NCBI GenBank assembly: GCA_003223215.1
Contig: QHYH01000086.1
Span: forward strand, 21,224-85,223
From: Acidobacteriota bacterium
GTDB lineage: Bacteria; Acidobacteriota; Terriglobia; Acidiferrales; UBA7541
Reading direction: 5' to 3'
Length of the DNA: 64,000 bases
Shown here: in pieces, positions 1 through 64,000 of the stretch
How positions within the stretch are numbered: position 1 is the first letter of the stretch
Layout: every line of letters begins with the position of its first letter
The notes under the pieces: model-generated
Seen by the model: only the letters and a program-made list of their open reading frames with translations
Databases searched by the model: none
What the model was told of the DNA's origin: nothing
Position numbers and translations under genes: made by a program

Positions 1-31
1 TGCCTCTCATAAAGGGTTGCTCGCGGAATCG

Positions 32-735
32 ATGCTAGAGAACAGTCCAACTAGACCTCCGCGCCGCATGGCGGATTTTATTGTTTCTGCCGCGCTGCAA
101 ACCATCTTTCTGACGGGACTCCTTTTGCTCCCGCTCTACTTCACTGAAGCGATCGATATTCATCAATTCAATAAGACTCTACTCGTTGCTCCGGCTCCCC
201 CGGCTCCGCCGCCACCACTGGCATCACTTCCCGTTGACCGGTCCGCCGCGCCGAAGCGAAGTGCCCTGCGCCTAGAAAAACAGCTCGTAGCGCCGAGGGT
301 CATACCGCGTCAGGTCGCCCGTGTCATCGGAGAGGCGAGCGGAAACGACATGGGTTCTGCGACTCTCCTAGGCGAGGGTGCTCCCGGAGGAGTTCCCGGG
401 GGTCTAACCGGCGGCGTCATCGGGGGAGACCTTTCAGGTCCTGTCCCGCCGTCTCCAATCGATTCGGCGCCGAAGAGTCCGATTCGTGTTGGTGGAGGAG
501 TAAAAGCACCGCCCTGGCCCGACACTCCAAAATCAGCGGAGCGGTTGTTATTGACGCCGTGATTGACACGCAGGGAAAGGTGGTCGAAATGCATCCGGCG
601 TCCGGAAACCCGTTGCTGTTAATTGCGGCGATGGAGGCGCTCCGCCACTGGAAGTACGAGCCAACGATCTTGGGCGGCGAGGCTTATCCCGTTCGATTGC
701 TGGTGACCATTACGTTCGAATTGCAGGGCCGGTAG
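32..735 (+). pseudogene. TonB-family energy-transducer-like protein, broken by an internal deletion
   Basis: The N-terminal part has one membrane segment (about residues 15-40) and a proline-rich linker (APAPPAPPPPL), the layout of TonB-like proteins that couple the inner membrane to outer-membrane receptors. The conserved C-terminal domain is present only in another frame, from about position 511 to a TAG at 735. Reading across the junction gives GVKAPP followed by ALARHSKISG. In related proteins about ten residues (the xLLxxVEPxYP segment) lie between these blocks, so a deletion that is not a multiple of three removed that core and shifted the frame. The first frame stops at 562. The ATG at 32 is the likely start; a TTG at 17 is also open. 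Family assignment is good; the product is probably non-functional unless the gap is an assembly error. Confidence 0.72.
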
Positions 736-748
736 AGAGCTAAAGAAC

Positions 749-2022
749 ATGGCAAATAGAAGTCTGTCGTTTCCTGGAAAGGTTTGGCGGTTTGGTCTAC
801 TACTAGCATTGCTTCCTCTCGCTGTGAGAGCAGGGGAAGTAAGATCGTTTTTTCGGTCAGCAGCAATATTGATTCGCGGCGGCAAATCGGCGTCATCGGC
901 TCGAATTCTTCAGGAGCGCTCCGCCACAGCAATCGAGTCACCATATGCGAGCAATCTTGTAACCCGGAACAGTGACAAGGTTTTACTGGCCTTGCCGGCT
1001 GGAAGGGAGAAAGCGGAGACTCTCATTGTTGCGATCAAGCGCGAGTGCTTGGTAAACAGCTCGCAAAGAATCATGCCCGAGGCGAAGGTCCAAACGCAGG
1101 TTGCTTCGCGGCACTCGGCCGATAGTCAGGTGATCCCACTCTCTTGCTCCATCGGGGAAGTACGTTCCACCTCAATCCATTTTCAGCTCACGGACAGCCT
1201 CATTTTCATGCAGGCAAGCCTCAACGGATCGCAGCCACTGTGGATGATCTTGGACACCGGTTCGAGTGTCACTGTCTTCGACGAATCGGTATCGAAGACG
1301 TTGGGACTTCGGTTTAATGGCGAAAGGAATGTTTATGGACCCGGGCAAGGGTCTGCTCAAAAGTTGGCATTCGCGAGCCACGCTGCGCTCCGACTTGCGG
1401 ACGCGGAGTTGGACGACCAAACCGTGGCGACAATGCCCCTAGACTGGTTCTCGCGCGAATTGGGCCGAACGACTGATGGGTTCCTGGGTTCCAATATAAT
1501 CCGGAACTACGTCGTCGAGATCGATTATGCAAACCAGGTGCTCCGTCTCCTGGATCCCGCTACCTACTCATATGCAGGGCCGGGTCAACGTCTGCCACTC
1601 CAATTCATCTGGGACAACATACCGAGCGTTCGCGCCGAGGTTGTGGCGCAAGACGGAACAGCAATTACCGGAATCTTCTTAATCGACTCAGGCGCGACGA
1701 CGGCGATTTGGCTTACAAAGGCGTTCAGCGAAGCACATCCCGAATTTCTGTCCATCCCGGAGACGATCGAAGTACGAAATGTCGTTGCGGTGGGCGGTGC
1801 GCTTAGTACCCGGCTCGGCCGGTTGCCGGCTTCAGACTCGGGGGATTCGTTGTCGCTAATCCGTGCGCACAATTCTCCCAAAATAGTTCGGGCATTTTTG
1901 CCACTGCAGGCTTGGCCGGGACCATCGGAGCGCAGATGTTGCGGCGATTCAAAGTTGTTCTCGACTACCCACACATGGAGATGATTCTCGAACCGAACGA
2001 GCACTTCAACGAAACCGAGTAA
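749..2022 (+). pseudogene. Retropepsin-like aspartic protease, secreted, frameshifted near the C-terminus
   Basis: A hydrophobic N-terminus (about residues 13-28) suggests export. Two aspartyl-protease signatures are visible, ILDTGSS with Asp169 and LIDSGATT with Asp313, so the protein holds two retropepsin-type repeats, as in acidobacterial proteins of this kind. The first frame runs to 1984 but loses homology after about residue 357. A different frame from about 1825 carries the family ending (AGTIGAQMLRRF, then VVLDYPHMEMILEP) and stops at 2022. A single-base indel near 1820-1830 explains this. It could be a sequencing error or a genuine pseudogene. Residues 30-140 match nothing I recognise. 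Confidence 0.7.
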
Positions 2023-2270
2023 AGAAGAATGGGCTAAATCACCGAAAGCTCGGCGGCGTTCACCAACTAGGTGAATAGCTGAGCTGGAAGACTCCTGACG
2101 ACACCTAATTATTCTTGTCTTCGGGAATTATTCGAGGAGGCAAGCGGTCTCGTAAGTAGCACACGTGATGAGGATGATTGCTTAAACGAACGGTACCCGC
2201 TGTCAAGGCGCACGCTCTGCAGATCGGTGCTCATCGAGGACAACATTCCCAACCACCCAAAGGAGAACGA

Positions 2271-2696
2271 ATGAAAAAGCATTTCGTACGTCTGGCAATA
2301 GCATTTCTTGGTTTCTCTGCCTTGGCGATCGCGGCGAAAGCTCAGGTCCCAGATCAACTTGTAATAAACATTCCATATGAGTTCGTGGTCGCAAGCAAAA
2401 CCCTGCCTCCCGGAACGTATCGAGTGAATCGCGTTAGCGATCTCAACGAGAACGAACTTGTTCTCAGCAGTTTTGAGAATCGGGCGGGCGCCTTTGTCAT
2501 TTCGACCGAGGTGGAGGACGCGCGAGTGTATAAACCCAGTTTCACCTTCGAGGAAATTGGTGGGCAGCACTTCCTTACCAAAATTGAAACGGCCGAACAC
2601 GTATTCGCTATTCCCCTGTCGAGGTCGGCTGCTCTAGAAGCTGCCATGAAATCACACCAAGGTTCCACAGGTTCGGCTGCTTCGGGCTCAAACTGA
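2271..2696 (+). CDS. Small secreted protein of an acidobacterial family (function unknown)
   Basis: The start at 2271 is chosen over the longer frame from 2178 because AAAGGAGA lies just upstream and the protein then begins with a clean signal peptide (MKKHF, a hydrophobic core, cleavage near AKAQ). The mature protein of about 120 residues is predicted to be beta-rich (INIPYEFVVASKTLPPGTYRV). The gene at 44565 encodes a similar layout (signal peptide, LPPGDYTF segment), so this looks like a small family of exported proteins with at least two members in the window. A perfect hairpin follows the stop. No enzymatic motif is seen. Confidence 0.75.
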   Translation: MKKHFVRLAIAFLGFSALAIAAKAQVPDQLVINIPYEFVVASKTLPPGTYRVNRVSDLNENELVLSSFENRAGAFVISTEVEDARVYKPSFTFEEIGGQHFLTKIETAEHVFAIPLSRSAALEAAMKSHQGSTGSAASGSN

Positions 2697-2723
2697 ATTT
2701 CCCTCGCGGATAGTTGCCAGGTG

Positions 2724-2756
2724 AGGGCTCAGGCTCACAGACCAGGTCTGAGCCCT
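2724..2756 (+). terminator. Rho-independent terminator candidate
   Basis: A perfect 9-bp inverted repeat (AGGGCTCAG / CTGAGCCCT) with a 15-nt loop and a short TTT tail lies 28 nt after the stop of the small secreted protein gene. The tail is short, so termination strength is uncertain. Confidence 0.6.
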
Positions 2757-3048
2757 TTACCTGCCTTTAATCTCTCGGCCCGACAAGTCATACACTGAAA
2801 TCTTTGTTTACGGGATGCCCATCATGGAATTTTCTCGCGCCCCTTCCGGTCTGGATGCATGCAACAAAGTCGTGACACGTTGAACATTTGGCGAACGCTA
2901 GGAGCTGTCAGGCCGCACGTGGGTCGATCAGATCCGCGATTCTGACGCCGTTTGTCGCTTCTGACCAGAAAGTCGGCAGATTCTGGCGAAGCGTCAATAT
3001 TCTCAGTGCAATGTTCCAACTTACATACAAGAGAGGAGTGTGTAGAAG
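2757..3048. other. Intergenic region with no recognised gene
   Basis: No coding signature is seen on either strand. The region should hold the promoter of the next gene; AGGAG lies about 15 nt before its start. The short overlapping frames here have no family features. Confidence 0.4.
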
Positions 3049-3501
3049 ATGAACAAAGTTCTAACAAGAGTGATTCTCCTGGGCGGCTTACTCGCTGGCG
3101 TGTTTGTGCTCAGCGCGCTAGCCGAGGAGTTTCTATTTCGCTCGACTATTAGCGGTTCAAACCCCAACACCGTGATCGGTGGCGTACCGAGCGGTGGAGC
3201 GCCCTGGACCGTCCATCGCGGCGCAGCCGCTTTGACCGGCGATGGACGGCTTCGCGTTGAGATAGCCGGCTTGATCCTCGTTAATCTTGGAACGCCAGGG
3301 CCGGTCAAGAGCGTCAGCGGCAGCTTGGTTTGCGGAGGCACAGGCGGAAGCGTTGTTGCTACAACCGATGCGGTTCCACTGTTCCCAGAAGGTGACGCAG
3401 AGGTAGAGTCGCGGGTCAATTTCAACGACACACCCGGGCCCTGGATCGCCGGCACGGGATTTACGAATGCTGCCGAGCCCAATAGCGAAGGGCACAACTA
3501 A
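3049..3501 (+). CDS. Exported protein of unknown function
   Basis: The 150-residue product starts with a signal peptide (MNKVLTRVILLGGLLAGVFV, cleavage near SALAEE). The mature part is rich in Gly, Val and Thr. It contains a segment reading SGSLVCGGTGGSVVATTDAV followed by an acidic stretch (PEGDAEVES), which suggests a beta-sandwich. I recognise no catalytic motif. It stands alone: the upstream gene ends in a terminator, and a GC-rich inverted repeat (3523-3531 / 3556-3564) lies just downstream. Confidence 0.65.
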   Translation: MNKVLTRVILLGGLLAGVFVLSALAEEFLFRSTISGSNPNTVIGGVPSGGAPWTVHRGAAALTGDGRLRVEIAGLILVNLGTPGPVKSVSGSLVCGGTGGSVVATTDAVPLFPEGDAEVESRVNFNDTPGPWIAGTGFTNAAEPNSEGHN

Positions 3502-3832
3502 GCTGCCGCCTGAGACAACGCCGGGCCGGATCTATCCCAGTGCAAACCTGCGGGCATCCGGCCCTAGGCCAGCAATTGTCTTGGTTCATTCAAGGTACAT
3601 GGGAGTCAGGACCAATGTCCCCCTTGTCCACTCCTCCGACGACGAGCAAATTCGTCGATTTCGCTAACTTCATCCCCTTTTGTTGCAAATAGTTGTTGCG
3701 GAACTTCCGTCGGGCTCTCGGAATCTTTTTTGAGTCTGGGGTCTGGATAGTGCCGACCAAGTAGGAGCTCGACCGTTCCATCGCATGTCTCACCATCGAA
3801 TGTTTAGAAAAAAAGAGAAAGGAATAGTCCCG
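3502..3832. other. Intergenic region with a 9-bp inverted repeat
   Basis: Contains GGGCCGGAT (3523-3531) and its exact reverse complement (3556-3564) with a 24-nt spacer. There is no T-tract, so it may act as a Rho-dependent or processing hairpin. The remainder should contain the haloperoxidase promoter. No gene is visible. Confidence 0.4.
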
Positions 3833-5164
3833 ATGCCAAAGTATGTGATCACACTGATGCTTCTCTGCGCGAGTCTTTCGACACAGGTCACCCGTTGTAA
3901 TGCCGCTGCGCTCCATGATGAGCCACAGAATTCGCAAGAGTCCGCGGCCAACTCGGTCAATCCGGTTGTCCAATGGAACAGAACGCTTCTCGTGATTGTT
4001 CGCACTCCCGGTGCCCAGCCGGCAACCGTGCATCCCACGCGCAGCTTTGCGATCCTGCACGCCGCTGTCTATGACGCCGTAAACGCCATCGACAGGAGTC
4101 ATAAACCTTATTTTCTTCACCTCACTTCCGTATCCCAGTTTGCCTCCGAAGATGCTGCTGCAGCTTCGGCAGCACACGAGGTACTCCTAACCCTGTATCC
4201 GAACTTTCAACCGATGCTTGACGCGCAACTCCAGCAATCTTTGGCTTTGATTCCTGAGGGAGCGGATAAGACGGAAGGTATCACTATAGGAAGAACCGTG
4301 GCGGATCAGATCCTCGCATTGCGCAGCAACGACGGATCCAATGCTTCGCCAATCCCATTTGTTTTCACAAATCCTCCCGTCCCCGGGGACTACCAGTCCA
4401 CGCCGCCTAATTTCCCGAAGCAACCGCAGTTCACCCACTGGTCCCACGTCACGCCTTTTGCCCTGGAGCGCGCGAACCAGTTCCGCCCGGGCCCTCCTCC
4501 GGTGTTGACCAGCGATACATACAGCGATGTCTTCAATGAAGTGAAATCACTGGGGATCGTCAACAGTACTACCGCCACGCCCGATCAGGTGCTGACTGGA
4601 CGCTTCTGGAATGGCGCCATTCAAAACTACTGGAACGAGATTGCTCAAACCGCGACTCTTCGGCATGAGTTGACCACTGCGCAAAGCGCGCGGCTCTTCG
4701 CTCTGCTAAACCTGAGTTTTGCTGATGGCGTGATTGCATTCTACGACGCCAAATACACCTACAATTTCTGGCGCCCGGTGACTGCGATTCGGGAGGCTGC
4801 GACCAGCGGCAATCCGAAAACGGTCCCCGACCCGAATTGGCTTCCTGGGGTTGGCAACACAACGCCCGATCCCTCGTATCCGGGCGCACATGCCATTATC
4901 AGCGCTGCCGGAGCATCTATCCTGATTTCCTTCTTCCGCGAGAACCATTTCGATTTCAGCGTTACCTCTGAAGTTCTGCCGGGAGTGGAACGTTCCTTTG
5001 ACAGCTTTTCGGCTGCAGGTGAAGAAGCGACGCTCAGTCGAATTTTCGCAGGAGTACATTTCCGCCCGGACTTGACGAGCGGCCAAAGGCTGGGCCGAGA
5101 GGTTGCCGATTTCGTCGTCGATAACTTCCTTACTCCTCTTCACGAAAGAGAGGATGATAAATAA
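3833..5164 (+). CDS. Vanadium-dependent haloperoxidase / PAP2-superfamily protein
   Basis: This superfamily binds vanadate or phosphate and oxidises halides with peroxide, or acts as an acid phosphatase. The helical domain seen in bacterial haloperoxidase-like proteins is present (VQWNRTLLVIVRTPG, then FAILHAAVYDAVNAI near residues 60-80). The anion-binding motifs follow: PSYPGAHA near residue 346 (the PSGHA-type motif) and SRIFAGVHFRPD near residue 401 (the SRxxxxxH motif with the catalytic His). A hydrophobic N-terminus suggests export. ATG 3833 is preferred to the upstream ATG at 3785 because AGAAAGGA precedes it. The 443-residue length is normal for the family. Halide specificity cannot be read from sequence. 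Confidence 0.85.
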   Translation: MPKYVITLMLLCASLSTQVTRCNAAALHDEPQNSQESAANSVNPVVQWNRTLLVIVRTPGAQPATVHPTRSFAILHAAVYDAVNAIDRSHKPYFLHLTSVSQFASEDAAAASAAHEVLLTLYPNFQPMLDAQLQQSLALIPEGADKTEGITIGRTVADQILALRSNDGSNASPIPFVFTNPPVPGDYQSTPPNFPKQPQFTHWSHVTPFALERANQFRPGPPPVLTSDTYSDVFNEVKSLGIVNSTTATPDQVLTGRFWNGAIQNYWNEIAQTATLRHELTTAQSARLFALLNLSFADGVIAFYDAKYTYNFWRPVTAIREAATSGNPKTVPDPNWLPGVGNTTPDPSYPGAHAIISAAGASILISFFRENHFDFSVTSEVLPGVERSFDSFSAAGEEATLSRIFAGVHFRPDLTSGQRLGREVADFVVDNFLTPLHEREDDK

Positions 5165-5446
5165 AGCGAAGAAGGTGACCGCAGTGCAAGACTTCAGGTC
5201 TTTCTGGTGAAACGGTCATCAGCGAGCGACTTTTGCTGGAAATTGTGCCTTGCGATTTCAACCCGGCGGGAACCGGATGGTGAAAGGACAGGTGTCTCGG
5301 ACGATCAAATTCGGGGACCGAGCCCGGTTTTAGATTGGGCCCGGCATCTGAGCTGGGTCGTCCCAACAGGGACAGGATGCGGTGTAACATCCACGATCCC
5401 GCCAAACGCCGAAGAATTGGGTAACCAACGACCATAGGAGTTGACG

Positions 5447-5821
5447 ATGCCGAAACCCGGAGGACTCGTTGACAGCAAACACTATTTCGATACGTTTGCC
5501 GACGAAGCAGTCTACGAATCCCGCTACCACTTCCCAGGTTGGCCTGTGACGATTCGGGGACGAGCCAGTCTGATGGCTAGCTTATCTGGATACGGCAAGT
5601 CGATCAAACTTCACACCGGCGATGGACTGGTTGTGCATCGTTCCCAGGACAGTCGCGTCGTGATCCTTGAATACGAAGTGCATGGCGAGATTCTTTCGAG
5701 TGGCGCACCCTATAACAACAGGTTCATCTCAGTTATTACGATTGAGAACAGAAAGATCATCAATTGGAGAGATTACATGGATTCTTTAGCTGCATGGACC
5801 GCGCTAAACAGCGCCTCTTAA
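5447..5821 (+). CDS. NTF2/SnoaL-like protein
   Basis: The product of about 124 residues has the pattern of the NTF2-like cone fold: an early helix with FADEAVYESRYHFPGWP, a middle strand region (RVVILEYEVHGEI) and a closing strand (YNNRFISVITIENRKIINWRDYMD cut short here to its first part, YNNRFISVITIENRKI). Such proteins are small hydrolases, isomerases or binding proteins, and the substrate cannot be inferred. It lacks part of the first helix usual in the family, so the N-terminus may be truncated or may extend upstream with a poor start. TTG at 5441 is an alternative start; ATG 5447 has TAGGAG ahead of it. Confidence 0.65.
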   Translation: MPKPGGLVDSKHYFDTFADEAVYESRYHFPGWPVTIRGRASLMASLSGYGKSIKLHTGDGLVVHRSQDSRVVILEYEVHGEILSSGAPYNNRFISVITIENRKIINWRDYMDSLAAWTALNSAS

Positions 5822-6030
5822 GCAGCGACGGGCTTCTTCCCGTTGCGCTTTGAAGTCAATTTCTGAGCGAAAGACAGCAGGAGCTTCCTTAGCTCTCGAC
5901 TTCAGGGTAGGCTTCCACGTAATCCTCGCCGTTGCAGCCGTAGTACGCAAGGCGCGCGCCGTGAAATCGACATCGTATCGGACCGCGGCTCGCCAAGCCC
6001 GGTTCAGGAACTCTGGGAACGTGCCCGGAT

Positions 6031-6933
6031 CTATGAGGCGGACATAGTGTTCTTTGACGGTCTAGCCCCGAGGTGAGCAAGAAAGGCTTCGGTTGCCCGG
6101 GGCAAGGACCTTCCGTTCAACGTGACTGCGCCAATTGTGCGCAGCGCACCCTCGTCTTGAATTGGAATGAACGAGCAATCGCGCCGCCTTTCGATGGCCA
6201 TTGCCGGAACAATCGAAATACCGAGCCCGGCTCCGACCATGCTCAGAATGCTGCTGAACTGTCCGCTTTCGAAAACGATATTCGGATTGAGCCTGGCCCG
6301 GTTGCAGGCCGCCACGGCCGCTTCCCTAAAACAGTGGCCATCGCGCAAAAGCAGAAAGGGATCGTCGCGCAATTTGCCAAGCGAAACAGTGCGCCGCTTT
6401 GCGAGCGGATGGCGCTTGGGGAGCACCGCGTAAAGCCTTTCCGTCGTCAGGGGAAACGATTCGAATTCGTGATTTCGGACGTGCAATGGCAGCGCAACAA
6501 TCGCCACATCAACCGTGCCCCCGCGAAGTTTCTCGAGAAGCAATGGAGTGATCTCTTCGGCGATGGTGATCCGCGCCTGTGGATACTTCCGAGAAAAAGA
6601 GGCAAGCACAGGTGGGAGGAAGTAGGGTCCGATGGTTGGGATCACACCCACGCAGAGCAAGCCCGCAATCGAGGTCTTTCGCTCAACGACATCGCTGCGG
6701 GCCGCTTCCAGGTCGCGAAGAACCGCCCGTGCGCGCGGAAGAAATGCTGCTCCAAGTTCCGTCAGCCGAACTGTTCGGCCGAGACGATCGAAAAGCCGCG
6801 CTCCTAATTCATCTTCCAGTTTCCCGATCTGCTGCGAAAGCGACGGCTGCGAGACATGTGATTGCTGCGCCGCGCGGCTGAAGCTGCCGGTTTCCGCGAT
6901 GGCGCAGAAGTAGCGAAGCTGGTGAAGTTCCAT
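6031..6933 (-). CDS. oxyR: LysR-family hydrogen peroxide sensor OxyR
   Basis: LysR-type activator with an N-terminal winged HTH (residues 1-60, MELHQLRYFCAIAETGSF) and an effector domain. The peroxide-sensing signature is visible: GHCFREAAVAAC with Cys201 and Cys210. They are nine residues apart, as in Escherichia coli OxyR (Cys199/Cys208), where peroxide forms a disulphide that switches the regulator on. A second OxyR-like block follows (SMVGAGLGISIVPAMA). The gene is divergent from the catalase gene with 124 bp between, the classical oxyR-kat arrangement. The 300-residue length is normal. An OxyR-type operator overlaps its start codon, suggesting autoregulation. Confidence 0.88.
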   Translation of the reverse strand: MELHQLRYFCAIAETGSFSRAAQQSHVSQPSLSQQIGKLEDELGARLFDRLGRTVRLTELGAAFLPRARAVLRDLEAARSDVVERKTSIAGLLCVGVIPTIGPYFLPPVLASFSRKYPQARITIAEEITPLLLEKLRGGTVDVAIVALPLHVRNHEFESFPLTTERLYAVLPKRHPLAKRRTVSLGKLRDDPFLLLRDGHCFREAAVAACNRARLNPNIVFESGQFSSILSMVGAGLGISIVPAMAIERRRDCSFIPIQDEGALRTIGAVTLNGRSLPRATEAFLAHLGARPSKNTMSAS

Positions 6934-6968
6934 AGGTTATGCCTATCCATTGTATCGGAACTATATAT
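6932..6968. promoter_or_regulatory. OxyR-type operator between oxyR and katA
   Basis: The first half-site, 6932-6946, reads ATAGGTTATGCCTAT, a close match to the OxyR consensus ATAG-nTnnnAn-CTAT. Seven bases later a weaker second half-site (6954-6968, ending CTATATAT) is in the expected phase. The site overlaps the oxyR start codon and lies about 90 bp upstream of katA. It fits repression of oxyR and activation of katA. Confidence 0.6.
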
Positions 6969-7057
6969 TGGAAGTATAGCTCGCGCGCGCCTACACTTTT
7001 CCTCGCAATGGCAAGGGGTTCGCTTCACGCGGCCGCCATTCGAACTGAGGAGGAATC

Positions 7058-8548
7058 ATGCCGGATGACAAGAACAAAATTATGACCACAGATGCGGGAC
7101 GTCCTGTGGGCGACAACCAGAATTCGCTCACGGTCGGGCCGCGCGGCCCTGTGGTCTTCGAAGATTTTCTGCTGTTCGAAAAGATGGCTCACTTCAATCG
7201 CGAAAGGATTCCGGAACGCGTCGTGCACGCCAAGGGCTCCGGTGCCTACGGGCATTTTGTGTGCACCAGCGCCGAAATCACCAAGTACACGACGGCGAAG
7301 CTGTTCAGTGCCGTAGGCAAGAAAACGCCGACGTTTATCCGGTTCTCTACGGTCGGAGGTGAGAAAGGTTCTGCGGACACAGAACGCGATCCGCGCGGGT
7401 TCGCTTTGAAGTTCTACACCGAAGAAGGTAACTGGGACATGGTGGGGAACAACACGCCAATTTTCTTCATCCGCGACCCGCTGAAGTTCGGTGATTTTAT
7501 ACACACGCAGAAGCGCGACCCGGAAACCAACCTGAAATCACCCACAATGATGTGGGACTTTTGGTCGCTGTCGCCGGAATCCTTGCATCAAGTCACTATT
7601 CTTTTTTCGGACCGCGGCACTCCCGACGGCTACCGTCACATGAATGGGTACAGCAGCCACACGTTCAGCCTCATCAATGCCAAAAACGAGCTGTTCTACG
7701 TGAAGTGGCACTTCAAGACGAAGCAAGGCGTCAAGAATCTCACACGTGAGCAAGCGGACGAGATGCGAGGGAAGGATCCTGACTATGCCCAGCGCGATCT
7801 TTTCGACGCTATCGCCAAGGGCGACTTTCCCAAATGGCGAGTCTGTGTACAGATCATGCCGGAGAAAGCGGCCGAGACCTATAGCATCAACCCATTCGAC
7901 TTGACAAAGGTCTGGCCACATGGGGATTGTCCGCTCGTAGAAGTGGGTGAGCTCGTTCTCGACCGGAATCCGGTAAATTACTTTGCCGAAGTCGAGCAGG
8001 CCGCCTTCGAGCCTAAAAACATTGTACTGGGCATGGGTTTCTCACCCGACAAAATGCTCCAGGCTCGTCTGATTTCCTATCCGGACGCACACCGCTACCG
8101 CTTAGGTGTGAACTACGACACGCTGCCCGTCAACAAACCGCAGTGCCCGGTCCATACCTACCACCGCGATGGTGCCATGCGCTTCGATGGGAACTCTGGC
8201 GCGGCGGTGAATTACGAACCCAATAGCTTCAATGGCCCAACTCAGGAGCCGGCTTTCCGCGAACGTCCGCGGACTGTTTCAGGGGCAGTAGACCGCCACA
8301 ATCACCGTCTTGACAGCGACTATTACACGCAGCCCGGAAACCTGTTCCGCTTGATGAAGCCTGACGCGCGCGAGCGCTTGATCGGCAACATCGTAGCCAG
8401 CATGAAATCGGTTCCCCGGCGCATCCAGGAGCTGCAAGTCCAGCACTTCTACAAGGCCGATCCAGCGTACGGAACGGGGGTGGCAAAGGGGCTGGGACTG
8501 AATATCGAAGCGATCGTCGCCAGGGCGAAGGAAGCCGCGGCAGATTGA
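7058..8548 (+). CDS. katA: Monofunctional haem catalase
   Basis: Converts hydrogen peroxide to water and oxygen in the cytoplasm. The product is 496 residues, the small-subunit length. The distal-side His57 lies in [14 protein letters not shown] and the distal Asn in [11 protein letters not shown] (residues 131-132). The proximal haem-ligand tyrosine is in [10 protein letters not shown]. The C-terminal block [15 protein letters not shown] also fits. GAGGAGGAATC provides a strong ribosome binding site before ATG 7058. The adjacent divergent oxyR and the operator between them indicate induction by peroxide. No frameshift or missing catalytic residue is seen. Confidence 0.95.
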
Positions 8549-8848
8549 GAATCCGCAAGTAGGGCGTCTTCGTGATTTTGCTAACTTCGTCGTAAATCTC
8601 GAGACAATAAGGAGTTACGCTGACACCTTGGCGCCCTAACCAACAGAGGCTTGCTAACCAAGCATGATCTTCGATAAACCAACGATGGGTCCTGTTGCCA
8701 TTGCCCGCCTTCGACCGGAAGGAGGATTCATTGAGTTCTTATTAGCCATCTCGACGGCAGCCCCTTTCTCTCCGGCCACGGCGCTGTTATTCCGTTAGAA
8801 TTGAGCCTGCGAACTAAGGCTCATCTCAAAGGAGCATAGAGAGAAAGA
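8549..8848. other. Intergenic region with no recognised gene
   Basis: About 300 bp between catalase and the NTF2-like gene. No coding pattern or strong hairpin was recognised. AAAGGAG at 8828-8834 is a possible ribosome binding site for the following gene. Confidence 0.35.
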
Positions 8849-9300
8849 ATGCTCGAGCTGTATGCAATCAATGTGGCCAAAAGCGAATTTCGGGAGGTTT
8901 TAACCTTGGGGACACGTCCCGCATACTGGCCGTTGCTGACCCCGACCTTGTGAACTTCTCCGACGCCCAGCCGAGCGAATTCGGCGAAAGCGGATTGGAC
9001 GCATGGAAGGCACGACTCCAAAATCTCTTCGAACGCTTTACAGCAAAGCTCGTCGTGATCGTGATCGAGATTCGCCTGCAAGGAGACATTGCCTACGATT
9101 ACGGCTGGCATGACTTAACGCTGACGCCCAAAGATGGCGGGCAATCCATACACCGGAGAGATCGCTATGTAGATATTTGGCGGAGACACAAAGAAGGCAA
9201 TTGGAAGCTCTGGATGTACATGGATAACCAGGACGTAGCTGATCCCTTCCGATCCGAGCAAGGTTTCCCGGCTTTGGCGCAATCTCAAAGAAGTTTGTGA
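8849..9300 (+). pseudogene. SnoaL/DUF4440-like protein with a single frameshift
   Basis: Two overlapping frames together rebuild an NTF2-like protein. The frame from ATG 8849 gives INVAKSEFRE and the next frame continues GFNLGDTSRILAVADP, then NFSDAQPSEFGE and YDYGWHDLTLTPKDGG to the stop at 9300. The switch lies at 8896-8897, where one base appears to be missing. The family is known for helix-first motifs of the AKxxFREAYNxGD type, which the joined sequence restores exactly. It converges with the anti-sigma gene and overlaps its end by 16 bp. Function unknown. The shift may be a sequencing error. Confidence 0.65.
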
Positions 9301-9545
9301 ATCTTTTTGTACAGCCGCTTGCTGAACCCGTCGGGTATTTGAAATACCTTTCCGTCTCCGACCAGTTCGACGACGTTTCTGGTACCGTCGAGTATGGCAG
9401 TGCAGTGCGCGCACGCCTTGAAATGAGCTTCCATTCTCTCACGCAACTCCACGGAGATCTCGTTATCAAGGTAATTCGAGATTTCCCGCCATACCTCTAC
9501 GCAACTAATCTCGATCGTCGGCATCTTAGCCTTCTTCTTCACCAT
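9285..9545 (-). CDS. Anti-sigma factor with zinc-finger (zf-HC2 type)
   Basis: An 86-residue protein that should bind and hold the adjacent ECF sigma factor inactive. It has the anti-sigma zinc-finger helix with HFKACAHCTAIL, giving the HxxxCxxC ligands, preceded by CVEVWREISNYLDNEIS. There is no membrane segment, so it is a short soluble form. It overlaps the end of the sigma gene by 7 bp, indicating translational coupling. It is clearly paralogous to the N-terminal half of the anti-sigma encoded at 18980 (same SCxEVWRxIS, HCTAxLxGTRNV pattern). Confidence 0.8.
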   Translation of the reverse strand: MVKKKAKMPTIEISCVEVWREISNYLDNEISVELRERMEAHFKACAHCTAILDGTRNVVELVGDGKVFQIPDGFSKRLYKKIHKLL

Positions 9546-10180
9546 GGTCGAACTTTCTTATAACGTTGCCCTTTAATCCAGCAACCATCGATTCCGGGCG
9601 CAAGACTATCACGGAGCAGCAATCTGGCCCGATGAAGTCGCGTTTTTACGTTTGCTTCCGAGATTCCAAGAATGGCTGTTGTTTCTTTGATGCTCAAATT
9701 CTGAATGTCCCTGAGAACCAGAACCTCACGGTAACTTGGGTTGAGTGAATTGATTGCGTCCTGCACAGCCTTACAAACCTCGTTCTGTTCCAGCAATTCG
9801 GAAGGTATCGGTCGCCAGTCGGCATAGTCCCTGGGCCAAAAGTCTCCTTCTTCGTTGGGTGGTTGCCCGTCAAGGGACTCGTAGAGGTGTGAACGGGCCT
9901 TCCTCAATTTCATTTTGGCTTCGTTGTAGGTAATTCGTAAAAGCCATGTGCTGAACTTTGCTTCACCACGAAAACGAGAGAGGCCGGAGAATGCTTTTAG
10001 TACGGCTTCCTGTGCCACTTCTTCCGCATCGGCAGTATTTTTGACAACGGAAATCGCGGTTGCGTAAACCATGCGCTCATATGGGCGCACTAACTCGTAG
10101 AACGCCTCGCGGTCTCCAGCGCGCACACTTTCTATGAGCTCAGCCTCGTTAGGCGGCAATTGCGACTGTGTCATGCTCAT
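9539..10180 (-). CDS. ECF-type RNA polymerase sigma factor
   Basis: A 213-residue sigma-70 family member. Region 2 is visible at about residues 15-95 (FYELVRPYERMVYATAISVV, then DAEEVAQEAVLKAF) and region 4 at about 145-200 (LNPSYREVLVLRDIQNLSI, GISEANVKTRLHRAR). It is divergent from the bufferin operon, and ECF/anti-sigma pairs are known regulators of bufferin-type operons (for example the sigF regulon in Caulobacter). That link is inference here. A GAAACTTTTC motif lies about 50 bp upstream, pointing to autoregulation. The linker PRDYADWRPIP is shared with the second sigma factor at 18096. Confidence 0.88.
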   Translation of the reverse strand: MSMTQSQLPPNEAELIESVRAGDREAFYELVRPYERMVYATAISVVKNTADAEEVAQEAVLKAFSGLSRFRGEAKFSTWLLRITYNEAKMKLRKARSHLYESLDGQPPNEEGDFWPRDYADWRPIPSELLEQNEVCKAVQDAINSLNPSYREVLVLRDIQNLSIKETTAILGISEANVKTRLHRARLLLRDSLAPGIDGCWIKGQRYKKVRPW

Positions 10181-10232
10181 CTTCGCAAACGGATCGATAC
10201 AGTTCGTCGGAGAGTTTGATTCCCGAGTGATC

Positions 10233-10242
10233 GAAAAGTTTC
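10233..10242 (-). promoter_or_regulatory. GAAACTTTTC motif upstream of the ECF sigma gene (candidate -35 element)
   Basis: The reverse strand reads GAAACTTTTC about 53 bp before the sigma start. The identical decamer occurs twice upstream of the gene at 21511 (21164-21173 and 21443-21452). A GAAC-like -35 is typical of ECF promoters, so this may be the recognition element of one or both ECF factors. No clear shared -10 was identified. Confidence 0.4.
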
Positions 10243-10578
10243 AACCACCGGCGTAATGAATGAAAAAAGTCATCCGAAGTTGGATTTGCCTATCGAGAAC
10301 GGGCCGCTGTTCGTCCCGTGCTGCGTCGCGATAAAACTGTCGTTGACACCACGTCACCGCTGGACTGGCAATCCGACCTCCATAGTGGATTTTGGAAACC
10401 TTTATGCGCCTTGCGACTCTCACTCAGCGGACGAAGCACTTTCGTGGACGCTCAGGGCGATCTTAAGACCATCTAGCCGTAGTTGTTTGGTCCGGGCAGC
10501 GAGATTTTTGTTCGAAAAATCCCATGAATATCCGGAGCGTGTTTCGCACATCATTCTAATGATCGGAGAATTCTGAAA

Positions 10579-10902
10579 ATGACGAAGACGACAAAGGCTA
10601 TCTTGGCGGGCGCGGCGTTCGCGGGACTGTTTGCCGGAACGACGGGGACCGTTCGTGCCTCAAACCTGTTCCCTTCGCTGAAGACTTCTTACAGCACGCA
10701 GGATCAGGGCCAGAGCGACGACCAGAAGGCCGATAAGAAGGTAAAGGAAAAGCACGTCTGTAAGGGTCAGAACTCGTGCAAGGGCAAGGGCGGTTGCAAA
10801 ACCGGCGACAATGGCTGCAAGGGCAAGAACTCTTGCAAGGGCAAGGGTGGTTGCCGGACCGATGGAAAGAAAATGGGTGACGATAAGGCCCCTTCGGCCT
10901 GA
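10579..10902 (+). CDS. bufA: Bufferin-type metallophore precursor (Cys-rich exported peptide)
   Basis: A 107-residue precursor with a signal peptide (about residues 1-27, ending VRAS), a charged linker and a core with six cysteines at 61, 67, 73, 80, 86 and 92. The core consists of two near-identical copies of CKGxNSCKGKGGC joined by KTGDNG. Bufferins are ribosomal, post-translationally modified peptides in which an MNIO (DUF692) enzyme alters core cysteines to make copper- or metal-binding groups, and the product is exported to the periplasm. The MNIO, its partner and a DoxX gene follow directly. It resembles the BufA2-like group rather than DUF2282. The metal and the modified residues are not visible from sequence. 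Confidence 0.82.
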   Translation: MTKTTKAILAGAAFAGLFAGTTGTVRASNLFPSLKTSYSTQDQGQSDDQKADKKVKEKHVCKGQNSCKGKGGCKTGDNGCKGKNSCKGKGGCRTDGKKMGDDKAPSA

Positions 10903-10983
10903 TCTCGATCTAACCACGTTCTCCTGGGGCAAGGGCAGGTTAAAGTGCTCGATCTTTTCCCGCTGGAGCGGACGGAGTCTCAC

Positions 10984-11835
10984 ATGCCCGCGAATCGATT
11001 CAACAACTTCACCAACTACGGTATAGGAATTGGGCTTCGCGCCCCCCACTACGACCACATCCTGACGCGAAAGCCGGTCGTGGACTGGTTCGAAATTATC
11101 TTCGAGAATTTCATGATTGGCGGCGGCCGACCGCTGCGCATCCTTGATCAAATCTTGGAGCAGTATCGTGTGGTGCAGCACGGAGTTTCGATGTACTTCG
11201 GGTCGGCAAACCGGCCCGACAGGGAGCATCTGCGCCGCCTCAAAAGTCTCGTCAAGCGTACAGGGACGCCTTGGGTGTCTGACCATCTCTGCTGGGGCAG
11301 TGTGGACGGAACCTATACCCATGACTTGCTCCCGATGCCCTACACGTTTGAAGCGGCCAAGATCACAGCCCAGAAGCTCCGGTATGTGCGTGATTTTCTC
11401 GAAGTCCCGATAGCGGTCGAGAACGTTAGCAGCTATGCCGAATACCATGTGTCCGAGATGACCGAATGGGAGTTTCTGAACGAAGTCGTGGAGCGAGCCG
11501 ATTGTGGAATTCTTTTGGACGTCAACAATATCTACGTTTCTTCCCAAAACCACAATTTTAATCCCTTAACTTATATCAATAGCGTACCGGCAGACCGCGT
11601 GGCCCAGATTCATATCGCCGGCCACTCAAAATTTGAGAAGTTCATTCTGGATACGCACGACCATCCGGTTCTTGACCCCGTCTGGAAACTCTATGACCGC
11701 GCCATCCAGCGCGCGGGGCATACGGCAACGCTGCTCGAGTGGGATGACAGGATTCCCTCTTTTCAGGAAGTTCATGACGAGGCGCTCAGAGCCGATCGAT
11801 TTCTTGCTGATACACAGCTAAAGGTTGCCGTATGA
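10984..11835 (+). CDS. bufB: MNIO-family (DUF692) peptide-modifying oxidase
   Basis: Multinuclear non-haem iron-dependent oxidative enzyme with a TIM-barrel fold that modifies cysteines of the precursor peptide. Metal-ligand blocks of the family are all visible: QHGVSMYFGS, VSDHLCWG, VAVENVSSY (printed IAVENVSSY), GILLDVNNIYVSSQNH, QIHIAGHS, DTHDHPV and LLEWDDRIPSF. ATG 10984 is chosen because GGACGGAG precedes it; an in-frame GTG at 10945 would add 13 unsupported residues. The gene lies 81 bp after bufA and overlaps bufC by 4 bp (ATGA), so the three are co-translated. Confidence 0.92.
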   Translation: MPANRFNNFTNYGIGIGLRAPHYDHILTRKPVVDWFEIIFENFMIGGGRPLRILDQILEQYRVVQHGVSMYFGSANRPDREHLRRLKSLVKRTGTPWVSDHLCWGSVDGTYTHDLLPMPYTFEAAKITAQKLRYVRDFLEVPIAVENVSSYAEYHVSEMTEWEFLNEVVERADCGILLDVNNIYVSSQNHNFNPLTYINSVPADRVAQIHIAGHSKFEKFILDTHDHPVLDPVWKLYDRAIQRAGHTATLLEWDDRIPSFQEVHDEALRADRFLADTQLKVAV

Positions 11836-12751
11836 GCCTCGCGAACCTGCAGAAGGCCGTGGCCCGTGCGGTCATGCAACCGTTGACCCGGAACGAGCAC
11901 ATGCGAGTGGTTGGCCCAGGTGGCGAAAGAATGCGTCGCTACGCCGCCCGTTACATTAAGCCGAACGACCGTCTGACTTCCTTCGAACGGCTTGAAATCT
12001 ACAACCGACAATATTGGTTCCGTGTTCTCGGAAGTATGGCCGAAGATTTCCCGGGCTTGCGCAAGATTCTTGGCGAGCGCCGGTTTGATGATATGTGCCG
12101 TGCTTACTTGACCGAATGTCCCTCACGGTCGTTCACGCTAAGAAATCTCGGGTCGCGATTGGAAGCCTGGTTGCGCCATAATCCGCAATGGGTACGCGGC
12201 AAGGAAGTTCTGGCCCTCGACATGGTTCGTCTCGAGTGGGCCGATATCGAAGCGTTTGATGGGGAAGCGGAACCGGTGCTGCGTCCAGAGGAACTCGATG
12301 CCGATTCCGTGTCCAAGCTCAGATTACGGGTCCAGCCTTACGTGCAACTCTTAGAGCTCCACTATCCCGTGGACGACCTGGTGCTGCAAGCGAAGGACGA
12401 TGAAGGGACGAACTTCGCGAGCAATGCCGTGGGTGAGCTGCGCAGACGTATGAAGGTTCGGGCCGTGGTGGCCCTCAAGCCGCAAAAAATCTTTCTTGTT
12501 GTTCACCGTTTAGATTTCTCCGTGTATTTCCGCCGCATCGAACGCGAGGAATACTCAATGCTTAAAGCCCTACATGGGGGGGATCGATCGCTGGCGCCAT
12601 AGAGTCCGCTTTTCAGGCGAGGTCGATTCCGATCTGTGATCGCGAGGGGTACGTGCGGCACTGTTTTGAGAGGTGGGGTGCTTTGGGTTGGTTTTGCCAG
12701 CCCGGCGCACGACAAATTGGGAATCATGAAATCGGAAAGGTAAAGGTGTGA
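11832..12751 (+). CDS. bufC: DUF2063 peptide-binding partner of the MNIO enzyme, frameshifted in a G-run
   Basis: BufC-type proteins have an N-terminal DUF2063 helical domain (here YNRQYWFRVLGSMAEDFPGL near residue 60, typical of the family) and a C-terminal RRE-like domain that presents the precursor peptide to the MNIO enzyme. The uninterrupted frame ends at 12602 after ALHGGDRSLAP. Just before it is a run of seven Gs (12576-12582). Reading with one more G gives GGSIAGAIESAF and ERWGALGWFCQP, the normal family C-terminus, to a stop at 12749-12751. Homopolymer undercalling is the simplest explanation, so the real gene probably extends to 12751, ten bases before the DoxX gene. Confidence 0.82.
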
Positions 12752-12760
12752 ATCACGGCT

Positions 12761-13258
12761 ATGAATGGACTGCTTACAAAAGCTAGGCAATTACACGACC
12801 TGCTTTTTGCATTGGTCTCCTACGCCCAGACGCCTTTCCTTTTGTTCGTTAGGCTTTATTGGGGCTGGCAACTGGCGCAAAGCGGTTGGGGCAAGCTGCA
12901 TAATCTGGACAAAGTGGCAGAGTTCTTCACCAGCCTAAACCTACCAGCGCCTGGCGAGATGGCTGTGTTTATTGCGTGCGTGGAACTCTTTGGAGCAATC
13001 TTTTTCGCGATCGGCGCCTTTTCGAGAATCACCTCTTTGGTTCTCACCGTGAACTTGACCATGGCTTATGTAATCGCGGACCGCGAGGCTCTTTTGTCGA
13101 TCTTTTCCGATCCGGACAAATTCACAGCGGCGGCCCCCTACAACTTCCTTTTTGCTGTGCTGCTTGTGCTGATTTTTGGAGCCGGCAAGGTATCGGCCGA
13201 TAGGGCGCTCGGGTACCTTGTAGAAGGGCGAGGAAGAGAAACGTCCATTGCCGCGTGA
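12761..13258 (+). CDS. DoxX-family membrane protein of the bufferin operon
   Basis: A 165-residue inner-membrane protein with four predicted transmembrane helices (about residues 25-45, 65-85, 88-108 and 120-140) and the DoxX signature VRLYWGWQLAQSGWGKL. DoxX members accompany BufABC in known bufferin operons (sometimes called BufD) and may take part in thiol or quinone redox at the membrane. That role is inferred. It is the fourth gene of the run starting at 10579, beginning about 10 bp after the restored end of bufC. Confidence 0.85.
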   Translation: MNGLLTKARQLHDLLFALVSYAQTPFLLFVRLYWGWQLAQSGWGKLHNLDKVAEFFTSLNLPAPGEMAVFIACVELFGAIFFAIGAFSRITSLVLTVNLTMAYVIADREALLSIFSDPDKFTAAAPYNFLFAVLLVLIFGAGKVSADRALGYLVEGRGRETSIAA

Positions 13259-13282
13259 CGTTTCCTTCCCGGTGAGTACCTC

Positions 13283-14303
13283 ATGGGACGCCCCGCTGTT
13301 TTGCGAAGGTTTGTTCGCTGTGCTGCCTTCGCGGTCTGTTCATGTGTTTTCGGATCGTCGGCTGGTTCGACGTTTGAAATGACTTCGACCCTGTTAGTCG
13401 GCGGCGCACGAATCGAGGTCGTGAGTGACCGCGGAAGCGTGCAGCTACCGATGGAAGATGTTCTTGGCTGGGTGAAGTCCGCGGCGGAGTCCGTCCGCAT
13501 TTATTACGGGCACTACCAGATTTCTCGTGTCTCCATCCGTGTCTCGCCCTTTGCCGGAAAGGGCATCCGCGACGGAATGACGTTCGGAGGCGACGAAGGA
13601 GGCCGAATCACCATCCGAGTCGGAACCGAAACTTCTGCCACGGAGTTTGCCTCGGACCGGACATTAACTCACGAGATGGTTCATCTGGCTTTCCCCTCGG
13701 TCGAGGAAACCACCATTGGATCGAGGAAGGGATTGCTACATACGTTGAGCCGATCGCAAGGATTCGCGCCGGGTACCTAGCCCCCAGGAGAATGTGGGTC
13801 GACTTGGTTCGGGACATGCCGCAGGGTTTGCCGCAAAAAGGAGATCGGGGACTGGACCGGACCCATACTTGGGAAGAACGTATTGGGGCGGTGCGATTTT
13901 CTGCGTGTTCGCCGACGTCAAGATTCGGCGGCAAACAAGGAACACAAAAGGCTTGGAGCACGCGCTTCGCGCTATCCTTGAGGCGGGGGGAGACATTCGC
14001 AGCAACTGGGACCTTTTGGAGGCGTTGCAGATTGGCGACCGGGCCACGGGAACGAGGGTGCTTCTGAACCTCTACGAAGAGATGAAGGACAAGCCGGTTC
14101 TCGTTGATCTGGACGCTCTTTGGGCGGACCTTGGTGTGCGCGTCGCTGGGCAAAAGGTGCGGTTCGACGAGGGTGCTCCCTTCGCTGCCATCCGGCATGC
14201 TATCACCGGAGATTCAGGATGGGCCACTGCGAGTATTTCGCGTGAGCAGTCGAAGACTCTTTTTGCCGGCCGTACCGCCCGGCGGCCTCGGCTGTCGAAA
14301 TGA
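13283..14303 (+). pseudogene. Gluzincin-type metallopeptidase, exported, with two frameshifts
   Basis: The first frame (13283-13780) gives a signal-like N-terminus and the zinc motif LTHEMVHLAFPS (HExxH). A second frame then supplies HWIEEGIATYVEPIARIR, the third zinc ligand region of gluzincins of the peptidase MA-like type. A third frame from about 13875 continues RTYWGGAIFCVFADVKIRR to the stop at 14303. Indels at about 13705-13715 and 13872-13877 account for this, and removing them gives one continuous protein of about 340 residues. It lies 24 bp after the DoxX gene and might be part of the same transcript. Whether it is a true pseudogene depends on read quality. Confidence 0.7.
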
Positions 14304-14382
14304 CCCGAGACGATCCCTGAGGAAAGAGCGGTGATGAACCGGTGGATTCCTTACAATCAAGTCTCTCTGGAAACCAGCTATG

Positions 14383-14835
14383 TCAGGCACAACTCGTCGA
14401 GGCAGAGGATTTCAGTGGACGCACCCACCTTTGAACCAGAGCTTCCAATTCTTCAAGCTGGGAATACGGCACCAAGGTGCAGTTTGGATGCGTATTCCCC
14501 GTGATCAAAAGTGAGATCCTTTGCTCCACAGCTCGCTCGTAGAAAAGAATCGTTTTCTTTTGCGTTGCTCCAAGCAGATAGCCGGTCTCAAAGCCCAAGC
14601 CAAACGACGAGCCCGAGACTTCGGCAATGAAGATATCGCACTCTGCGAGCCACTTCATGTCGCGCGCAAAAATCTCCTGAGGAGGCACGCGGCGGTCCGC
14701 GCCCCAAGCATCTCCCTGGACCAGGTGGCTGGTGAGGACTTGATGTCCCATGGCTTGGAGAATGCTTAGGAGTCTCTTTGCTGCCTGCACAGACGAGCGG
14801 TTCCCCGCCACGGTAAACCCCAGATAAACCCTCAT
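14383..14835 (-). CDS. Nucleoside 2-deoxyribosyltransferase-like / DNPH1-like protein
   Basis: A 150-residue protein with the fold signature of the deoxyribosyltransferase/DNPH1 family. It has MRVYLGFTVAG at the N-terminus (first strand and nucleotide loop), DMKWLAECDIFIAEVSGSS, then FGLGFETGYLLGA with the Glu that acts as nucleophile in the family, and a late strand KTILFYE. Members cleave or exchange N-glycosidic bonds of deoxynucleosides or their monophosphates. Substrate is uncertain. It is the last gene of the reverse-strand block that starts with the DUF1223 gene but is separated from the OsmC gene by about 140 bp. Confidence 0.72.
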   Translation of the reverse strand: MRVYLGFTVAGNRSSVQAAKRLLSILQAMGHQVLTSHLVQGDAWGADRRVPPQEIFARDMKWLAECDIFIAEVSGSSFGLGFETGYLLGATQKKTILFYERAVEQRISLLITGNTHPNCTLVPYSQLEELEALVQRWVRPLKSSASTSCA

Positions 14836-14975
14836 TGGCTAGACGCGGCCCCTCGCGCGCTTGAGACGAAAAGGTACCTGTAGAATTCGCGCTGCGCAAC
14901 AGCGGTGACTTCGCCAGATGCTCAACCCTGGATTAGTTTAGATGCAAGCGTCAAAAGACTCACAACACAAAGAGT

Positions 14976-15449
14976 TCAAGAAGCCGCGAGCTCGAAAGAT
15001 GAACTGAGCTGTATGGCCCTGTGTAGGGTGCGATAGAGCGGGCAGCGCATGGCGTAAACGCCATGCGTACGTTCGACTGTCTCCCTGACGCTTTCGGGCG
15101 CCACCAAGCGCATCGCCACATGGATGCGGCGGATGACTAGCACGCCGTCCTCCGTTTCCACCTCGCCGGTCACTTCGGCCGTCAATTTCCCATTGCAGGC
15201 ATCAATTTGGCGTGCTTCCAGCGCACCTCCGAAAGTGCCCATCATTCAACCGGCAGTTGCGGAAACGACGTAATCAATCGTCGAGGAGTGCGACTCCTGC
15301 AACTTTGCGGGGTCAATTTTGTAATGTTCGGCGATGGCCCCGTGGACGCTATAAATCACGGGCTTGGACTCGCCGGGCAGGTGCGCAATGCGGAGCGGGC
15401 CCTCGCGGCGTTCTATGCGCGATTTCGAAACATAAACGACGTTACTCAT
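14976..15449 (-). CDS. OsmC-family peroxidase, candidate selenoprotein with in-frame UGA
   Basis: OsmC/YhfA proteins reduce organic hydroperoxides with two cysteines. The frame from ATG 15449 runs through SSTIDYVVSATAG to a TGA at 15246-15248, then continues without a shift through MMGTFGGALEARQ and MRCPLYRTL to the true stop at 14976. In the family the residue after the Ala-Gly is the peroxidatic Cys (AAGGC in YhfA), and the TGA sits exactly there. The second Cys (CPLYRTL) is intact. A hairpin with a G-starting loop lies 20-34 nt after the UGA. Sec in OsmC-like proteins is known from metagenomic selenoproteome surveys. Without Sec machinery the product would stop at about 67 residues. Confidence 0.78.
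15212..15226 (-). promoter_or_regulatory. bSECIS-like hairpin in the OsmC-family gene
   Basis: In the mRNA, GUGC pairs with GCAC around a 7-nt loop GCUGGAA. The loop starts with G, 24 nt after the UGA. Bacterial SECIS elements need a G in the first two loop positions, roughly 16-37 nt after the UGA. The stem is short (4 bp, extendable past a bulged G), so support is moderate. Confidence 0.5.
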
Positions 15450-15498
15450 GGTCTTCACCCTTCCGATCAATCTTCCCTCGTTCAATCAACCCTAGAAT

Positions 15499-16574
15499 CT
15501 ATTTGTGTTGAATCGCCTTGGGAGATCGCTTCAGGTCAAGAGGTCGAATCTGCAACTCCCATTTTACCGGGACTGACGCAGGCGGATAGCAAATCGTCTT
15601 ATCGCAGGCTTGATATCGCAGTTCTCCTCCAATCGAAACCGTCTTGCTGGCTGATAACAGCGCCCGTAGGCCATCCCCGAGACTTTAGACGCACCAACCG
15701 TTACATCCTGTGTAATCCTGAAGCTGCCGTCGAATACCGGGACTTGTTCCTTGATGGCTTCCAAGTAAAGGGTTTTAGGGGTGGGGTAAATCACGGGCGC
15801 CGGCTCAATTCCGCCGGGCGCCTGCAAGATCAACTGGATAGGCTTGTATCCCCGCACTCCCGGAGAATACACGTGAACATCTGGCGGAAGTTTAATTTCT
15901 GCCGTTAACGTGACGCGGCTGCCTGCGACTACGGTCCGATCCGATTGGGAAAGAGTGAGTTGAAGGTGGGGCGCCTCAACAGCTTGGCTAACTTCCTCGT
16001 TTAGTTCAGGGAAAAGCTTCCCAAAGACATTGTTCGCCGTGAAACGGTTGGTGTATTTGGCTTCGAAAAACTTCTCACGAACAACCCCGCCTGAATCGAT
16101 ATAAAAGAATCCGGGATAGGCCATTCCCTTGGTCATGCCTTGGGCTTCGGCGTTGAGCACCTTAAAACTTCGGATGATTTCAGAGTCAGGGTCAGCCAAT
16201 AAAGGAAATTCGATCTTGTGCCGCTCAGCGAAATCCTTCAGGATCGCGGGGCTATCGTAGCTGATGGCGGCAAGTTTGAGGCCTTCGGCTTCAAATCTTC
16301 TCTTCGCGTTTTGCAACTGCACGAGCTGCGCTTTGCAGAAGGGTCACCAATCCGCAGAGCGGAAGAAAAGAAGAATTGTGCCCTTCGTACCCTTCAGAGT
16401 CTCGTTGGACTGTCCTCTGCCGAATTGATCGGGCTGGCCAAACGCAGGAGCGTGCTGGCCGATTTCCAAGCCAATAGACGGAGCAAGGGGAGGTTTGTCC
16501 GGTGGCATTTCCTGTTCGGTAGGAACAGAAAAGGCAACCAGAACCAGCAAAAGAAAGACACTCCCGACCTTCAC
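15499..16574 (-). CDS. Redoxin fused to a DsbD-alpha-like domain, candidate selenoprotein (UxxC), with one frameshift
   Basis: The N-terminus is a signal or anchor (MKVGSVFLLLVLVAF). A thioredoxin/AhpC-type domain follows, with LLFFRSADW, then TGA (16344-16346), then PFCKAQLVQL. The TGA replaces the first Cys of the CxxC active site. Downstream, FPLLADPDSEIIR and AYPGFFYID are normal redoxin blocks. The C-terminal half is like the DsbD N-terminal domain (VTLTAEIKLPPDVHVYSPG, then YQACDKTICYPP with its redox pair). That pair appears only after a one-base shift at about 15685, giving a stop at 15499; the unshifted frame ends at 15564. A bSECIS-like hairpin follows the UGA. Probably a periplasmic thiol/selenol oxidoreductase. 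Confidence 0.75.
16312..16337 (-). promoter_or_regulatory. bSECIS-like hairpin in the redoxin gene
   Basis: In the mRNA a lower stem UGCAA/UUGCA, a small internal loop and an upper stem GCGC/GUGC enclose the apical loop AGCUC. The loop G at the second position lies 18 nt after the UGA. Stem layout, loop size and distance all fit the published bacterial SECIS model. Confidence 0.6.
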
Positions 16575-16640
16575 ATTTCGCTCCGGATTCGATTTTGCCT
16601 TCTTCCAGAGCCGTCCACGTTAATCACGAAACCCTTTGGT

Positions 16641-17450
16641 CTAGTTGATAAAACGCGCAAATCCTGCCCCCAAGACTCTTCCCACCTCTGCCTCCTGAAC
16701 AATCACCACGATCCTGAGATTTTTTGGATTCCTGGAATTGAGATCTACCTTCACGTCGCGGGAAAACGCAGCGGTTTCATCCACTACGCCGATGCGGATG
16801 AGGTTTCGCAGAACTGCCACATGCTGAAGCGTCCTTCCCGCATTCTCTCCACGACTCACCTGCGACTCGTCACTGTTGTCTGCGATAGCCAGAAAGACGC
16901 CAGCGGGGTGCACGGCGACGGAGGAAGGTAACGGCCCGGCTTCGATATGAACCGTAGCAGCTTCACGGTCGCCAGAGGCAAAAGAGATGCTCACTGGAGC
17001 CTTCCGAGACTTCCCTGCGCCCTTAATCGCCTCGTTCGCTCGGCGTTCATCGCTGCCCACGAATTCGAACCGCCCGTCGACGACCATCTGCGGCGTATAG
17101 ACACTTCCCAAGCCAAACTGGGCCGCGTAGGCGCTTTGCCGTTCACTGTACTCGTGCGAAGAGAAGGGGTCCTTCCATCCGATGTCGTTCCAGTAATCGA
17201 CATGCTCACTCAGAACGATCAGTTCCACGCCGCTTACCGGCTGAGATCGTTCCAGCCTTTGCAACAGAGCATCGGCTGGAGGGCAACTGGAACAACCCTC
17301 GGATGTAAACAATTCGACCAGCACAGGTATACGAGTACCGCCGTCGCCCGTTGATCCCGTTAGTGTTCGCGCAGCGCGAAGGAAGCACACTGACCCCACA
17401 AACGGAATCGAGATTGCCAGTAAAGCGGAGATGGGATGCCTGAGACTCAT
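16641..17450 (-). CDS. DUF1223 thioredoxin-like secreted protein
   Basis: A 269-residue protein with an N-terminal hydrophobic segment (about residues 8-28) and the DUF1223 core VELFTSEGCSSCPPADALL. It carries a CxxC pair (Cys54 and Cys57 region), followed by LSEHVDYWNDIGWKDPFSS and YTPQMVVDGRFEFVGS, all typical of this thioredoxin-fold family. The function is not established; exposure to the periplasm and a thiol-redox role are inferred. Unlike its two downstream neighbours it keeps ordinary cysteines. It is 66 bp upstream of the redoxin gene on the same strand. Confidence 0.85.
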   Translation of the reverse strand: MSLRHPISALLAISIPFVGSVCFLRAARTLTGSTGDGGTRIPVLVELFTSEGCSSCPPADALLQRLERSQPVSGVELIVLSEHVDYWNDIGWKDPFSSHEYSERQSAYAAQFGLGSVYTPQMVVDGRFEFVGSDERRANEAIKGAGKSRKAPVSISFASGDREAATVHIEAGPLPSSVAVHPAGVFLAIADNSDESQVSRGENAGRTLQHVAVLRNLIRIGVVDETAAFSRDVKVDLNSRNPKNLRIVVIVQEAEVGRVLGAGFARFIN

Positions 17451-17474
17451 GTCTTCTTCCTAAGAGCTTCTCGT

Positions 17475-17801
17475 TTAAGCGAAGGTGAACGTCTCTTCTT
17501 CCGCAACTAAGAAAATGGGCGCTCCACCTGTAGAAATCTTCACGGCGTGCGCCAGTGCTTCTTTGCCCCCTTCCGACGCAGCGCACGCTTCCAGGGCCTG
17601 CATCGATGGGAAGTAAACCTCCGCAAAGCGGTAAAAGAGAGGAACGCCTTGCGGAGAACCGAGCACCTTGGTAGCAACAATCTTCGTTTTGCCAGCAAGC
17701 TTCGAGACCGCAAGCGGCACGTGCTCGTTCTGATAGACTTTCTCAAAAGCATCAACGTCTATCGGACGTGCGTACACAACTACTAGCTTTACATCTGCCA
17801 T
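17475..17801 (-). CDS. EthD-family protein
   Basis: A 108-residue dimeric alpha-beta barrel protein (KLVVVYARPIDVDAFEKVY, then HVPLAVSKLAG near residue 30, then YRFAEVYFPS). EthD-type proteins are small proteins found near oxidative catabolic genes. The substrate cannot be inferred. ATG 17801 is chosen because AGGAG lies 7 bp upstream; the longer frame from 17819 adds six residues without support. It sits upstream of the DUF1223 gene and could head the reverse-strand redox operon. Confidence 0.72.
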   Translation of the reverse strand: MADVKLVVVYARPIDVDAFEKVYQNEHVPLAVSKLAGKTKIVATKVLGSPQGVPLFYRFAEVYFPSMQALEACAASEGGKEALAHAVKISTGGAPIFLVAEEETFTFA

Positions 17802-18095
17802 TTCGAAGCTCCTAGCCAAGCAAGACCTGGAATAACCGGGTGTGTCGTCTCACTGGACCAGGCCTTGAGAGGCTGCACAGCCGTTCCTTCTGCAACTTCT
17901 GAAAAGCGGCTCCAATCAGATTTCCGAGCAACGCAAAAGTTACATATTTCCACGAAAAATCATTGAGGCTCGGTCCATTCCATCAGGACAGTAGTTGTAC
18001 AAGGTCGGACGGTCCCGTGACCATGAACAGATCTTTTTGCCGACAGGCCGAAACTATTCGAAATCTCAAGAATCGAATTTGTCGCGTCGATTTGC

Positions 18096-18989
18096 ATGGC
18101 GAATCGGACCATATGGGGACAACCGTCAGAGAAGCGTTTTGCGCTTCGTAGTACTGACTCTTCGAGCCTCGGGGACATTGGTCAGGGTGAGCAGACACGC
18201 CACGATGTAGGGGAGTCGCATCACAAAACCCCAAACGCGCGGGCGGCCCAGAAAGTCGACCTCAGATCCACTGCGGACAGTGCCTTTAGCGGCGTGTTGC
18301 CAGGATCAACTGCACAAGACGCGTTGGATGGGAGCTTAGTCTCCCCGAGCCAAGAAACCTTGGCCCAAGTCGCGGAAGGCGATTTGATCGACCGGATCAT
18401 CTCGGGACACAAAGAGCTGTTCATGGATCTCATCCGCCCCCATCAAAGGACGGTCTATGCAACTGTGTTCTCTTTACTTGCAAATAAGGAAGAAGCCGAG
18501 GACGTCACCCAAGAGACATTGTTGAAGGGGCTGGTACGGTTGAAGCAATTCCGCCGAGAATCAACATTCGGTACTTGGCTGATTCAGATAGCCATCAATG
18601 AGGCGCGAATGAGGAATCGAAAACAGTGGCGCGTCCCGATGCTGTCGCTGACCCACAACAAGAAAGATGACGAAAAACCATACACTCCGAGGGACTTCGA
18701 AGACTGGCGTGAGATTCCCTCGACAGCCCTGGAGCGCGCAGAAATAAGGGAGGTCCTGGTCAGGGCCTTAGGTTCGCTGGCGCAGCACTACCGGGAGGCA
18801 TTCGTACTGCGCGATATTCACGAGCTGAGCATTGCCGAGACGTCGGCCATCCTGGGGATATCGCCGGGAGCGGTGAAGACCCGGCTTCGCCGCGCCCGTT
18901 TGATGCTGAGGGACGTCCTGGCCCCGGGACTCGCGCAGGATGGACGGCTGGGATGGGTCTCGAAAGAAGTGAGGAAGCCATGGGAATAA
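18096..18989 (+). CDS. ECF-type RNA polymerase sigma factor (second module)
   Basis: Sigma region 2 (about residues 105-175: FMDLIRPHQRTVYATVFSLL, EEAEDVTQETLLKGL) and region 4 (about 225-280: LGSLAQHYREAFVLRDIHEL, GISPGAVKTRLRRAR) are clear. The first 70-90 residues have no sigma homology and the true start is probably internal, for example GTG near 18294. The linker PRDFEDWREIP and the ending MLRDVLAPGL closely parallel the sigma factor at 9539, so the two are paralogues. The gene overlaps the anti-sigma gene by 10 bp. Confidence 0.85.
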   Translation: MANRTIWGQPSEKRFALRSTDSSSLGDIGQGEQTRHDVGESHHKTPNARAAQKVDLRSTADSAFSGVLPGSTAQDALDGSLVSPSQETLAQVAEGDLIDRIISGHKELFMDLIRPHQRTVYATVFSLLANKEEAEDVTQETLLKGLVRLKQFRRESTFGTWLIQIAINEARMRNRKQWRVPMLSLTHNKKDDEKPYTPRDFEDWREIPSTALERAEIREVLVRALGSLAQHYREAFVLRDIHELSIAETSAILGISPGAVKTRLRRARLMLRDVLAPGLAQDGRLGWVSKEVRKPWE

Positions 18990-19522
18990 GCTGCGAAGAA
19001 GTCTGGAGAGATATCTCTGATTATATCGACGGAGATCTCAGTTTTATTCAACGAGCAGCAATCGATCAGCATCTTGGCGAGTGCCGTCATTGCACCGCAG
19101 TCCTTGAGGGAACCCGCAACGTGATTGCTCTTTATCGCGACGAACGCGTTCTGGTTCCGCCAGAAGGTTTCCATGACCGTCTATATCAGAGACTTGAAGA
19201 AGACATGAAAAGTTCGCGCCGCACCTTTTTGACTTGGACGCTAACCGCTGCTGCGGCCGTGCCACTGGCTCTGGCGGCGCTCTCGGTCAGGAGGCTGGTA
19301 GTACGGGCGCGCGACCATCAAAGCCCCGTTAGCGGATCTGATGGGCACCAAGTTCCCGAGACAGTCGCGGTATCTCAGGATCACGATGACAAGGTTTATC
19401 ACGTTGCAGGCTGTTCGCATCTGTATGGCGAGCCGAAGTTCCTCCCTCGGGAGGAGGCCATTCGTGACGGATACACTCCGTGTGTCTACTGCATCGGAAG
19501 GGCGTCCAAGAAAAATGGCTGA
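18980..19522 (+). CDS. Membrane-anchored anti-sigma factor with a C-terminal Ada-like Cys domain
   Basis: The N-terminal zinc finger reads HLGECRHCTAVLEGTRNV (residues about 33-50). A membrane segment follows (about residues 80-100, WTLTAAAAVPLALAAL). The C-terminal part ends YHVAGCSHLYGEP, then DGYTPCVYC. That YHxxxC...GYxPCxxC pattern is seen in Ada-type metal-binding modules. The protein probably holds the upstream sigma factor inactive in the cytoplasm while its Cys domain faces the periplasm, perhaps sensing metal or oxidant; this is inference. The start at 18980 is within the sigma gene. It overlaps the next gene by 8 bp. Confidence 0.8.
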   Translation: MGISCEEVWRDISDYIDGDLSFIQRAAIDQHLGECRHCTAVLEGTRNVIALYRDERVLVPPEGFHDRLYQRLEEDMKSSRRTFLTWTLTAAAAVPLALAALSVRRLVVRARDHQSPVSGSDGHQVPETVAVSQDHDDKVYHVAGCSHLYGEPKFLPREEAIRDGYTPCVYCIGRASKKNG

Positions 19523-20000
19523 GGAACAGAATCTTAGCAAGGGAGCGAGCTACGGATTGTCCGCGGCCGCCATGGAAAGACTGGGCATTCACTTTTCACG
19601 GTACGGCTTGGTGCTCACGCTTCTGCTTATCGGGGCTCTGAAATTCACTGCTGGCGAGGCCCAGGGAATTCAGCCTCTGGTGGCAAACAGTCCGCTGATG
19701 TTTTGGATGTATCGAATCTTCAGTCTTCAGGGTGTTTCCGATCTAATCGGTGTAACTGAGATCGTCGTGGCCTTGCTGATGGCGTCGCGTCCCTTCTCCG
19801 CAAGACTCTCGTTCATTGGCAGCATCGGAGCAATCATCACATTCCTATTCACGGTTAGCTTCCTCTTCTCAACGCCCGGGGCCCTCCACTTCTGGTATTG
19901 GTTCCCGATGTTGGACGACGCAGGACAGTTCCTAATCAAGGACGTCGTTCTCTTGGGTGTATCGGTCTGGACTGCTGCAGAGGCTCGCTTAGGCGATTAG
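19515..20000 (+). CDS. DUF417/YkgB-family inner-membrane protein
   Basis: A 161-residue protein with four predicted membrane helices (YGLVLTLLLIGALKF near 30, VTEIVVALLMA, IGAIITFLFTVSFLF and LIKDVVLLGVSVW). The family signature KFTAGEAQGIQPLVANSP is clear. YkgB-like proteins are often found in operons answering to electrophile or chlorine stress, and their biochemical role is unknown. The start overlaps the anti-sigma gene, showing a common transcript. The analogous position in the other ECF region is taken by a DoxX protein. Confidence 0.83.
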   Translation: MAEEQNLSKGASYGLSAAAMERLGIHFSRYGLVLTLLLIGALKFTAGEAQGIQPLVANSPLMFWMYRIFSLQGVSDLIGVTEIVVALLMASRPFSARLSFIGSIGAIITFLFTVSFLFSTPGALHFWYWFPMLDDAGQFLIKDVVLLGVSVWTAAEARLGD

Positions 20001-20099
20001 TCTGTCCTGGTGCCGTTCTGAATCATTGTGTCTCGTGTCGGGATTTGAGAACCAGGCTTGAGTGTTTTTTTCTTTGCTTCAGTGCATAGGGAGAAGGAA

Positions 20100-20546
20100 A
20101 TGCCAATGCAAACCGCCGGAGTCCATCACGTGGGCCTAAGCGTCACCAATGTAAAGCGGTCCAAGGACTTCTATATGGATCTCTTTGGTTGGAAGGAGGT
20201 CGGCGCAGATCAAAAGCTCGGGTATGTTTTTCTAAGTGATGGAAAGAATACCATCACACCCTGGCACCAAAGCCAGTCCGGATACAACAGGACTCATGCT
20301 GGCCTTCATCACCTCGCCTTAGCCGTGAACGGTATCGAAGAGTTGATGCGCGCCGAGCGGATGCTGCGAAAGAAGAAGATTCGCATTCATTATGACCGTA
20401 TTGTTCCGATCACAGAGGGGACGCAGGCAGCAGAATTGTACTTTTTTGATCCAGACGGCATCTGTGTGGAGCTCTTCAGCGATGCCGGAGACGAAGGACT
20501 CCAGCCGCCCGTGCAGCACGGGCCATCTTGCCTTTTGGGTGAGTAG
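20100..20546 (+). CDS. VOC-superfamily (glyoxalase/dioxygenase-like) protein
   Basis: A 148-residue protein with two beta-alpha-beta-beta-beta modules: GVHHVGLSVTNVKRSKDFYM at the start and GLHHLALAVNGIEEL in the middle. The metal ligands are expected at the His of VHHVGL, the His of LHHLAL and the Glu of DPDGICVELF. The fold serves glyoxalases, extradiol dioxygenases and antibiotic-resistance proteins, and the substrate is not visible. GGGAGAAGG precedes ATG 20100. Likely co-transcribed with the DUF417 gene upstream and the flavoprotein gene 9 bp downstream. Confidence 0.83.
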   Translation: MPMQTAGVHHVGLSVTNVKRSKDFYMDLFGWKEVGADQKLGYVFLSDGKNTITPWHQSQSGYNRTHAGLHHLALAVNGIEELMRAERMLRKKKIRIHYDRIVPITEGTQAAELYFFDPDGICVELFSDAGDEGLQPPVQHGPSCLLGE

Positions 20547-20555
20547 GAAAACTTT

Positions 20556-21122
20556 ATGGCATTCAACAGGAGACACAACGAGCCGAATACTGGCGAGATT
20601 ACAGTGCAGGCCCGAGCCGGGATTCGCCTGGTGGGGCAGCGCCTTATTGAACAAGTACGCGATGTCCTCGGAGTGGATTTTAAGGAGTTTATTGAAGCGC
20701 AGTGGATGTTCATCATGGCGACGTCCGATGACGAGGCACGGATGGATTGCAGTTATCGGGGCGGGATGCCAGGGTTTGTCCGCGTCGTTGACAGTAAGAC
20801 TCTTCTTTTTCCGGACTACAACGGGAACGGTTCATTTATGAGTCTGGGAAATCTTACGGTCAACCCCCACATCGGAATGTTATTCATTGACTTCGAAAAA
20901 CAGCGACGGTTACGCGTAAACGGTCATGCAGAAATCGTGGAGGATCCTGCATTTGTATCGCAGTTTCCAGGTGCCGATCGTGTTGTGAAGGTCACGGTCG
21001 ATCAGGCCTTTCCAAACTGCTCTCGTTACATTCACAAGATGGTTCGTGTTGCCGAAGTGCCGGATGATCTTGGGCCACTGCACCTGCCGGAGAGTAATCG
21101 AACGGGGGCGAATCAAAAATAG
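20556..21122 (+). CDS. Pyridoxamine-5'-phosphate-oxidase-like flavoprotein
   Basis: A 188-residue split-barrel protein of the PPOX-like family. It shows an FMN-binding beta-barrel pattern (WMFIMATSDDEARMDCSYRG, VDSKTLLFPDYNGNG, then GNLTVNPHIGMLFIDFE and RRLRVNGHAEIVED) and a closing CSRYIHKMVRV. These proteins reduce or bind flavin-linked substrates, and no specific reaction can be given. It is the last gene of the second ECF operon. Confidence 0.83.
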   Translation: MAFNRRHNEPNTGEITVQARAGIRLVGQRLIEQVRDVLGVDFKEFIEAQWMFIMATSDDEARMDCSYRGGMPGFVRVVDSKTLLFPDYNGNGSFMSLGNLTVNPHIGMLFIDFEKQRRLRVNGHAEIVEDPAFVSQFPGADRVVKVTVDQAFPNCSRYIHKMVRVAEVPDDLGPLHLPESNRTGANQK

Positions 21123-21163
21123 CCAGGAGATCAACACGTACGAGCAAAAGATTGGGCGCTCGC

Positions 21164-21201
21164 GAAACTTTTCAAACTGGCTGATTGTTGCCGTAAATCC
21201 G
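21164..21201 (+). repeat. Upstream repeat module, copy 1
   Basis: Contains GAAACTTTTC (21164-21173) and, nine bases on, GATTGTTGCCGTAAATCCG (21183-21201). The same two blocks recur in copy 2 about 280 bp downstream, with the second block differing at one base. Copy 1 lies just after the flavoprotein gene. Confidence 0.65.
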
Positions 21202-21442
21202 TGTCGGTTATGAGGTAAACCGACTGTATCTCGCGTGCTTGGCGGGGCTGGTTTTCGGGGGCACGGGCCCCTTCGCCCTTGATGCACTTCTTCGAGATCG
21301 AGAAACAAGGCTGGAACCCCGAAACAGTCTAGAGCCTCAGCCCAACTGTCTTTGAAGTGCCGAATGACTTATGGGATCGAACAACGGCGAATCAAAATTG
21401 CTTGGGGTCAGAGCTTACCAATAAAAAAGATCAAGCAGGCGC

Positions 21443-21488
21443 GAAACTTTTCGGACCTCGCTGAATCCGATTGTTGCAGTAAATCCGC
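21443..21488 (+). repeat. Upstream repeat module, copy 2
   Basis: GAAACTTTTC (21443-21452), then GATTGTTGCAGTAAATCCG (21470-21488 region), here 16-17 bases apart. It lies directly upstream of the gene at 21511, so it may be that gene's promoter, with copy 1 a duplicated or degraded version. Confidence 0.6.
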
Positions 21489-21510
21489 AAACGAGAAAAG
21501 GAGAATCTAA

Positions 21511-23355
21511 GTGCGACAAATAATACGGGGACGTTTGCTTGCGAAGTACATACAAGCGGTTTTCGCCCTTGCATTTTTAGGATTTCTAGGTTTCTACCAG
21601 CTTCCATCCAGGGCCCAGGAGAAGGAGAACCAGGCGTCTCCGCAGCAACAGAGCGTCGAGCGTGACCAAGCCTACGTACGCCAACTCTTACAGAGAGGGA
21701 CTTCGGACGCGAAGGTAGAAAGCTTTCTCAAACTGAGTAGTGAGTTCGCTAGTTTCAACCCGTCAAGCGACTTTCATGCGTATGCCCTCAAGCTCATTGC
21801 CAAAGAAAAGACCGCTCTGAAGCAGCTCAAGAACAAACAGCAATCTACCACTGCTGCGCAAACAGAGCCTACCGTCGCTGTCTCTGAGACTCCTTCTGTT
21901 GTTGTGAGTGGGAATGTGACCGCCCCATCCAATCCGGTGGGCATCGCAAATATCAAGGCTTCTCAAGAAAGCAGTCGGGACAGCAGCCAAGACACTGGCG
22001 CGACGAGCACTTCCGATAATAGTCAGCTGGTGGCTTCTAACCCTTCTCCATCTGCTCCGGTTTTCGGAGGCGGCGAATTTCTTCCCCCTGTTTCAGTTCC
22101 TTCGAATGGAGTAGGGTCTGTTCCGGTCACTTCTTCAGGAACTAGTTCTAGCTCTGCTGTCACAGCGACTTCTGGAGGTTCTTCCTCGACCGAATCGTCG
22201 AGTTCGGGTACCTTCAACTCTGACCAAGGCCCTGGGCCGGGGCCGATCGGTCCGGGACCTGGGTGCAACTTGCTCCCCGCGCCGCCATCGGTCGGTGCCA
22301 CCGTTCCGCTGTCGTACTTCGGTCCATCGCCCTCGGAAACGAATCCGAGCTTGGTTGGGCCCGTTCAACTACTCAAGTCCGGGACCGTCGACGCAGCACA
22401 CGGCACAATTACCTTGCCGCTTTATTTGGGCCACATGAAGGGTAGCGGAAAGAACGTCTGGTACATCTTGACGGACGTAGACGATCCGAACGTGGCTGCC
22501 GAGTTGGGCTTGAATTTCTCAGCGAAACTTACTTTCACGTCCAACGCGGCAAGAACCGCAAACCTTGCGGCGGATGGAACTCTCGTGTTCGACAAAGGTA
22601 CAGTTGATTTCTCGCCTGTCCGCAATATCGTTCCCGGACCGCCGGGAGCGGAATTTCCACCGGTTTCTGCTCAGCCTGGAGCCGTTGGCGATGCAGGCTA
22701 CAGTCCCTTCGTCCAAGTCGTTAACGCGGCCGGGGTCATCTACAACGCGCCCATCGTGGCTTTCGGTGTGGACGCCAATCAAATCAATTTCCCCAACGGA
22801 AACGTCGATTACAGCAAGGTTCACGACGAAGTAACGGCGATTGATCCGTTCGCTCAGACGGTGACCATAAATCTGATCAATGGATTTAGTTTTGGCAGGC
22901 CTGTCTGGTACATCTCGATGGACACCAGCATTCCGCTGGGCGCGGCCATCGAACACAACACTTTCGCTCCCTTGATGCAGCAACTGCATCTTGGCACGGA
23001 TGACAGCTTCGCCAGCCCTGTGGAACGAATTTTCATTTCCACGAACGGCGCAGAGGCCGGCGGATGCAGTAATCCTCAACGGCAAGGTCTGTCGGCCGAT
23101 TTGGCTGATGGTCGCCGTCCCAACAACGTGCTCGGTGGAATCCCGACGATTGCGCTGGACTACAGCCCGGCATGGGACGCTCAATTGTTTGAGTGGACCA
23201 AAGATGCTATCGAGAACGGTTTCCGCGGGCAGGTGCGCGAAGAGTTTCAGATTCTTACCTTCGTGCAAGACGGCCTAATCACTGGCCCGGGCGGAAAGCC
23301 GTTCGGGAGCTCGGGTTTCAGCATCAACTGCCCGATCGCTCAGCGCCTCGACTGA
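21511..23355 (+). CDS. Large secreted protein of unknown function with an internal repeat
   Basis: 614 residues with a GTG start preceded by AAAAGGAGAATC. The N-terminus is a signal peptide (about residues 1-35). Residues 40-120 look helical, residues 120-250 are a Ser/Thr/Gly/Pro-rich linker (ending DQGPGPGPIGPGPG), and the C-terminal 350 residues are folded. That part contains two related blocks: GTITLPLYLGHMKG with NVWYILTDVDDP, and TVTINLINGFSFGRP with VWYISMDTSIP. I do not recognise the family. The module GAAACTTTTC upstream suggests ECF control. A strong terminator follows. Confidence 0.68.
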   Translation: MRQIIRGRLLAKYIQAVFALAFLGFLGFYQLPSRAQEKENQASPQQQSVERDQAYVRQLLQRGTSDAKVESFLKLSSEFASFNPSSDFHAYALKLIAKEKTALKQLKNKQQSTTAAQTEPTVAVSETPSVVVSGNVTAPSNPVGIANIKASQESSRDSSQDTGATSTSDNSQLVASNPSPSAPVFGGGEFLPPVSVPSNGVGSVPVTSSGTSSSSAVTATSGGSSSTESSSSGTFNSDQGPGPGPIGPGPGCNLLPAPPSVGATVPLSYFGPSPSETNPSLVGPVQLLKSGTVDAAHGTITLPLYLGHMKGSGKNVWYILTDVDDPNVAAELGLNFSAKLTFTSNAARTANLAADGTLVFDKGTVDFSPVRNIVPGPPGAEFPPVSAQPGAVGDAGYSPFVQVVNAAGVIYNAPIVAFGVDANQINFPNGNVDYSKVHDEVTAIDPFAQTVTINLINGFSFGRPVWYISMDTSIPLGAAIEHNTFAPLMQQLHLGTDDSFASPVERIFISTNGAEAGGCSNPQRQGLSADLADGRRPNNVLGGIPTIALDYSPAWDAQLFEWTKDAIENGFRGQVREEFQILTFVQDGLITGPGGKPFGSSGFSINCPIAQRLD

Positions 23356-23380
23356 TCTACTCAAGGCTATCAATAGGAAG

Positions 23381-23412
23381 GCCCGCCGCTCTTTCGTCGA
23401 GACGCGGCGGGC
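23381..23412 (+). terminator. Rho-independent terminator
   Basis: A perfect 9-bp stem GCCCGCCGC / GCGGCGGGC with a 14-nt loop and the tail ATTTTTGT, 25 nt after the stop of the secreted-protein gene. Confidence 0.85.
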
Positions 23413-23599
23413 ATTTTTGTAGGCACCTTCGACCAGAGTGCGTAGGCTTTCCTGGGCATGATCTCTCCGGGTTCTATTCTGACTAATCGCAAACTCCCAC
23501 CGAAACTCTCTCACCGATGTGTTCAAAAACACCCTAATTTTGGCTGATGTTGTCTAACGTAAGTTGTTGAACAACATGGTTTTGGTAGGAAATCTGAAC

Positions 23600-23639
23600 A
23601 TCCTAACTCTTGCGCGTCTGCCAGTTCCGCCACTCCCGC
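23600..23639 (-). pseudogene. Truncated tRNA-Leu (5' half only)
   Basis: On the reverse strand from 23639 the sequence has the tRNA-Leu acceptor strand GCGGGAG, U8/G9, a normal D-arm (GCGGAACTGGCAGACGC) and a 7-nt loop GTTAGGA (anticodon TAG). The anticodon stem has two mismatches. No variable arm, T-arm or 3' acceptor strand follows, so it is a fragment. The rest of 23413-23893 shows no gene. Confidence 0.6.
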
Positions 23640-23893
23640 ACAATGCTTCTATTCTATCGATTGCAGACGTGGCGTTCCATCAGGATTTTACGAGGCAAAG
23701 GGGTGCAGACGGGAAAAGGGCAGCTGGCCATCGCGTGCGCGTCTGTCGTTTGACGATACTTCTGGATTCTGCAAGGCGGTAGAGTCATAATGTTTCTATT
23801 CAGCCGTAGAGCGCTTGACAAGTCCCCCATCAAGCCAGGATGTCTTACCCTTAGGCATGCTCATCATCGGTCGCTGCGTAAGAGGGCAGCGTC

Positions 23894-24736
23894 ATGATCA
23901 TTCAAGAACAGGGCGACCAGCTTGTCTTAATTCGACAAACGGATCATGCGGTGCTCGCGGGCCATTTTGCCCGCGAACTGGGGAACGACACGTTTGCCCT
24001 GCCGCAGCCGCAGGAATCTTTCGTCCTGGCCGCTACCGAACACGATAACGGATGGAACGAGTGGGAACTACTGCCGGAAATCGATTCGGTAACGTATTTG
24101 CCGTACAGCTTCATGTCCGTTCCGACGCGGGAGCACATCGAGCTTTACCAGCGGGGAATTGAGCGCGTCGTGAAAGTGGACCGCTATGCCGGCCTGCTGG
24201 TGAGCGTGCATTGCCTGGGGCTGTATGACCGCACACGGGCGACGATCCCGGGATTTTCCGCGAAATACGTGAAGTCGCATGAATCGCAAACGGTGAATGA
24301 TTTTTTGCAGTCGCTGCGTCTGCAACAGTTGCGATTGAAAGTGGATTTGCGCGCGGACCCCAAGATGAAAGATTTTGCGGAAGAAAAATGGGTGCAGGCG
24401 AATTCATCGCGGCTGGAAGCGCTGGACCGGCTTTCGCTCTATTTCTGCATGGGGCCGCTGGAGGCTGCGACGATCGACGCGGTTCCGGCCGATTATCACG
24501 GCAACGAAGTGGACTGGAATTTGCAGCCCGAAGGAAACAATGCCGTGGCGCTCGAGCCCTATCCTTTCCGGCGCGATCCGCTGGAGGTCAGCATTCTGGC
24601 GCGCCGCATCCCGCGGCGCCGCTACTCCGATGAAGGGGAATTTCAGAAACTGCTGGGCCAGGCGCCGTATTTTGCTCAGAAGTACACGCTGCGTGCCGGC
24701 AGCGCACGCATGCGCGTACACGGCGCAGGAATTTAG
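23894..24736 (+). CDS. DUF3891 family protein
   Basis: A 280-residue cytosolic protein that begins MIIQEQGDQLVLIRQTDHA. It carries the family blocks HAVLAGHFARELG, ATEHDNGWNEWE (with conserved His and Asp), VSVHCLGLYDRTR and LSLYFCMGP. The His/Asp pattern resembles HD-like metal sites, but no reaction is established for the family. It stands alone, converging with the MFS gene. No frameshift is visible. Confidence 0.83.
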   Translation: MIIQEQGDQLVLIRQTDHAVLAGHFARELGNDTFALPQPQESFVLAATEHDNGWNEWELLPEIDSVTYLPYSFMSVPTREHIELYQRGIERVVKVDRYAGLLVSVHCLGLYDRTRATIPGFSAKYVKSHESQTVNDFLQSLRLQQLRLKVDLRADPKMKDFAEEKWVQANSSRLEALDRLSLYFCMGPLEAATIDAVPADYHGNEVDWNLQPEGNNAVALEPYPFRRDPLEVSILARRIPRRRYSDEGEFQKLLGQAPYFAQKYTLRAGSARMRVHGAGI

Positions 24737-24764
24737 TTAGGCCTGGATCCCAAAGCAAAGCAGT

Positions 24765-24781
24765 CCCTCTGCCTCAGAGGG
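24765..24781. terminator. Hairpin between convergent genes
   Basis: A 7-bp perfect stem CCCTCTG / CAGAGGG with a 3-nt loop lies between the convergent DUF3891 and MFS genes. There is no T-tract on either strand, so it is a weak bidirectional terminator candidate. Confidence 0.35.
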
Positions 24782-24855
24782 CGGAAGACCGCAGCCTGAG
24801 GGTCAAGAATGACACTGCTTGTGGAAACGAAATGTGGTTCGCTTCGGAATCCAAG

Positions 24856-26127
24856 TCAGGTCAGTTCGCGGCCGCGCGTTTCCGGAAGCAACAGCGCAAG
24901 CAAGGCCGCCGCAAGAAAAGCTCCCGCCAGTAGAAAGAACGCAGGAAGAAAACCGAATTGCGACGCCATTGCTCCAACGGCGAAGGGCGCCGCCGCGGAC
25001 AACCCGCGGCCGAGGTTGTAACTGAGGCCCATCGCGGCCGCGCGAATTTCGCCAGGAAAAAGTTCACTGGCGATGGCAGCATAGCCGGAGAAGAAGCCCG
25101 TGCCGAAAAAGGCGACGAAAGGGCCAAGAAGCAAGAGCAAGACCGGGCTTCCGATAACGGCGTACAGCGGAACGAGAATCGCAGCGACGAGCAAGTAGGT
25201 GAAGTAGGGTTTGCGACGGCCGAACGCATCCGCAAAAAATCCGAACGAGGCATAGCCAAGCCACTTGCCGGGAGAGAGCACCAAATAAAAGGTTGTGCCG
25301 ACGACGAGGCTCAGGCCGCGGCCACCTTTCGAGACAGGAAGAGATAAGAAGCTCGGAATCCAGGTAAACAGCCCCCAGTAGCCGAACATGCTGAAGGCGT
25401 TCATGGTGGTGGCCAGGAGCCCATTTCGAAGGACATCCCTTTGTAGAAGCTTGCCAAGCACCCGGGAGTCTTTTTCTTTCGTCCGGTTTTTCCACAATTC
25501 CGGTTCGGGGACCCCGTGGTAAATCCACAGGACCAGAAGCGCAGGTAAGACGCCTGCGAAGAAAACGGCGCGCCAGCCAAAATGGGGAAACACGATCAAA
25601 ACGATAACGGCCGCCAAGGCTTCACCGATAGCGTAGGTGGACTGCATGAGGCCGAGGGCCCTGCCGCGATGTTTGGCGCGCCAGGTTTCCGCGATGAGCG
25701 CGGCGCCGCTGCTCCACTCGCCTCCCATGCCTAAGCCGAGCAAAAAGCGAAAGGCCGCGAGCTGGCGGATGGAATGGGAAAAACCGCAGGCAGCACTGGA
25801 AATGGAATAAACGAGGATGGAGGCCATAAGGGCGCGGGTACGGCCGACGCGGTCGGCGAGAACGCCGAAGAAAAGTCCGCCAATCGCGGAAGCGATCAGC
25901 GTGAGGGAATTCAAAAGGCCGCCTGTCGACTTGCTCATACCGAACTCGGTCATCAGATAAGCGAGCACGAAGGAGTAGAGCATGACGTCCATGGCGTCGA
26001 GCATCCAGCCGAGGCCGCCGGCGATGAGCGATTTGCGTTCTGCGGGAGAAATGTCGCGCGGCCATTGGAAGGGTGAGGCCGAACGCAAGGATGCGGATGC
26101 TGGGGCAGAAGAGTCGCCGGATGCCAT
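24856..26127 (-). CDS. MFS transporter (metabolite:proton symporter type)
   Basis: A 423-residue inner-membrane carrier with about twelve predicted helices. The MFS signature between helices 2 and 3 is GVLADRVGRTRALM, and a related motif in the second half reads GFFADAFGRRKPY. The motif RFLLGLGMGGEWSSGAALIAE and the general layout fit the sugar/metabolite:H+ symporter group that includes shikimate, sialate and aromatic-acid carriers. The substrate cannot be assigned. It reads away from the DUF4282 gene 20 bp upstream, so the two may share a transcript. Confidence 0.88.
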   Translation of the reverse strand: MASGDSSAPASASLRSASPFQWPRDISPAERKSLIAGGLGWMLDAMDVMLYSFVLAYLMTEFGMSKSTGGLLNSLTLIASAIGGLFFGVLADRVGRTRALMASILVYSISSAACGFSHSIRQLAAFRFLLGLGMGGEWSSGAALIAETWRAKHRGRALGLMQSTYAIGEALAAVIVLIVFPHFGWRAVFFAGVLPALLVLWIYHGVPEPELWKNRTKEKDSRVLGKLLQRDVLRNGLLATTMNAFSMFGYWGLFTWIPSFLSLPVSKGGRGLSLVVGTTFYLVLSPGKWLGYASFGFFADAFGRRKPYFTYLLVAAILVPLYAVIGSPVLLLLLGPFVAFFGTGFFSGYAAIASELFPGEIRAAAMGLSYNLGRGLSAAAPFAVGAMASQFGFLPAFFLLAGAFLAAALLALLLPETRGRELT

Positions 26128-26147
26128 TTCGTCTCGCTATCGGCCGG

Positions 26148-26435
26148 TCAGTGTGTGGCGCGCTCAATGCTTTCAGCGATGCGCTGAACCAGAAGGGCCA
26201 GCTCTAACAAGCCCCGCCAAAGGAGGACGCCCACGAAGAAAGACACGATTCCCGCGACAAGAGAGATGAGTCCCTCGGCGGGTGAGTTCTGGAAGCCCAG
26301 GACCACGTACGTGATGACCGAGATGCCTCCGGCAAGAATGCCAACTATGTAGAGAACCTTAACGATGCGGCGCATGATCTGCTGCTGGAACGAGAAGTCA
26401 ACGAGACCCGCAAAGAAGTTCTTTTCCTCGGGCAT
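26148..26435 (-). CDS. DUF4282 small membrane protein
   Basis: A 95-residue protein with two membrane helices (about residues 30-50 and 58-80). It starts MPEEKNFFAGLVDFSF and carries QQIMRRIVKVLYIVGI, as in DUF4282 members. CAGGAGG lies 6-7 bp before ATG 26435, so the longer frame to 26450 is not needed. Function unknown. It lies 20 bp upstream of the MFS gene on the same strand. Confidence 0.7.
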   Translation of the reverse strand: MPEEKNFFAGLVDFSFQQQIMRRIVKVLYIVGILAGGISVITYVVLGFQNSPAEGLISLVAGIVSFFVGVLLWRGLLELALLVQRIAESIERATH

Positions 26436-26518
26436 GTAGCCTCCTGGCAAGATTTGGATGACGAGCCGGGCAACGATTTAGGTAAGGCATTTCCGAGAGA
26501 TAAGTCAAGGAAGTTTAC

Positions 26519-26734
26519 GGGCTGCCTGACCGGCGGGGGTCTGACAGCTTCAAGTTTCACAGCGCACGGGTTCTCGTCTTGGCGCCAATCGTAGTTGTGC
26601 TTGTTGGTTTTGCCGCGTGTTATATGCCTGTGCGGAGGGCAATGCGCGTGGACCCGATCGTGGCGCTGCGATACGAATACGCTCCCTCTGTTAAAACCTC
26701 CCGGATAGAAGAAACAAGTAGGACAGTGATATAG
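26519..26734 (+). pseudogene. C-terminal remnant of a MacB/FtsX-like ABC permease
   Basis: An open stretch without a start codon ends at TAG 26732-26734 and encodes the typical end of acidobacterial FtsX-like permeases: a last helix (VLAPIVVVLVGFAACY) followed by MPVRRAMRVDPIVALRYE. In the family this last stretch closes the protein at RYE or RHE. Here about twenty unrelated residues follow. The rest of the permease is absent, so this is a fossil. Confidence 0.6.
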
Positions 26735-26887
26735 TGCGCGCCGAGGTGAAGCGTCCGCAGCGTGCCAGCGGTAGGAAAATGGGGCGAAACGGATTCGCGG
26801 GGCGTAGCGTCTATCAGTCTGCGAATGACGGACAGGGTCGGTTGCGGTCTACCATTCTTCAAATCAATTCTTGGGGGGAGAAAGGCA

Positions 26888-29800
26888 ATGAGCAGGCTAA
26901 AGAGATTGGCGGTTTACTCCGCGTTTTTGCTGGCGATGGGGTCTTTGGGGGCGGGGCAAAAAACGGTTCATGCGCAGACCTTGGATGACAAGGCGCTGAA
27001 GGGCATGAAATGGCGGCAGATTGGGCCATTTCGCGGCGGGCGCGCGCTGGCCGTGGCCGGCGTGGCGGGTGATCCGGGAACTTATTATTTCGGAGCCGTG
27101 GCGGGCGGCGTGTGGAAGACGGAAAACGGTGGGCTGACATGGATGCCGATGACAGACAAGACCGGAATCATGTCCATTGGCGCGATGGCCGTGGCGCCTT
27201 CCGATCCGAATGTGGTGTACGTGGGCACGGGCGAATCGTGCATTCGCGGAAATATTTCTTATGGCGACGGAATGTACAAGTCCGTGGACGGCGGAAAAAC
27301 GTGGTCGCACATTCGCCTCGAGGATACGCAGCACATCGCCAAGATCGTGGTGCATCCGCAAAATCCCGACATTGTATACGTGGCGGCGCTGGGACACGCT
27401 TACGGACCGAATGAAATGCGCGGCGTGTTTCGTTCGAACGACGGCGGCAAGACGTGGTCGAAAGTTTTATTCAAGGACAACAAGACCGGCGCGATCGATC
27501 TGGTGTTCGACCCGAATAATCCGCACATTCTGTTTGCCGCTCTATGGGAAGCGCAACGCACGCCATGGAGCTTGACGAGCGGCGGGCCCGGAAGCGGGCT
27601 GTATCGCTCCGGCGACGATGGCGCAACGTGGAAGCGGCTTGAAGGGCATGGTCTGCCGAGCGGCGTGCTGGGGCGCATCGGGGTTTCGGTTTCGGGCGCT
27701 GACGGGACTCGCGTGTACGCGATCATCGAAGCGGAAAAGGGCGGAATTTACCGGAGCGACGATGGAGGGGAGAACTGGAAACTCATCAATCCGGATCACC
27801 GTTTCACGCAGCGCTCCTGGTATTTTCATCACATTTTTGCCGACCCGAAGAGCACCGATACGGTGTACGTGCTGAATACGGGAGTTTCGCGCTCGACAGA
27901 CGGCGGAAAGAGCTTCGAGGCCATTCGTGCGCCGCACGGGGACAATCACGGGTTGTGGATTGATCCGACGCATCCGCAATGGATGATCCTTTCGAATGAC
28001 GGCGGGGCCACGGTTTCGCACGATGCCGGGAAGAGCTGGACGACCGAGGCCAACCAGCCGACGGCGCAGTTTTATCACGTGGCTGCAGATAATTCCGTGC
28101 CATACAAGGTGTACGGCGCGCAACAGGATAATTCGACGGTGGCGATCGCGAGCCGCAGCGACAGCTTCGCGATTGACCGGCCGGACTGGTACGACGTTGG
28201 CGGAGGCGAGTCTGGATACGTGGTTCCGGACCCACGCAATCCTCAGGTGGTGTATGCCGGTTCATACGATGGTTTGATTACGCGCTTCGACAAATCCAAT
28301 GGTCAGGAGCAGGACATTTCCTCGTGGCCTCTGAACCCGATGGGAGCGGGCGCCGCGGAACTGAAGCATCGCTTCCAGTGGACCGCGCCCATTCTGGTCT
28401 CGCCGAACGACCCTAGCGTGCTGTATCACGGTGGGGAAGCGGTCTTCAAAACAACCGATGGAGGAATGAGTTGGACCGCGATCAGCGGAGACTTGACGCG
28501 AAACGATAAGAGCAAGCAGCAATCTTCGGGCGGGCCTGTGACCCAGGACAACACCAGCGTCGAGTATTACGACACGGTGTTTACGATCGCGGAGTCGCCC
28601 GTGGAAAAAGGAGTGATCTGGGCAGGCACGGACGACGGGCTGGTGCAGGTCACGCGCGATGGAGGACAGCACTGGACGAACGTCACGTCGAAGGAATTTG
28701 GGGAATGGAGTCTGGTGAGTCTCATCGATGCATCTCCCCACGCCGCGGGGACAGCCTATGTGGCCATCGACCGACATAAGCATGACGATTACAAGCCGTA
28801 TGCGTTCAAGACCACCGATTACGGGAAGACCTGGAACAAGATTACGGCAGGGCTGCCTGAAAACGGTTATGTGCACGCCGTGAAAGAAGATCCCAAACGG
28901 AAAGGAATGCTGTTCGCGGGCACGGAAAATGGCATTTACGTTTCGTTTGACGATGGTGGACGCTGGCAATCGCTAAAGCTGAATCTGCCCACGACTCCGA
29001 TTCACGATTTGACGGTGAAGAACGACGACTTGATCGCGGCCACGCATGGGCGAGCCTTCTGGATCCTCGACGGCATTTCGCCCCTGCGGCAGATGAACGC
29101 GACAACGATGAGCGAGGACGCACATCTTTATCAGCCGGCCACCGCGACTCGCTATCGCGGCCCAGGGTTCTCATTGCCAGCGACGGTTCCAGTGGGAGCG
29201 AATCCGCCAAGCGGCGTCATCATTGATTATTTCCTGAAGACCAAGCCGAAAGATGCCGTGGATCTGGAGATTCTCGACGCCCAGGGCAAAGTGGTGCGGA
29301 AGCTTTCAAGCAAGAAAGCGGCGGAAGGCGCTTCGCCGGAGGAAGAAGAATTCGGCATCTCACGGCCCGGAGAGAAGTTGCCGGCGGAAGAAGGGCTCAA
29401 CCGCTTTGTCTGGGATATGCGCGGCGAAGCTGCGGCGCGCGTACCCGGAGCCGTAAACTGGGGCGGCCGGGCGAGTGGGGTTCTACTGGTGCCAGGAACT
29501 TACCAGATCAAGCTGACGGCCGGAGGAAAGTCATTGACGGCTTCCGCGGAGATCCAAAAGGATCCTCGCGTGAACGTATCGCAAGCGGATCTGGAGAAGC
29601 AATACGAGCTGGCCACGCGGATTCGCGACCGCGTCGGTCGAGGAAACGAGGCGGTGAACCAGATGCGCAGCGTGCGCGAGCAGCTCGACGGACTGAAGAA
29701 GCGGCTGAGCGGGGACGCCGGTGCCACGGCGGTGTTGGATTCCGCGGAAGCGCTGAGAAAGAAAATCGACGCGGTGGAGGAGAAAATCATTCAGCCCAAG

Positions 29801-30070
29801 TCCAAGAGCGGAGAAGACCCTCTGAATTATCCGATCCAGGTGACGAACCAGCTGATGGACTTGCAGGACACGGTGGAAAGCGCAGATACCGTACCTACGG
29901 CGCAGTCCTACGTGGTTTTCGACGAGCTAAACGGGAGATTGGAGACACAATTGACCGCTTGGCGCGAGGTCCAAGCGAAAGATCTCATGGCCCTGAATGA
30001 TCTGATAAGGAAGAACAACATAGAAGCCATCGCGCCGGCACGGGAAAAAACCAAGGTTGCGGCCGAATAA
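26888..30070 (+). CDS. BNR/sortilin-like beta-propeller protein, secreted
   Basis: About 1060 residues. ATG 26888 with GAGAAAGG ahead begins a signal peptide (MSRLKRLAVYSAFLLAMGSL, cleavage after VHAQ). The body holds many Asp-box/BNR repeats of the form SxDGGxTW (for example YKSVDGGKTWSHI, FRSNDGGKTWSKV, YRSDDGGENWKLI, FKTTDGGMSWTAI). These build one or two beta-propellers like those of sortilin/VPS10 and glycosyl-hydrolase-type exoenzymes. The last 250 residues carry a PKDAVDLEILDAQGKV-type beta domain and a coiled coil (about residues 900-1000). Such proteins are common in Acidobacteriota; the ligand is unknown. The family is clear; catalytic activity is doubtful. Confidence 0.88.
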   Translation: MSRLKRLAVYSAFLLAMGSLGAGQKTVHAQTLDDKALKGMKWRQIGPFRGGRALAVAGVAGDPGTYYFGAVAGGVWKTENGGLTWMPMTDKTGIMSIGAMAVAPSDPNVVYVGTGESCIRGNISYGDGMYKSVDGGKTWSHIRLEDTQHIAKIVVHPQNPDIVYVAALGHAYGPNEMRGVFRSNDGGKTWSKVLFKDNKTGAIDLVFDPNNPHILFAALWEAQRTPWSLTSGGPGSGLYRSGDDGATWKRLEGHGLPSGVLGRIGVSVSGADGTRVYAIIEAEKGGIYRSDDGGENWKLINPDHRFTQRSWYFHHIFADPKSTDTVYVLNTGVSRSTDGGKSFEAIRAPHGDNHGLWIDPTHPQWMILSNDGGATVSHDAGKSWTTEANQPTAQFYHVAADNSVPYKVYGAQQDNSTVAIASRSDSFAIDRPDWYDVGGGESGYVVPDPRNPQVVYAGSYDGLITRFDKSNGQEQDISSWPLNPMGAGAAELKHRFQWTAPILVSPNDPSVLYHGGEAVFKTTDGGMSWTAISGDLTRNDKSKQQSSGGPVTQDNTSVEYYDTVFTIAESPVEKGVIWAGTDDGLVQVTRDGGQHWTNVTSKEFGEWSLVSLIDASPHAAGTAYVAIDRHKHDDYKPYAFKTTDYGKTWNKITAGLPENGYVHAVKEDPKRKGMLFAGTENGIYVSFDDGGRWQSLKLNLPTTPIHDLTVKNDDLIAATHGRAFWILDGISPLRQMNATTMSEDAHLYQPATATRYRGPGFSLPATVPVGANPPSGVIIDYFLKTKPKDAVDLEILDAQGKVVRKLSSKKAAEGASPEEEEFGISRPGEKLPAEEGLNRFVWDMRGEAAARVPGAVNWGGRASGVLLVPGTYQIKLTAGGKSLTASAEIQKDPRVNVSQADLEKQYELATRIRDRVGRGNEAVNQMRSVREQLDGLKKRLSGDAGATAVLDSAEALRKKIDAVEEKIIQPKSKSGEDPLNYPIQVTNQLMDLQDTVESADTVPTAQSYVVFDELNGRLETQLTAWREVQAKDLMALNDLIRKNNIEAIAPAREKTKVAAE

Positions 30071-30093
30071 GATAAGAGATGGTCGTGCGCTGG

Positions 30094-30450
30094 TCAAGAA
30101 CGCTTTGCGTATTTCCATTCCAACAGGAACGCTACGCCGATTCCGACGAAGAGCAGTGACCATACCAAACTTACGTGCACGTGCGCGAGGCCCAGGCTTC
30201 CAACCAAGAAGAGAGTCGCTGCGATGACGAACAGCGGTCCGGTGATGACACAGTGAAACGAGCGATTCCTCAGCCAGTTGGCTATGCAACCGATTCCTGC
30301 GGCTAAAAGAATGGTGGAGGCAGAGTACCAATGCAGAGGCGACCAATAGACGCCAGCTACACCCAAAACTCCCCACGCAATCAATGAAGTTGCGAACCAG
30401 TAGCACATCGCCGCCGGTGAACTGCAGCAGACTTCTCTGCTCTCAGCCAT
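30094..30450 (-). CDS. Small membrane protein, possibly mercury- or metal-related
   Basis: A 118-residue protein starting MAESREVCCSSPAAMCYW with four hydrophobic segments (about residues 18-35, 45-60, 68-85 and 90-108). The N-terminal CCSSP and C in helix 1 recall cysteine pairs in mercury transporters such as MerT and MerC, but overall similarity cannot be judged. A truncated merR-like gene lies immediately upstream on the same strand, which fits a metal-resistance context. Start 30450 is chosen for the Cys motif; 30486 is also open. Confidence 0.5.
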   Translation of the reverse strand: MAESREVCCSSPAAMCYWFATSLIAWGVLGVAGVYWSPLHWYSASTILLAAGIGCIANWLRNRSFHCVITGPLFVIAATLFLVGSLGLAHVHVSLVWSLLFVGIGVAFLLEWKYAKRS

Positions 30451-30513
30451 ATTGGTCGGCTCCGCAGGAGTCCCCGGGCCTCTCATCCCTCCGCGCTATT
30501 TGGCCGCGAGTCA

Positions 30514-30642
30514 TCAGGGCTGGTCGGCAAGAGCACAACCAGCTTGCGTCCTCGGCGGGCGCGGCAGCAGAGAACTGTGCTCATAGAAGCGAATGGCATC
30601 GACGCGCAAACCCATCTTTTTTGCAACCGCGCCGATTTGCAT
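30514..30642 (-). pseudogene. Truncated MerR-family regulator
   Basis: A strong ribosome binding site (GAGGAG, 7 bp spacing) precedes ATG 30642. The product begins MQIGAVAKKMGLRVDAIRFY then EHSSLLPRPPRT, the exact N-terminal winged-helix pattern of MerR regulators. It then departs from the family (QAGCALADQP) and stops at residue 42. The dimerisation helix and metal-binding cysteines are missing, so the gene is a remnant. Its position beside the small membrane gene resembles a mer-type operon. Confidence 0.65.
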
Positions 30643-30715
30643 GGCTCGGCTCCTCTCCGAGGCTACACCCTGGAGCATTGTCTGGAGTCAAGTCTTTGTT
30701 TGGATGGAAAGAGGT

Positions 30716-31981
30716 CTATTTGCGTGCGCACACCGCCGCGCGATCAAGAAGCAATTCGCGCTCGCGGGCGTTCTGCGTCTGCGTGGCGGCACGTTCGAAT
30801 TCCGCCCGGGCTTCAGTGAAGCGGCCGAGCTTGAACAGGAAGTCGCCACGAACGCTGGGCAAAAGGTGATAGGTCTTGAGAGACGGCTCGGAGGTCAAGG
30901 TGTCAATGAGTTCGAGTCCTGCGGCTGGACCAAAGGCCATGGCGACCGCAACGGCACGGTTCAGTTCCACGACCGGTGAGGCCGTGAGCTGTGCCAAGGC
31001 GTCGTAAAGAGCAGCGATGCGGTGCCAGTCCGTTTCTGCAGCGTTACGCGCGCGAGCGTGACATGCGGCGATCGAGGCCTGCAGGGTGAATGGCCCGAGG
31101 GCGCCACCAAGCTGTTCGGCGCGCTCCAGAGCAGCGAGACCGCGGCGGATGAGGAGTTGGTCCCACCGCGAGCGATCTTGATCGAGCAGCAAAACGGGCT
31201 CGCCGCGCGGCCCGGCACGCGCGTGTAGCCGCGAAGCCTGGATCTCCATCAGCGCGACGAGACCGTGCACCTCGGGCTCCTGAGGCGCAAGCTCCGCAAG
31301 GACACGGCCGAGGCGGAGGGCATCCTCGCACAGCGCGGGACGCATCCAGTCGTCGCCGGCCGTGGCCGAGTAACCTTCGTTGAAAATGAGGTAAATCACT
31401 TCGAGAACCGACGACAACCGCGCCGCAAGATCCGGCCCGCGAGGAACTTCAAAAGGAACGCGCGCCTCGGTGAGAGTGCGCTTGGCGCGGACGATGCGCT
31501 GGGCGACGGTCGGCTCGGGAACGAGGAAAGCGCGGGCGATTTCCCGGGTCGTGAGGCCGCCGAGAAGACGAAGCGTGAGCGCGACGCGTGCTTCGGTGGA
31601 AAGCACGGGGTGACAGGAGACGAACACCAGACGGAGAAGGTCGTCGCTAATCTCGTGCCCCCAGGGAATGTCAAAATTTGCCACGGCCAGGTCTTGTTGG
31701 GTCTTGAGCTCGCGGGCAAGCTCCGCGTGCTTGCGATCGAGGAGCTTATTGCGGCGAAACAGATCGATGGCACGGTGCTTCGCGGTGGCCATCAGCCAGG
31801 CGCCGGGATTATCCGGAATGCCGGACTCCGGCCACCGCTCGAGCGCGACAACCAGAGCATCCTGCGCGAGCTCCTCGGCCAGGCCCACATCGCGGACGAT
31901 GCGCGCAAGGCCGGCGATCAGCCTGGCCGACTCGATCTTCCAGACGGCGTCGATGACGCGATGGGTCTCGGGTATTGACAC
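30716..31981 (-). CDS. ECF42-type sigma factor with C-terminal TPR-like extension
   Basis: 421 residues. Sigma regions 2 and 4 lie in the first 190 residues (EELAQDALVVALERWPESG, LTLRLLGGLTTREIARAFLV). A long helical extension then follows (YLIFNEGYSATAGDDWMR, LMEIQASRLHAR, TEARAEFERAATQTQNARER). This is the layout of the ECF42 group, which lacks a classical anti-sigma factor and is typically encoded with DGPF (YCII-related) proteins. Two such genes lie just upstream on the same strand, which supports the assignment. The C-terminal extension is thought to act in regulation. Confidence 0.9.
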   Translation of the reverse strand: MSIPETHRVIDAVWKIESARLIAGLARIVRDVGLAEELAQDALVVALERWPESGIPDNPGAWLMATAKHRAIDLFRRNKLLDRKHAELARELKTQQDLAVANFDIPWGHEISDDLLRLVFVSCHPVLSTEARVALTLRLLGGLTTREIARAFLVPEPTVAQRIVRAKRTLTEARVPFEVPRGPDLAARLSSVLEVIYLIFNEGYSATAGDDWMRPALCEDALRLGRVLAELAPQEPEVHGLVALMEIQASRLHARAGPRGEPVLLLDQDRSRWDQLLIRRGLAALERAEQLGGALGPFTLQASIAACHARARNAAETDWHRIAALYDALAQLTASPVVELNRAVAVAMAFGPAAGLELIDTLTSEPSLKTYHLLPSVRGDFLFKLGRFTEARAEFERAATQTQNARERELLLDRAAVCARK

Positions 31982-32071
31982 GACTATCCATCACACCATC
32001 TTCAATTCAGCCGTGCAAGCCGATGTCTGCGTTGCGTCCAAAGCCATAAAAGGCCGAGAACTAGTGTCGCA

Positions 32072-32245
32072 TCAATCGTGGTCGTAAGCTCTCTTCAATT
32101 GGGCGATGTCAATTTTTTTCATCTGGAGCATGGCTTCCATGACTCGTTTGGCTTTTTGCGGATCCGGGTCGCTAAGCATTTCGCCGAGGAGGGTGGGAAT
32201 GATTTGCCATGACAGACCGAATTTCTCTATTTTGAGTTCATCCCT
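32072..32245 (-). pseudogene. C-terminal remnant of a PhnB-type VOC protein
   Basis: A reverse-strand open stretch reads [20 protein letters not shown] followed by [20 protein letters not shown] and stops at 32072. This is the typical ending of PhnB/3-demethylubiquinone-methyltransferase-like VOC proteins. The N-terminal two thirds are missing. Such genes often accompany ECF42 and DGPF genes, so this is likely a decayed operon member. Confidence 0.6.
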
Positions 32246-32335
32246 CTGCTAAACGTTCTGAACGCTCGTGAATCTCCGCGCTACTTGTTACGACCAACAA
32301 CGCTCTGCGAAATCGGCACGCTGCCTTTTCATTTT

Positions 32336-33235
32336 CTACTTCGCTCCCGCCTTCGGCGCGTCGAGAAACGGCAAGACCGTGGGCACCAGAGCCGGCGATG
32401 CGAAGATGTTGTAGTGCGTCAGGCCGGGCAAAATGGCCAGCCGCGCGCTGGAAATTCCTGACCCATCCCAGCCGCCATCCTTCTTCCCGCCGCCCAGGAG
32501 CTCGAAGAACTCCACCACATGCTCGGGAGGCATGGCGTCTGCGTCGCCGAATATGAGCATCGTTGGCGCTTTGATGGCGGCGATGTCTATCGACCAGTCG
32601 TAGTCCTTTCGAAGCAAATCGCCCATCTTGGTAACGAGCATCGGCCAATTCGCCGGGTTCGGTGCGATACGTGAATAGGTCTGATACAAGGGGCTCTGCT
32701 TCAACTGCTCGGCGACACCAGGCCCTAACTGCGCCATTGCGCTGAGAATTTCTGGATACCATCCGTTCCTCTTGAAGACCGTTGAGACGACAACGAGCTT
32801 TCTGACGGCTGCAGGATGCCGGATGGTCATTTGCAGCGCTGTGCCCGCGCCGAGCGAGTAGCCCATCACGTCGGCCTTTTCGATCCCCAGGCTCTTCATT
32901 AGCGCAGCGACGTCGTCGGCGAGCACTTCATAGGTGATTGGCCGGTCGATATCTCCGCTGCGCCCGTGCCCTTGCAAATCCGTGGCAATCACCTTCCGCG
33001 TCCTCGAAAGCGCCGGCAAAAGCTCGCCAAACATTTCGATTGACCCCAATCCGCCATGAAGCAAGATCAGCGGTTCTCCGGTACCGTGAAGTTCGTAATA
33101 TAACTTGAGGCCATTAACCGGGGCGTAGCCGGTTTTCACAGAACTGGTCATCCCGACCTGCCCTAATGTGTTGGACGATGCCGCCATGACACCCCCGGCG
33201 GCGGAAGCTGCGAGAAAACTTCTTCTAGACACCAT
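32336..33235 (-). CDS. Tat-exported alpha/beta hydrolase
   Basis: 300 residues. The N-terminus MVSRRSFLAASAAGGVMAAS is a twin-arginine signal, so the enzyme is probably exported folded. The hydrolase core shows LILLHGGLGSIEMF (oxyanion region), GYSLGAGTALQM (nucleophile elbow with Ser), an acid in FGDADAMPPE and a late His in LPGLTHYNIF. Substrate unknown. ATG 33235 follows GGGAG and is preferred to the longer frame from 33331, which would hide the Tat motif. It sits between the DGPF genes and the ECF42 gene. Confidence 0.85.
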   Translation of the reverse strand: MVSRRSFLAASAAGGVMAASSNTLGQVGMTSSVKTGYAPVNGLKLYYELHGTGEPLILLHGGLGSIEMFGELLPALSRTRKVIATDLQGHGRSGDIDRPITYEVLADDVAALMKSLGIEKADVMGYSLGAGTALQMTIRHPAAVRKLVVVSTVFKRNGWYPEILSAMAQLGPGVAEQLKQSPLYQTYSRIAPNPANWPMLVTKMGDLLRKDYDWSIDIAAIKAPTMLIFGDADAMPPEHVVEFFELLGGGKKDGGWDGSGISSARLAILPGLTHYNIFASPALVPTVLPFLDAPKAGAK

Positions 33236-33278
33236 GATTTTGGTCTCCCTTTTGTTTTTTTTCTGCGGGATGGCCTGA

Positions 33279-33668
33279 TTATGCCTGTGCTGTCTTCTTT
33301 TGCATCTCTGGTGGAAAGTCGGCATTTTCAAAGATCTGGCGAATTTCCATCAGGCCGTTCTCCGGCAAAGGGCAACGCTTGGCCCATTCGAGCGCTTCTT
33401 CGGTCGAGCTCACGTGGATGATCCAGAAGCCGGCAATTACTTCCTTTGCCTCCGTGAATGGCCCGTCGGTCACGATTTTCTTGCCGCCGGACACCTTTAT
33501 GCGGAACCCTTTGGAAGTGGCGTGAAGCCCTTCGGCCAATACCAGGACTCCAGCTTTCTCCATTTCGTCGTTGTACTTCCTCATCGCCAGAACGATTTCC
33601 TTGTTGGGAACGGCTGCGAGCTTCTCCAGCGGTTCCGGCGGGCACGGCAACAACATCATGAATCGCAC
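33279..33668 (-). CDS. YCII-related DGPF-domain protein
   Basis: 129 residues starting MRFMMLLPCPPEP with a GTG start preceded by AAAGGAG. The DGPF motif reads KKIVTDGPFTEAKEVIAGFW, and EEALEWAKRCP follows. DGPF proteins have a dimeric ferredoxin-like fold and are regular partners of ECF42 sigma factors. The fold and linkage are known, the reaction is not. A paralogue is encoded 110 bp upstream. Confidence 0.87.
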   Translation of the reverse strand: MRFMMLLPCPPEPLEKLAAVPNKEIVLAMRKYNDEMEKAGVLVLAEGLHATSKGFRIKVSGGKKIVTDGPFTEAKEVIAGFWIIHVSSTEEALEWAKRCPLPENGLMEIRQIFENADFPPEMQKKTAQA

Positions 33669-33776
33669 GGTGTCAGTCTCCTTTGGCTGAGGTTCGAGGC
33701 AGCTTCAAACGGCGGTCAATCCCAGCCCTCTATCGGGACGACGAACTACAAGGGCTGAAATCGACAGCCTTGCTAC

Positions 33777-34196
33777 TTAATTCTTAGCAAGTTTCTTCCC
33801 CATTTCGCGGGCGCGGTTGACCGCCTCACTGGGCCCGAAGTCGTCCAACTCGAAGAACTGACGAACCTCAATTTCTCCTTCCTGGCCCTCGCCATAAGGG
33901 TTCGGAGCGCGCTTGGCCCACTCAAGAGCCTCTTCGCGCGACTTCACCTGGATGATCCAGTATCCGGCGATCAGTTCCTTTGATTCCGTGAAGGGGCCGT
34001 CAACCACTGTGCGCTTCCCCCCGGAGAACCTGATGCGGGCGCCCTTGGAGCTAGGTTGCAGGCCGGCAAGGTCGAGAAGCACGCCAGCTTTCAGCAGCTC
34101 TTCATTGTACTTCCCCATCGCGGATAGGAGCTCCTCGCTCGGCATTTTGCCTGCTTCCGAGTCCTTGTTTGCTTTCACAATCATCATGAATCGCAT
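33777..34196 (-). CDS. YCII-related DGPF-domain protein (paralogue)
   Basis: 139 residues beginning MRFMMIVKANKDSE. The conserved motif is KRTVVDGPFTESKELIAGYW, followed by EEALEWAKRAPNP. It is longer than its neighbour at the C-terminus (FELDDFGPSEAVNRARE), the more usual DGPF ending. ATG 34196 has CAGGAG 9 bp upstream; GTG 34205 is an alternative. It probably forms the first gene of the ECF42-linked run. Confidence 0.87.
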   Translation of the reverse strand: MRFMMIVKANKDSEAGKMPSEELLSAMGKYNEELLKAGVLLDLAGLQPSSKGARIRFSGGKRTVVDGPFTESKELIAGYWIIQVKSREEALEWAKRAPNPYGEGQEGEIEVRQFFELDDFGPSEAVNRAREMGKKLAKN

Positions 34197-34360
34197 CAAT
34201 GCCACTCCTGGGTTTTGGTCTGGAGCGGGTTTCCGGAGGGGTGGACCCTGGGGAACCTCGCTCTACTTCAACGTCGAACGAGTGCCAGTCAAATCGACAT
34301 GGGATTTGTTGAACATAGCCCCTCACGAGGGGGCTTGGACTTTGCTCAAGCTTGCGCCCG

Positions 34361-34651
34361 CTAGGCCACTCGAGCGAGAGTCAGGACGATCTGCCAGCAG
34401 GACGCGGAACCTTTGAGGAGGCTCTCCAGGACCCTCAAGTGGCCTAGTAGATAAGGCTCGGATATCTGCCATGCTCCCAGGCAGATCGATGGCAGTGTCT
34501 CTATCCCCACACGTAGAGAAATGCACAAGAACTCGCTCCATGGACGCGCCAAATGGTCCAGGTGGCCCACCGACCCGGTCAGCACCAACAGCGTGAGGGC
34601 GGCGCTCGCCACGGAACTAATCTTTCTCGACCTTGTCCTGTGTGTTGTCAT
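34361..34651 (-). CDS. Small hydrophobic protein of unknown function
   Basis: A 96-residue frame from ATG 34651 preceded by a strong AGGAGG. It reads MTTHRTRSRKISSVASAALT and then a hydrophobic stretch LLVLTGSVGHLDH. Two further hydrophobic stretches near residues 45-65 and 75-95 suggest a small membrane protein. I do not recognise the family. The ribosome binding site and basic N-terminus make it likely to be translated. Confidence 0.45.
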   Translation of the reverse strand: MTTHRTRSRKISSVASAALTLLVLTGSVGHLDHLARPWSEFLCISLRVGIETLPSICLGAWQISEPYLLGHLRVLESLLKGSASCWQIVLTLARVA

Positions 34652-34870
34652 GACCGCCTCCTGAATCGTTTTTCTCAATTCTGTATATATGTCGAACCAG
34701 AGGGCGCAAAATCGACACGCCCAGAACACATTCCCGGAATCCTCTGGCCCGCCGTTCGGTCGCCGTTCGGTGTTTCTTCTTGACAATCATGGCGCAGGCG
34801 TACATCTTGGTTGGCTTTGTTCCTTCTCGCATTTAAGACCGTGAGAGGGGCGGACAAAACGAACCCCAAA

Positions 34871-35830
34871 ATGAAAAAGGTCAGGCTCTGTTTCCACGAT
34901 CGCTGCTTTGATGGCACGGCGTCCGCTGCTCTTTTTTATCGCTTTTACCGAGAGAAATTTGACATGGGCGCTGAGTTCGAGTTCACGGGCATGACCCACC
35001 GGGCAGCCCAACCGTGGGAGGGGGGCATCTTCGACGGCGATGAGAATGTCATCGTCGATTTCAAGTATTCCAGTTCGCCGAAGGTGACATGGTGGTTCGA
35101 TCATCATCAGAGCGCGTTCCTGACTCCCGCCGACGCTGAGCAATTCCGCTGGCAAACGCGGGAGCACATGTTCTACCAGCCGGATTACAAGTCGTGCACC
35201 AAGCTGATAGCCACGGTGGCGAAAGAAAAGTTTGGATTCGACACAGCTCCGCTCGCAGAATTGATTCATTGGGGGGACATCATTGACGGGGCGCAGTATC
35301 CCACTCCACAAGCGGCTGTGGAATTGACCGACCCAGCAACCCAACTGGCCTTGGTGATTGAGGCGGCACCGGAGAATGGACTGCCGGCTAAGATTATTCC
35401 GGACCTAGCCTATCGCCCGCTGAAGGATATGGTTGCCCAGCCCCTGGTTGCGAAACACCTGGGCCCTTTACTCGAACGGCATCGGCGGTCGATCGAAATT
35501 CTACGCCAGCGCATCGAAGCCCACGACGGGGTAATTTTCTTTGACGTCAGCGATTTGGATTTGGAGGGCTACAACAAATTTATTCCCTATTTGCTGCATC
35601 CCGAATGTGTTTATTCGGTGAGCGTGAGCGCATCAGCGGTGCGCGCGAAAGTTTCCCTTGGCACGAATCCGTGGAACCAGGCGACGGCGAATCAAAACCT
35701 CGCTTCGCTCGCAGAGAAGTACGGCGGTGGGGGCCACGCTCGAGTTTCAGCCATTTCATTCGACCCGGGAAGTTTGACCCAGGCACGCGAAGTCGCGCGC
35801 GATCTTGCGGCCATCTTGCGCCGGAAATAG
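34871..35830 (+). CDS. DHH/DHHA1-family phosphoesterase
   Basis: 319 residues. The N-terminal domain has HDRCFDGTASAALFY in place of the first DHH-family motif, VDFKYSS and then WWFDHHQSAF, the DHH motif that holds metal ions. The C-terminal DHHA1 domain ends GGGGHARVSAISF. The family includes RecJ-like nucleases, oligoribonucleases and cyclic-dinucleotide phosphodiesterases. The unusual first motif suggests a divergent subgroup, so the substrate is open. ATG 34871 is chosen because the domain begins there (MKKVRLCFHDRC). Confidence 0.82.
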   Translation: MKKVRLCFHDRCFDGTASAALFYRFYREKFDMGAEFEFTGMTHRAAQPWEGGIFDGDENVIVDFKYSSSPKVTWWFDHHQSAFLTPADAEQFRWQTREHMFYQPDYKSCTKLIATVAKEKFGFDTAPLAELIHWGDIIDGAQYPTPQAAVELTDPATQLALVIEAAPENGLPAKIIPDLAYRPLKDMVAQPLVAKHLGPLLERHRRSIEILRQRIEAHDGVIFFDVSDLDLEGYNKFIPYLLHPECVYSVSVSASAVRAKVSLGTNPWNQATANQNLASLAEKYGGGGHARVSAISFDPGSLTQAREVARDLAAILRRK

Positions 35831-35910
35831 CCCCGAATCTTGCGATTTGCGTTTCCTGGACGCATCGACAAATTCTCCGCTCCCATGTAAACTTTTAGCA
35901 ATCTCCTCTT

Positions 35911-35950
35911 GGGCCGGTAGCTCAATTGGCAGAGTAGCTGACTCTTAACC
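35911..35950 (+). pseudogene. Truncated tRNA-Lys (5' part)
   Basis: The first 24 bases match the 5' end of the intact tRNA-Lys at 36083 exactly (acceptor strand GGGCCGG and D-arm). The anticodon-loop sequence CTCTTAA is still visible but its stem no longer pairs, and no T-arm follows. It is a degenerate extra copy 172 bp upstream of the intact gene. Confidence 0.6.
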
Positions 35951-36082
35951 GCTCGGACCTACAGCGTACGGTTGATTTTTCAGGGGGTTAGCTTAGGTTC
36001 AGTTAGGCTCACGGTGGCGGGGTTTTTGGTGGCTTTAGTGCAAAATTGGTGCAAAAAATCTGGCTTTGCACCTGTGACTTGT

Positions 36083-36158
36083 GGGCCGGTAGCTCAATTG
36101 GCAGAGCAATGGACTCTTAATCCATAGGTTGAAGGTTCGATTCCTTCCCGGCTCACCA
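36083..36158 (+). tRNA. tRNA-Lys (anticodon CTT)
   Basis: Complete cloverleaf. Acceptor strand GGGCCGG pairs with CCGGCTC (one G-U pair). The D-arm is AGCTC...GAGC. The anticodon stem is ATGGA/TCCAT with loop CTCTTAA (anticodon CTT), and the T-arm is GAAGG/CCTTC with loop TTCGATT. The CCA end is encoded (36156-36158). A 40-bp copy of its 3' end lies at 39428-39467. Confidence 0.95.
36119..36158 (+). repeat. 40-bp direct repeat, copy 1 (3' end of tRNA-Lys; attachment-site-like)
   Basis: Covers the tRNA-Lys from the end of the anticodon loop through CCA. It is identical over 40 bp to copy 2 at 39428-39467, and flanking bases differ. The 3' end of a tRNA gene is the usual integrase target. Confidence 0.8.
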
Positions 36159-36177
36159 CTTCTCCCGTTATTCTTCG

Positions 36178-36369
36178 ATGCCCAACGACCAACTGCGGAG
36201 CCGAACCGATGGGTGCAAGATGGCTGACGCCGAATGCGAGCGGCTAACAGTATTGGCCGAAACCGACGATCTGACGCTCAGCGAATGGTGCCGCCAGGTG
36301 CTTTTAGCGAGAGCCGATGGCGAGAGGCCTCGAACCATCGAGGAGACCGTGCTAGCCGGGCTAGCCTAA
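36178..36369 (+). CDS. Short protein like ribbon-helix-helix mobilisation/regulatory proteins, probably truncated
   Basis: 63 residues: a basic start (MPNDQLRSRTDGCKM), then ECERLTVLAETDDLTLSEWC and RQVLLARADGE. The pattern resembles short plasmid- or element-borne proteins with an RHH-like DNA-binding region (LxxLAExxDLTLSEWCRxVLL). Homologues usually continue for 40-60 residues after ETVLAGL, so a stop or frameshift at 36369 has probably shortened it. It lies 20 bp inside the tRNA-Lys repeat. Confidence 0.45.
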   Translation: MPNDQLRSRTDGCKMADAECERLTVLAETDDLTLSEWCRQVLLARADGERPRTIEETVLAGLA

Positions 36370-36455
36370 GTGTTGGTTCTGAGGACCATTCCGCCGAAAA
36401 GTCACGGCGCAGCGAGAATCGCTGTAATACAATGAAAACACAACCGTTGTGGAGC

Positions 36456-36506
36456 TCCCCGGGTAGCTCAACAATAGAGCATTCGTCTGTTTAACAGACC
36501 GGCAAG
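36456..36506 (+). pseudogene. Degenerate tRNA-Asn-like 5' fragment
   Basis: Reads TCCCCGGGTAGCTCAACA then ATAGAGCATTCGTCTG, close to the 5' half of bacterial tRNA-Asn (GTT). The anticodon region CTGTTTAACAG has an extra T, and no T-arm or matching 3' acceptor strand follows. A fragment, not a functional tRNA. Confidence 0.5.
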
Positions 36507-36588
36507 ACGCAGAAGAACGGCGCAAGACTTAGGTGGCGTGGGCGGCCAAGGGTTTCAAATGCGCCAAAGCCATCCACTGAGGCAATTA

Positions 36589-37782
36589 ATGCAAGGGGAT
36601 CATTCTAAATTAGAACTGGAGCGGAAAAGACTTCTGAGAAATGCGTCTCGAATTGTCGTTAAAGTAGGCACAAGTACGGTGACCGCGCCAGACGGAACTT
36701 TGCGCCGCGACTACGTCGAGCCGCTTGTGTCATCCATTGCGCGACTGCACGCCGCCGGGAAGCAAGTCGTGCTGGTATCGTCAGGAGCCATTGGCTTGGG
36801 AAGGGGTTGGGTCGGCCTACATCGCTCGAGGCTCGACGATTTGGTGACCAAACAAGCGTGCGCCGCTGTCGGTCAAGGTTTGCTGATGAATGCGTACAAA
36901 GAAATGTTCTCCGCATGGCACATCAAGATTGCCCAGGTTCTTTTGACGAGCGAAGACTTCAGCAATTGGCGGCGTTACAGGAATCTCCGTCGGACCATGG
37001 AGAAGCTGCTCACCTTAAAGGTGCTTCCCGTTGTCAATGAAAACGACACTGTCTCCACTGCTGAGATCGAATCCCTTGGCGAGGGAGGCCGGAAGGCGGC
37101 CTTCAGCGACAATGACCGGCTGGCGGCGCTGGTCATGAGCGGCCTGGACATGGATGCGCTGATCCTTTTGACAAACGTTGACGGGCTCCTTCGAATGCAG
37201 CCGACGAATCTTGGCCGTTCTGAGGATAGCGACGCAATTCCATTGATTGCGAAGATTACGCCAGAACTCAAAGCGCTCGCTGCGGGTCCTGCAGCTGGCG
37301 GACGCGGAGGGATGCTGACGAAGCTTGAGGCGGGAGAGATCGCGATGAATTGCGGACGAATCGCGGTCATTGCGAACGGGGCGAGGCCGGACATTCTAGA
37401 CCGGATTCTCGCTGGCGAACGCATCGGCACGGCTTTCCTCCAAGCCAGACGTATTCGGGGCAAACGGCGCTGGATTGCTTATGCGGCAGACGTGCGAGGG
37501 CGCGTAATTGTTGATGCGGGTGCGCGCCGGGCGATCACGCAAGGCAAGGCCAGCTTGCTTACCTCCGGGGTCGAACGGGTCGACGGACACTTTTCCCCGA
37601 TGGATGTCGTGAGCATTGTTGACAAAGATGGTCAGGAAATTGCGCGCGGAATTGCGACCTGCACGAGCAAAGAAGCTGACGAGATAGTGAATAAGAGGAG
37701 CTCTCGCGCGGAGAAGCAAAACGCAGCCTCTGCTCATATACTAGTCAGGCGCGACAATATTGTCCTTTTGGGGCACCGGTGA
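36589..37782 (+). CDS. proB: Glutamate 5-kinase
   Basis: First enzyme of proline synthesis: ATP plus glutamate gives gamma-glutamyl phosphate. The amino-acid-kinase domain (about residues 15-275) shows RIVVKVGTSTVTA, VVLVSSGAIGLG, KQACAAVGQGLLM, VNENDTVSTAEIE and FSDNDRLAALV. A PUA domain follows (about 290-375, GRVIVDAGARRAI). The start at 36589 has GAGG upstream; in-frame starts at 36538 and 36559 are possible. The stop overlaps the proA start, so the two are coupled. Both lie between the 40-bp tRNA-Lys repeats. Confidence 0.93.
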   Translation: MQGDHSKLELERKRLLRNASRIVVKVGTSTVTAPDGTLRRDYVEPLVSSIARLHAAGKQVVLVSSGAIGLGRGWVGLHRSRLDDLVTKQACAAVGQGLLMNAYKEMFSAWHIKIAQVLLTSEDFSNWRRYRNLRRTMEKLLTLKVLPVVNENDTVSTAEIESLGEGGRKAAFSDNDRLAALVMSGLDMDALILLTNVDGLLRMQPTNLGRSEDSDAIPLIAKITPELKALAAGPAAGGRGGMLTKLEAGEIAMNCGRIAVIANGARPDILDRILAGERIGTAFLQARRIRGKRRWIAYAADVRGRVIVDAGARRAITQGKASLLTSGVERVDGHFSPMDVVSIVDKDGQEIARGIATCTSKEADEIVNKRSSRAEKQNAASAHILVRRDNIVLLGHR

Positions 37783-39113
37783 GTTCCCATTCCACAGAAA
37801 CTATTCAGACACCCGTCCTCGAACTTGCGAAGAGAGCGAGGGTCAGTTCGTGCAGGCTCGCCAAGCTTTCGAATGATGACCGGAACCAGTTGCTCATGGC
37901 AACTGCGGAAGCGATTGAAGACGGGGCGCAAGGCATCCTCGATTCGAACGAGCGAGACTGTCGCGCAATGCAGCCTGCAGTTGCTGCGGGAAAAATGTCA
38001 CCAGCGATGTTAGCCCGCTTGCACGTGAATGCCCGGGGAATTAAAGAGATGGCCGCACGGGTGCGGGACGTAGCGCGTCTGCCTGACCCGCTGGGACAGC
38101 GGCTAGCTGCAACCGAACTCGACGACAATCTGGTCCTTTACAAGGAGACTTGCCCACTCGGCGTTGTCGGCATCGTTTTTGAATCGAGGCCCGACGTGGT
38201 TCCACAGGTGGCAGCGCTGGCACTGAAATCCGGAAACGCATTGATCCTTAAGGGGGGAGCGGAGGCTGCGCAAACCAATGAAACCCTCGTGGCACTTTGG
38301 CGGCGCCGACTCGAAGGCTATTCATCCGTGCAGGCAGATGCCGTGCACCTTCTGCACACGCGCACGGACGTAATGGAGCTGTTGACGCTGGATCGCGAGG
38401 TCGACCTCATCATTCCACGGGGTTCTCGCAAGTTTGTTGAGTTTGTAGCGCGAAACAGCTGCGTGCCAGTTCTGGGACATGGTGAGGGAATCTGCCACGT
38501 GTACATAGACCGTGCGGCGGACCTGAAAAAAGCCATTAACATCACGGTCGATTCAAAGGTTCAATACCCAGCCGCCTGCAATGCGGCGGAGACTTTGCTG
38601 GTACATCAAGACATCGCGCAGCAATTTCTCCCTCTTGTGGTTTCCGAATTGGCATTGGCTGGCGTGGAACTCCGCGGCTGTCCGCGAACCATAGCCCTGT
38701 TGAAGGAGCCGGAGGTGGTGCGGGCAACGGAGGCCGACTGGGCGGCAGAATACTCGGATCTCATCCTGTCCATCAGAATTGTTTCGGATATCGATGAAGC
38801 CTTCGCGCACATTCGTCAATATGGCTCGGGCCACACGGAGACCATCGTCACGGAAGACGGGGAAGTCGCCCGTAGCTTTATGGACGAAGTCGATGCCGCG
38901 GGAGTCTTTCACAATGCCTCGACGCGTTTTGCGGACGGCTTCCGGTATGGACTTGGCGCAGAGCTAGGTATCAGCACAAGTAAGCTTCATGCCCGCGGTC
39001 CAGTGGGCCTTGAAGGATTGACGACCTATAAATACAAGCTTCTCGGCGATGGCCACATTGTTGCCGAGTACTCGAGCGGCGCACGCCAGTTCAAACACCG
39101 AAGAATTGAGTGA
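37779..39113 (+). CDS. proA: Gamma-glutamyl phosphate reductase (glutamate-5-semialdehyde dehydrogenase)
   Basis: Second enzyme of proline synthesis: NADPH-dependent reduction of gamma-glutamyl phosphate. It is of the aldehyde-dehydrogenase fold, 444 residues. Signature blocks are CPLGVVGIVFESRPDVVPQV, LKSGNALILKGGAEA, KVQYPAACNAAETLL with the catalytic Cys, and the late block RFADGFRYGLGAELGIST. The GTG start overlaps the proB stop (GTGA). No defect is visible. Confidence 0.94.
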   Translation: MSSHSTETIQTPVLELAKRARVSSCRLAKLSNDDRNQLLMATAEAIEDGAQGILDSNERDCRAMQPAVAAGKMSPAMLARLHVNARGIKEMAARVRDVARLPDPLGQRLAATELDDNLVLYKETCPLGVVGIVFESRPDVVPQVAALALKSGNALILKGGAEAAQTNETLVALWRRRLEGYSSVQADAVHLLHTRTDVMELLTLDREVDLIIPRGSRKFVEFVARNSCVPVLGHGEGICHVYIDRAADLKKAINITVDSKVQYPAACNAAETLLVHQDIAQQFLPLVVSELALAGVELRGCPRTIALLKEPEVVRATEADWAAEYSDLILSIRIVSDIDEAFAHIRQYGSGHTETIVTEDGEVARSFMDEVDAAGVFHNASTRFADGFRYGLGAELGISTSKLHARGPVGLEGLTTYKYKLLGDGHIVAEYSSGARQFKHRRIE

Positions 39114-39427
39114 AAAAGTTGAAAGACGACGCATCCGATGTCTACGATCGAAGTTGAGGTATTTCGATTTCCGTGTAACTGCCCGGTCTCGCCGCGTTGA
39201 CGGCAGCGACGACACGCTCCACATGCAGGCGCCCAGTCCTGCAAAGCATGAGAGTGGACGTGGTGTGCCACTCCCACACGGCACAGACGGTCTGAATCGC
39301 TGTAGAGCCGGGACTGCGCAACACCTCGCGTCACAACCGCGCCAAAAAGTGCCTAAAACCGCTCGACTCGGAACGGGGAAACCGCTGGAACTATAGATGG
39401 TTAAAGGGTTTCGAGTTTTTCCTAGCC
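39114..39427. other. Region between proA and the second tRNA-Lys repeat
   Basis: No gene is supported on either strand. Short frames here have no recognisable family features. No integrase remnant could be recognised with confidence. Confidence 0.35.
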
Positions 39428-39467
39428 AATCCATAGGTTGAAGGTTCGATTCCTTCCCGGCTCACCA
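39428..39467 (+). repeat. 40-bp direct repeat, copy 2 (detached 3' end of tRNA-Lys)
   Basis: Identical to 36119-36158, including the T-arm, acceptor 3' strand and CCA. No tRNA 5' half precedes it, so it is a detached 3' end like the far attachment site of an integrated element. Confidence 0.8.
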
Positions 39468-39790
39468 TCCCACTGAAACCAAACAGGATAGCTTGCGCCG
39501 TATTTCGATCCACGTCGCGGCCACCGTTCTGTTCTTCCTCATTCTTCCCCTTCCTCCTCCTTCTGTTCGTTCTCCGCAATCCGCGTAAGCAGACACGAAG
39601 CATTTGAACGTAATTCATTGAAACTAACTGGCTTGCGCTGGGTTTTCACTGGAAGTCAAAGCTTAAGTCTGACCTAGATGCCGATCGTTGTAGAAGTCGT
39701 TTCACTAGTCGTGTCATTAATGATTTCAGTAATCGTCGCAAGTTTGGCTCTAAATAGCTTATAATAAACCAGAAAGTAGCGACAATACTG
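39468..39790. other. Intergenic region upstream of the HipA-like gene
   Basis: Contains a pyrimidine-rich tract (about 39525-39570) and TATAAT at 39760-39765, a plausible -10 element about 25 bp before the HipA-like start. Base composition is clearly more AT-rich than the flanking genes. No gene seen. Confidence 0.4.
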
Positions 39791-41071
39791 ATGTATAATC
39801 GTTTTGTGACTAGCGACATTATTGCCGAACTTGGCCGTGGCGTATTGTCCGCCCACGACCTCCGTGAGCGACTGGGGGTGTCGCCATCGACACTGATGCG
39901 CCTGGTAAGAGAAGCTGGACCGAAGATCCTGCGGATTGGTCGAGGCCGAGCGACGCAATACGGCTTGCGTCAGACATGGCCAAATCTGGAAGGTCCACGG
40001 TTTCCGCTATTCCGAATAAGCGAATCTGGCGCAGCAGTCTCTGCGGGAGAACTCATTACACTTACCGCTCATCAGACGGCCTGGATGCCGGTGGGCACAG
40101 TCGTGGGTGGGCTTCCTGCCGAATTGGCTGACGCCCGTCCTTCAGGTTTCTTGGGCCGACACTTCGCAGCCGTCCATGCCGATCTCAGGCTCCCGCCCCG
40201 ATTATCGGACTGGTCTGATCATCATATTCTGCTCGCGATGTCTCGACGGGGAGAAGACTTACCGGGCAATTTGATTGTCGGCGAAGAATCATTCGCTCGA
40301 TGGCAGGGGATTGAGTTCGTTTCCCGAAGGCGCGACGATTACCCGGCTCTTGCACAGGCAACCATCGCAGGTCATCCGCCGGGTTCTTCGGCAGGGGGAG
40401 AACGACCGAAATTCGGCGCGCTAGTTGGCAACCAGCATATGCTCGTCAAATTTGCTGGCCGCGCAGGAGTCGGGGACATGGCCGCTAGGCATTGGTGCGA
40501 TCTGCTGATCCTAGAAGGAATTGCGTTGCAAGTTGTAGCGTCCCATGGCATCCCGACCGCGAATACAAACGTCATCGAAACGCCTGACTATTGGTTTCTG
40601 GAGAGCGAGCGATTTGATCGCCTAGGGGTGCGCGGGAGGACTGCAGTCATAAGTCTTGCGGCTGTTCACGACAATCTCGCGGACTCGTGGGCACGCGCGG
40701 CGGTGGCACTCAAAGAGGCAGGGCGTTTGAGTGTTGAGGATGCCCGGCGGCTTTGCTGGCTTGATGCGTTTGGAGCACTCATCGCAAACACGGATCGACA
40801 TCAGCACAACATACTGTTCTTTGCAGAAGGGTCTCGTCTGCGTCTAGCTCCGGCATTCGACCAGGTATCAATGCTGTATGCGCCCACGGGCGATGGGCAA
40901 GTACCACCGCGCGAGTTTATGCTGCCGCACGCCACTGCGAATACGTTGGATGTTTGGGAGTACGCTCGCGACGCAGCGCGGCAATTTTGGACACAAGGGA
41001 GCGAGGACATGCGGTTGTCGGACGATGCTCGGCTAGTTTGTGCAAGCAACATGAAGCTCTTTGCGATATAG
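39791..41071 (+). CDS. HipA-like kinase with N-terminal HTH (YjjJ type toxin)
   Basis: 426 residues. The N-terminus is a winged-helix-like segment (LSAHDLRERLGVSPSTLMRL, residues about 15-40). The C-terminal half is HipA-like with MLVKFAGRAG (ATP-binding Lys), LIANTDRHQHNILFF (catalytic Asp and Asn) and LRLAPAFDQVSMLY (metal-binding Asp). This architecture, with HTH and kinase in one chain and no separate HipB, matches Escherichia coli YjjJ, a HipA-related toxin. No antitoxin gene lies beside it. The target is unknown. Its place just beyond the tRNA-Lys repeat suggests horizontal acquisition. Confidence 0.83.
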   Translation: MYNRFVTSDIIAELGRGVLSAHDLRERLGVSPSTLMRLVREAGPKILRIGRGRATQYGLRQTWPNLEGPRFPLFRISESGAAVSAGELITLTAHQTAWMPVGTVVGGLPAELADARPSGFLGRHFAAVHADLRLPPRLSDWSDHHILLAMSRRGEDLPGNLIVGEESFARWQGIEFVSRRRDDYPALAQATIAGHPPGSSAGGERPKFGALVGNQHMLVKFAGRAGVGDMAARHWCDLLILEGIALQVVASHGIPTANTNVIETPDYWFLESERFDRLGVRGRTAVISLAAVHDNLADSWARAAVALKEAGRLSVEDARRLCWLDAFGALIANTDRHQHNILFFAEGSRLRLAPAFDQVSMLYAPTGDGQVPPREFMLPHATANTLDVWEYARDAARQFWTQGSEDMRLSDDARLVCASNMKLFAI

Positions 41072-41603
41072 GCTGATGGATTTGGTGAATTGGACGATAC
41101 CCGTGTACCTCCAGCTCAGGAAGCGTTCGGCACCTCGTCTTTGGCCTTAAGTTGGTCGATATTCCGTGTCGCCAGTCCCACATCGCCTTTTGCCTGCCAC
41201 GCATCGTCCATTGAGACCTGGTAAAAAGTCGTTGAATCGTCAGGCTTTATTCGGTGGCTCCTGTCGTGCTAACAATCCTTGCGGAAGGGACGCCAAAGGA
41301 GAGTCGCGTGCGGCAAGGAACGAAATTGTCCGCCCCCGCGCGCCATCTTATTAGCAGTATTCTAGTTCTGTTGGTAGCGCCGTTCCCCGGTGCCCACGGT
41401 AACGGCGAACTCGGATGCGGGTGCCATCTATCTCGTGGCGGCAACTCCTCCGCCTCCCGGCCCCAATTCATACCTGGCTGCGCTATACAGTATCGGTGCC
41501 CAACGGAAACTCCTTCTCATCCGCGATAGTCATTCCTCGTGCGGTTCGGAGAATCGGTGGTGCACCGTGAAGTAGCAATACGGCGCGTAGTGGTAATTTT
41601 AGT
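41072..41603. other. Degraded region with no intact gene
   Basis: Several short frames are open. One (41390-41575) reads AGAIYLVAATPPPPGPNSYL, which looks like a fragment of a secreted beta-propeller or lipoprotein. Nothing is complete. The region probably belongs to decayed genes before the TonB-receptor fragment. Confidence 0.35.
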
Positions 41604-41906
41604 GTGCCTCCCGTGACCGGGACATCGTTCACCAGGGCGGGCAATCTCGCGCGTAACGCAGTGTACGGCCCTGGCCTTCACACTTGGGACACAGGAATGA
41701 TGAAGAACTTTAAGCTAACGGAACGTTTCACGGCGCAGTTCAGCGTCGATGCGTTCCATCTATTCAATTCGCCGCAGTGGCAGAACGGCAGCTTTAATAC
41801 CGCAATAAACCTGGGAAGCGGAACTGCCACGCTGTCACCGCAGGGTGCGCAGGTCCGTCAGTTTTCGGAGCGACAGTTGCAATTCGCGTTCCGGCTGACG
41901 TTCTGA
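41595..41906 (+). pseudogene. C-terminal fragment of an Oar-like TonB-dependent receptor
   Basis: About 100 residues with the typical end of acidobacterial CarboxypepD_reg/TonB-receptor proteins: NAVYGPGLHTWDTGMMKNFK, RFTAQFSVDAFHLFNSPQW and the outer-membrane C-terminal signature ERQLQFAFRLTF ending in Phe. Full-length members have about 1000-1200 residues, so more than 90 percent is missing. The upstream sequence shows no matching barrel region. Confidence 0.65.
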
Positions 41907-42077
41907 TCAAGAAGGTAAGCGCACTACCAATTCTTCCTGCTGTACTCGCGAAATAACCAGCGGTGAGAAAGCACCGGAGTTCATTTTTCCGTCGTGCGCG
42001 TTTCACCCAAATGGAGAACTTTTGAGAACAGGACCGAGCCCGAATGGCGTCAAGCTGCCCCTGAGCGTGTCAGGAGG

Positions 42078-44264
42078 TCACGGGAGCTGCAAATCGAGGG
42101 CGTAGATCTCCTGGATGCTGGTGTCGCGAACCAGGAGAGGGGAATCGTCCGGAGCCAAGCCCGTCCACGAGCCAAACATTCCGGATGCCAACCCCCTTGG
42201 AAGGTTGACGCTCGCCACGTCCTCAAGCTTGAGGTTTTCAACTCCTACGCGATAAAACCGCACGACGTTTCCCATCGGGTTGCAGAAGTAGATGTATTTC
42301 CCATTTCGCGACCACGCCGGATAAGAAACCAACTGGCCGTTAACGAGTTCCTTCCACTTCTCGGTCGCCAAGTCAAACAGCAACAGTTTCCGCGAATCCT
42401 TGGTCAACGCGGCAATAAAGCGGCGGTCGGGAGACCATTGGGGAGAGAACAATCCTTGCGACCCGGGCAGCGAAGAAACGCGCCGTGTTGCGAGGTCCAG
42501 GACGTGGAGAGTTGGATTGAGAGCAAAGAGGGGCTCCCCAAAGACCAAGGAATTGCCACTCGGCTCCCAACTCGGGTTCCATTCCGAGCTCTCGCCTGGG
42601 AGCACTGCTTCGGGCGTGCCGCCTTCGTTTGAAACGATATGGACCTTCCAAGCTCCACCGGGCTTGGAACCCATGAATGCAATCCGTTTCCCATCCGAGG
42701 ACCAATGCGGTAAGGCCGCTCGCATCAAGGGGTCGGTGAGCTGAAGCCTGTTCGAGCCATCCACTCGGCTAAGCCACAGACCGCCTTCAGGGTAGGTCAC
42801 ATAAGCCACCCACTGGCCATCCCGAGAGAAGTCCAGCCCCTCCGCAGAAATTCCCGTTAAGTAGGTCACGAATTGCCGCGCGTTCGCGTCGTAGTGCATC
42901 AACTCCCCGCGGCGCTGTTCGCCGATGACGAGAAGTCGCTTGCCATCTAGGTTAGCCGAAGGCGCCAAGAAATTCATGGGGCCGGTGGTGAGCTGTACGG
43001 GCTCGGGTCTGCCCGCACGGAAGAGGCTTCTGCTTTCGCGAAGTGCCCAAATACTCGTCACCCCGTCACGAGTAGCCTGGAATAGGAAGTACTTTCCATC
43101 GCGGGTCCAAATGCCGCAACATTGATCGGGCAGGTCATATCGGTGAGGAAACAAGGGATGCGGGTTAGTTCCATCTGCAGAAATCTCCCATAAGGAGTCC
43201 AAGCCGGTGCTGACATCGTACACGGTCAAGCGCAAGACCCTTTGGTCAGCTGACCAACGAGGACACCGCACGATTCCCTGTAAACTCGCGAGCTTGCGTG
43301 AGTCGCTTCCGTCAGCCTTGGCCATGAATAACTCTCGTGCTTTGCCGTAAACAATGGTCTTTCCGTCGGGCGACCAGCTCGCATCCGTGCCGCGCAGGTT
43401 CCCCAAACGCCGCGCAGACCCGCCCGGAAAAGGAAGAACCCAAAGCGGAGCCTCGAGTTCTGATCCTACCGCCGGGCTCACCAAAAGCTCGTACCGATTC
43501 GGGGAAACATCCAAGACGCTGACGTTTTCAAGAGACGAGGGAAACGGGGCAACTTCTCCACCTGCCACAGAGACCTGGCCGATTTTCCAGCCACCTGGCT
43601 CACGTTCCTGGAAGTAGATCCTGGAACCGTCGCTAACCAGGGGCGGAAATTTTTGCGCCTCATCCTTGGTGATTTGCGCGTAGCGCATGACCTTGGGTGG
43701 CTGCGGAGACTCAAGCACGAGCACCAGAGCGGCCAAGGCCATGAGCCCAAGGCCCGCCGCGGCGAGCAGCCAACGCCGCCTCGCGCGGTGTTGCTCCATC
43801 ACGGCGTCGATCAGGATCGCCAGCGTGCGGTGCGTGATGTCGCTGTGCATCGAAGGCGACATTCCAGTGATAGCTTCGGTTTGCCGCGCCGCGCCTTCTG
43901 TCGGGAGCACCGCACCTATGAAGCGATACCCCCTGCGAGGCAGGGTTTCGATAAAACAGGGATTGTCCGGGCTGTCACCGAGCGCTTCGCGCAATTTGTT
44001 GATGGCTTTGTTGAGTCCGTGCTCGAAGTCGACGAAGGTGTCGGAGGCCCAGAGCCTGTGTTGCAGCTCTTCGCGGGCGACCACCTCGCCTGGCCGTTCA
44101 AGGAGTATCGCCAGCACTTCAAACGGCTGGCCGTGGAGCTTGACCTTTAAGCCGCCTTTGCGCAGTTCACCGGTGCTCAAATCCACTTCGAAGCTTCCGA
44201 AGCGCACACTCCTGCTTGTTTTGGTTGGCGGGGCGGCGTTTGTGACTGGCCCGACTTCGTCCAT
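42078..44264 (-). CDS. CadC-like winged-helix regulator fused to a TolB-type beta-propeller
   Basis: About 728 residues. The N-terminal OmpR/CadC-type DNA-binding domain (about residues 20-110: VRFGSFEVDLSTGELRKGG, FEVLAILLERPGEVVAREEL, NKLREALGDSPDNPCFIETL) is followed by a single membrane helix (about 160-180, LLAAAGLGLMALAALVLV). A large periplasmic WD40-like/TolB propeller follows (repeats such as ASWSPDGKTIVYGKA, PHWSSDGKRIAFMG, PQWSPDRRFIAALT). Such one-component membrane sensors are very common in Acidobacteriota. The ligand and targets are unknown. ATG 44264 is chosen because GAGGAATTC precedes it and the longer frame adds a non-conserved tail. Confidence 0.88.
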   Translation of the reverse strand: MDEVGPVTNAAPPTKTSRSVRFGSFEVDLSTGELRKGGLKVKLHGQPFEVLAILLERPGEVVAREELQHRLWASDTFVDFEHGLNKAINKLREALGDSPDNPCFIETLPRRGYRFIGAVLPTEGAARQTEAITGMSPSMHSDITHRTLAILIDAVMEQHRARRRWLLAAAGLGLMALAALVLVLESPQPPKVMRYAQITKDEAQKFPPLVSDGSRIYFQEREPGGWKIGQVSVAGGEVAPFPSSLENVSVLDVSPNRYELLVSPAVGSELEAPLWVLPFPGGSARRLGNLRGTDASWSPDGKTIVYGKARELFMAKADGSDSRKLASLQGIVRCPRWSADQRVLRLTVYDVSTGLDSLWEISADGTNPHPLFPHRYDLPDQCCGIWTRDGKYFLFQATRDGVTSIWALRESRSLFRAGRPEPVQLTTGPMNFLAPSANLDGKRLLVIGEQRRGELMHYDANARQFVTYLTGISAEGLDFSRDGQWVAYVTYPEGGLWLSRVDGSNRLQLTDPLMRAALPHWSSDGKRIAFMGSKPGGAWKVHIVSNEGGTPEAVLPGESSEWNPSWEPSGNSLVFGEPLFALNPTLHVLDLATRRVSSLPGSQGLFSPQWSPDRRFIAALTKDSRKLLLFDLATEKWKELVNGQLVSYPAWSRNGKYIYFCNPMGNVVRFYRVGVENLKLEDVASVNLPRGLASGMFGSWTGLAPDDSPLLVRDTSIQEIYALDLQLP

Positions 44265-44564
44265 AAGAGAATTCCTCGGGCGCAACAGGACTATAACACG
44301 GTTGTGAATTTGGGAAGTCTGGCGTTTCAATTTGGCAAGCCTTGCGAGATCAAGAGCTTGGGCGCACTTAGAAGCAGGGAGTTTCTCTGGTTCGCTGTTT
44401 CTTTTCAATCCGTTGGCGAGGGACAAATGTTCCATAAGGCGGGGAGTCGCCGTCCATTGAAGTCCCCGGCCCGTCTGCGCCACAGTCGCGGCAGCGCGCG
44501 AGTCCCTTAGGACAACCCAAGAGGCCCCGCGAAATCTGATTCAAGTTTATGAAGGAGACCCACC

Positions 44565-45005
44565 ATGAAAGCACTTCGGAATGGGATGTTGACAATCGCC
44601 GCGCTTGCGCTGGCTGGCAGCTTCGCGGGCACGGCGAATGCGCAGGCGAAGGCGGCCGGAAGCTTCACTCTGCCCTTCGAGGCAAAGTGGGGGAATGCTG
44701 TTTTGCCGCCAGGGGACTATACCTTTTCCATTAGATCGACAAGCGGCGCAGCCTACCTCGTTACCTTCGCCGCAAAGGGCCGGAGCGGCGAGACGATTAT
44801 CTCGATGAAAGATCTGGGCGCGAGGATTGGCGAGAAGAACGTGCTCGTCGCCGTGCGCACCGGGGGACGCTACAGAATCAGGTCGCTGAACCTACCTGTT
44901 GCAAACCTGGTCATGAACTTTGCCGTGCCTAAGGAAGAGCGGACGCTGATCGCTGCGGCGCCGCAACTCGTCAAGAGCGTGCCGGTTCTGGTCGCCATGA
45001 AGTGA
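44565..45005 (+). CDS. Small secreted protein of an acidobacterial family
   Basis: 146 residues with a signal peptide (MKALRNGMLTIAALALAGSF, cleavage near ANAQ). The mature part is predicted beta-rich and includes AVLPPGDYTFSIRST. Layout and that motif recall the protein at 2271, so the two are probably distant relatives. GGAG lies about 10 bp before the start. A strong terminator follows. Function unknown. Confidence 0.75.
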   Translation: MKALRNGMLTIAALALAGSFAGTANAQAKAAGSFTLPFEAKWGNAVLPPGDYTFSIRSTSGAAYLVTFAAKGRSGETIISMKDLGARIGEKNVLVAVRTGGRYRIRSLNLPVANLVMNFAVPKEERTLIAAAPQLVKSVPVLVAMK

Positions 45006-45084
45006 GCCAAAGGCTAGCTGCATTGCGAAACCGGTGATTAGCCCAGGATCCATCGCCAGAAACGTAGTAACTGTAGCTAGCTAA

Positions 45085-45121
45085 GGGGCCACAACCGCAC
45101 GCGATTGTGGCCCCGTTTTTT
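45085..45121 (+). terminator. Rho-independent terminator
   Basis: A perfect 10-bp stem GGGGCCACAA / TTGTGGCCCC with a 10-nt loop and a GTTTTTT tail, 80 nt after the small secreted protein gene. Confidence 0.92.
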
Positions 45122-45132
45122 GCGGTACTATC

Positions 45133-46197
45133 TTGCGGGGCTCGGACGCGGAGTTTTCTGCCGTGGAACACGTCGACGAAAAGAGCTGGGAAGCTTTTGG
45201 TCGTTACAAAGCAGGTTTGCTCACTATCCTCCCGATCATCCTCGTCGCACTTTGTCTTTTTAGCCTAGACTCCCTTCCAGCCAGCCCGCAAAAGCAAGAC
45301 TGTCTGACGCCAGACTCCACGCTGCGGGTTACGACCACGGTCGTGAATGTCTATGCGATCGTCAGAGACCACAAGGGCCGCATCGTTTCGGACCTCAGCA
45401 ACGACGATTTTGAACTCCGGGAAGAAAGCGAGCTTCAGCCGATTCGTTATTTCTCGCGGGAAACCAGTACACCGCTCAGTTTGGGCATGGTCATTGATAC
45501 AAGCCGGAGCCAGGAAGGTGTGCTAGCTGCCGAGAAAGAAGAAGCGAAAGAGTTCGTGCGGGAAGTTTTGAGCTCGAAAGACCAGGCGTTTCTCTCGCGC
45601 TTCGACCTGGATGTGGAGCTGCTTCAGGATTTCACGAGCGACTTCGCGTCCTTTTCGCGCGCGATTGACAACCTGGAGATCAATTACGCCGAGCGGCCCC
45701 TTTTGACCGATCCATCGTCCGGGGCAAGCGCCGGAGGCTCTCACCTGTACGACGCGGTGTTCTTGGCCTCAAACGAACTGATGAAAAGCCAAGTGGGGCG
45801 TAAGGTGCTTGTTCTGGTGACCGATGGGGAAGACCAAGGAAGCAAAGTCAGCGCCTCGTCGGCCCTTGCCGCTGCCGAAAAAGCCGACGTCATCATTTAC
45901 TGCGTTGCCGCAAGCGACCCGGAATTTTACGAGCTGCGGGGTATGCCCTTTAAGGGCGATTCGGCTTTAAGGAGGATTTCTGAGAGGACCGGCGGCCGGT
46001 TGATCCGCGTGAACGGGCGGCAGAACACCGCGGCGGCGTTCGGAGAAATCGCAAAGGAACTACGCACCGAGTATTTCCTGGGATACTCGCCCACCAACTT
46101 GCGGCACGATGGATCCTTCCGCAAGGTCCGCGTGCGAGTCACCCACGGCAACTACCGCGTGCAAACACGCCACGGATATTATTCCCCGAAGGAGTAG
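45133..46197 (+). CDS. VWFA-related acidobacterial domain protein
   Basis: 354 residues with an N-terminal membrane segment (about 28-48, ILPIILVALCLFSL). The conserved start of the family follows: VTTTVVNVYAIVRDHKGRIV, then LSNDDFELREE and PLSLGMVIDTSRS with a MIDAS-like DxSxS. The von Willebrand A-like fold continues (LVLVTDGEDQGSK) and ends YFLGYSPTN and VRVTHGNYRVQTRHGYY. This domain is strongly expanded in Acidobacteriota and supports the taxonomic call. Function unknown, probably extracytoplasmic binding. Confidence 0.9.
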   Translation: MRGSDAEFSAVEHVDEKSWEAFGRYKAGLLTILPIILVALCLFSLDSLPASPQKQDCLTPDSTLRVTTTVVNVYAIVRDHKGRIVSDLSNDDFELREESELQPIRYFSRETSTPLSLGMVIDTSRSQEGVLAAEKEEAKEFVREVLSSKDQAFLSRFDLDVELLQDFTSDFASFSRAIDNLEINYAERPLLTDPSSGASAGGSHLYDAVFLASNELMKSQVGRKVLVLVTDGEDQGSKVSASSALAAAEKADVIIYCVAASDPEFYELRGMPFKGDSALRRISERTGGRLIRVNGRQNTAAAFGEIAKELRTEYFLGYSPTNLRHDGSFRKVRVRVTHGNYRVQTRHGYYSPKE

Positions 46198-46305
46198 ATC
46201 AACAGGGCTGGCTAGACGACTTGCCGTTTTGTGGCGACGTAGCGGAAGAATCGTCGAGTCCCCCCCACTCGGACAGAATGACGTCGGGGTCGTGGCGCTT
46301 GAGCA

Positions 46306-46566
46306 ATGCTGCACAATCCCTATCCCATCTACCGGCGGTTTCTCGAACAGGGCCCGATTCGCTACGTGGATTATGGCAGCGGCATGTGGGCCGTGTTCAG
46401 CCACGCGGTCTGCTCGACTTCGATTCGGGAGCCGCTGCTCTCTTCCAAACGCACGGCTGCGCTCTTGCGCGACCTTCCCGCAGAAAGGAAAACCGAATTC
46501 GCGGAGCTGGTTCGCAGAAATCAGAGGCATCGCGCGAGCAAGGTTGGACGAATTATGGCTGCTTAG
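46306..46566 (+). pseudogene. Cytochrome P450 N-terminal fragment
   Basis: 86 residues: MLHNPYPIYRRFLEQGPIRY, then YGSGMWAVFSHAVCSTSIRE, PLLSSKRTAALLRDLPAE and ELVRRNQ. This is the N-terminal substrate-side part of bacterial P450s. The I-helix, ExxR and haem-Cys motifs are all absent, since homology stops at about residue 72 and a stop follows. It is a remnant that could not bind haem. Confidence 0.6.
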
Positions 46567-46584
46567 GGTTGCCGCAGAAATCAT

Positions 46585-46944
46585 TCACCGTGGCCGGAGA
46601 AGGAGCGTGGAGGCGACGATTCCCCGCAGCACCAGGATTGCACCTCCTGCTGCCAGCATCGGCTCGACCCACGCAAAAGGCACGCGGGTGATCGCCAGCA
46701 TCAGGGCTCCCAGCAACGCCAGAGAAAGGCCCCGCGTCCAACTTTCCCCGCGCACCCACCATTGGCCCGGCTTATGCAGCACCCGCAAGCCCCACAGCAT
46801 GAGCACGATGCTGAGAATTAGCCACATCCTGCCGTGCCGGTCCACGAGAATGTGCCCGCGCAAAGCAAACCACGCAACCAGGCCGCCGAGCAGGACGAAA
46901 ATCAGTTCGATCATGATCCGCAGGAGCCGCTCTGGCGTGAGCAT
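46585..46944 (-). CDS. Four-helix membrane protein of unknown function
   Basis: 119 residues with four hydrophobic segments (about 10-30, 40-52, 70-85 and 92-112; for example IMIELIFVLLGGLVAWFAL and MLAAGGAILVLRGIVAS). Arginines between the helices suggest ordinary inner-membrane topology. I recognise no family. It lies 21 bp after the cyclophilin gene on the same strand and probably shares its transcript. Confidence 0.55.
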   Translation of the reverse strand: MLTPERLLRIMIELIFVLLGGLVAWFALRGHILVDRHGRMWLILSIVLMLWGLRVLHKPGQWWVRGESWTRGLSLALLGALMLAITRVPFAWVEPMLAAGGAILVLRGIVASTLLLRPR

Positions 46945-46965
46945 TGCCGTGCCCTCACATCCGGA

Positions 46966-47493
46966 TCAGGTGATGCGTTCGATGCGCAGTTTCTGAATGA
47001 TGACGGGCGTGCGCGGGCGGTCGTTCGAGTCGCGCTGCACATTCGAGATTTTGTTGGCCACATCCTGGCCTTCCACGACTTCTCCAAAAACCGTGTGCCG
47101 GTTGTCCAGCCAAGGGGTTGCCGCGACGGTGATGAAAAACTGGCTGCCGTTGGTGTTCGGGCCGGCGTTGGCCATCGAGAGGATTCCGGCTTTCGAATGG
47201 TTCAGCGACGGATGGAATTCATCGGCAAACTTGTACCCTGGCCCACCCATGCCATTGCTTTGCGGGCACCCGCCCTGGATCATGAATTGCGGAATCACAC
47301 GATGAAAAATCAATCCGTCGTAGAACGGCCGCTTCTCTTTTTGCCCGGTTTTTTCGCTGGTGAATTCCTTCGTCCCCTCGGCCAGCCCGACAAAATTGGC
47401 AACCGTCTTCGGCGCCTCCTTCTCGAGCAGCCGCACTACAATATTCCCCTGCGAAGTCTCAAAAATCGCGTACGTTCCTGCCGGTCGGCTCAT
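46966..47493 (-). CDS. Cyclophilin-type peptidyl-prolyl cis-trans isomerase
   Basis: 175 residues, cytosolic since no signal is seen after ATG 47493 (preceded by AGGAGAAC). Family blocks: YAIFETSQGNIVVRLLEKEA, FHRVIPQFMIQGGCP with the catalytic Arg, GILSMANAGPNTNGSQFFIT and TVFGEVVEGQDV. It speeds proline isomerisation during protein folding. An insertion EFTSEKTGQKEKRPFYDG before the catalytic block is a normal loop in bacterial members. Confidence 0.92.
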   Translation of the reverse strand: MSRPAGTYAIFETSQGNIVVRLLEKEAPKTVANFVGLAEGTKEFTSEKTGQKEKRPFYDGLIFHRVIPQFMIQGGCPQSNGMGGPGYKFADEFHPSLNHSKAGILSMANAGPNTNGSQFFITVAATPWLDNRHTVFGEVVEGQDVANKISNVQRDSNDRPRTPVIIQKLRIERIT

Positions 47494-47547
47494 GCGTTCT
47501 CCTGGCTCACCAAAGCATCCTACACGAGCCGGACCGTGCCACGCCAC

Positions 47548-48069
47548 TCACCAGCCCTGTTGCTTGCGCAACTCCGTAATGTGCGCCGTGTGGTGCTTCC
47601 CGTGCCATGCATACAGGAACAGCAGCCAGTCGACGGTGCGCTCGCCGCTTTCCGGGTGAATCAGCGGGCGTGCAAACTGCTCAGGTGTTAATGATCGCCA
47701 AATCCGATCCCAGCGATCGTGCACCGTCGTCAGCAACGTGAGCGACACCTCGATGGGTGTGGATCTCGCATCTTCCAGTCTGGACCACGCTTCCTGGTCG
47801 TACGGCTTGATAGTCGGGTTGTCTTCCGTCAACGCCAGCTTCAGCCGCACGTAAGCATTTAAGTGGCTGTCCGGCACGTGATGCACCAACTGCCGCACGG
47901 TCCACCCGCCGGCGCGATACGGCGTATCGAGCTGGCTTTCTTTCAAGCCCTTCACCGCAGCCCGCATTTTGGCGGGTAACGACGCAATCTCATCCATAGC
48001 TTGCTTCCGCCTCGCCGACGTGACCTGGGCGGGCATCTCGAAATTCCCAATCGGGTAGCTCGGATTCAT
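47548..48069 (-). CDS. DinB/YfiT-family metal-dependent protein
   Basis: 173 residues with the four-helix DinB fold. The three metal-ligand histidines are expected in QLVHHVPDSHLNAYVR and in LFLYAWHGKHHTAHI. The N-terminal block PAKMRAAVKGLKESQLDTPY and RAGGWTVRQL are typical of the YfiT group (putative thiol-S-transferase or hydrolase). The start 48069 is chosen since AGGAG is 9 bp upstream; an ATG at 48078 lies too close to it. Substrate unknown. Confidence 0.87.
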   Translation of the reverse strand: MNPSYPIGNFEMPAQVTSARRKQAMDEIASLPAKMRAAVKGLKESQLDTPYRAGGWTVRQLVHHVPDSHLNAYVRLKLALTEDNPTIKPYDQEAWSRLEDARSTPIEVSLTLLTTVHDRWDRIWRSLTPEQFARPLIHPESGERTVDWLLFLYAWHGKHHTAHITELRKQQGW

Positions 48070-48264
48070 CGTGAGCATCTCCTTGAGCGGCGACGTTTTC
48101 AGGAATATACGCACGCACATTCGCGCGGGTCAACGCGATTCCCAATAACCAGGTTCTCCAAATTGGCCGCTGCCGAAATCCAGGCCGCTCAATCGGGAAT
48201 GCTACAATACCTCCCCTGTATCCGGCGGGCGCAGTGCCGAATCTAATGGTTGGAGAAAACGGGA

Positions 48265-49185
48265 ATGCACAACGTCTTAATTATCGGCAGTGGCTGCGCC
48301 GGTCTTACCGCCGCCATCTATGCTGGGCGCGCGAACCTCAGGCCGCTGGTCATCGACGGACACGAGCCCGGCGGCCAGCTTTCGCTCACCACGCACGTCG
48401 AGAATTTCCCGGGCTTCCCGGATGGCATCTTGGGGCCGGAGCTGGTTGAGAACATGCGCAAGCAAGCGCAGAAATTCGGCGCGGAATTCAAGGCCGGAGC
48501 CGTCACAGAAGTCGATCTTCACAAGCGGCCTTTCAAGATCACCGCGGGAAAACATACCTACGAAACAGAAGCGTTGATCGTCGCCGCGGGCGCCTCGGCA
48601 CGTCTGCTCGGTCTGAAGGGAGAGCGGGAGCTGATTGGCCGTGGCGTTTCCACTTGCGCGACTTGCGATGGCTATTTCTTTCGGGGAAAACCCATCGCGG
48701 TGGTAGGCGGCGGCGACTCCGGGATGGAGGAAGCCAACTTTCTTTCGCGTTACGCAAGCAAGGTCTATCTCATTCACCGCCGCAAGGAGTTTCGCGCTTC
48801 CAAAATCATGATCGACCGCGCTAGGAAAAACGAAAAAATCGAATTCGTCACTCCTTTCGTCGTCGAGGAAATCCTCGCCCCTCAGGGGGTGGTAGAAGGC
48901 GTGCGCTTGCGCAGCGCCGAATCGAAGGAGACCCGCGAGCTTGGTCTTGACGGTGTTTTTGTCGCTATCGGCCACGAACCGAACACCACCGTCTTCAAAG
49001 GTAGGCTGGAAATGGACTCGAACGGCTACCTGCTCGCCAAGCATGGCAGCCTGACTTCCATCCCGGGCGTGTTCGTCGCCGGTGACGTGCAGGATCACCG
49101 CTATCGCCAGGCCGTTACCGCTGCGGGATCGGGCTGCATGGCCGCGATCGACGCCGAAAAGTTCCTGGAAGAACACAAACACTAG
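48265..49185 (+). CDS. trxB: Thioredoxin reductase
   Basis: NADPH-dependent flavoenzyme that reduces thioredoxin, 306 residues. FAD site GSGCAGLTAAIYAGRA, redox-active pair in STCATCDGYFF, NADPH site VGGGDSGMEEA, and the closing FVAGDVQDHRYRQAVTAAGS are all present. ATG 48265 has GGAG upstream; the frame also opens at TTG 48250. It would supply electrons for the thioredoxin-fold proteins in the window, but no direct link is visible. Confidence 0.94.
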   Translation: MHNVLIIGSGCAGLTAAIYAGRANLRPLVIDGHEPGGQLSLTTHVENFPGFPDGILGPELVENMRKQAQKFGAEFKAGAVTEVDLHKRPFKITAGKHTYETEALIVAAGASARLLGLKGERELIGRGVSTCATCDGYFFRGKPIAVVGGGDSGMEEANFLSRYASKVYLIHRRKEFRASKIMIDRARKNEKIEFVTPFVVEEILAPQGVVEGVRLRSAESKETRELGLDGVFVAIGHEPNTTVFKGRLEMDSNGYLLAKHGSLTSIPGVFVAGDVQDHRYRQAVTAAGSGCMAAIDAEKFLEEHKH

Positions 49186-49220
49186 TTTCGCTCTTCTCAG
49201 CCTGCCATAATTGACGGCAC

Positions 49221-50132
49221 ATGGTTCGGTCCACACTTCTCAGGCTTTCCGAGAATAAGAAATTCGGCTCTTGGGTTATTTCGAATGGCACCACGCGTCG
49301 CATGGCGCGCCGCTTTGTTGCCGGTGAGACACTGCAGGAGGCCGTTGCTGCTGCCCGCAGCTGTAATGACGCGGGTATGACGGCTAGCCTGGATTATCTC
49401 GGCGAGAATGTTGCCAGCACCTCGGACGCACAGCGTTCCCGCGACGAGTATCTCGCGATTTTCGAGACCATCGCCCAGGAAAACCTCCAGGCCAACGTCT
49501 CCTGCAAACTCACGCAGCTCGGTCTGGACATCAACTGTGAATTTTGCACGGGCCTGGTGCTCTCCATCGTGGAGCGCGCCGCCAGTTTTGATAATTTTCT
49601 GCGCATTGATATGGAAGGCTCGGCCTACACGCAGCGTACCATCGACCTCGTCAAGCGTGTGCGCGCACGAAATCCGGCGGTCGGCACGGTGATCCAGTCG
49701 TATCTCTATCGCAGCGAGAAAGATGTTGGGGAACTTTTGGCCTGCGGCTGCCGCATTCGTCTTTGTAAGGGCGCTTACAAAGAACCGGAGGACGTCGCGT
49801 TTCCTAGAAAAGCCGATGTCGACGCCAATTACATCCGCTTAATGCAAATCCTGCTTTCCAGCGGCTTTTGCCATGCGATTGCCACACACGACCCGAAGAT
49901 AATTGCTGCAACGATTCGTCACGCGGCGGCAAAAGGAATCTCCAAGGAGGACTTCGAATTTCAAATGCTCTACGGCGTCCGTACCGATCTGCAGCGCCGG
50001 CTGGTGAAGGATGGCTATCGCGTGCGTATTTACATCCCGTTTGGCAACGACTGGTTTCCCTATTTCATGCGGCGCTTGGCCGAGCGGCCTGCTAACGTCG
50101 GCTTCATCCTCCGCAATCTGTTCCGCCGGTAA
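49221..50132 (+). CDS. Proline dehydrogenase
   Basis: FAD-dependent oxidation of proline to pyrroline-5-carboxylate. 303 residues, the single-domain form. Family blocks are SLDYLGENVAS, NVSCKLTQLGLDIN, FLRIDMEGSAYTQRT, GTVIQSYLYRSEKD, CRIRLCKGAYKEP, AIATHDPKII, FEFQMLYGVRTDLQR and the Arg pair in RRLAERPANVGF. It lies 36 bp after trxB on the same strand. No P5C dehydrogenase gene is in the window. Confidence 0.93.
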   Translation: MVRSTLLRLSENKKFGSWVISNGTTRRMARRFVAGETLQEAVAAARSCNDAGMTASLDYLGENVASTSDAQRSRDEYLAIFETIAQENLQANVSCKLTQLGLDINCEFCTGLVLSIVERAASFDNFLRIDMEGSAYTQRTIDLVKRVRARNPAVGTVIQSYLYRSEKDVGELLACGCRIRLCKGAYKEPEDVAFPRKADVDANYIRLMQILLSSGFCHAIATHDPKIIAATIRHAAAKGISKEDFEFQMLYGVRTDLQRRLVKDGYRVRIYIPFGNDWFPYFMRRLAERPANVGFILRNLFRR

Positions 50133-50145
50133 CGTTCGGTCCGGT

Positions 50146-50802
50146 TCACATCTTTCGGCAGGCCGTGACCCCGTCGCGCAAAGGAATCAAAACGGGATAA
50201 AGCTCTTTCGATGAATACGCCAGCCGGTTGAATTCCTGGATGCCTTTGGTGTCCTTATCGTCTGCCGCCGCTGGCCGCGCGGCCTTGCCTGACCAAAGGG
50301 TATTGTCGGCAATGATCAGTCCGCCCCGCTGCAGCTTGGGCAGCGCCGCCTGCAGCGCACCGGGGTATTGCTGTTTGTCTACGTCGATGAAGATCACATC
50401 GAACTTGCCGGGCGTCTTTTTCACGAGCGCCAACGCGTCGCCTACTTTTACCTCAATTCGTTTGGCCACCCCGGCCATGCGGAAGTACACTTCCGCGCGT
50501 TTCGCCTTATCCGGATCGCCATCCGAATAAAAGACCTTTCCCTGCGTTCCCACAGCGCGCGCCAGCCAGATGGTCGAGTATCCAATCGCTGACCCCATCT
50601 CGAAAATTCGCTTTGCGCCAGACACTTGAACCAGCAGCGCCAACAAGCGCGCCACCGCCGGCCCGATAATGGGAATGCGGTGCTCCTCCGCATAATCTTC
50701 CATCTCTTTGACCACCGGGTCGCGCTCCGGCAGCAGTCTGTAGATGTACTCCTCGACGTCCTCCTGGATGTAGCCACTGCGCAGGTTCTCGCTCCGAATC
50801 AT
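50146..50802 (-). CDS. SAM-dependent O-methyltransferase (caffeoyl-CoA/COMT type)
   Basis: 218 residues, class I Rossmann fold. SAM-binding blocks: RIFEMGSAIGYSTIWLARA, VFYSDGDPDKAKRAEVYF and FDVIFIDVDKQQYPGAL (metal-binding Asp), then GGLIIADNTLWSGKA. The N-terminal VVKEMEDYAEEHRIPIIGP also fits the family-3 methyltransferases. The acceptor is unknown. It overlaps the UPF0173 gene by 4 bp, so the two are translated together. Confidence 0.92.
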   Translation of the reverse strand: MIRSENLRSGYIQEDVEEYIYRLLPERDPVVKEMEDYAEEHRIPIIGPAVARLLALLVQVSGAKRIFEMGSAIGYSTIWLARAVGTQGKVFYSDGDPDKAKRAEVYFRMAGVAKRIEVKVGDALALVKKTPGKFDVIFIDVDKQQYPGALQAALPKLQRGGLIIADNTLWSGKAARPAAADDKDTKGIQEFNRLAYSSKELYPVLIPLRDGVTACRKM

Positions 50803-51512
50803 AGTTTTTCTCCTGGTTTCAACGCGTAAATCTTGAGCCCGGTGATCTTTTTGGCTTCTTGTCGCAACTCTTCCACGGTCCCCGTCAAGAATTCGAACGT
50901 CGCGTAGTGCATCGGAATGACGTGCTTTACGCCCAGCAGGCGGATCGCGTACGCCGCCTCTCTCGGGCCCATCGTAAAGCGGTCGCCGATGGGCAACATC
51001 GCTAGGTCCGGTTTGTAGAGTTCTCCAATGAATTTCATGTCGCCGAAAACCGCCGTGTCCCCCGCGTGGTACACCGTGAACCTGCCTGGCATTCCTATGA
51101 TGAAACCCGCGGGCTCTCCGCCATAAAGCCGCAGGCCATGGTCATCGATCGAATTCGAATGAAACGCGTGGGTCATGGTGATTGCAAAATCGCCGATTTT
51201 CTGCGAACCGCCCTTCCCCATCGGGCAAGTCTCCTCCACAAGACCTTTGCCCTCGATCCACAGGCAGGTCTCAAACATTGCCGCAATCCTGGGCCGGTGT
51301 TGCGTGGCCAGCGCCAGCAGGTCGCCCAGGTGGTCGGTATGGGCGTGGGTCAGGAAAATCGCGTCCAGCCGTGCGATGGTCTTTAGTTCTTCCGGGCACC
51401 ACGGATTCGTCATCACCCAGGGATCAATTAGCGCAACTTGTCCGGATGATGTCGTGAGAGAAAACGTGCTGTGGCCGAAATACGTGATTCGATTTCCCTT
51501 GGTGTTGAGCAC
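50799..51512 (-). CDS. UPF0173-family metallo-beta-lactamase-fold hydrolase
   Basis: 237 residues. Metal-ligand blocks of the MBL fold: ITYFGHSTFSL, FLTHAHTDHLGD (HxHxDH), MTHAFHSNS, VYHAGDTAVFGDM and VIPMHYATFEF. The UPF0173 group has UlaG-like features and no proven substrate. Its stop overlaps the methyltransferase start, suggesting that both act on one compound; that is inference. Confidence 0.9.
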   Translation of the reverse strand: MLNTKGNRITYFGHSTFSLTTSSGQVALIDPWVMTNPWCPEELKTIARLDAIFLTHAHTDHLGDLLALATQHRPRIAAMFETCLWIEGKGLVEETCPMGKGGSQKIGDFAITMTHAFHSNSIDDHGLRLYGGEPAGFIIGMPGRFTVYHAGDTAVFGDMKFIGELYKPDLAMLPIGDRFTMGPREAAYAIRLLGVKHVIPMHYATFEFLTGTVEELRQEAKKITGLKIYALKPGEKL

Positions 51513-51743
51513 ATTGAACCTCGAGCGAAAAACCGCCGCGAGCGCAGGTACGGGAATCTCTTGTAATGGCGCAGCACGCCGCTCCGTTTGTTGGTTGCGG
51601 CGCGCATCCTACTCGAACAACGCGCTTGTGGAGTTCCGCAAGGTTTAGCCCGACTACTGTCGGGTCCCGCTGCCTGTTTCGCCCTACTCTGTCCTCTATT
51701 CAACCCGGCGGAATATGTCGCGAACGGCGGTTCTGTCCGCTCG

Positions 51744-52289
51744 TTAGTTACCCAAGTTAAGCAGCGAGCGGATTGCTCCCTCGTAGGTTTCGCGATTGCG
51801 CTCGCCGACAAAACTTCCCACCTGCCTTCCGTCCTTTGCGTAAAAGAACGAAGCTGGCAGCGTCCCATTCCAGCCCGGGAGCACGGCTTGCCGGAAGGTA
51901 CTCTCTTCGCTCCCGCCTTCTTCCGTTGGCTTCTTCCGGTAATTTGGAAACACCGGTTTGTACCTCGCCATGAACCGCCGCATGAGGATCAAATCGCCGT
52001 CCTGATCCAGGTTTACCCCCACGACCTTCAGTCCCTGCGGCGCATACTGCTTGGCCAGCTCATTCAGCATGGGATATTCGTGGCGACAGGGCTCGCACCA
52101 CGTCGCCCAAAACGTGACCAGCAGCGGTTCCCCGCGATACTGCTCGACGAGTTTTTCGTATCCCTGCGTGTCAATCAACTGCGGATCGCGCGGCCCCGCT
52201 GTTTTTGGGGCCTGTGGCGCACGTGGCGCGGCTAGCAGTCCTACTCCAGCAAGAAAGCACAACAGTACAAAACCGCATCTCATGGTCAT
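51744..52289 (-). CDS. TlpA/ResA-like thioredoxin-fold protein, exported
   Basis: 181 residues. The signal peptide is about residues 1-22 (FVLLCFLAGVGLLAA). The redox centre reads LLVTFWATWCEPCRHEYPML with a CEPC pair, and GLKVVGVNLDQDGDL and GTLPASFFYAKDG are typical TlpA strands. It probably acts as a periplasmic thiol reductase, for cytochrome maturation or oxidative repair. AGAGGAAC precedes ATG 52289. Unlike the redoxin at 15499 its cysteines are ordinary codons. Confidence 0.9.
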   Translation of the reverse strand: MTMRCGFVLLCFLAGVGLLAAPRAPQAPKTAGPRDPQLIDTQGYEKLVEQYRGEPLLVTFWATWCEPCRHEYPMLNELAKQYAPQGLKVVGVNLDQDGDLILMRRFMARYKPVFPNYRKKPTEEGGSEESTFRQAVLPGWNGTLPASFFYAKDGRQVGSFVGERNRETYEGAIRSLLNLGN

Positions 52290-52463
52290 GACGTTCCTCT
52301 CCCCTCATTCTATCCATTGCCCCGCGGTTGAGAAACTCATTCCCCCCGCGTACAATGACCCCTAGCTGCTTGTCGCTCTAAGCAGCCACATGATATAAGG
52401 ACTTTTTTGCCGGTCGTGCCGATCCGCAGAAGCCCCGGCTGAGTCGGATAAAGGAGACCTCGA

Positions 52464-52733
52464 ATGGCTTACGTGATTGCCGAGCCCTGCATCGGCACAA
52501 AAGACACCGCCTGCGTGGATGTCTGCCCGGTGGACTGCATTCATCCGCGCAAGGATGAACCGGAGTTTGCTGCCGAAACGCAGCTGTACATCCACCCCAC
52601 CGAATGCATCGACTGTGGCGCCTGCGTCCCGGTTTGCCCGGTGACCGCCATCTTCGCGCTCGAAGATTTGCCGGAGAAATGGTCCAGTTTCACGCCCGTT
52701 AACGCCGATTGGTATGCCAAGAGGGGAAAGTAA
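52464..52733 (+). CDS. Ferredoxin (7Fe type)
   Basis: 89 residues. Cluster-binding patterns: CIGTKDTACVDVCPVDCI for the first cluster (one Cys replaced by extended spacing, as in 7Fe ferredoxins) and CIDCGACVPVCPVTAI for the 4Fe-4S cluster. It carries single electrons between soluble enzymes. AAAGGAGACC lies just before the start. A strong terminator follows, so it is monocistronic. Confidence 0.93.
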   Translation: MAYVIAEPCIGTKDTACVDVCPVDCIHPRKDEPEFAAETQLYIHPTECIDCGACVPVCPVTAIFALEDLPEKWSSFTPVNADWYAKRGK

Positions 52734-52771
52734 GGGAATCCCTTAGGCGCAGCTCGCAGATTGGAAATTCT

Positions 52772-52797
52772 AGGCGGCATGTTTTTGCGTGCCGCCT
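52772..52797 (+). terminator. Rho-independent terminator
   Basis: An 8-bp perfect stem AGGCGGCA / TGCCGCCT with a 10-nt loop and the tail TCTTTTTG, 39 nt after the ferredoxin stop. Confidence 0.88.
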
Positions 52798-53001
52798 TCT
52801 TTTTGTGTGCCGAAGCTTGTTCGACAGCCGGGAGGCGCAAGCCCTCTTCACCAAGACGTAAACTGATAGCCGGGCGCGCGGGCCTAGCCGCGAACCGAGG
52901 TCCGGAAGCGTTCGCCCGGCCGAGATTCGCACCTGCCAGGTGCCAACGCTTTTCGCCGCGCCATCATCTATTACGGAGTCCACCTGCAGGAGGTCTCGGC
53001 T

Positions 53002-54783
53002 TTGAAGGTCATTCGCATGTGCTTTGTTTGGGCGGCCGCATTTCTGTTCTTTGGTGGCTCGTTTTCCTTTCCTGCGAAAGCTCAAACTCGAGCAAATCAC
53101 AAGCCGCCGCTTTCCAAACCTCCCGCAACCCTCGAGGGCAACTGGGCCGGTTCTCTAGAGGCTGGCGACGCGGTCCTGCATCTTGTGCTGCACGTTTCTA
53201 AAGCCGAAGACGGCTCGTTCAAAGCCACAATCGATAGCCTCGATCAGGGCGTTTACGGCATTGAAGTCACTAACCTGACGCAGCACGGTTCGGAGGTGCG
53301 CTTCAGCGTCTCTTCGGTCGACGCTCTATACGAGGGGAAAATTTCCGCGGACCACTCCGGAATTCAAGGGGTTTGGTCGCAAGGCAACGTGGGTCTTGCG
53401 CTCATCTTTCATCGCCAGGTTGCGGGCGCGGGCGCCAGGAAGCCGGACGACGCTATCTTTAGCTCCGAAGGCGTGTGGCAAGGCGCGCTCGAAGCCAACG
53501 GCCTGCGTTTGCGTTTTCAGCTGCACGTTACGCACGATGATAAAAAGCAGCTTGTTGCGGCTCTCGATAGTCCCGATCAGGGCATCGGCGGCATGCCTGC
53601 CGTCAAGGTCAGCCAGAAGCTGACCGTCTTTCATTTTGAGATTCCCCTCGTGGATGGCGTCTACGAGGGCACGATAAACCCGACAAAATCCGTGATCTCC
53701 GGGATTTGGACGCAGGGCGGGATCACTCGCAACTTGAAGTTCGAGCGCTCGGATCAATTGCTCGAGCTGGTGCGCCCGCAAAATCCCGTAAGACCTTATC
53801 CCTACCGCGAAGAACAAGTGACCTTTGCGAATCCGAAAGCGCAAGTTTCGCTCGCGGGAACCCTGACACTCCCGCCCGGGCCGGGTCCATTTCCCGCGGC
53901 TGTTCTCATCGCCGGATCGGGTCCTCAGGACCGCGACGAAGCCGTCGCCGGCCATCGCCCCTTTTTCGTGCTTGCCGACTATCTCACGCGCAAAGGCATC
54001 GCCGTTCTTCGCTACGACAAGCGCGGCATCGGCAAGTCCACCGGCAATTTTGATCAAGCCACCACCGAAGATTTCGCGAGCGATGCAGCCGCGGCGCTCG
54101 CGTACTTGAAATCGCAAAAGGAAATTGACTCGAAGAGGATCGGCCTCATCGGCCACAGCGAAGGCGGAATCATTGCTCCCCTGATTGCCTCGCGTTCCTC
54201 GGACGTCGCTTGGATGGTCTTGCTCGCGGCCCCCGGCTTGAAGGGCGAAGACGTCATGCTGCTCCAGTCTGAGCTCATTTTGAAGACGGCGGGCTTCGAC
54301 GACGACCGCATCGCCAAAGCCCGCGATTTCAGCCGGCAGTCTTACGCGTTGGCGCGCAAGGAGACGGACCCGGCGGCGCTCGAAGCCAAATTAACCGATC
54401 TTGTGGACTCTACCGGCATGAGCACTACCCTGCCTCCCACCACGCTCAAGCCCCAGGCGCGCATGATGAGCTCGCCCTGGTTTCGCTTCTTTCTTGACTA
54501 CGATCCCGTCCCGGCGCTAAAAAAAACCGAATGCCCGGTCTTAGCGCTCAATGGGGGCGAGGATTTGCAGATGGCGCCAAAAGAAAATCTTGCACAGATT
54601 CAAAAAGCTCTTCAGGAGGGAGGCAACCAGGACTTTCAAACCAAGGAACTCCCTGGCTTGAACCATCTTTTCCAGCACGCCCCCACGGGCTCGCCCACCG
54701 AATACGGCGGGATCGAAGAAACCATGGCCCCCGAGGCCCTCAGCGCCATCTCGGATTGGCTCGCGAAGCACGCTACTCCCTGA
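53002..54783 (+). CDS. Secreted alpha/beta hydrolase with two N-terminal beta repeats
   Basis: 593 residues. The signal peptide is residues 1-27 (FVWAAAFLFFGGSFSF, cleavage near AKAQ). Two related beta-rich modules of about 100 residues follow (GNWAGSLEAGDAVLHLVLHV and GVWQGALEANGLRLRFQLHV). The hydrolase domain starts near residue 285 with AVLIAGSGPQDRDE, RKGIAVLRYDKRGIGKS and LIGHSEGGIIAPLIA (nucleophile Ser). The catalytic His is near GLNHLFQHA. TTG 53002 is preferred because AGGAG is 10 bp upstream; ATG 53017 would cut the signal short. Similar proteins are probable peptidases or esterases. Confidence 0.88.
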   Translation: MKVIRMCFVWAAAFLFFGGSFSFPAKAQTRANHKPPLSKPPATLEGNWAGSLEAGDAVLHLVLHVSKAEDGSFKATIDSLDQGVYGIEVTNLTQHGSEVRFSVSSVDALYEGKISADHSGIQGVWSQGNVGLALIFHRQVAGAGARKPDDAIFSSEGVWQGALEANGLRLRFQLHVTHDDKKQLVAALDSPDQGIGGMPAVKVSQKLTVFHFEIPLVDGVYEGTINPTKSVISGIWTQGGITRNLKFERSDQLLELVRPQNPVRPYPYREEQVTFANPKAQVSLAGTLTLPPGPGPFPAAVLIAGSGPQDRDEAVAGHRPFFVLADYLTRKGIAVLRYDKRGIGKSTGNFDQATTEDFASDAAAALAYLKSQKEIDSKRIGLIGHSEGGIIAPLIASRSSDVAWMVLLAAPGLKGEDVMLLQSELILKTAGFDDDRIAKARDFSRQSYALARKETDPAALEAKLTDLVDSTGMSTTLPPTTLKPQARMMSSPWFRFFLDYDPVPALKKTECPVLALNGGEDLQMAPKENLAQIQKALQEGGNQDFQTKELPGLNHLFQHAPTGSPTEYGGIEETMAPEALSAISDWLAKHATP

Positions 54784-54916
54784 CCAATCGTTTAGCCCCG
54801 GGCCGGTTGCATTTTGCTTCGGACGGCGCAGGGAGTCTGCTCTCGCATCCTGTCTCGGCGGTGAATTCAGAAATTGCCTCGGCTTGCTATCATGGTAGTG
54901 AGAAAAAACTGCACCC

Positions 54917-57061
54917 ATGCCGCAAACTTTCCATCTTGCTCTTCTCATTCACGCTCACCAGCCCTGCGGCAATTTCGAGCACGTTCTTGAAAAAGCGTAC
55001 GACGATTCCTATCTCCCCTTTCTCGAGTGCCTGGAAGAACATCCCGACGTTCGCCTCGGTCTTCATTATTCCGGTCCTCTGCTCACCTGGATAGAGAAGC
55101 ATCGCCCCGAATATTTTGACCGCCTTAGAAAACTGGTCCAGAGTGGCCAAGTTGAACTCGTCGGCGGCGGCTTCTACGAGCCCATTCTCGTCTCCATCCC
55201 GCCCGAGGACCAATTGGAGCAGATCACGCGCCTGGCCTGCTATCTCGAGAAGCATTTTGGGCCGCGTCCAACAGGCGCTTGGCTCGCCGAGCGGGTCTGG
55301 GAGCCTCAGCTTCCCAGCGTTCTTGCCGAGGCCAAAGTCGCCTACACGCTCGTGGACGACATGCACTTTCTCGCCGCCGGGTTCGAGCCCGAAGAACTCT
55401 TTGGCGCTTACATCGCCGAAGACCGCGGTAAAAGTGTGTGGCTCTATCCCGGCCAGAAGGCCCTGCGGTACCTCGTTCCTTTCGGCAAAGTCGAAGACGT
55501 CCTCACCTATTTGCGCGATGCAGCCAGCGTTCATCCCGGCGGCGTGGCCGCCATGGGCGACGACATGGAAAAATTCGGCGTCTGGCCGGGCACGCACGAG
55601 CACTGCTACAAAAATGGTTGGCTATCCGATTTTTTTGCCGCGCTCGAGAAGAATTCTAAATGGCTCAACGTCTGCACTCCGGGAGAATATCTCGCTTCGC
55701 ATTCTCCCTTGGGACGCGCCGATCTTCCCACCGCTTCCTACACCGAAATGATGGAGTGGGTTCTCCCCACGCGCGTGCGCCAGCGCTATCACACCGTGCT
55801 TCAGGAATTCGCTGCGCGCCCGGAAGTGCTGGCCTTCCTGAGCGGCGGTTCTTGGCGTGGTTTTCTTCGCAAATATTCCGAGTCCAACCTTCTCCATAAA
55901 AAGATGCTGCGCGTTTCCGCACGCATCGCTGCGACTCCCGCACCCGCCTGTGACCAACGCGAAAAACAAGCCGCCGAGCTTGCGGAAGCACGCGACCTCC
56001 TCCTGCGCGCGCAATGCAACGATGCCTACTGGCACGGCATCTTCGGGGGAATCTACGCGCCGCATCTCCGCACCGATCCCGCGCGCAATCTCATCCGTGC
56101 GGAAGCCATCGCCGACAGCCTCACTCCCGGCGCCCACGCGCCTCGCGTCGAGATGCTCGACTACGACGCCGACGGCGCGAACGAACTGCTTTTTACCTCC
56201 CCGGAATTCCAGGCGCTCCTAAAGCCCGGCGACGGCGGCACCATCGCCGCCCTGGACTTTCGTCCGGCTGCCGTCACGCTCATCAATTCCATCTTGCGCC
56301 GTCCCGAGGCTTACCACTCTCGCTTGCGCGAAGCTGCGGGAACCACGGTTACCGGAGCGGTCGCCTCCATCCACGAACAAACGCGCGTCAAAGAACCCGG
56401 CCTCCAGCGCTTCCTTCGCTACGACCGTTGGCCGCGTCACGCTTTCCGCGTTCTGATTTTTGATCCTTCGCGCACGCAGGCCGACTATGAGGCTCTCGAG
56501 CTGCGCGAAGATGCCGCTTTTGCCGGCGGCGTCTTCAGCATCAAAAATTCCGCTGCCGGGGGTGCCGAGCTGTCCTGCGCGGACTCTCTGCTGCTTCACG
56601 ACAAATCGAGGGCCACCGCGCCGAGGCTTGTTGTTTTCAAACATTTTTCCTTCCATCCATGTCCGAATGGTTTTGAAGTCGCCTGCGAAATCCGTCTGAA
56701 ATTCAAAGAACTGCTGGAAAAGCCTGTCGCGGTCGGGATGGAATCCATCATCAATCTTCTTGCGCCCACCGAGCGGGACCGCTTTTTCGAAACTCCCGCC
56801 GGCGGCGCGAACCTGCGCTTCAGCGGCACACTGCCCGCGCCCATCCTGCGCATCGAAGATGGCTGGCAGCGCGTTCGCGTCTCCTTGCATGCGCCCCTGG
56901 CAGAAGCATTCTGGATTGCGCCGATTGAAACTGTCTCCGAATCCGAAGAAGGTTTCGAGCGCGTCTACCAAGGGTCTCAGATTCTGGCGGTCTGGCACCC
57001 CCCGACCACCACGCAAAAAGTCTGGTCCTCCCGCCTTGTCTGGCGGCTCGAAACCTTCTAA
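54917..57061 (+). CDS. Glycoside hydrolase family 57 (4-alpha-glucanotransferase / amylase type)
   Basis: 714 residues. The GH57 barrel starts LALLIHAHQPCGNFEHV. The nucleophile region reads GAWLAERVWEPQLPS (Glu expected in AERVWEP) and the acid/base region reads AAMGDDMEKFGVWPG (Asp). The C-terminal half fits the DUF1925/DUF1926 domains of 4-alpha-glucanotransferases (ANELLFTSPEFQALL, GTIAALDFRPAAVTLIN). It probably rearranges alpha-1,4-glucans such as glycogen in the cytoplasm, as no signal is seen. No frameshift is visible over 2.1 kb. Confidence 0.92.
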   Translation: MPQTFHLALLIHAHQPCGNFEHVLEKAYDDSYLPFLECLEEHPDVRLGLHYSGPLLTWIEKHRPEYFDRLRKLVQSGQVELVGGGFYEPILVSIPPEDQLEQITRLACYLEKHFGPRPTGAWLAERVWEPQLPSVLAEAKVAYTLVDDMHFLAAGFEPEELFGAYIAEDRGKSVWLYPGQKALRYLVPFGKVEDVLTYLRDAASVHPGGVAAMGDDMEKFGVWPGTHEHCYKNGWLSDFFAALEKNSKWLNVCTPGEYLASHSPLGRADLPTASYTEMMEWVLPTRVRQRYHTVLQEFAARPEVLAFLSGGSWRGFLRKYSESNLLHKKMLRVSARIAATPAPACDQREKQAAELAEARDLLLRAQCNDAYWHGIFGGIYAPHLRTDPARNLIRAEAIADSLTPGAHAPRVEMLDYDADGANELLFTSPEFQALLKPGDGGTIAALDFRPAAVTLINSILRRPEAYHSRLREAAGTTVTGAVASIHEQTRVKEPGLQRFLRYDRWPRHAFRVLIFDPSRTQADYEALELREDAAFAGGVFSIKNSAAGGAELSCADSLLLHDKSRATAPRLVVFKHFSFHPCPNGFEVACEIRLKFKELLEKPVAVGMESIINLLAPTERDRFFETPAGGANLRFSGTLPAPILRIEDGWQRVRVSLHAPLAEAFWIAPIETVSESEEGFERVYQGSQILAVWHPPTTTQKVWSSRLVWRLETF

Positions 57062-57165
57062 ACCCCACCGTTTCGGTTTGTCCTTCGCTCGCAGGACACT
57101 CATAGCAATCTTCACTCACCGCAAATAAACGGATATGCTTTAGGCGCAGTGCAACCCGCATCCCC

Positions 57166-57533
57166 ATGCCGGAAATCCCCGAGAGCATTGGTCCGTACCG
57201 CATTCTCGCAAAAATTGGCGAAGGCGGGATGGGCGGGGTCTACAAAGCCGAGGACCAGCGCTTGCGGCGCGTTGTTGCCCTGAAAGTGATTCGCGAATTC
57301 GATTCCGACTCGACGCGCCGCCAACGCTTCTGCAGATGCTCTCCCGCGCCATCAACCACGGTTTCTTCTGCTATCCCGCGATGGTGCGTGACCCCTGGCT
57401 GGACGGCATCCGCACCCGCCCGGAATTTACCGCATTGCTGCGCCAGGCCAGCGACCTCCAGCGCGAAGCCGTCGCTGCCTTCGTCGCCGGCAGCGGCGAC
57501 ACCCTCCTCGGCCTCCGCGCCGATGCCTTCTAG
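57166..57533 (+). pseudogene. Ser/Thr protein kinase with internal deletion
   Basis: The 5' part encodes the kinase N-lobe: IGPYRILAKIGEGGMGGVYK with the glycine-rich loop, then RRVVALKVIREF with the ATP-anchoring Lys. At about 57320 the frame is lost. A different frame to 57533 carries the C-terminal end of acidobacterial kinase/TPR proteins (LSRAINHGFFCYPAMVRDPW, RTRPEFTALLRQA). The whole C-lobe and TPR region are absent, so a deletion of more than 1 kb has fused both ends. Confidence 0.7.
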
Positions 57534-57599
57534 GTGCGCTGCTTTGCGGGCTTTCGCTATACTCTTCCGCAATCCGCACACGAATGGTTGGAGGCGCTC

Positions 57600-59255
57600 A
57601 TGCTGCTTCGCCGCCTGTTTTTCCTTGCGTTGATCCTTCTTTGTGACCGCGCCTCCGCCCAAATAAGCCCGTCCATTCCCGCCGAGGTGCGCAAGGCCAT
57701 GGAGCAACTCGCGAAAGAACCATTCCGCGCCCACATGGCCTTTCTGGCCGCCGACCTGCTCGAAGGCCGCGGCACAGGCACGCGTGGCCAGGAATTGGCC
57801 GCTCGTTATGTCGCTGCGCAGTTTGAAGTCCTCGGCCTCACGCCCGCGGGCACTGCGGGCACGTTCTATCAGCGAGTTCCCTTGCGCGAAGTCACGGTCG
57901 TGCCGGAAAGATGCTCCGTCACGCTCACCGAAAACGGAAATCGTGTCAACTTGAAGTGGGGCGAGGACTTTATTGCGCCCGGGAGCGCCGTAAGAGAAGA
58001 CACCGAGGTCGAAGCACCGGTTGTTTTTGTCGGTTATGGCGTGACCACTCCCGACGGCAGCTATGACGACTACGCCGGCGTGGACGCCAAAGGGAAGATT
58101 GTGGCGTATTTGAGCGGCGCGCCGCCATCCTTGCCCGGCGAATTGCGCGCCCACGTTGGCGCCTTCCGCGAAAAAATGCGCCGCGCCGTTGCCCATGGAG
58201 CAGTTGGCAACATCGTGCTGCGGCCGCCGCAACAGGATGCGATACTCCCCTGGGCCCGCAGCGTCATCGGCATGCGCTTTCCTTCCATGCGCTGGCTCGG
58301 GCCGGATTCGCGGCCGAGCGACACGTTCGCCGAGATGCGCGGCGGCGCCGCGCTGTCCACGGCGGCCTCAGAAAGAGTCTTTCAGCACGCCTCCAAATCC
58401 TGGGAGCAAGTCTTGAGCGATGCCGCCGGCTCAAAACCACAGTCGTTCGATTTGCCGATCAAGGCAAAGATCCAGGTGGTCAGCCGGCATCGTGAAACCG
58501 ACAGTCCGAATGTCGTCGCCGTGCTCCCCGGCTCCGATCCCTCCCTCAAAAGCGAATATGTCGTCTACAGCGCTCACACCGATCATCTGGGCATCGGCCC
58601 GCCCATCAACGGCGATTCCATCTACAACGGCGCTGCCGACGACGCTTCCGGCGTCGCTGCACTGCTGGTTCTCGCGAAAGCGTTCAAGTCGCTTCCGCAT
58701 CCTCCTGCCCGGTCGATTCTCTTCCTTGCCACCACTGCCGAAGAGAAGGGACTCCTTGGCGCCGACTATTTCGCCGAGTTCCCCACCGTCCCGCGAAAAA
58801 GTCTCGTCGCCGACCTCAACATGGACGGCGCTTCGGTCTTCTACACATTCGACGAGGTCGTGGCGCTCGGCGGACCTAGCAGCTCACTGAACGGCGTGAT
58901 CGAGCGCGACGCTACGCTACTCGGCCTGAAACTGATCCCCGATCCACAGCCGGAACAGCTCGGGTTTGTCCGCAACGACGAATATTCTTTTGTTCGTCGA
59001 GGCGTTCCCGCAGTTTTGCTCGGCGAAGGCTTACATGCCAGGGATCCCAAAGTGGACAGCAAGAAGCTCTCCGACGATTACGTCCGACTCCACTATCACG
59101 CTCCCTCCGACGACATGTCCCAACATTTCGACTTCGACGCCTCCGTGCAGTTCATGCAGATGAATTTCCTCGTCGGCTACGACGTGGCCCAAGCGCCCGA
59201 GCGCCCGACCTGGAACAGGAACGATTTCTTCGGCAAAACCTTTGGACACGAATGA
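57600..59255 (+). CDS. M28-family metallopeptidase with PA domain, secreted
   Basis: 551 residues. The signal peptide reads LFFLALILLCDRASAQ. A protease-associated insert (about residues 120-260) contains VFVGYGVTTPDGSYDDYAG. The zinc site of M28 peptidases is visible: VVYSAHTDHLGIG (His and Asp), NGAADDASGVAALLVLA (bridging Asp), TTAEEKGLLGADYF (Glu pair), VADLNMDGAS and the late His in YVRLHYHAPSDDM. Probably an extracytoplasmic aminopeptidase. GGAG is 8 bp before ATG 57600. Confidence 0.92.
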   Translation: MLLRRLFFLALILLCDRASAQISPSIPAEVRKAMEQLAKEPFRAHMAFLAADLLEGRGTGTRGQELAARYVAAQFEVLGLTPAGTAGTFYQRVPLREVTVVPERCSVTLTENGNRVNLKWGEDFIAPGSAVREDTEVEAPVVFVGYGVTTPDGSYDDYAGVDAKGKIVAYLSGAPPSLPGELRAHVGAFREKMRRAVAHGAVGNIVLRPPQQDAILPWARSVIGMRFPSMRWLGPDSRPSDTFAEMRGGAALSTAASERVFQHASKSWEQVLSDAAGSKPQSFDLPIKAKIQVVSRHRETDSPNVVAVLPGSDPSLKSEYVVYSAHTDHLGIGPPINGDSIYNGAADDASGVAALLVLAKAFKSLPHPPARSILFLATTAEEKGLLGADYFAEFPTVPRKSLVADLNMDGASVFYTFDEVVALGGPSSSLNGVIERDATLLGLKLIPDPQPEQLGFVRNDEYSFVRRGVPAVLLGEGLHARDPKVDSKKLSDDYVRLHYHAPSDDMSQHFDFDASVQFMQMNFLVGYDVAQAPERPTWNRNDFFGKTFGHE

Positions 59256-59496
59256 CATTGAGAGAGCAATCCTTTGAAGCCGGGCCCTGAAACCTATGTT
59301 TCGGCGCGTGGGGCATGGGCCGGAGCCCTGCAACGACCTTCCGGTGCCCGTACTCCCGCGGTTTTCCAAACGTTTTTGCTGCGTTACGGGCACCGCAGCG
59401 ACGCACTTCACCCCTTTGTCTTCCTGCGCTTGCCTGCTCGGGGTAGGGAGCCGACAGTGAGCTGTTCTTCGAACGAATGCCTGCCCAGGTTCGAGA

Positions 59497-60651
59497 CTAG
59501 GGTCGCGAAGCGGAGGCGCTTGTGGCGGGAGTGTAGGTCGGGGCGTTGCGGGTCAATTTGCGGATGAGAAATTCTTGCAGAAGATTGTTGGCGGCATTCG
59601 AACCGATGCCGACTAGCGTATTTTCAAACGTCAGCGTGGGGTCGCGATCCGACTCTGGATAATAGAGGTTGGAGATGCCGCCGGCGGCGAGGCTTCCGAG
59701 CATCGAGGAGTAATTGGCCTGCCAGTGTCCATTGTCCCCCTTACAGATCACCGCGGTGGCAATCGCGTAGAAGAACCGCGACCGCCGCGTGCCGGTTCCT
59801 TTGTAAAAATACCGCGGATCCTGTTTAAGCACGGAAGGCAAAATGGCCCCGCCGATAAACGTTCCTATGGCCGAGTCGGCATAGGAGGCGCCGTAGCGCT
59901 TGGCATAACCCTGCGCGCCTTGCCCATAGCCGCTGAAAGCATTAGTTGCTTGCTGAATTCCCGCAATGGCACCCGTCAGGCCAAAGTTGATCGGATCGAT
60001 GGTGGACTTCCACGCCAGCTCGAATTTCTGTTTCGGGTTGAGAGGAGCCGCGGCGGAGTTATAGGTGACGTAGAAATTGGGAATCACGCCGAGGACGCGC
60101 TGCTTCTCTTCATCCTTGATCTCGGCTTCGGCTATTTCCACTGGCGTCATCGCTACCTTCACCTCGGTCGCGGCAGTCGTAACGACCAGCAGGACCGGCG
60201 GCACCGTGTAGTCTTCGCCGGGATGCAGTATTCCCGAAGCAGTCTTTGCGGTGAACCCGGGTGAGGTAATCGTGAGATGGAAGGACCCCGGGGCGACGCC
60301 GGCAAAGTAGAACTGCCCGTCGCTGTCCGACATCGTTTCCTGGCTGAGGGATGAATCTTCGCGCGAAAGTTTCACGCGGGCTCCGGGGATGACGGCTCCC
60401 GTGCGATCGCCGACGGTTCCGCTAATGGTTCCCCCGAGCGGCTCGGCCGGTGAGGGTTCCTGGGCGGTTGCGTTCGGCGCGCCAGAGGGCTGCGGAGATT
60501 GCGCAAGAGCAGGAAAGGAGCAAAGCAGGAGGACGCAGAACAAAAGGAAGCTTGGGCACACCCAGGGTAGGCTCCCGCTGCCAAAGACCAACCTCCGGAG
60601 GGTTCGTCCCAGAGATTTCCCCGAGGAGAGTTTTCTTGCCGAGTTCGCCAT
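59497..60651 (-). CDS. CarboxypepD_reg-domain outer-membrane-type protein
   Basis: 384 residues. A signal peptide (SFLLFCVLLLCSFPALAQ) follows a basic N-terminus. A carboxypeptidase-regulatory-like domain reads GTISGTVGDRTGAVIPGARV and YFAGVAPGSFHLTITSPGF (about 75-150). The rest (about 190-370) has Gly- and aromatic-rich strands (AFSGYGQGAQGYAKRYGASY, DPRYFYKGTGTRRSRFFYA) like a small beta-barrel. It lacks the large TonB-receptor barrel. Very common in Acidobacteriota. ATG 60651 has AAAGGCG upstream. Confidence 0.82.
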   Translation of the reverse strand: MANSARKLSSGKSLGRTLRRLVFGSGSLPWVCPSFLLFCVLLLCSFPALAQSPQPSGAPNATAQEPSPAEPLGGTISGTVGDRTGAVIPGARVKLSREDSSLSQETMSDSDGQFYFAGVAPGSFHLTITSPGFTAKTASGILHPGEDYTVPPVLLVVTTAATEVKVAMTPVEIAEAEIKDEEKQRVLGVIPNFYVTYNSAAAPLNPKQKFELAWKSTIDPINFGLTGAIAGIQQATNAFSGYGQGAQGYAKRYGASYADSAIGTFIGGAILPSVLKQDPRYFYKGTGTRRSRFFYAIATAVICKGDNGHWQANYSSMLGSLAAGGISNLYYPESDRDPTLTFENTLVGIGSNAANNLLQEFLIRKLTRNAPTYTPATSASASRP

Positions 60652-60863
60652 AGCGCCTTTCTTTACAGTACGTCCGTACCTTGCTCCGGACAAGGCTTTG
60701 ACGCGCCAGAGGGGCCCAAAGTTTCAAAGCTATGACTGCTGTTGGATGACGCTCGCGGGCTACGGGTTGGATGGACGGAAACAAACGGGGCTTCCTCGCT
60801 ACGCTCTCCGGCAGGCAAGGCTCGGCAGGACAGGAGCACCGGGAACGCAAGACGGCGCCCGGG

Positions 60864-61832
60864 TCACTCCGCGAGAAGGAGGTTCTGCGCAAAGGACCAC
60901 TCGTCGTCGATCCACTGCGCATCGCAGCGGAAGCCGGTGCGCTCCGCCATTTCAGGGACTTCTTCGGCTTTGTATTTGTGGGAACTTTCGGTCCAAATCG
61001 TTTCGTCCTCGTTGAGAACGATACGCAAGTTGGCCGCGGGAATGCGCACGCTCTGCCGGCACGTCGAGCGCAAATGCATTTCGATGCGGCGGTCCGCGTA
61101 ATTCCAGCGCGCCTCGTGGCGGAAGCAGGCCAAGTCGAAATCGGCACCGAGCTCGCGGTTGATGCGTGCGAGCAAATTCAAATTGAATGCCGCGGTGACG
61201 CCTGCCGGATCGTCATAAGCGAGAAGCTGCAGCTCGACGGCTTTCTCCAAATCGGTACCGAGCAGCAAGGCGTCACCGGGGCGGAGAGTAGCTCGTACCT
61301 CGCGCAAGAACTGGTCGCCGGCATCGCGATCGAAGTTGCCGATGGTACTGCCAAGAAACAGCACCAAGACATGGTCGCGTTCGCTACGCCCTTCGGCAAC
61401 GGAGCGCAAACCTTCGAGGTAGGGCTGTTCGTAGCCGACCACGCTGAGCATATCAATTTGCGCCAACTCTTTTTCGCATGCGGCCAGCGCATGCGGAGAG
61501 ATTTCGATGGGGTAGTAATACGTGATCTGCCGACGCGACAACGCTTCCAGAATCCAGCGTGTCTTTTTTCCCGAGCCGCTACCTAGTTCCGCGACGCGCA
61601 GAGGTGACGGCAGACGGCTCACGATTTCCGCGGAATATTCCTTTAGCAAGCGCGTGTCCGCGCGCGTCAGTCCGTATTCGGGCAGCACGCAAATGGCCTC
61701 GAAGAGCGCGGAACCGACCTCGTCGTACAAGTATTTTGAAGGCAGCTCTCGCTGGCCGGGCTTGGTCAGGCTTTCACGCACGTCGGCCGCGAATTCCGAC
61801 ACGTGCTGGAGCGATAAAGCAGGCGTCGCCAT
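60864..61832 (-). CDS. egtD: L-histidine N-alpha-methyltransferase EgtD
   Basis: Methylates histidine three times to hercynine, the first step to ergothioneine. 322 residues. Family blocks: LPSKYLYDEVGSALFEAIC, LPEYGLTRADTRLL, VAELGSGSGKKTRWILEA (SAM site), VLFLGSTIGNFDRD, FRHEARWNYADRRIEMHLRS and TESSHKYKAEEV. It lies 33 bp downstream of egtB on the same strand, so both are co-transcribed. Confidence 0.92.
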   Translation of the reverse strand: MATPALSLQHVSEFAADVRESLTKPGQRELPSKYLYDEVGSALFEAICVLPEYGLTRADTRLLKEYSAEIVSRLPSPLRVAELGSGSGKKTRWILEALSRRQITYYYPIEISPHALAACEKELAQIDMLSVVGYEQPYLEGLRSVAEGRSERDHVLVLFLGSTIGNFDRDAGDQFLREVRATLRPGDALLLGTDLEKAVELQLLAYDDPAGVTAAFNLNLLARINRELGADFDLACFRHEARWNYADRRIEMHLRSTCRQSVRIPAANLRIVLNEDETIWTESSHKYKAEEVPEMAERTGFRCDAQWIDDEWSFAQNLLLAE

Positions 61833-61865
61833 GGTCCTCTCTCCCGAGCCTCGGCCGGGGTCTGC

Positions 61866-63203
61866 TTAATCCTCGACGCAACGGAAGGTTGCGTAAACGT
61901 ACGGGTAATGCGGTTGGAACCAATTGCGGAACGAACGACGCAGCATACACGCGGCGGTGCGCGGCGATCCGCCTTTCGCGACGTAGTGCCGGCCGTCGAA
62001 GAAATTCGCGGAATAACCCGGATAGAAGGGCATTGGCGTGAATCCTGGAAACGGCGTGAACTCCGTGCGCGTCCACTCCCAGCCGTTGCCGACAAGATCG
62101 TAGACGCCGAAGGCGCTTGCACCCGCCGGATGAGCGCCCACCGGTGAGGGGTCCCAGGAGCGAAAATCGAAATTGCCGTGGCGCTCTCCCGGGGGCTCTT
62201 CGCCCCAGGGATAGCTGCGTTCGCGCTCGCCTTTCATCGCGCCGTACGCGGCGCGGTGAAATTGCGCTTCGGTTGGGAGCTTGCGCCCGAGCCAATTGGC
62301 GTATGCCGTGGCTTCTGCGTGGCTTACGTACACGGGCCACTCCTGGGGGAGGCGGATTTCGCCAAACATGGTGCGATACACCCAGAGATTGCCTTCGCCT
62401 CTCCAGAAAATGGGATGCTCAATGCTCTGTTTGGTTCTCCAGGCCCATCCTTCCGGGGTCCAAAGCGAGCGGTTGTGATACGCGCCGGCCTGCATGAAGA
62501 GCAAGAAATTGCGGTTGGTTACGTTGTGACTCTCGATGGCGAACTCCGGAACGGCCACTTCTTGCCCGGCAAATTCGTTGTCCCACCCGAATTCTTGTTC
62601 CTTGGCATCGTGGATTCCCAGGGTTGCGCGTCCTGCGGGAATCTCCACCAGGCGGTGCGTCTGTCGCAATGCTTTCCAAACTATGTTCTGAGGAGGAGAA
62701 GCTTTTTTTTTGCCCGCCGGCAGCTGGTGCAGCATGTACGCCAGGGTCTCGGCGTGCATCAAGCGATGCTCGATAGCCACATGGAGCATTTGCAGCAGGT
62801 GGGGATGGCCTTCCTCGGGACGCTGCAGGGCACGTTCGACGGCAGCGTCGAGTTCTTCGCGGACGCGTTTCTTGTAGCGCTCGATTTCCGGGCGAGTCGG
62901 CCAATCCTCGGGTGCGTCTGCGGGCAAACCGCCGCCGACGGGGTCGATACCGAAGGAAAAAAGTTGATCGAAGGCGGGATGAAAGGACCGCAAACCGAAG
63001 GCGCGCCGCGAAAGCAGGTTCCAGTCAAAGGCTTCGAGGTGGCCGACATAAAATATGATGCGATGCCGCTCGGCGATAGGCCGGTCGTACAATGCTTCTT
63101 CGCGAACGATTCGGAACAGTTCATCGGTCCGAGCGCGGGCATCCACGAGGCGTGTATGGAGATCGTGACGAATGCGCGCGGGCGTTGCGGCGAGTGCTCC
63201 CAT
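61866..63203 (-). CDS. egtB: Hercynine oxygenase / sulfoxide synthase EgtB
   Basis: Non-haem iron enzyme that joins hercynine to a thiol donor with oxygen. 445 residues. The N-terminal DinB-like domain gives the iron-binding HxxxHxE in LHVAIEHRLMHAETL with a further His in FYVGHLEAFDWNL. The C-terminal FGE/SUMF1 domain reads RATLGIHDAKEQEFGWDNE, NGWEWTRTEFTPFPGF and VAKGGSPRTAACMLRRSFRN. The substrate thiol (gamma-glutamylcysteine or cysteine) cannot be told. No egtA, egtC or egtE gene lies nearby, so a short pathway or distant genes are implied. Confidence 0.9.
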   Translation of the reverse strand: MGALAATPARIRHDLHTRLVDARARTDELFRIVREEALYDRPIAERHRIIFYVGHLEAFDWNLLSRRAFGLRSFHPAFDQLFSFGIDPVGGGLPADAPEDWPTRPEIERYKKRVREELDAAVERALQRPEEGHPHLLQMLHVAIEHRLMHAETLAYMLHQLPAGKKKASPPQNIVWKALRQTHRLVEIPAGRATLGIHDAKEQEFGWDNEFAGQEVAVPEFAIESHNVTNRNFLLFMQAGAYHNRSLWTPEGWAWRTKQSIEHPIFWRGEGNLWVYRTMFGEIRLPQEWPVYVSHAEATAYANWLGRKLPTEAQFHRAAYGAMKGERERSYPWGEEPPGERHGNFDFRSWDPSPVGAHPAGASAFGVYDLVGNGWEWTRTEFTPFPGFTPMPFYPGYSANFFDGRHYVAKGGSPRTAACMLRRSFRNWFQPHYPYVYATFRCVED

Positions 63204-63319
63204 GGCGTTGACCCCTTCTTTTAGATGCCAAGTCCGAGCGAAGGATGCGCCAAAAAATCGGCGTCGGGAGGCGAACTACATTAATATGGTCGCGCCGGGG
63301 ATGGGGGCTGTCAATAGAA

Positions 63320-64000
63320 ATGAATGCGAAGATCGAAAGTTTTTCGGGGAATTTGATCGAATTTCGCGATGTATCGTATCACATAAACGATATTCCCGGC
63401 CGCGCGGTCATTTCCGGCGTTTCGCTTGCGGTTCCGCTTGGGGAAACGCTGGTGCTCTTGGGCCGGAGCGGCAGCGGCAAGACCACGCTGCTGCGCTTGA
63501 TTAATGCCCTGTACCTCCCATCGCAGGGCGAGGTCCTGGTCGAGGGGCGGCCGACTGCGGAGTGGGATGTGATTCGGCTGCGCCGGGGCATTGGCTACGT
63601 CATCCAGGAAGCCGGGCTTTTTCCGCATTTCACGGTGGCGGAAAACGTGGGGCTGGTACCGTCCCTGGAAAAATGGGATCGCCAGCGCACGACGGCGCGA
63701 GTCGGGGAGTTGCTGAGGCTGGTGGGGTTGGATCCTGCGGAATTTGCAGACCGGCATCCGCGCGAGCTTTCCGGAGGCCAGCGACAGCGCGTCGGCGTGG
63801 CACGCGCGCTGGCGGCCGATCCGGCGATTCTGCTGATGGACGAGCCTTTCGGCGCGCTCGATCCGGTGACGCGCACGGAGCTGCAGAAAGAATTTAAGGC
63901 GCTGGCAGGGAGGTTGCAGAAAACGATCGTGTTCGTCACCCACGATTTGCGCGAGGCGCTCCTGCTGGCTTCGCGCATCGTACTGCTCGACACCGGGCGC
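63320..64000 (+). CDS. ABC transporter ATP-binding protein (glycine betaine/osmoprotectant type), cut by the window end
   Basis: The frame from ATG 63320 stays open to base 64000 (227 codons) and continues outside. It shows Walker A GRSGSGKTTLL, Q-loop GYVIQEAGLFPHFTV, ABC signature RELSGGQRQRVGVARAL, Walker B AILLMDEPFGALD and switch VFVTHDLREALLL. The wording of the Q-loop and signature regions fits ATPases of osmoprotectant (OpuCA/ProV-like) importers. The membrane subunits must lie beyond the window, so the substrate is only inferred. Confidence 0.88.
   Translation, partial: MNAKIESFSGNLIEFRDVSYHINDIPGRAVISGVSLAVPLGETLVLLGRSGSGKTTLLRLINALYLPSQGEVLVEGRPTAEWDVIRLRRGIGYVIQEAGLFPHFTVAENVGLVPSLEKWDRQRTTARVGELLRLVGLDPAEFADRHPRELSGGQRQRVGVARALAADPAILLMDEPFGALDPVTRTELQKEFKALAGRLQKTIVFVTHDLREALLLASRIVLLDTGR

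Follow-up and report, generated by a model that had tools for sequence, protein, structure and literature searches.

The question raised by this locus is how the TGA codon at positions 16344..16346, which lies on the minus strand at the active site of a redoxin gene, is read, or whether it is only the trace of a damaged gene or of an erroneous base. The gene is located in the window, i.e. the whole 64,000-nucleotide stretch analyzed here. Its reading frame extends on the minus strand from GTG 16574 (inferred as the start) to a TAA ending at 15564, and the only interruption is the TGA at 16346-16344. With this codon translated as U, the gene (15567..16574, minus strand) encodes a protein of 336 residues, in which residue 77, the putative selenocysteine (Sec), opens a UPFC active-site motif (...LLFFRSADW-U-PFCKAQLVQL...). 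The sequence-only reading had already placed FRSADW, the TGA and PFCKAQLVQL in one frame, and we indeed find no shift at the TGA; it had also assigned the codon to the first position of the redoxin UxxC, where the Cys residue of TGC-containing homologs aligns with it. Homology was likewise correctly predicted to go on beyond the TGA: the Pfam AhpC-TSA match runs across it (residues 38-167, 99.5 bits with a cut-off of 26, E-value 1.6e-28), and there is also a match to Redoxin (64.6 bits, cut-off 26.6). The extent originally given to the feature, 16312-16574, ends just past the hairpin discussed below, and homology in the same frame runs to about 15,685.

The window protein thus combines an AhpC-TSA/Redoxin domain above the cut-off with a UxxC motif (UPFC), the combination used to define the Prx-like/Redoxin UxxC selenoproteins, and it scores only 45 bits against the SelL-related redox protein family NF040769, whose curated cut-off is 120. 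Residues 216-295 resemble the DsbD_N domain with a score of 21.2 bits, below the cut-off of 25; the homologs L103 (37.7 bits) and L107 (27.1 bits) exceed it, hence in its full-length form the protein is a redoxin joined to a DsbD-alpha-like domain. No DsbD_N match was reported in the Cys-containing homolog L032:3001-3873, a stretch that stops short of the domain end. Standard translation (table 11) halts at the UGA and the two halves of the gene are listed as separate frames, so genes of this kind appear cut at the active site.

We regard it as very probable that 15567-16574 encodes a selenoprotein, namely an AhpC/TSA-fold redoxin with a UPFC site, whose UGA is translated as Sec with the aid of SelB and a downstream GU-loop hairpin. 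SelB carrying Sec-tRNA(Sec) would decode the UGA, and a short hairpin located 15-31 nt downstream, with a conserved GU in its loop, would guide the decoding. The UGA is conserved, the Sec machinery is present, the hairpin is conserved and contains compensated pairs, and in one clade these features are absent together. The genome to which the window belongs (8.80 Mb in 279 contigs, 97.65% complete) contains the full set of genes proposed earlier as a check: selA (568 bits, cut-off 268), selB (354 bits, cut-off 242), selD (351 bits, cut-off 125) and a tRNA-Sec (65.4 bits, cut-off 47), which ARAGORN independently annotates as tRNA-SeC with the anticodon tca. All four are on contigs other than that of the window. 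The selD gene itself (L020, G000:C89) contains one in-frame TGA, found near its start in the context AG-U-AAKLSP.

To follow the codon through related genomes, we searched 95 genomes of the order, each representing one species, and extracted the loci of the best 30 matches. At the position of U77, 26 of these loci carry TGA (one of them, L131, being only about 35% identical), three carry TGC, and in one (L130) the position is not covered. The redoxin UGA therefore falls in the Cys column of its homologs and is kept across several species. In a collection of genome contigs, all 75 named loci found have TGC or TGT in this column, which agrees with the earlier expectation for Cys-containing homologs, although this count leans toward Cys, because one of the six search patterns contained the motif with Cys, and near relatives of the window may be missing from the collection.

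The distribution of the Sec machinery largely follows that of the codon in the genomes examined. An above-threshold selA was found in 82 of the 95 genomes, including 23 of the 26 with a TGA gene; the exceptions are G063, G074 and G092, which are 73, 79 and 71% complete, respectively. G063 and G074 possess selB above the cut-off and a tRNA-Sec recognized by ARAGORN. In G092 searches for selA, selB and tRNA-Sec found none, and a TGA gene in a genome with no detected sel genes counts against the Sec reading, with the reservation that this assembly is the 71% complete one. The three TGC genes reside in G088, G089 and G090 (89, 94 and 97% complete). In these genomes selA gave no match at an E-value of 0.001, and the best selB matches (97 to 197 bits) all remained below the cut-off of 242. 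Their best matches to the tRNA-Sec model (46.2, 47.0 and 46.6 bits) are identified by ARAGORN as tRNA-Ser, tRNA-Ser and tRNA-Leu; this negative result covers the best match per genome among the 150 candidates scored out of 780-989, and a second match in G089 sits right on the cut-off with 47.0 bits. The tests for selB and tRNA-Sec cover eight of the 95 genomes plus that of the window.

In the phylogenetic tree (33 rows, midpoint root) the TGC genes form a single clade (support 100/99), which groups with the TGA genes of G064, G065, G066 and G092 (7 rows, 91/92), and this group is in turn nested within a larger clade of 22 rows, comprising 19 TGA and 3 TGC genes (98/94). The most distant TGA row, L131, lies outside the main TGA clade, on a long branch beside a Cys row. 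The simplest reading of this topology is that a single Sec-to-Cys change accompanied the loss of the Sec machinery; it is one event and not three, hence the genome counts overstate its weight. UGA, the G of the hairpin loop and the sel genes occur jointly in most of the genomes examined, and one clade lacks all of them. The order-level set thus amounts to a natural experiment, and the redoxin family is well suited for studying how Sec is lost and for testing SECIS rules in bacteria other than enterobacteria.

The putative SECIS element was examined in an alignment of 42 nt from the 26 TGA-containing sequences (24 of them distinct), which required no gaps. The proposed apical hairpin (16313..16329, minus strand; loop CGUGC at 16323-16319) is formed by nucleotides 15-20 after the UGA pairing with nucleotides 26-31. 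In this stem of 6 bp with a 5-nt loop 98.6% of cells are paired, and three of the six pairs (15-31, 18-28 and 19-27) have changed on both sides, while slid versions of the same stem have 0-46% of cells paired. RNAalifold, run unaided, returned the same stem. The loop reads CGUGC in the window copy and in the relatives L103 and L105, and GGUCC, GGUCG or GGUUC in the other members; its G22 (16322) and U23 (16321) are invariant in all 26 TGA homologs. All three TGC genes have A instead of G22 and have lost pair 15-31. The GU loop resembles the one in the SECIS of E. coli fdhF.

A different hairpin, with the loop AGCUC and its G located 18 nt after the UGA, had been proposed from the window sequence, and the alternative in which Sec is inserted but this structure (7-11/28-32 plus 13-16/22-25) serves as the working SECIS is the one that survives best, although we consider it improbable. 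It can form in the window copy, with -8.9 kcal/mol on a 38-nt cut, pair 14-24 shows a double change in four distinct sequences, and only 3 and 2 of 500 shuffles, respectively, match it in the fraction of cells paired and in the covariation score. On the other hand, only 84.7% of its cells are paired, 19 of the 24 distinct sequences break one of its pairs, and 381 of the 500 shuffles contain at least as many double-changed pairs, as opposed to the nearly complete pairing, the invariant loop GU and the choice of RNAalifold in the case of the GU-loop hairpin. On 45-nt and 54-nt stretches of the window copy, folding favors the CGUGC-loop hairpin (-10.3 kcal/mol for the 45-nt one). No fold of the three outperforms its dinucleotide shuffles (z from -0.09 to 0.44). 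Judged by the 26 TGA homologs, which favor the GU-loop hairpin, the AGCUC hairpin is probably wrong as the SECIS.

Published rules contribute little to this choice. According to an excerpt of PMC13188914, a bacterial SECIS is a stem-loop located 16-37 nt after the UGA, with a loop of 3-9 nt, a G at loop position 1 or 2 and a minimum free energy of -7.5 or lower. The CGUGC hairpin agrees with this rule (its loop begins after 20 nt, on a 6-bp stem, with -10.3 kcal/mol on 45 nt). The AGCUC hairpin passes as well, as had been claimed for its distance and loop, but so do 74 of 200 random TGAs of the window, and a SECIS-like fold alone means little. In a scan with the rule over 12 redoxin loci and two OsmC stretches, the AGCUC hairpin was ranked best in the window copy; among the other TGA genes nothing was found in L110 and the hairpin was placed elsewhere in L128, while one was reported in L122, which is one of the three TGC genes. 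With misses in TGA genes and a match in a TGC gene, the rule lacks both sensitivity and specificity in this family. Rfam searches found no SECIS family, either in the whole window at the gathering threshold, which returned only a tRNA, or in 16100-16400 at E-values up to 10, which returned two chance matches.

Synonymous diversity provides evidence that does not depend on folding. The ten lowest values among 260 seven-codon segments (0.21-0.28, with a median of 0.517) all belong to segments whose first codon lies between -3 and +6 relative to the UGA. Normalized for residues in 24 of the 29 sequences (the three TGC genes, L129 and L131 being left out), diversity is 0.84 of expectation at codons -7 to -1, 0.64 at codons 1-4, 0.51 at codons 5-11 and 1.08 at codons 12-18. 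Codon choice is therefore most constrained around and after the UGA.

The window copy itself is not intact. Between 15675 and 15682 (minus strand) it shows a net frameshift relative to its homologs: two extra bases appear in the alignment with L130 and, very close by, in that with L157, and past this point the counterpart of the homologs' C-terminal end lies in a different frame. Other full-length homologs end with a sequence like GELKYQACDxxxCYxPxSVP...IRHK; as a consequence of the shift, the window protein would end without the final portion of the DsbD_N-like domain and without the homologous Cys pair located there. Neither this frameshift nor the second UGA gene downstream was mentioned in the sequence-only reading. 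The frameshift is either an assembly error or the onset of decay in this copy. In the tree the window copy groups with three genes of genus g11 (97/93), apart from a clade of 14 rows (100/98) to which the remaining 12 rows from its genus belong, and this position suggests transfer or an old duplication. The same genome contains a broken redoxin paralog (L155, G000:C120), which keeps TGA at the U position, also has a TAG, and is followed downstream by a GGUCG loop; in another genome of the genus a C-terminal redoxin remnant (L157, G017:C99) lies beside an OsmC-like gene with an in-frame UGA.

These features count against the Sec reading, insofar as the copy may be decaying or mis-assembled, and they are what speaks for the TGA being a nonsense mutation or a base error in an ordinary CxxC redoxin: the C-terminus is frameshifted, the C120 paralog is broken, and the neighboring copy in G017 is a remnant. 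We nevertheless find a pseudogene or a sequencing error very hard to accept as the explanation, since 26 of 30 loci have TGA at this position, the genome has the Sec machinery, and the frameshift lies some 660 nt past the UGA and does not account for it. The dN/dS ratios are also low where measurable: pairwise dS is mostly saturated, and for the computable pairs the window copy (L102) gives 0.068 before and 0.065 after the UGA with L103, 0.093 for the C-terminal domain with L104, and 0.225 before the UGA with L105. Equally implausible is that the UGA is read as another residue, by Trp or Gly recoding or near-cognate read-through: any read-through would explain a frame open across the UGA, but the column is Cys in the non-UGA homologs (3/3 loci of the order and the 75 named loci of the partly Cys-seeded search), the genome carries tRNA-Sec, selA, selB and selD, and no selA, selB or tRNA-Sec was detected in the genomes that carry the TGC genes. 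Translation of the UGA as Sec remains by far the preferred reading, as the sequence-only analysis had proposed, and is supported by the sel genes, the aligned Cys homologs and the hairpin conserved in comparative RNA analysis; selenium would then be inserted at this codon.

In the AF2 model, built with 17 sequences, pLDDT averages 86-98 per block over residues 31-170 and 77.3 overall. The best fold matches of the model in the PDB are BcpB (5epf) and AhpE (5c04), with a TM-score normalized to the target of about 0.8, and a ResA-type oxidoreductase is found among the first 50; the best sequence matches among structures are 2cx3 and 3c71. The fold is thus shared with ResA-type oxidoreductases and with BCP/AhpE-type peroxiredoxins, while the active site of the window redoxin is UPFC. 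In the alignment with the peroxiredoxin 2cx3, Cys80 corresponds to its Cys, which we take to be the peroxidatic one, and Sec77 to a Ser three residues earlier. It is Cys80, and not Sec77, that matches this Cys, which makes a plain peroxidase less likely. The TxxC/TxxU motif of peroxiredoxins is absent, as the window protein has Sec77 at the Thr position (2cx3 itself has Ser there); TxxU is given as the motif of Sec-containing peroxiredoxins in an excerpt of PMC1088965, according to which Prx-like selenoproteins carry UXXC instead.

These correspondences suggest that the redoxin would be engaged in thiol:disulfide exchange more than in peroxidase action, acting as a thiol:disulfide oxidoreductase or a thiol-dependent reductase. 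Sec77 would attack the substrate and Cys80 would resolve the intermediate, and the C-x4-C pair in the DsbD_N-like C-terminal domain of the homologs may relay electrons. The N-terminus of the window protein is hydrophobic, and the protein is predicted to be exported.

Immediately downstream we found a second putative selenoprotein gene, OsmC-like (PF02566; 14979..15485, minus strand, with an inferred TTG start at 15485). Frames 15246-15485 and 14976-15245 are in fact one frame divided by the TGA at 15248-15246, and the read-through protein matches PF02566 with 42.2 bits (cut-off 27.5). It therefore has an OsmC domain above the cut-off with UGA at its Cys position, as in the OsmC-like selenoproteins; the UGA column is presumably that of the catalytic Cys of OsmC. 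NCBIfam returned no match for this protein. A search of the order found matches in 35 of the 95 genomes, and among the matches listed 39 places could be assigned: 29 with TGA, 9 with no stop and one with TAG only. The codon (15246..15248, minus strand, context TAG-U-MMGTFGG) is TGA in all 20 loci examined, one of which, L164, also has a TAG. The proposed SECIS hairpin of this gene (15209..15227, minus strand) has the loop GGA and, in the window copy, one mismatched pair. When 45-nt stretches were folded, a full 8-bp stem with a 3-nt loop was obtained in 14 of the 20 loci, a 7-bp stem in L165, L174 and L175, and a 5-nt loop in L172; the window copy and L171 adopt other folds.

The OsmC-like gene adjoins the redoxin in 5 of the 30 redoxin loci (L102, L103, L104, L105 and L130) and also the redoxin remnant in G017. 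Directly upstream of the window redoxin lies a DUF1223 gene with a CSSC motif (16641..17450, minus strand); a relative precedes the redoxin in G075 and G068 too, and DUF1223 is upstream in three of the 30 loci (L102, L104 and L105). These neighbor counts are limited by flanks of about 1.5 kb or less.

Elsewhere in the genome, 7 of 24 AhpC-TSA matches contain an in-frame TGA: the window gene, the C120 paralog, and five further genes (L133, L135, L138, L146 and L153), with the contexts FTGG-U-TKQ (C215), NTSG-U-IIEA (C183), GYW-U-PFC (C64), ASW-U-GC (C222) and HYG-U-IFC (C112). Judged by eye, the TGA sites of these five presumably correspond to redox Cys sites. Together with SelD and OsmC, and excluding the C120 copy, a total of at least 8 selenoprotein genes is plausible for this genome in the three families searched. 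If the lineage is Acidobacteriota, as is probable since the nearest named homologs with the same layout (L027, L030 and L032) carry the labels Acidobacteria or Acidobacteriaceae, this exceeds the figures available for Acidobacteria in excerpts of two earlier reports, namely 4 selenoprotein genes in 3 families (PMC1794560) and 3 selenoprotein genes in Occallatibacter riparius (PMC12013277).

Both families are already known as selenoproteins and the mechanism is ordinary. UxxC selenoproteins of the Prx-like thiol:disulfide oxidoreductase or Redoxin family are listed in the excerpted texts of PMC13188914, PMC9312934 and PMC1088965; the window redoxin shares with them the domain (PF00578/PF08534) and the UxxC, a likeness drawn from published family names and not from sequences, and differs from their description in having the DsbD_N-like domain and, in 5/30 loci, a Sec-containing OsmC as its neighbor. 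For the OsmC-like selenoprotein (PF02566), excerpts of PMC13188914, PMC1088965 and PMC2398784 give a Sec in the OsmC domain within a UxxT motif; a Sec in this domain is common to both, and here the motif is U-MMG-T and the gene adjoins the redoxin. Among the titles and abstract openings listed for papers on selenoproteins, including those on Acidobacteria and Solibacter, none names the redoxin-OsmC pair, although it may still have been published. Some interest attaches to the two adjacent selenoprotein genes, to the fusion with a DsbD-alpha-like domain, and to the linked loss as a natural experiment. It is possible, though less likely than not, that a UxxC redoxin fused to a DsbD-alpha-like relay domain, together with the Sec-containing OsmC and sometimes DUF1223 upstream, forms a conserved two-selenoprotein module acting in one redox or peroxide-repair pathway of a selenoprotein-rich lineage, probably of Acidobacteriota, in one clade of which Sec reverted to Cys as the whole Sec machinery was lost.

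A coding-bias scan of the TGAs in the window ranked that of the OsmC-like gene first and that of the redoxin ninth. Two other TGAs, at 46968 (minus strand) and 30977 (plus strand), also have coding-like composition on both sides, which may be due to chance or be the shadow of a gene on the opposite strand. Among the named loci, the matched stretch of an Opitutae locus (L070, 3001-3444) contains one in-frame stop codon.
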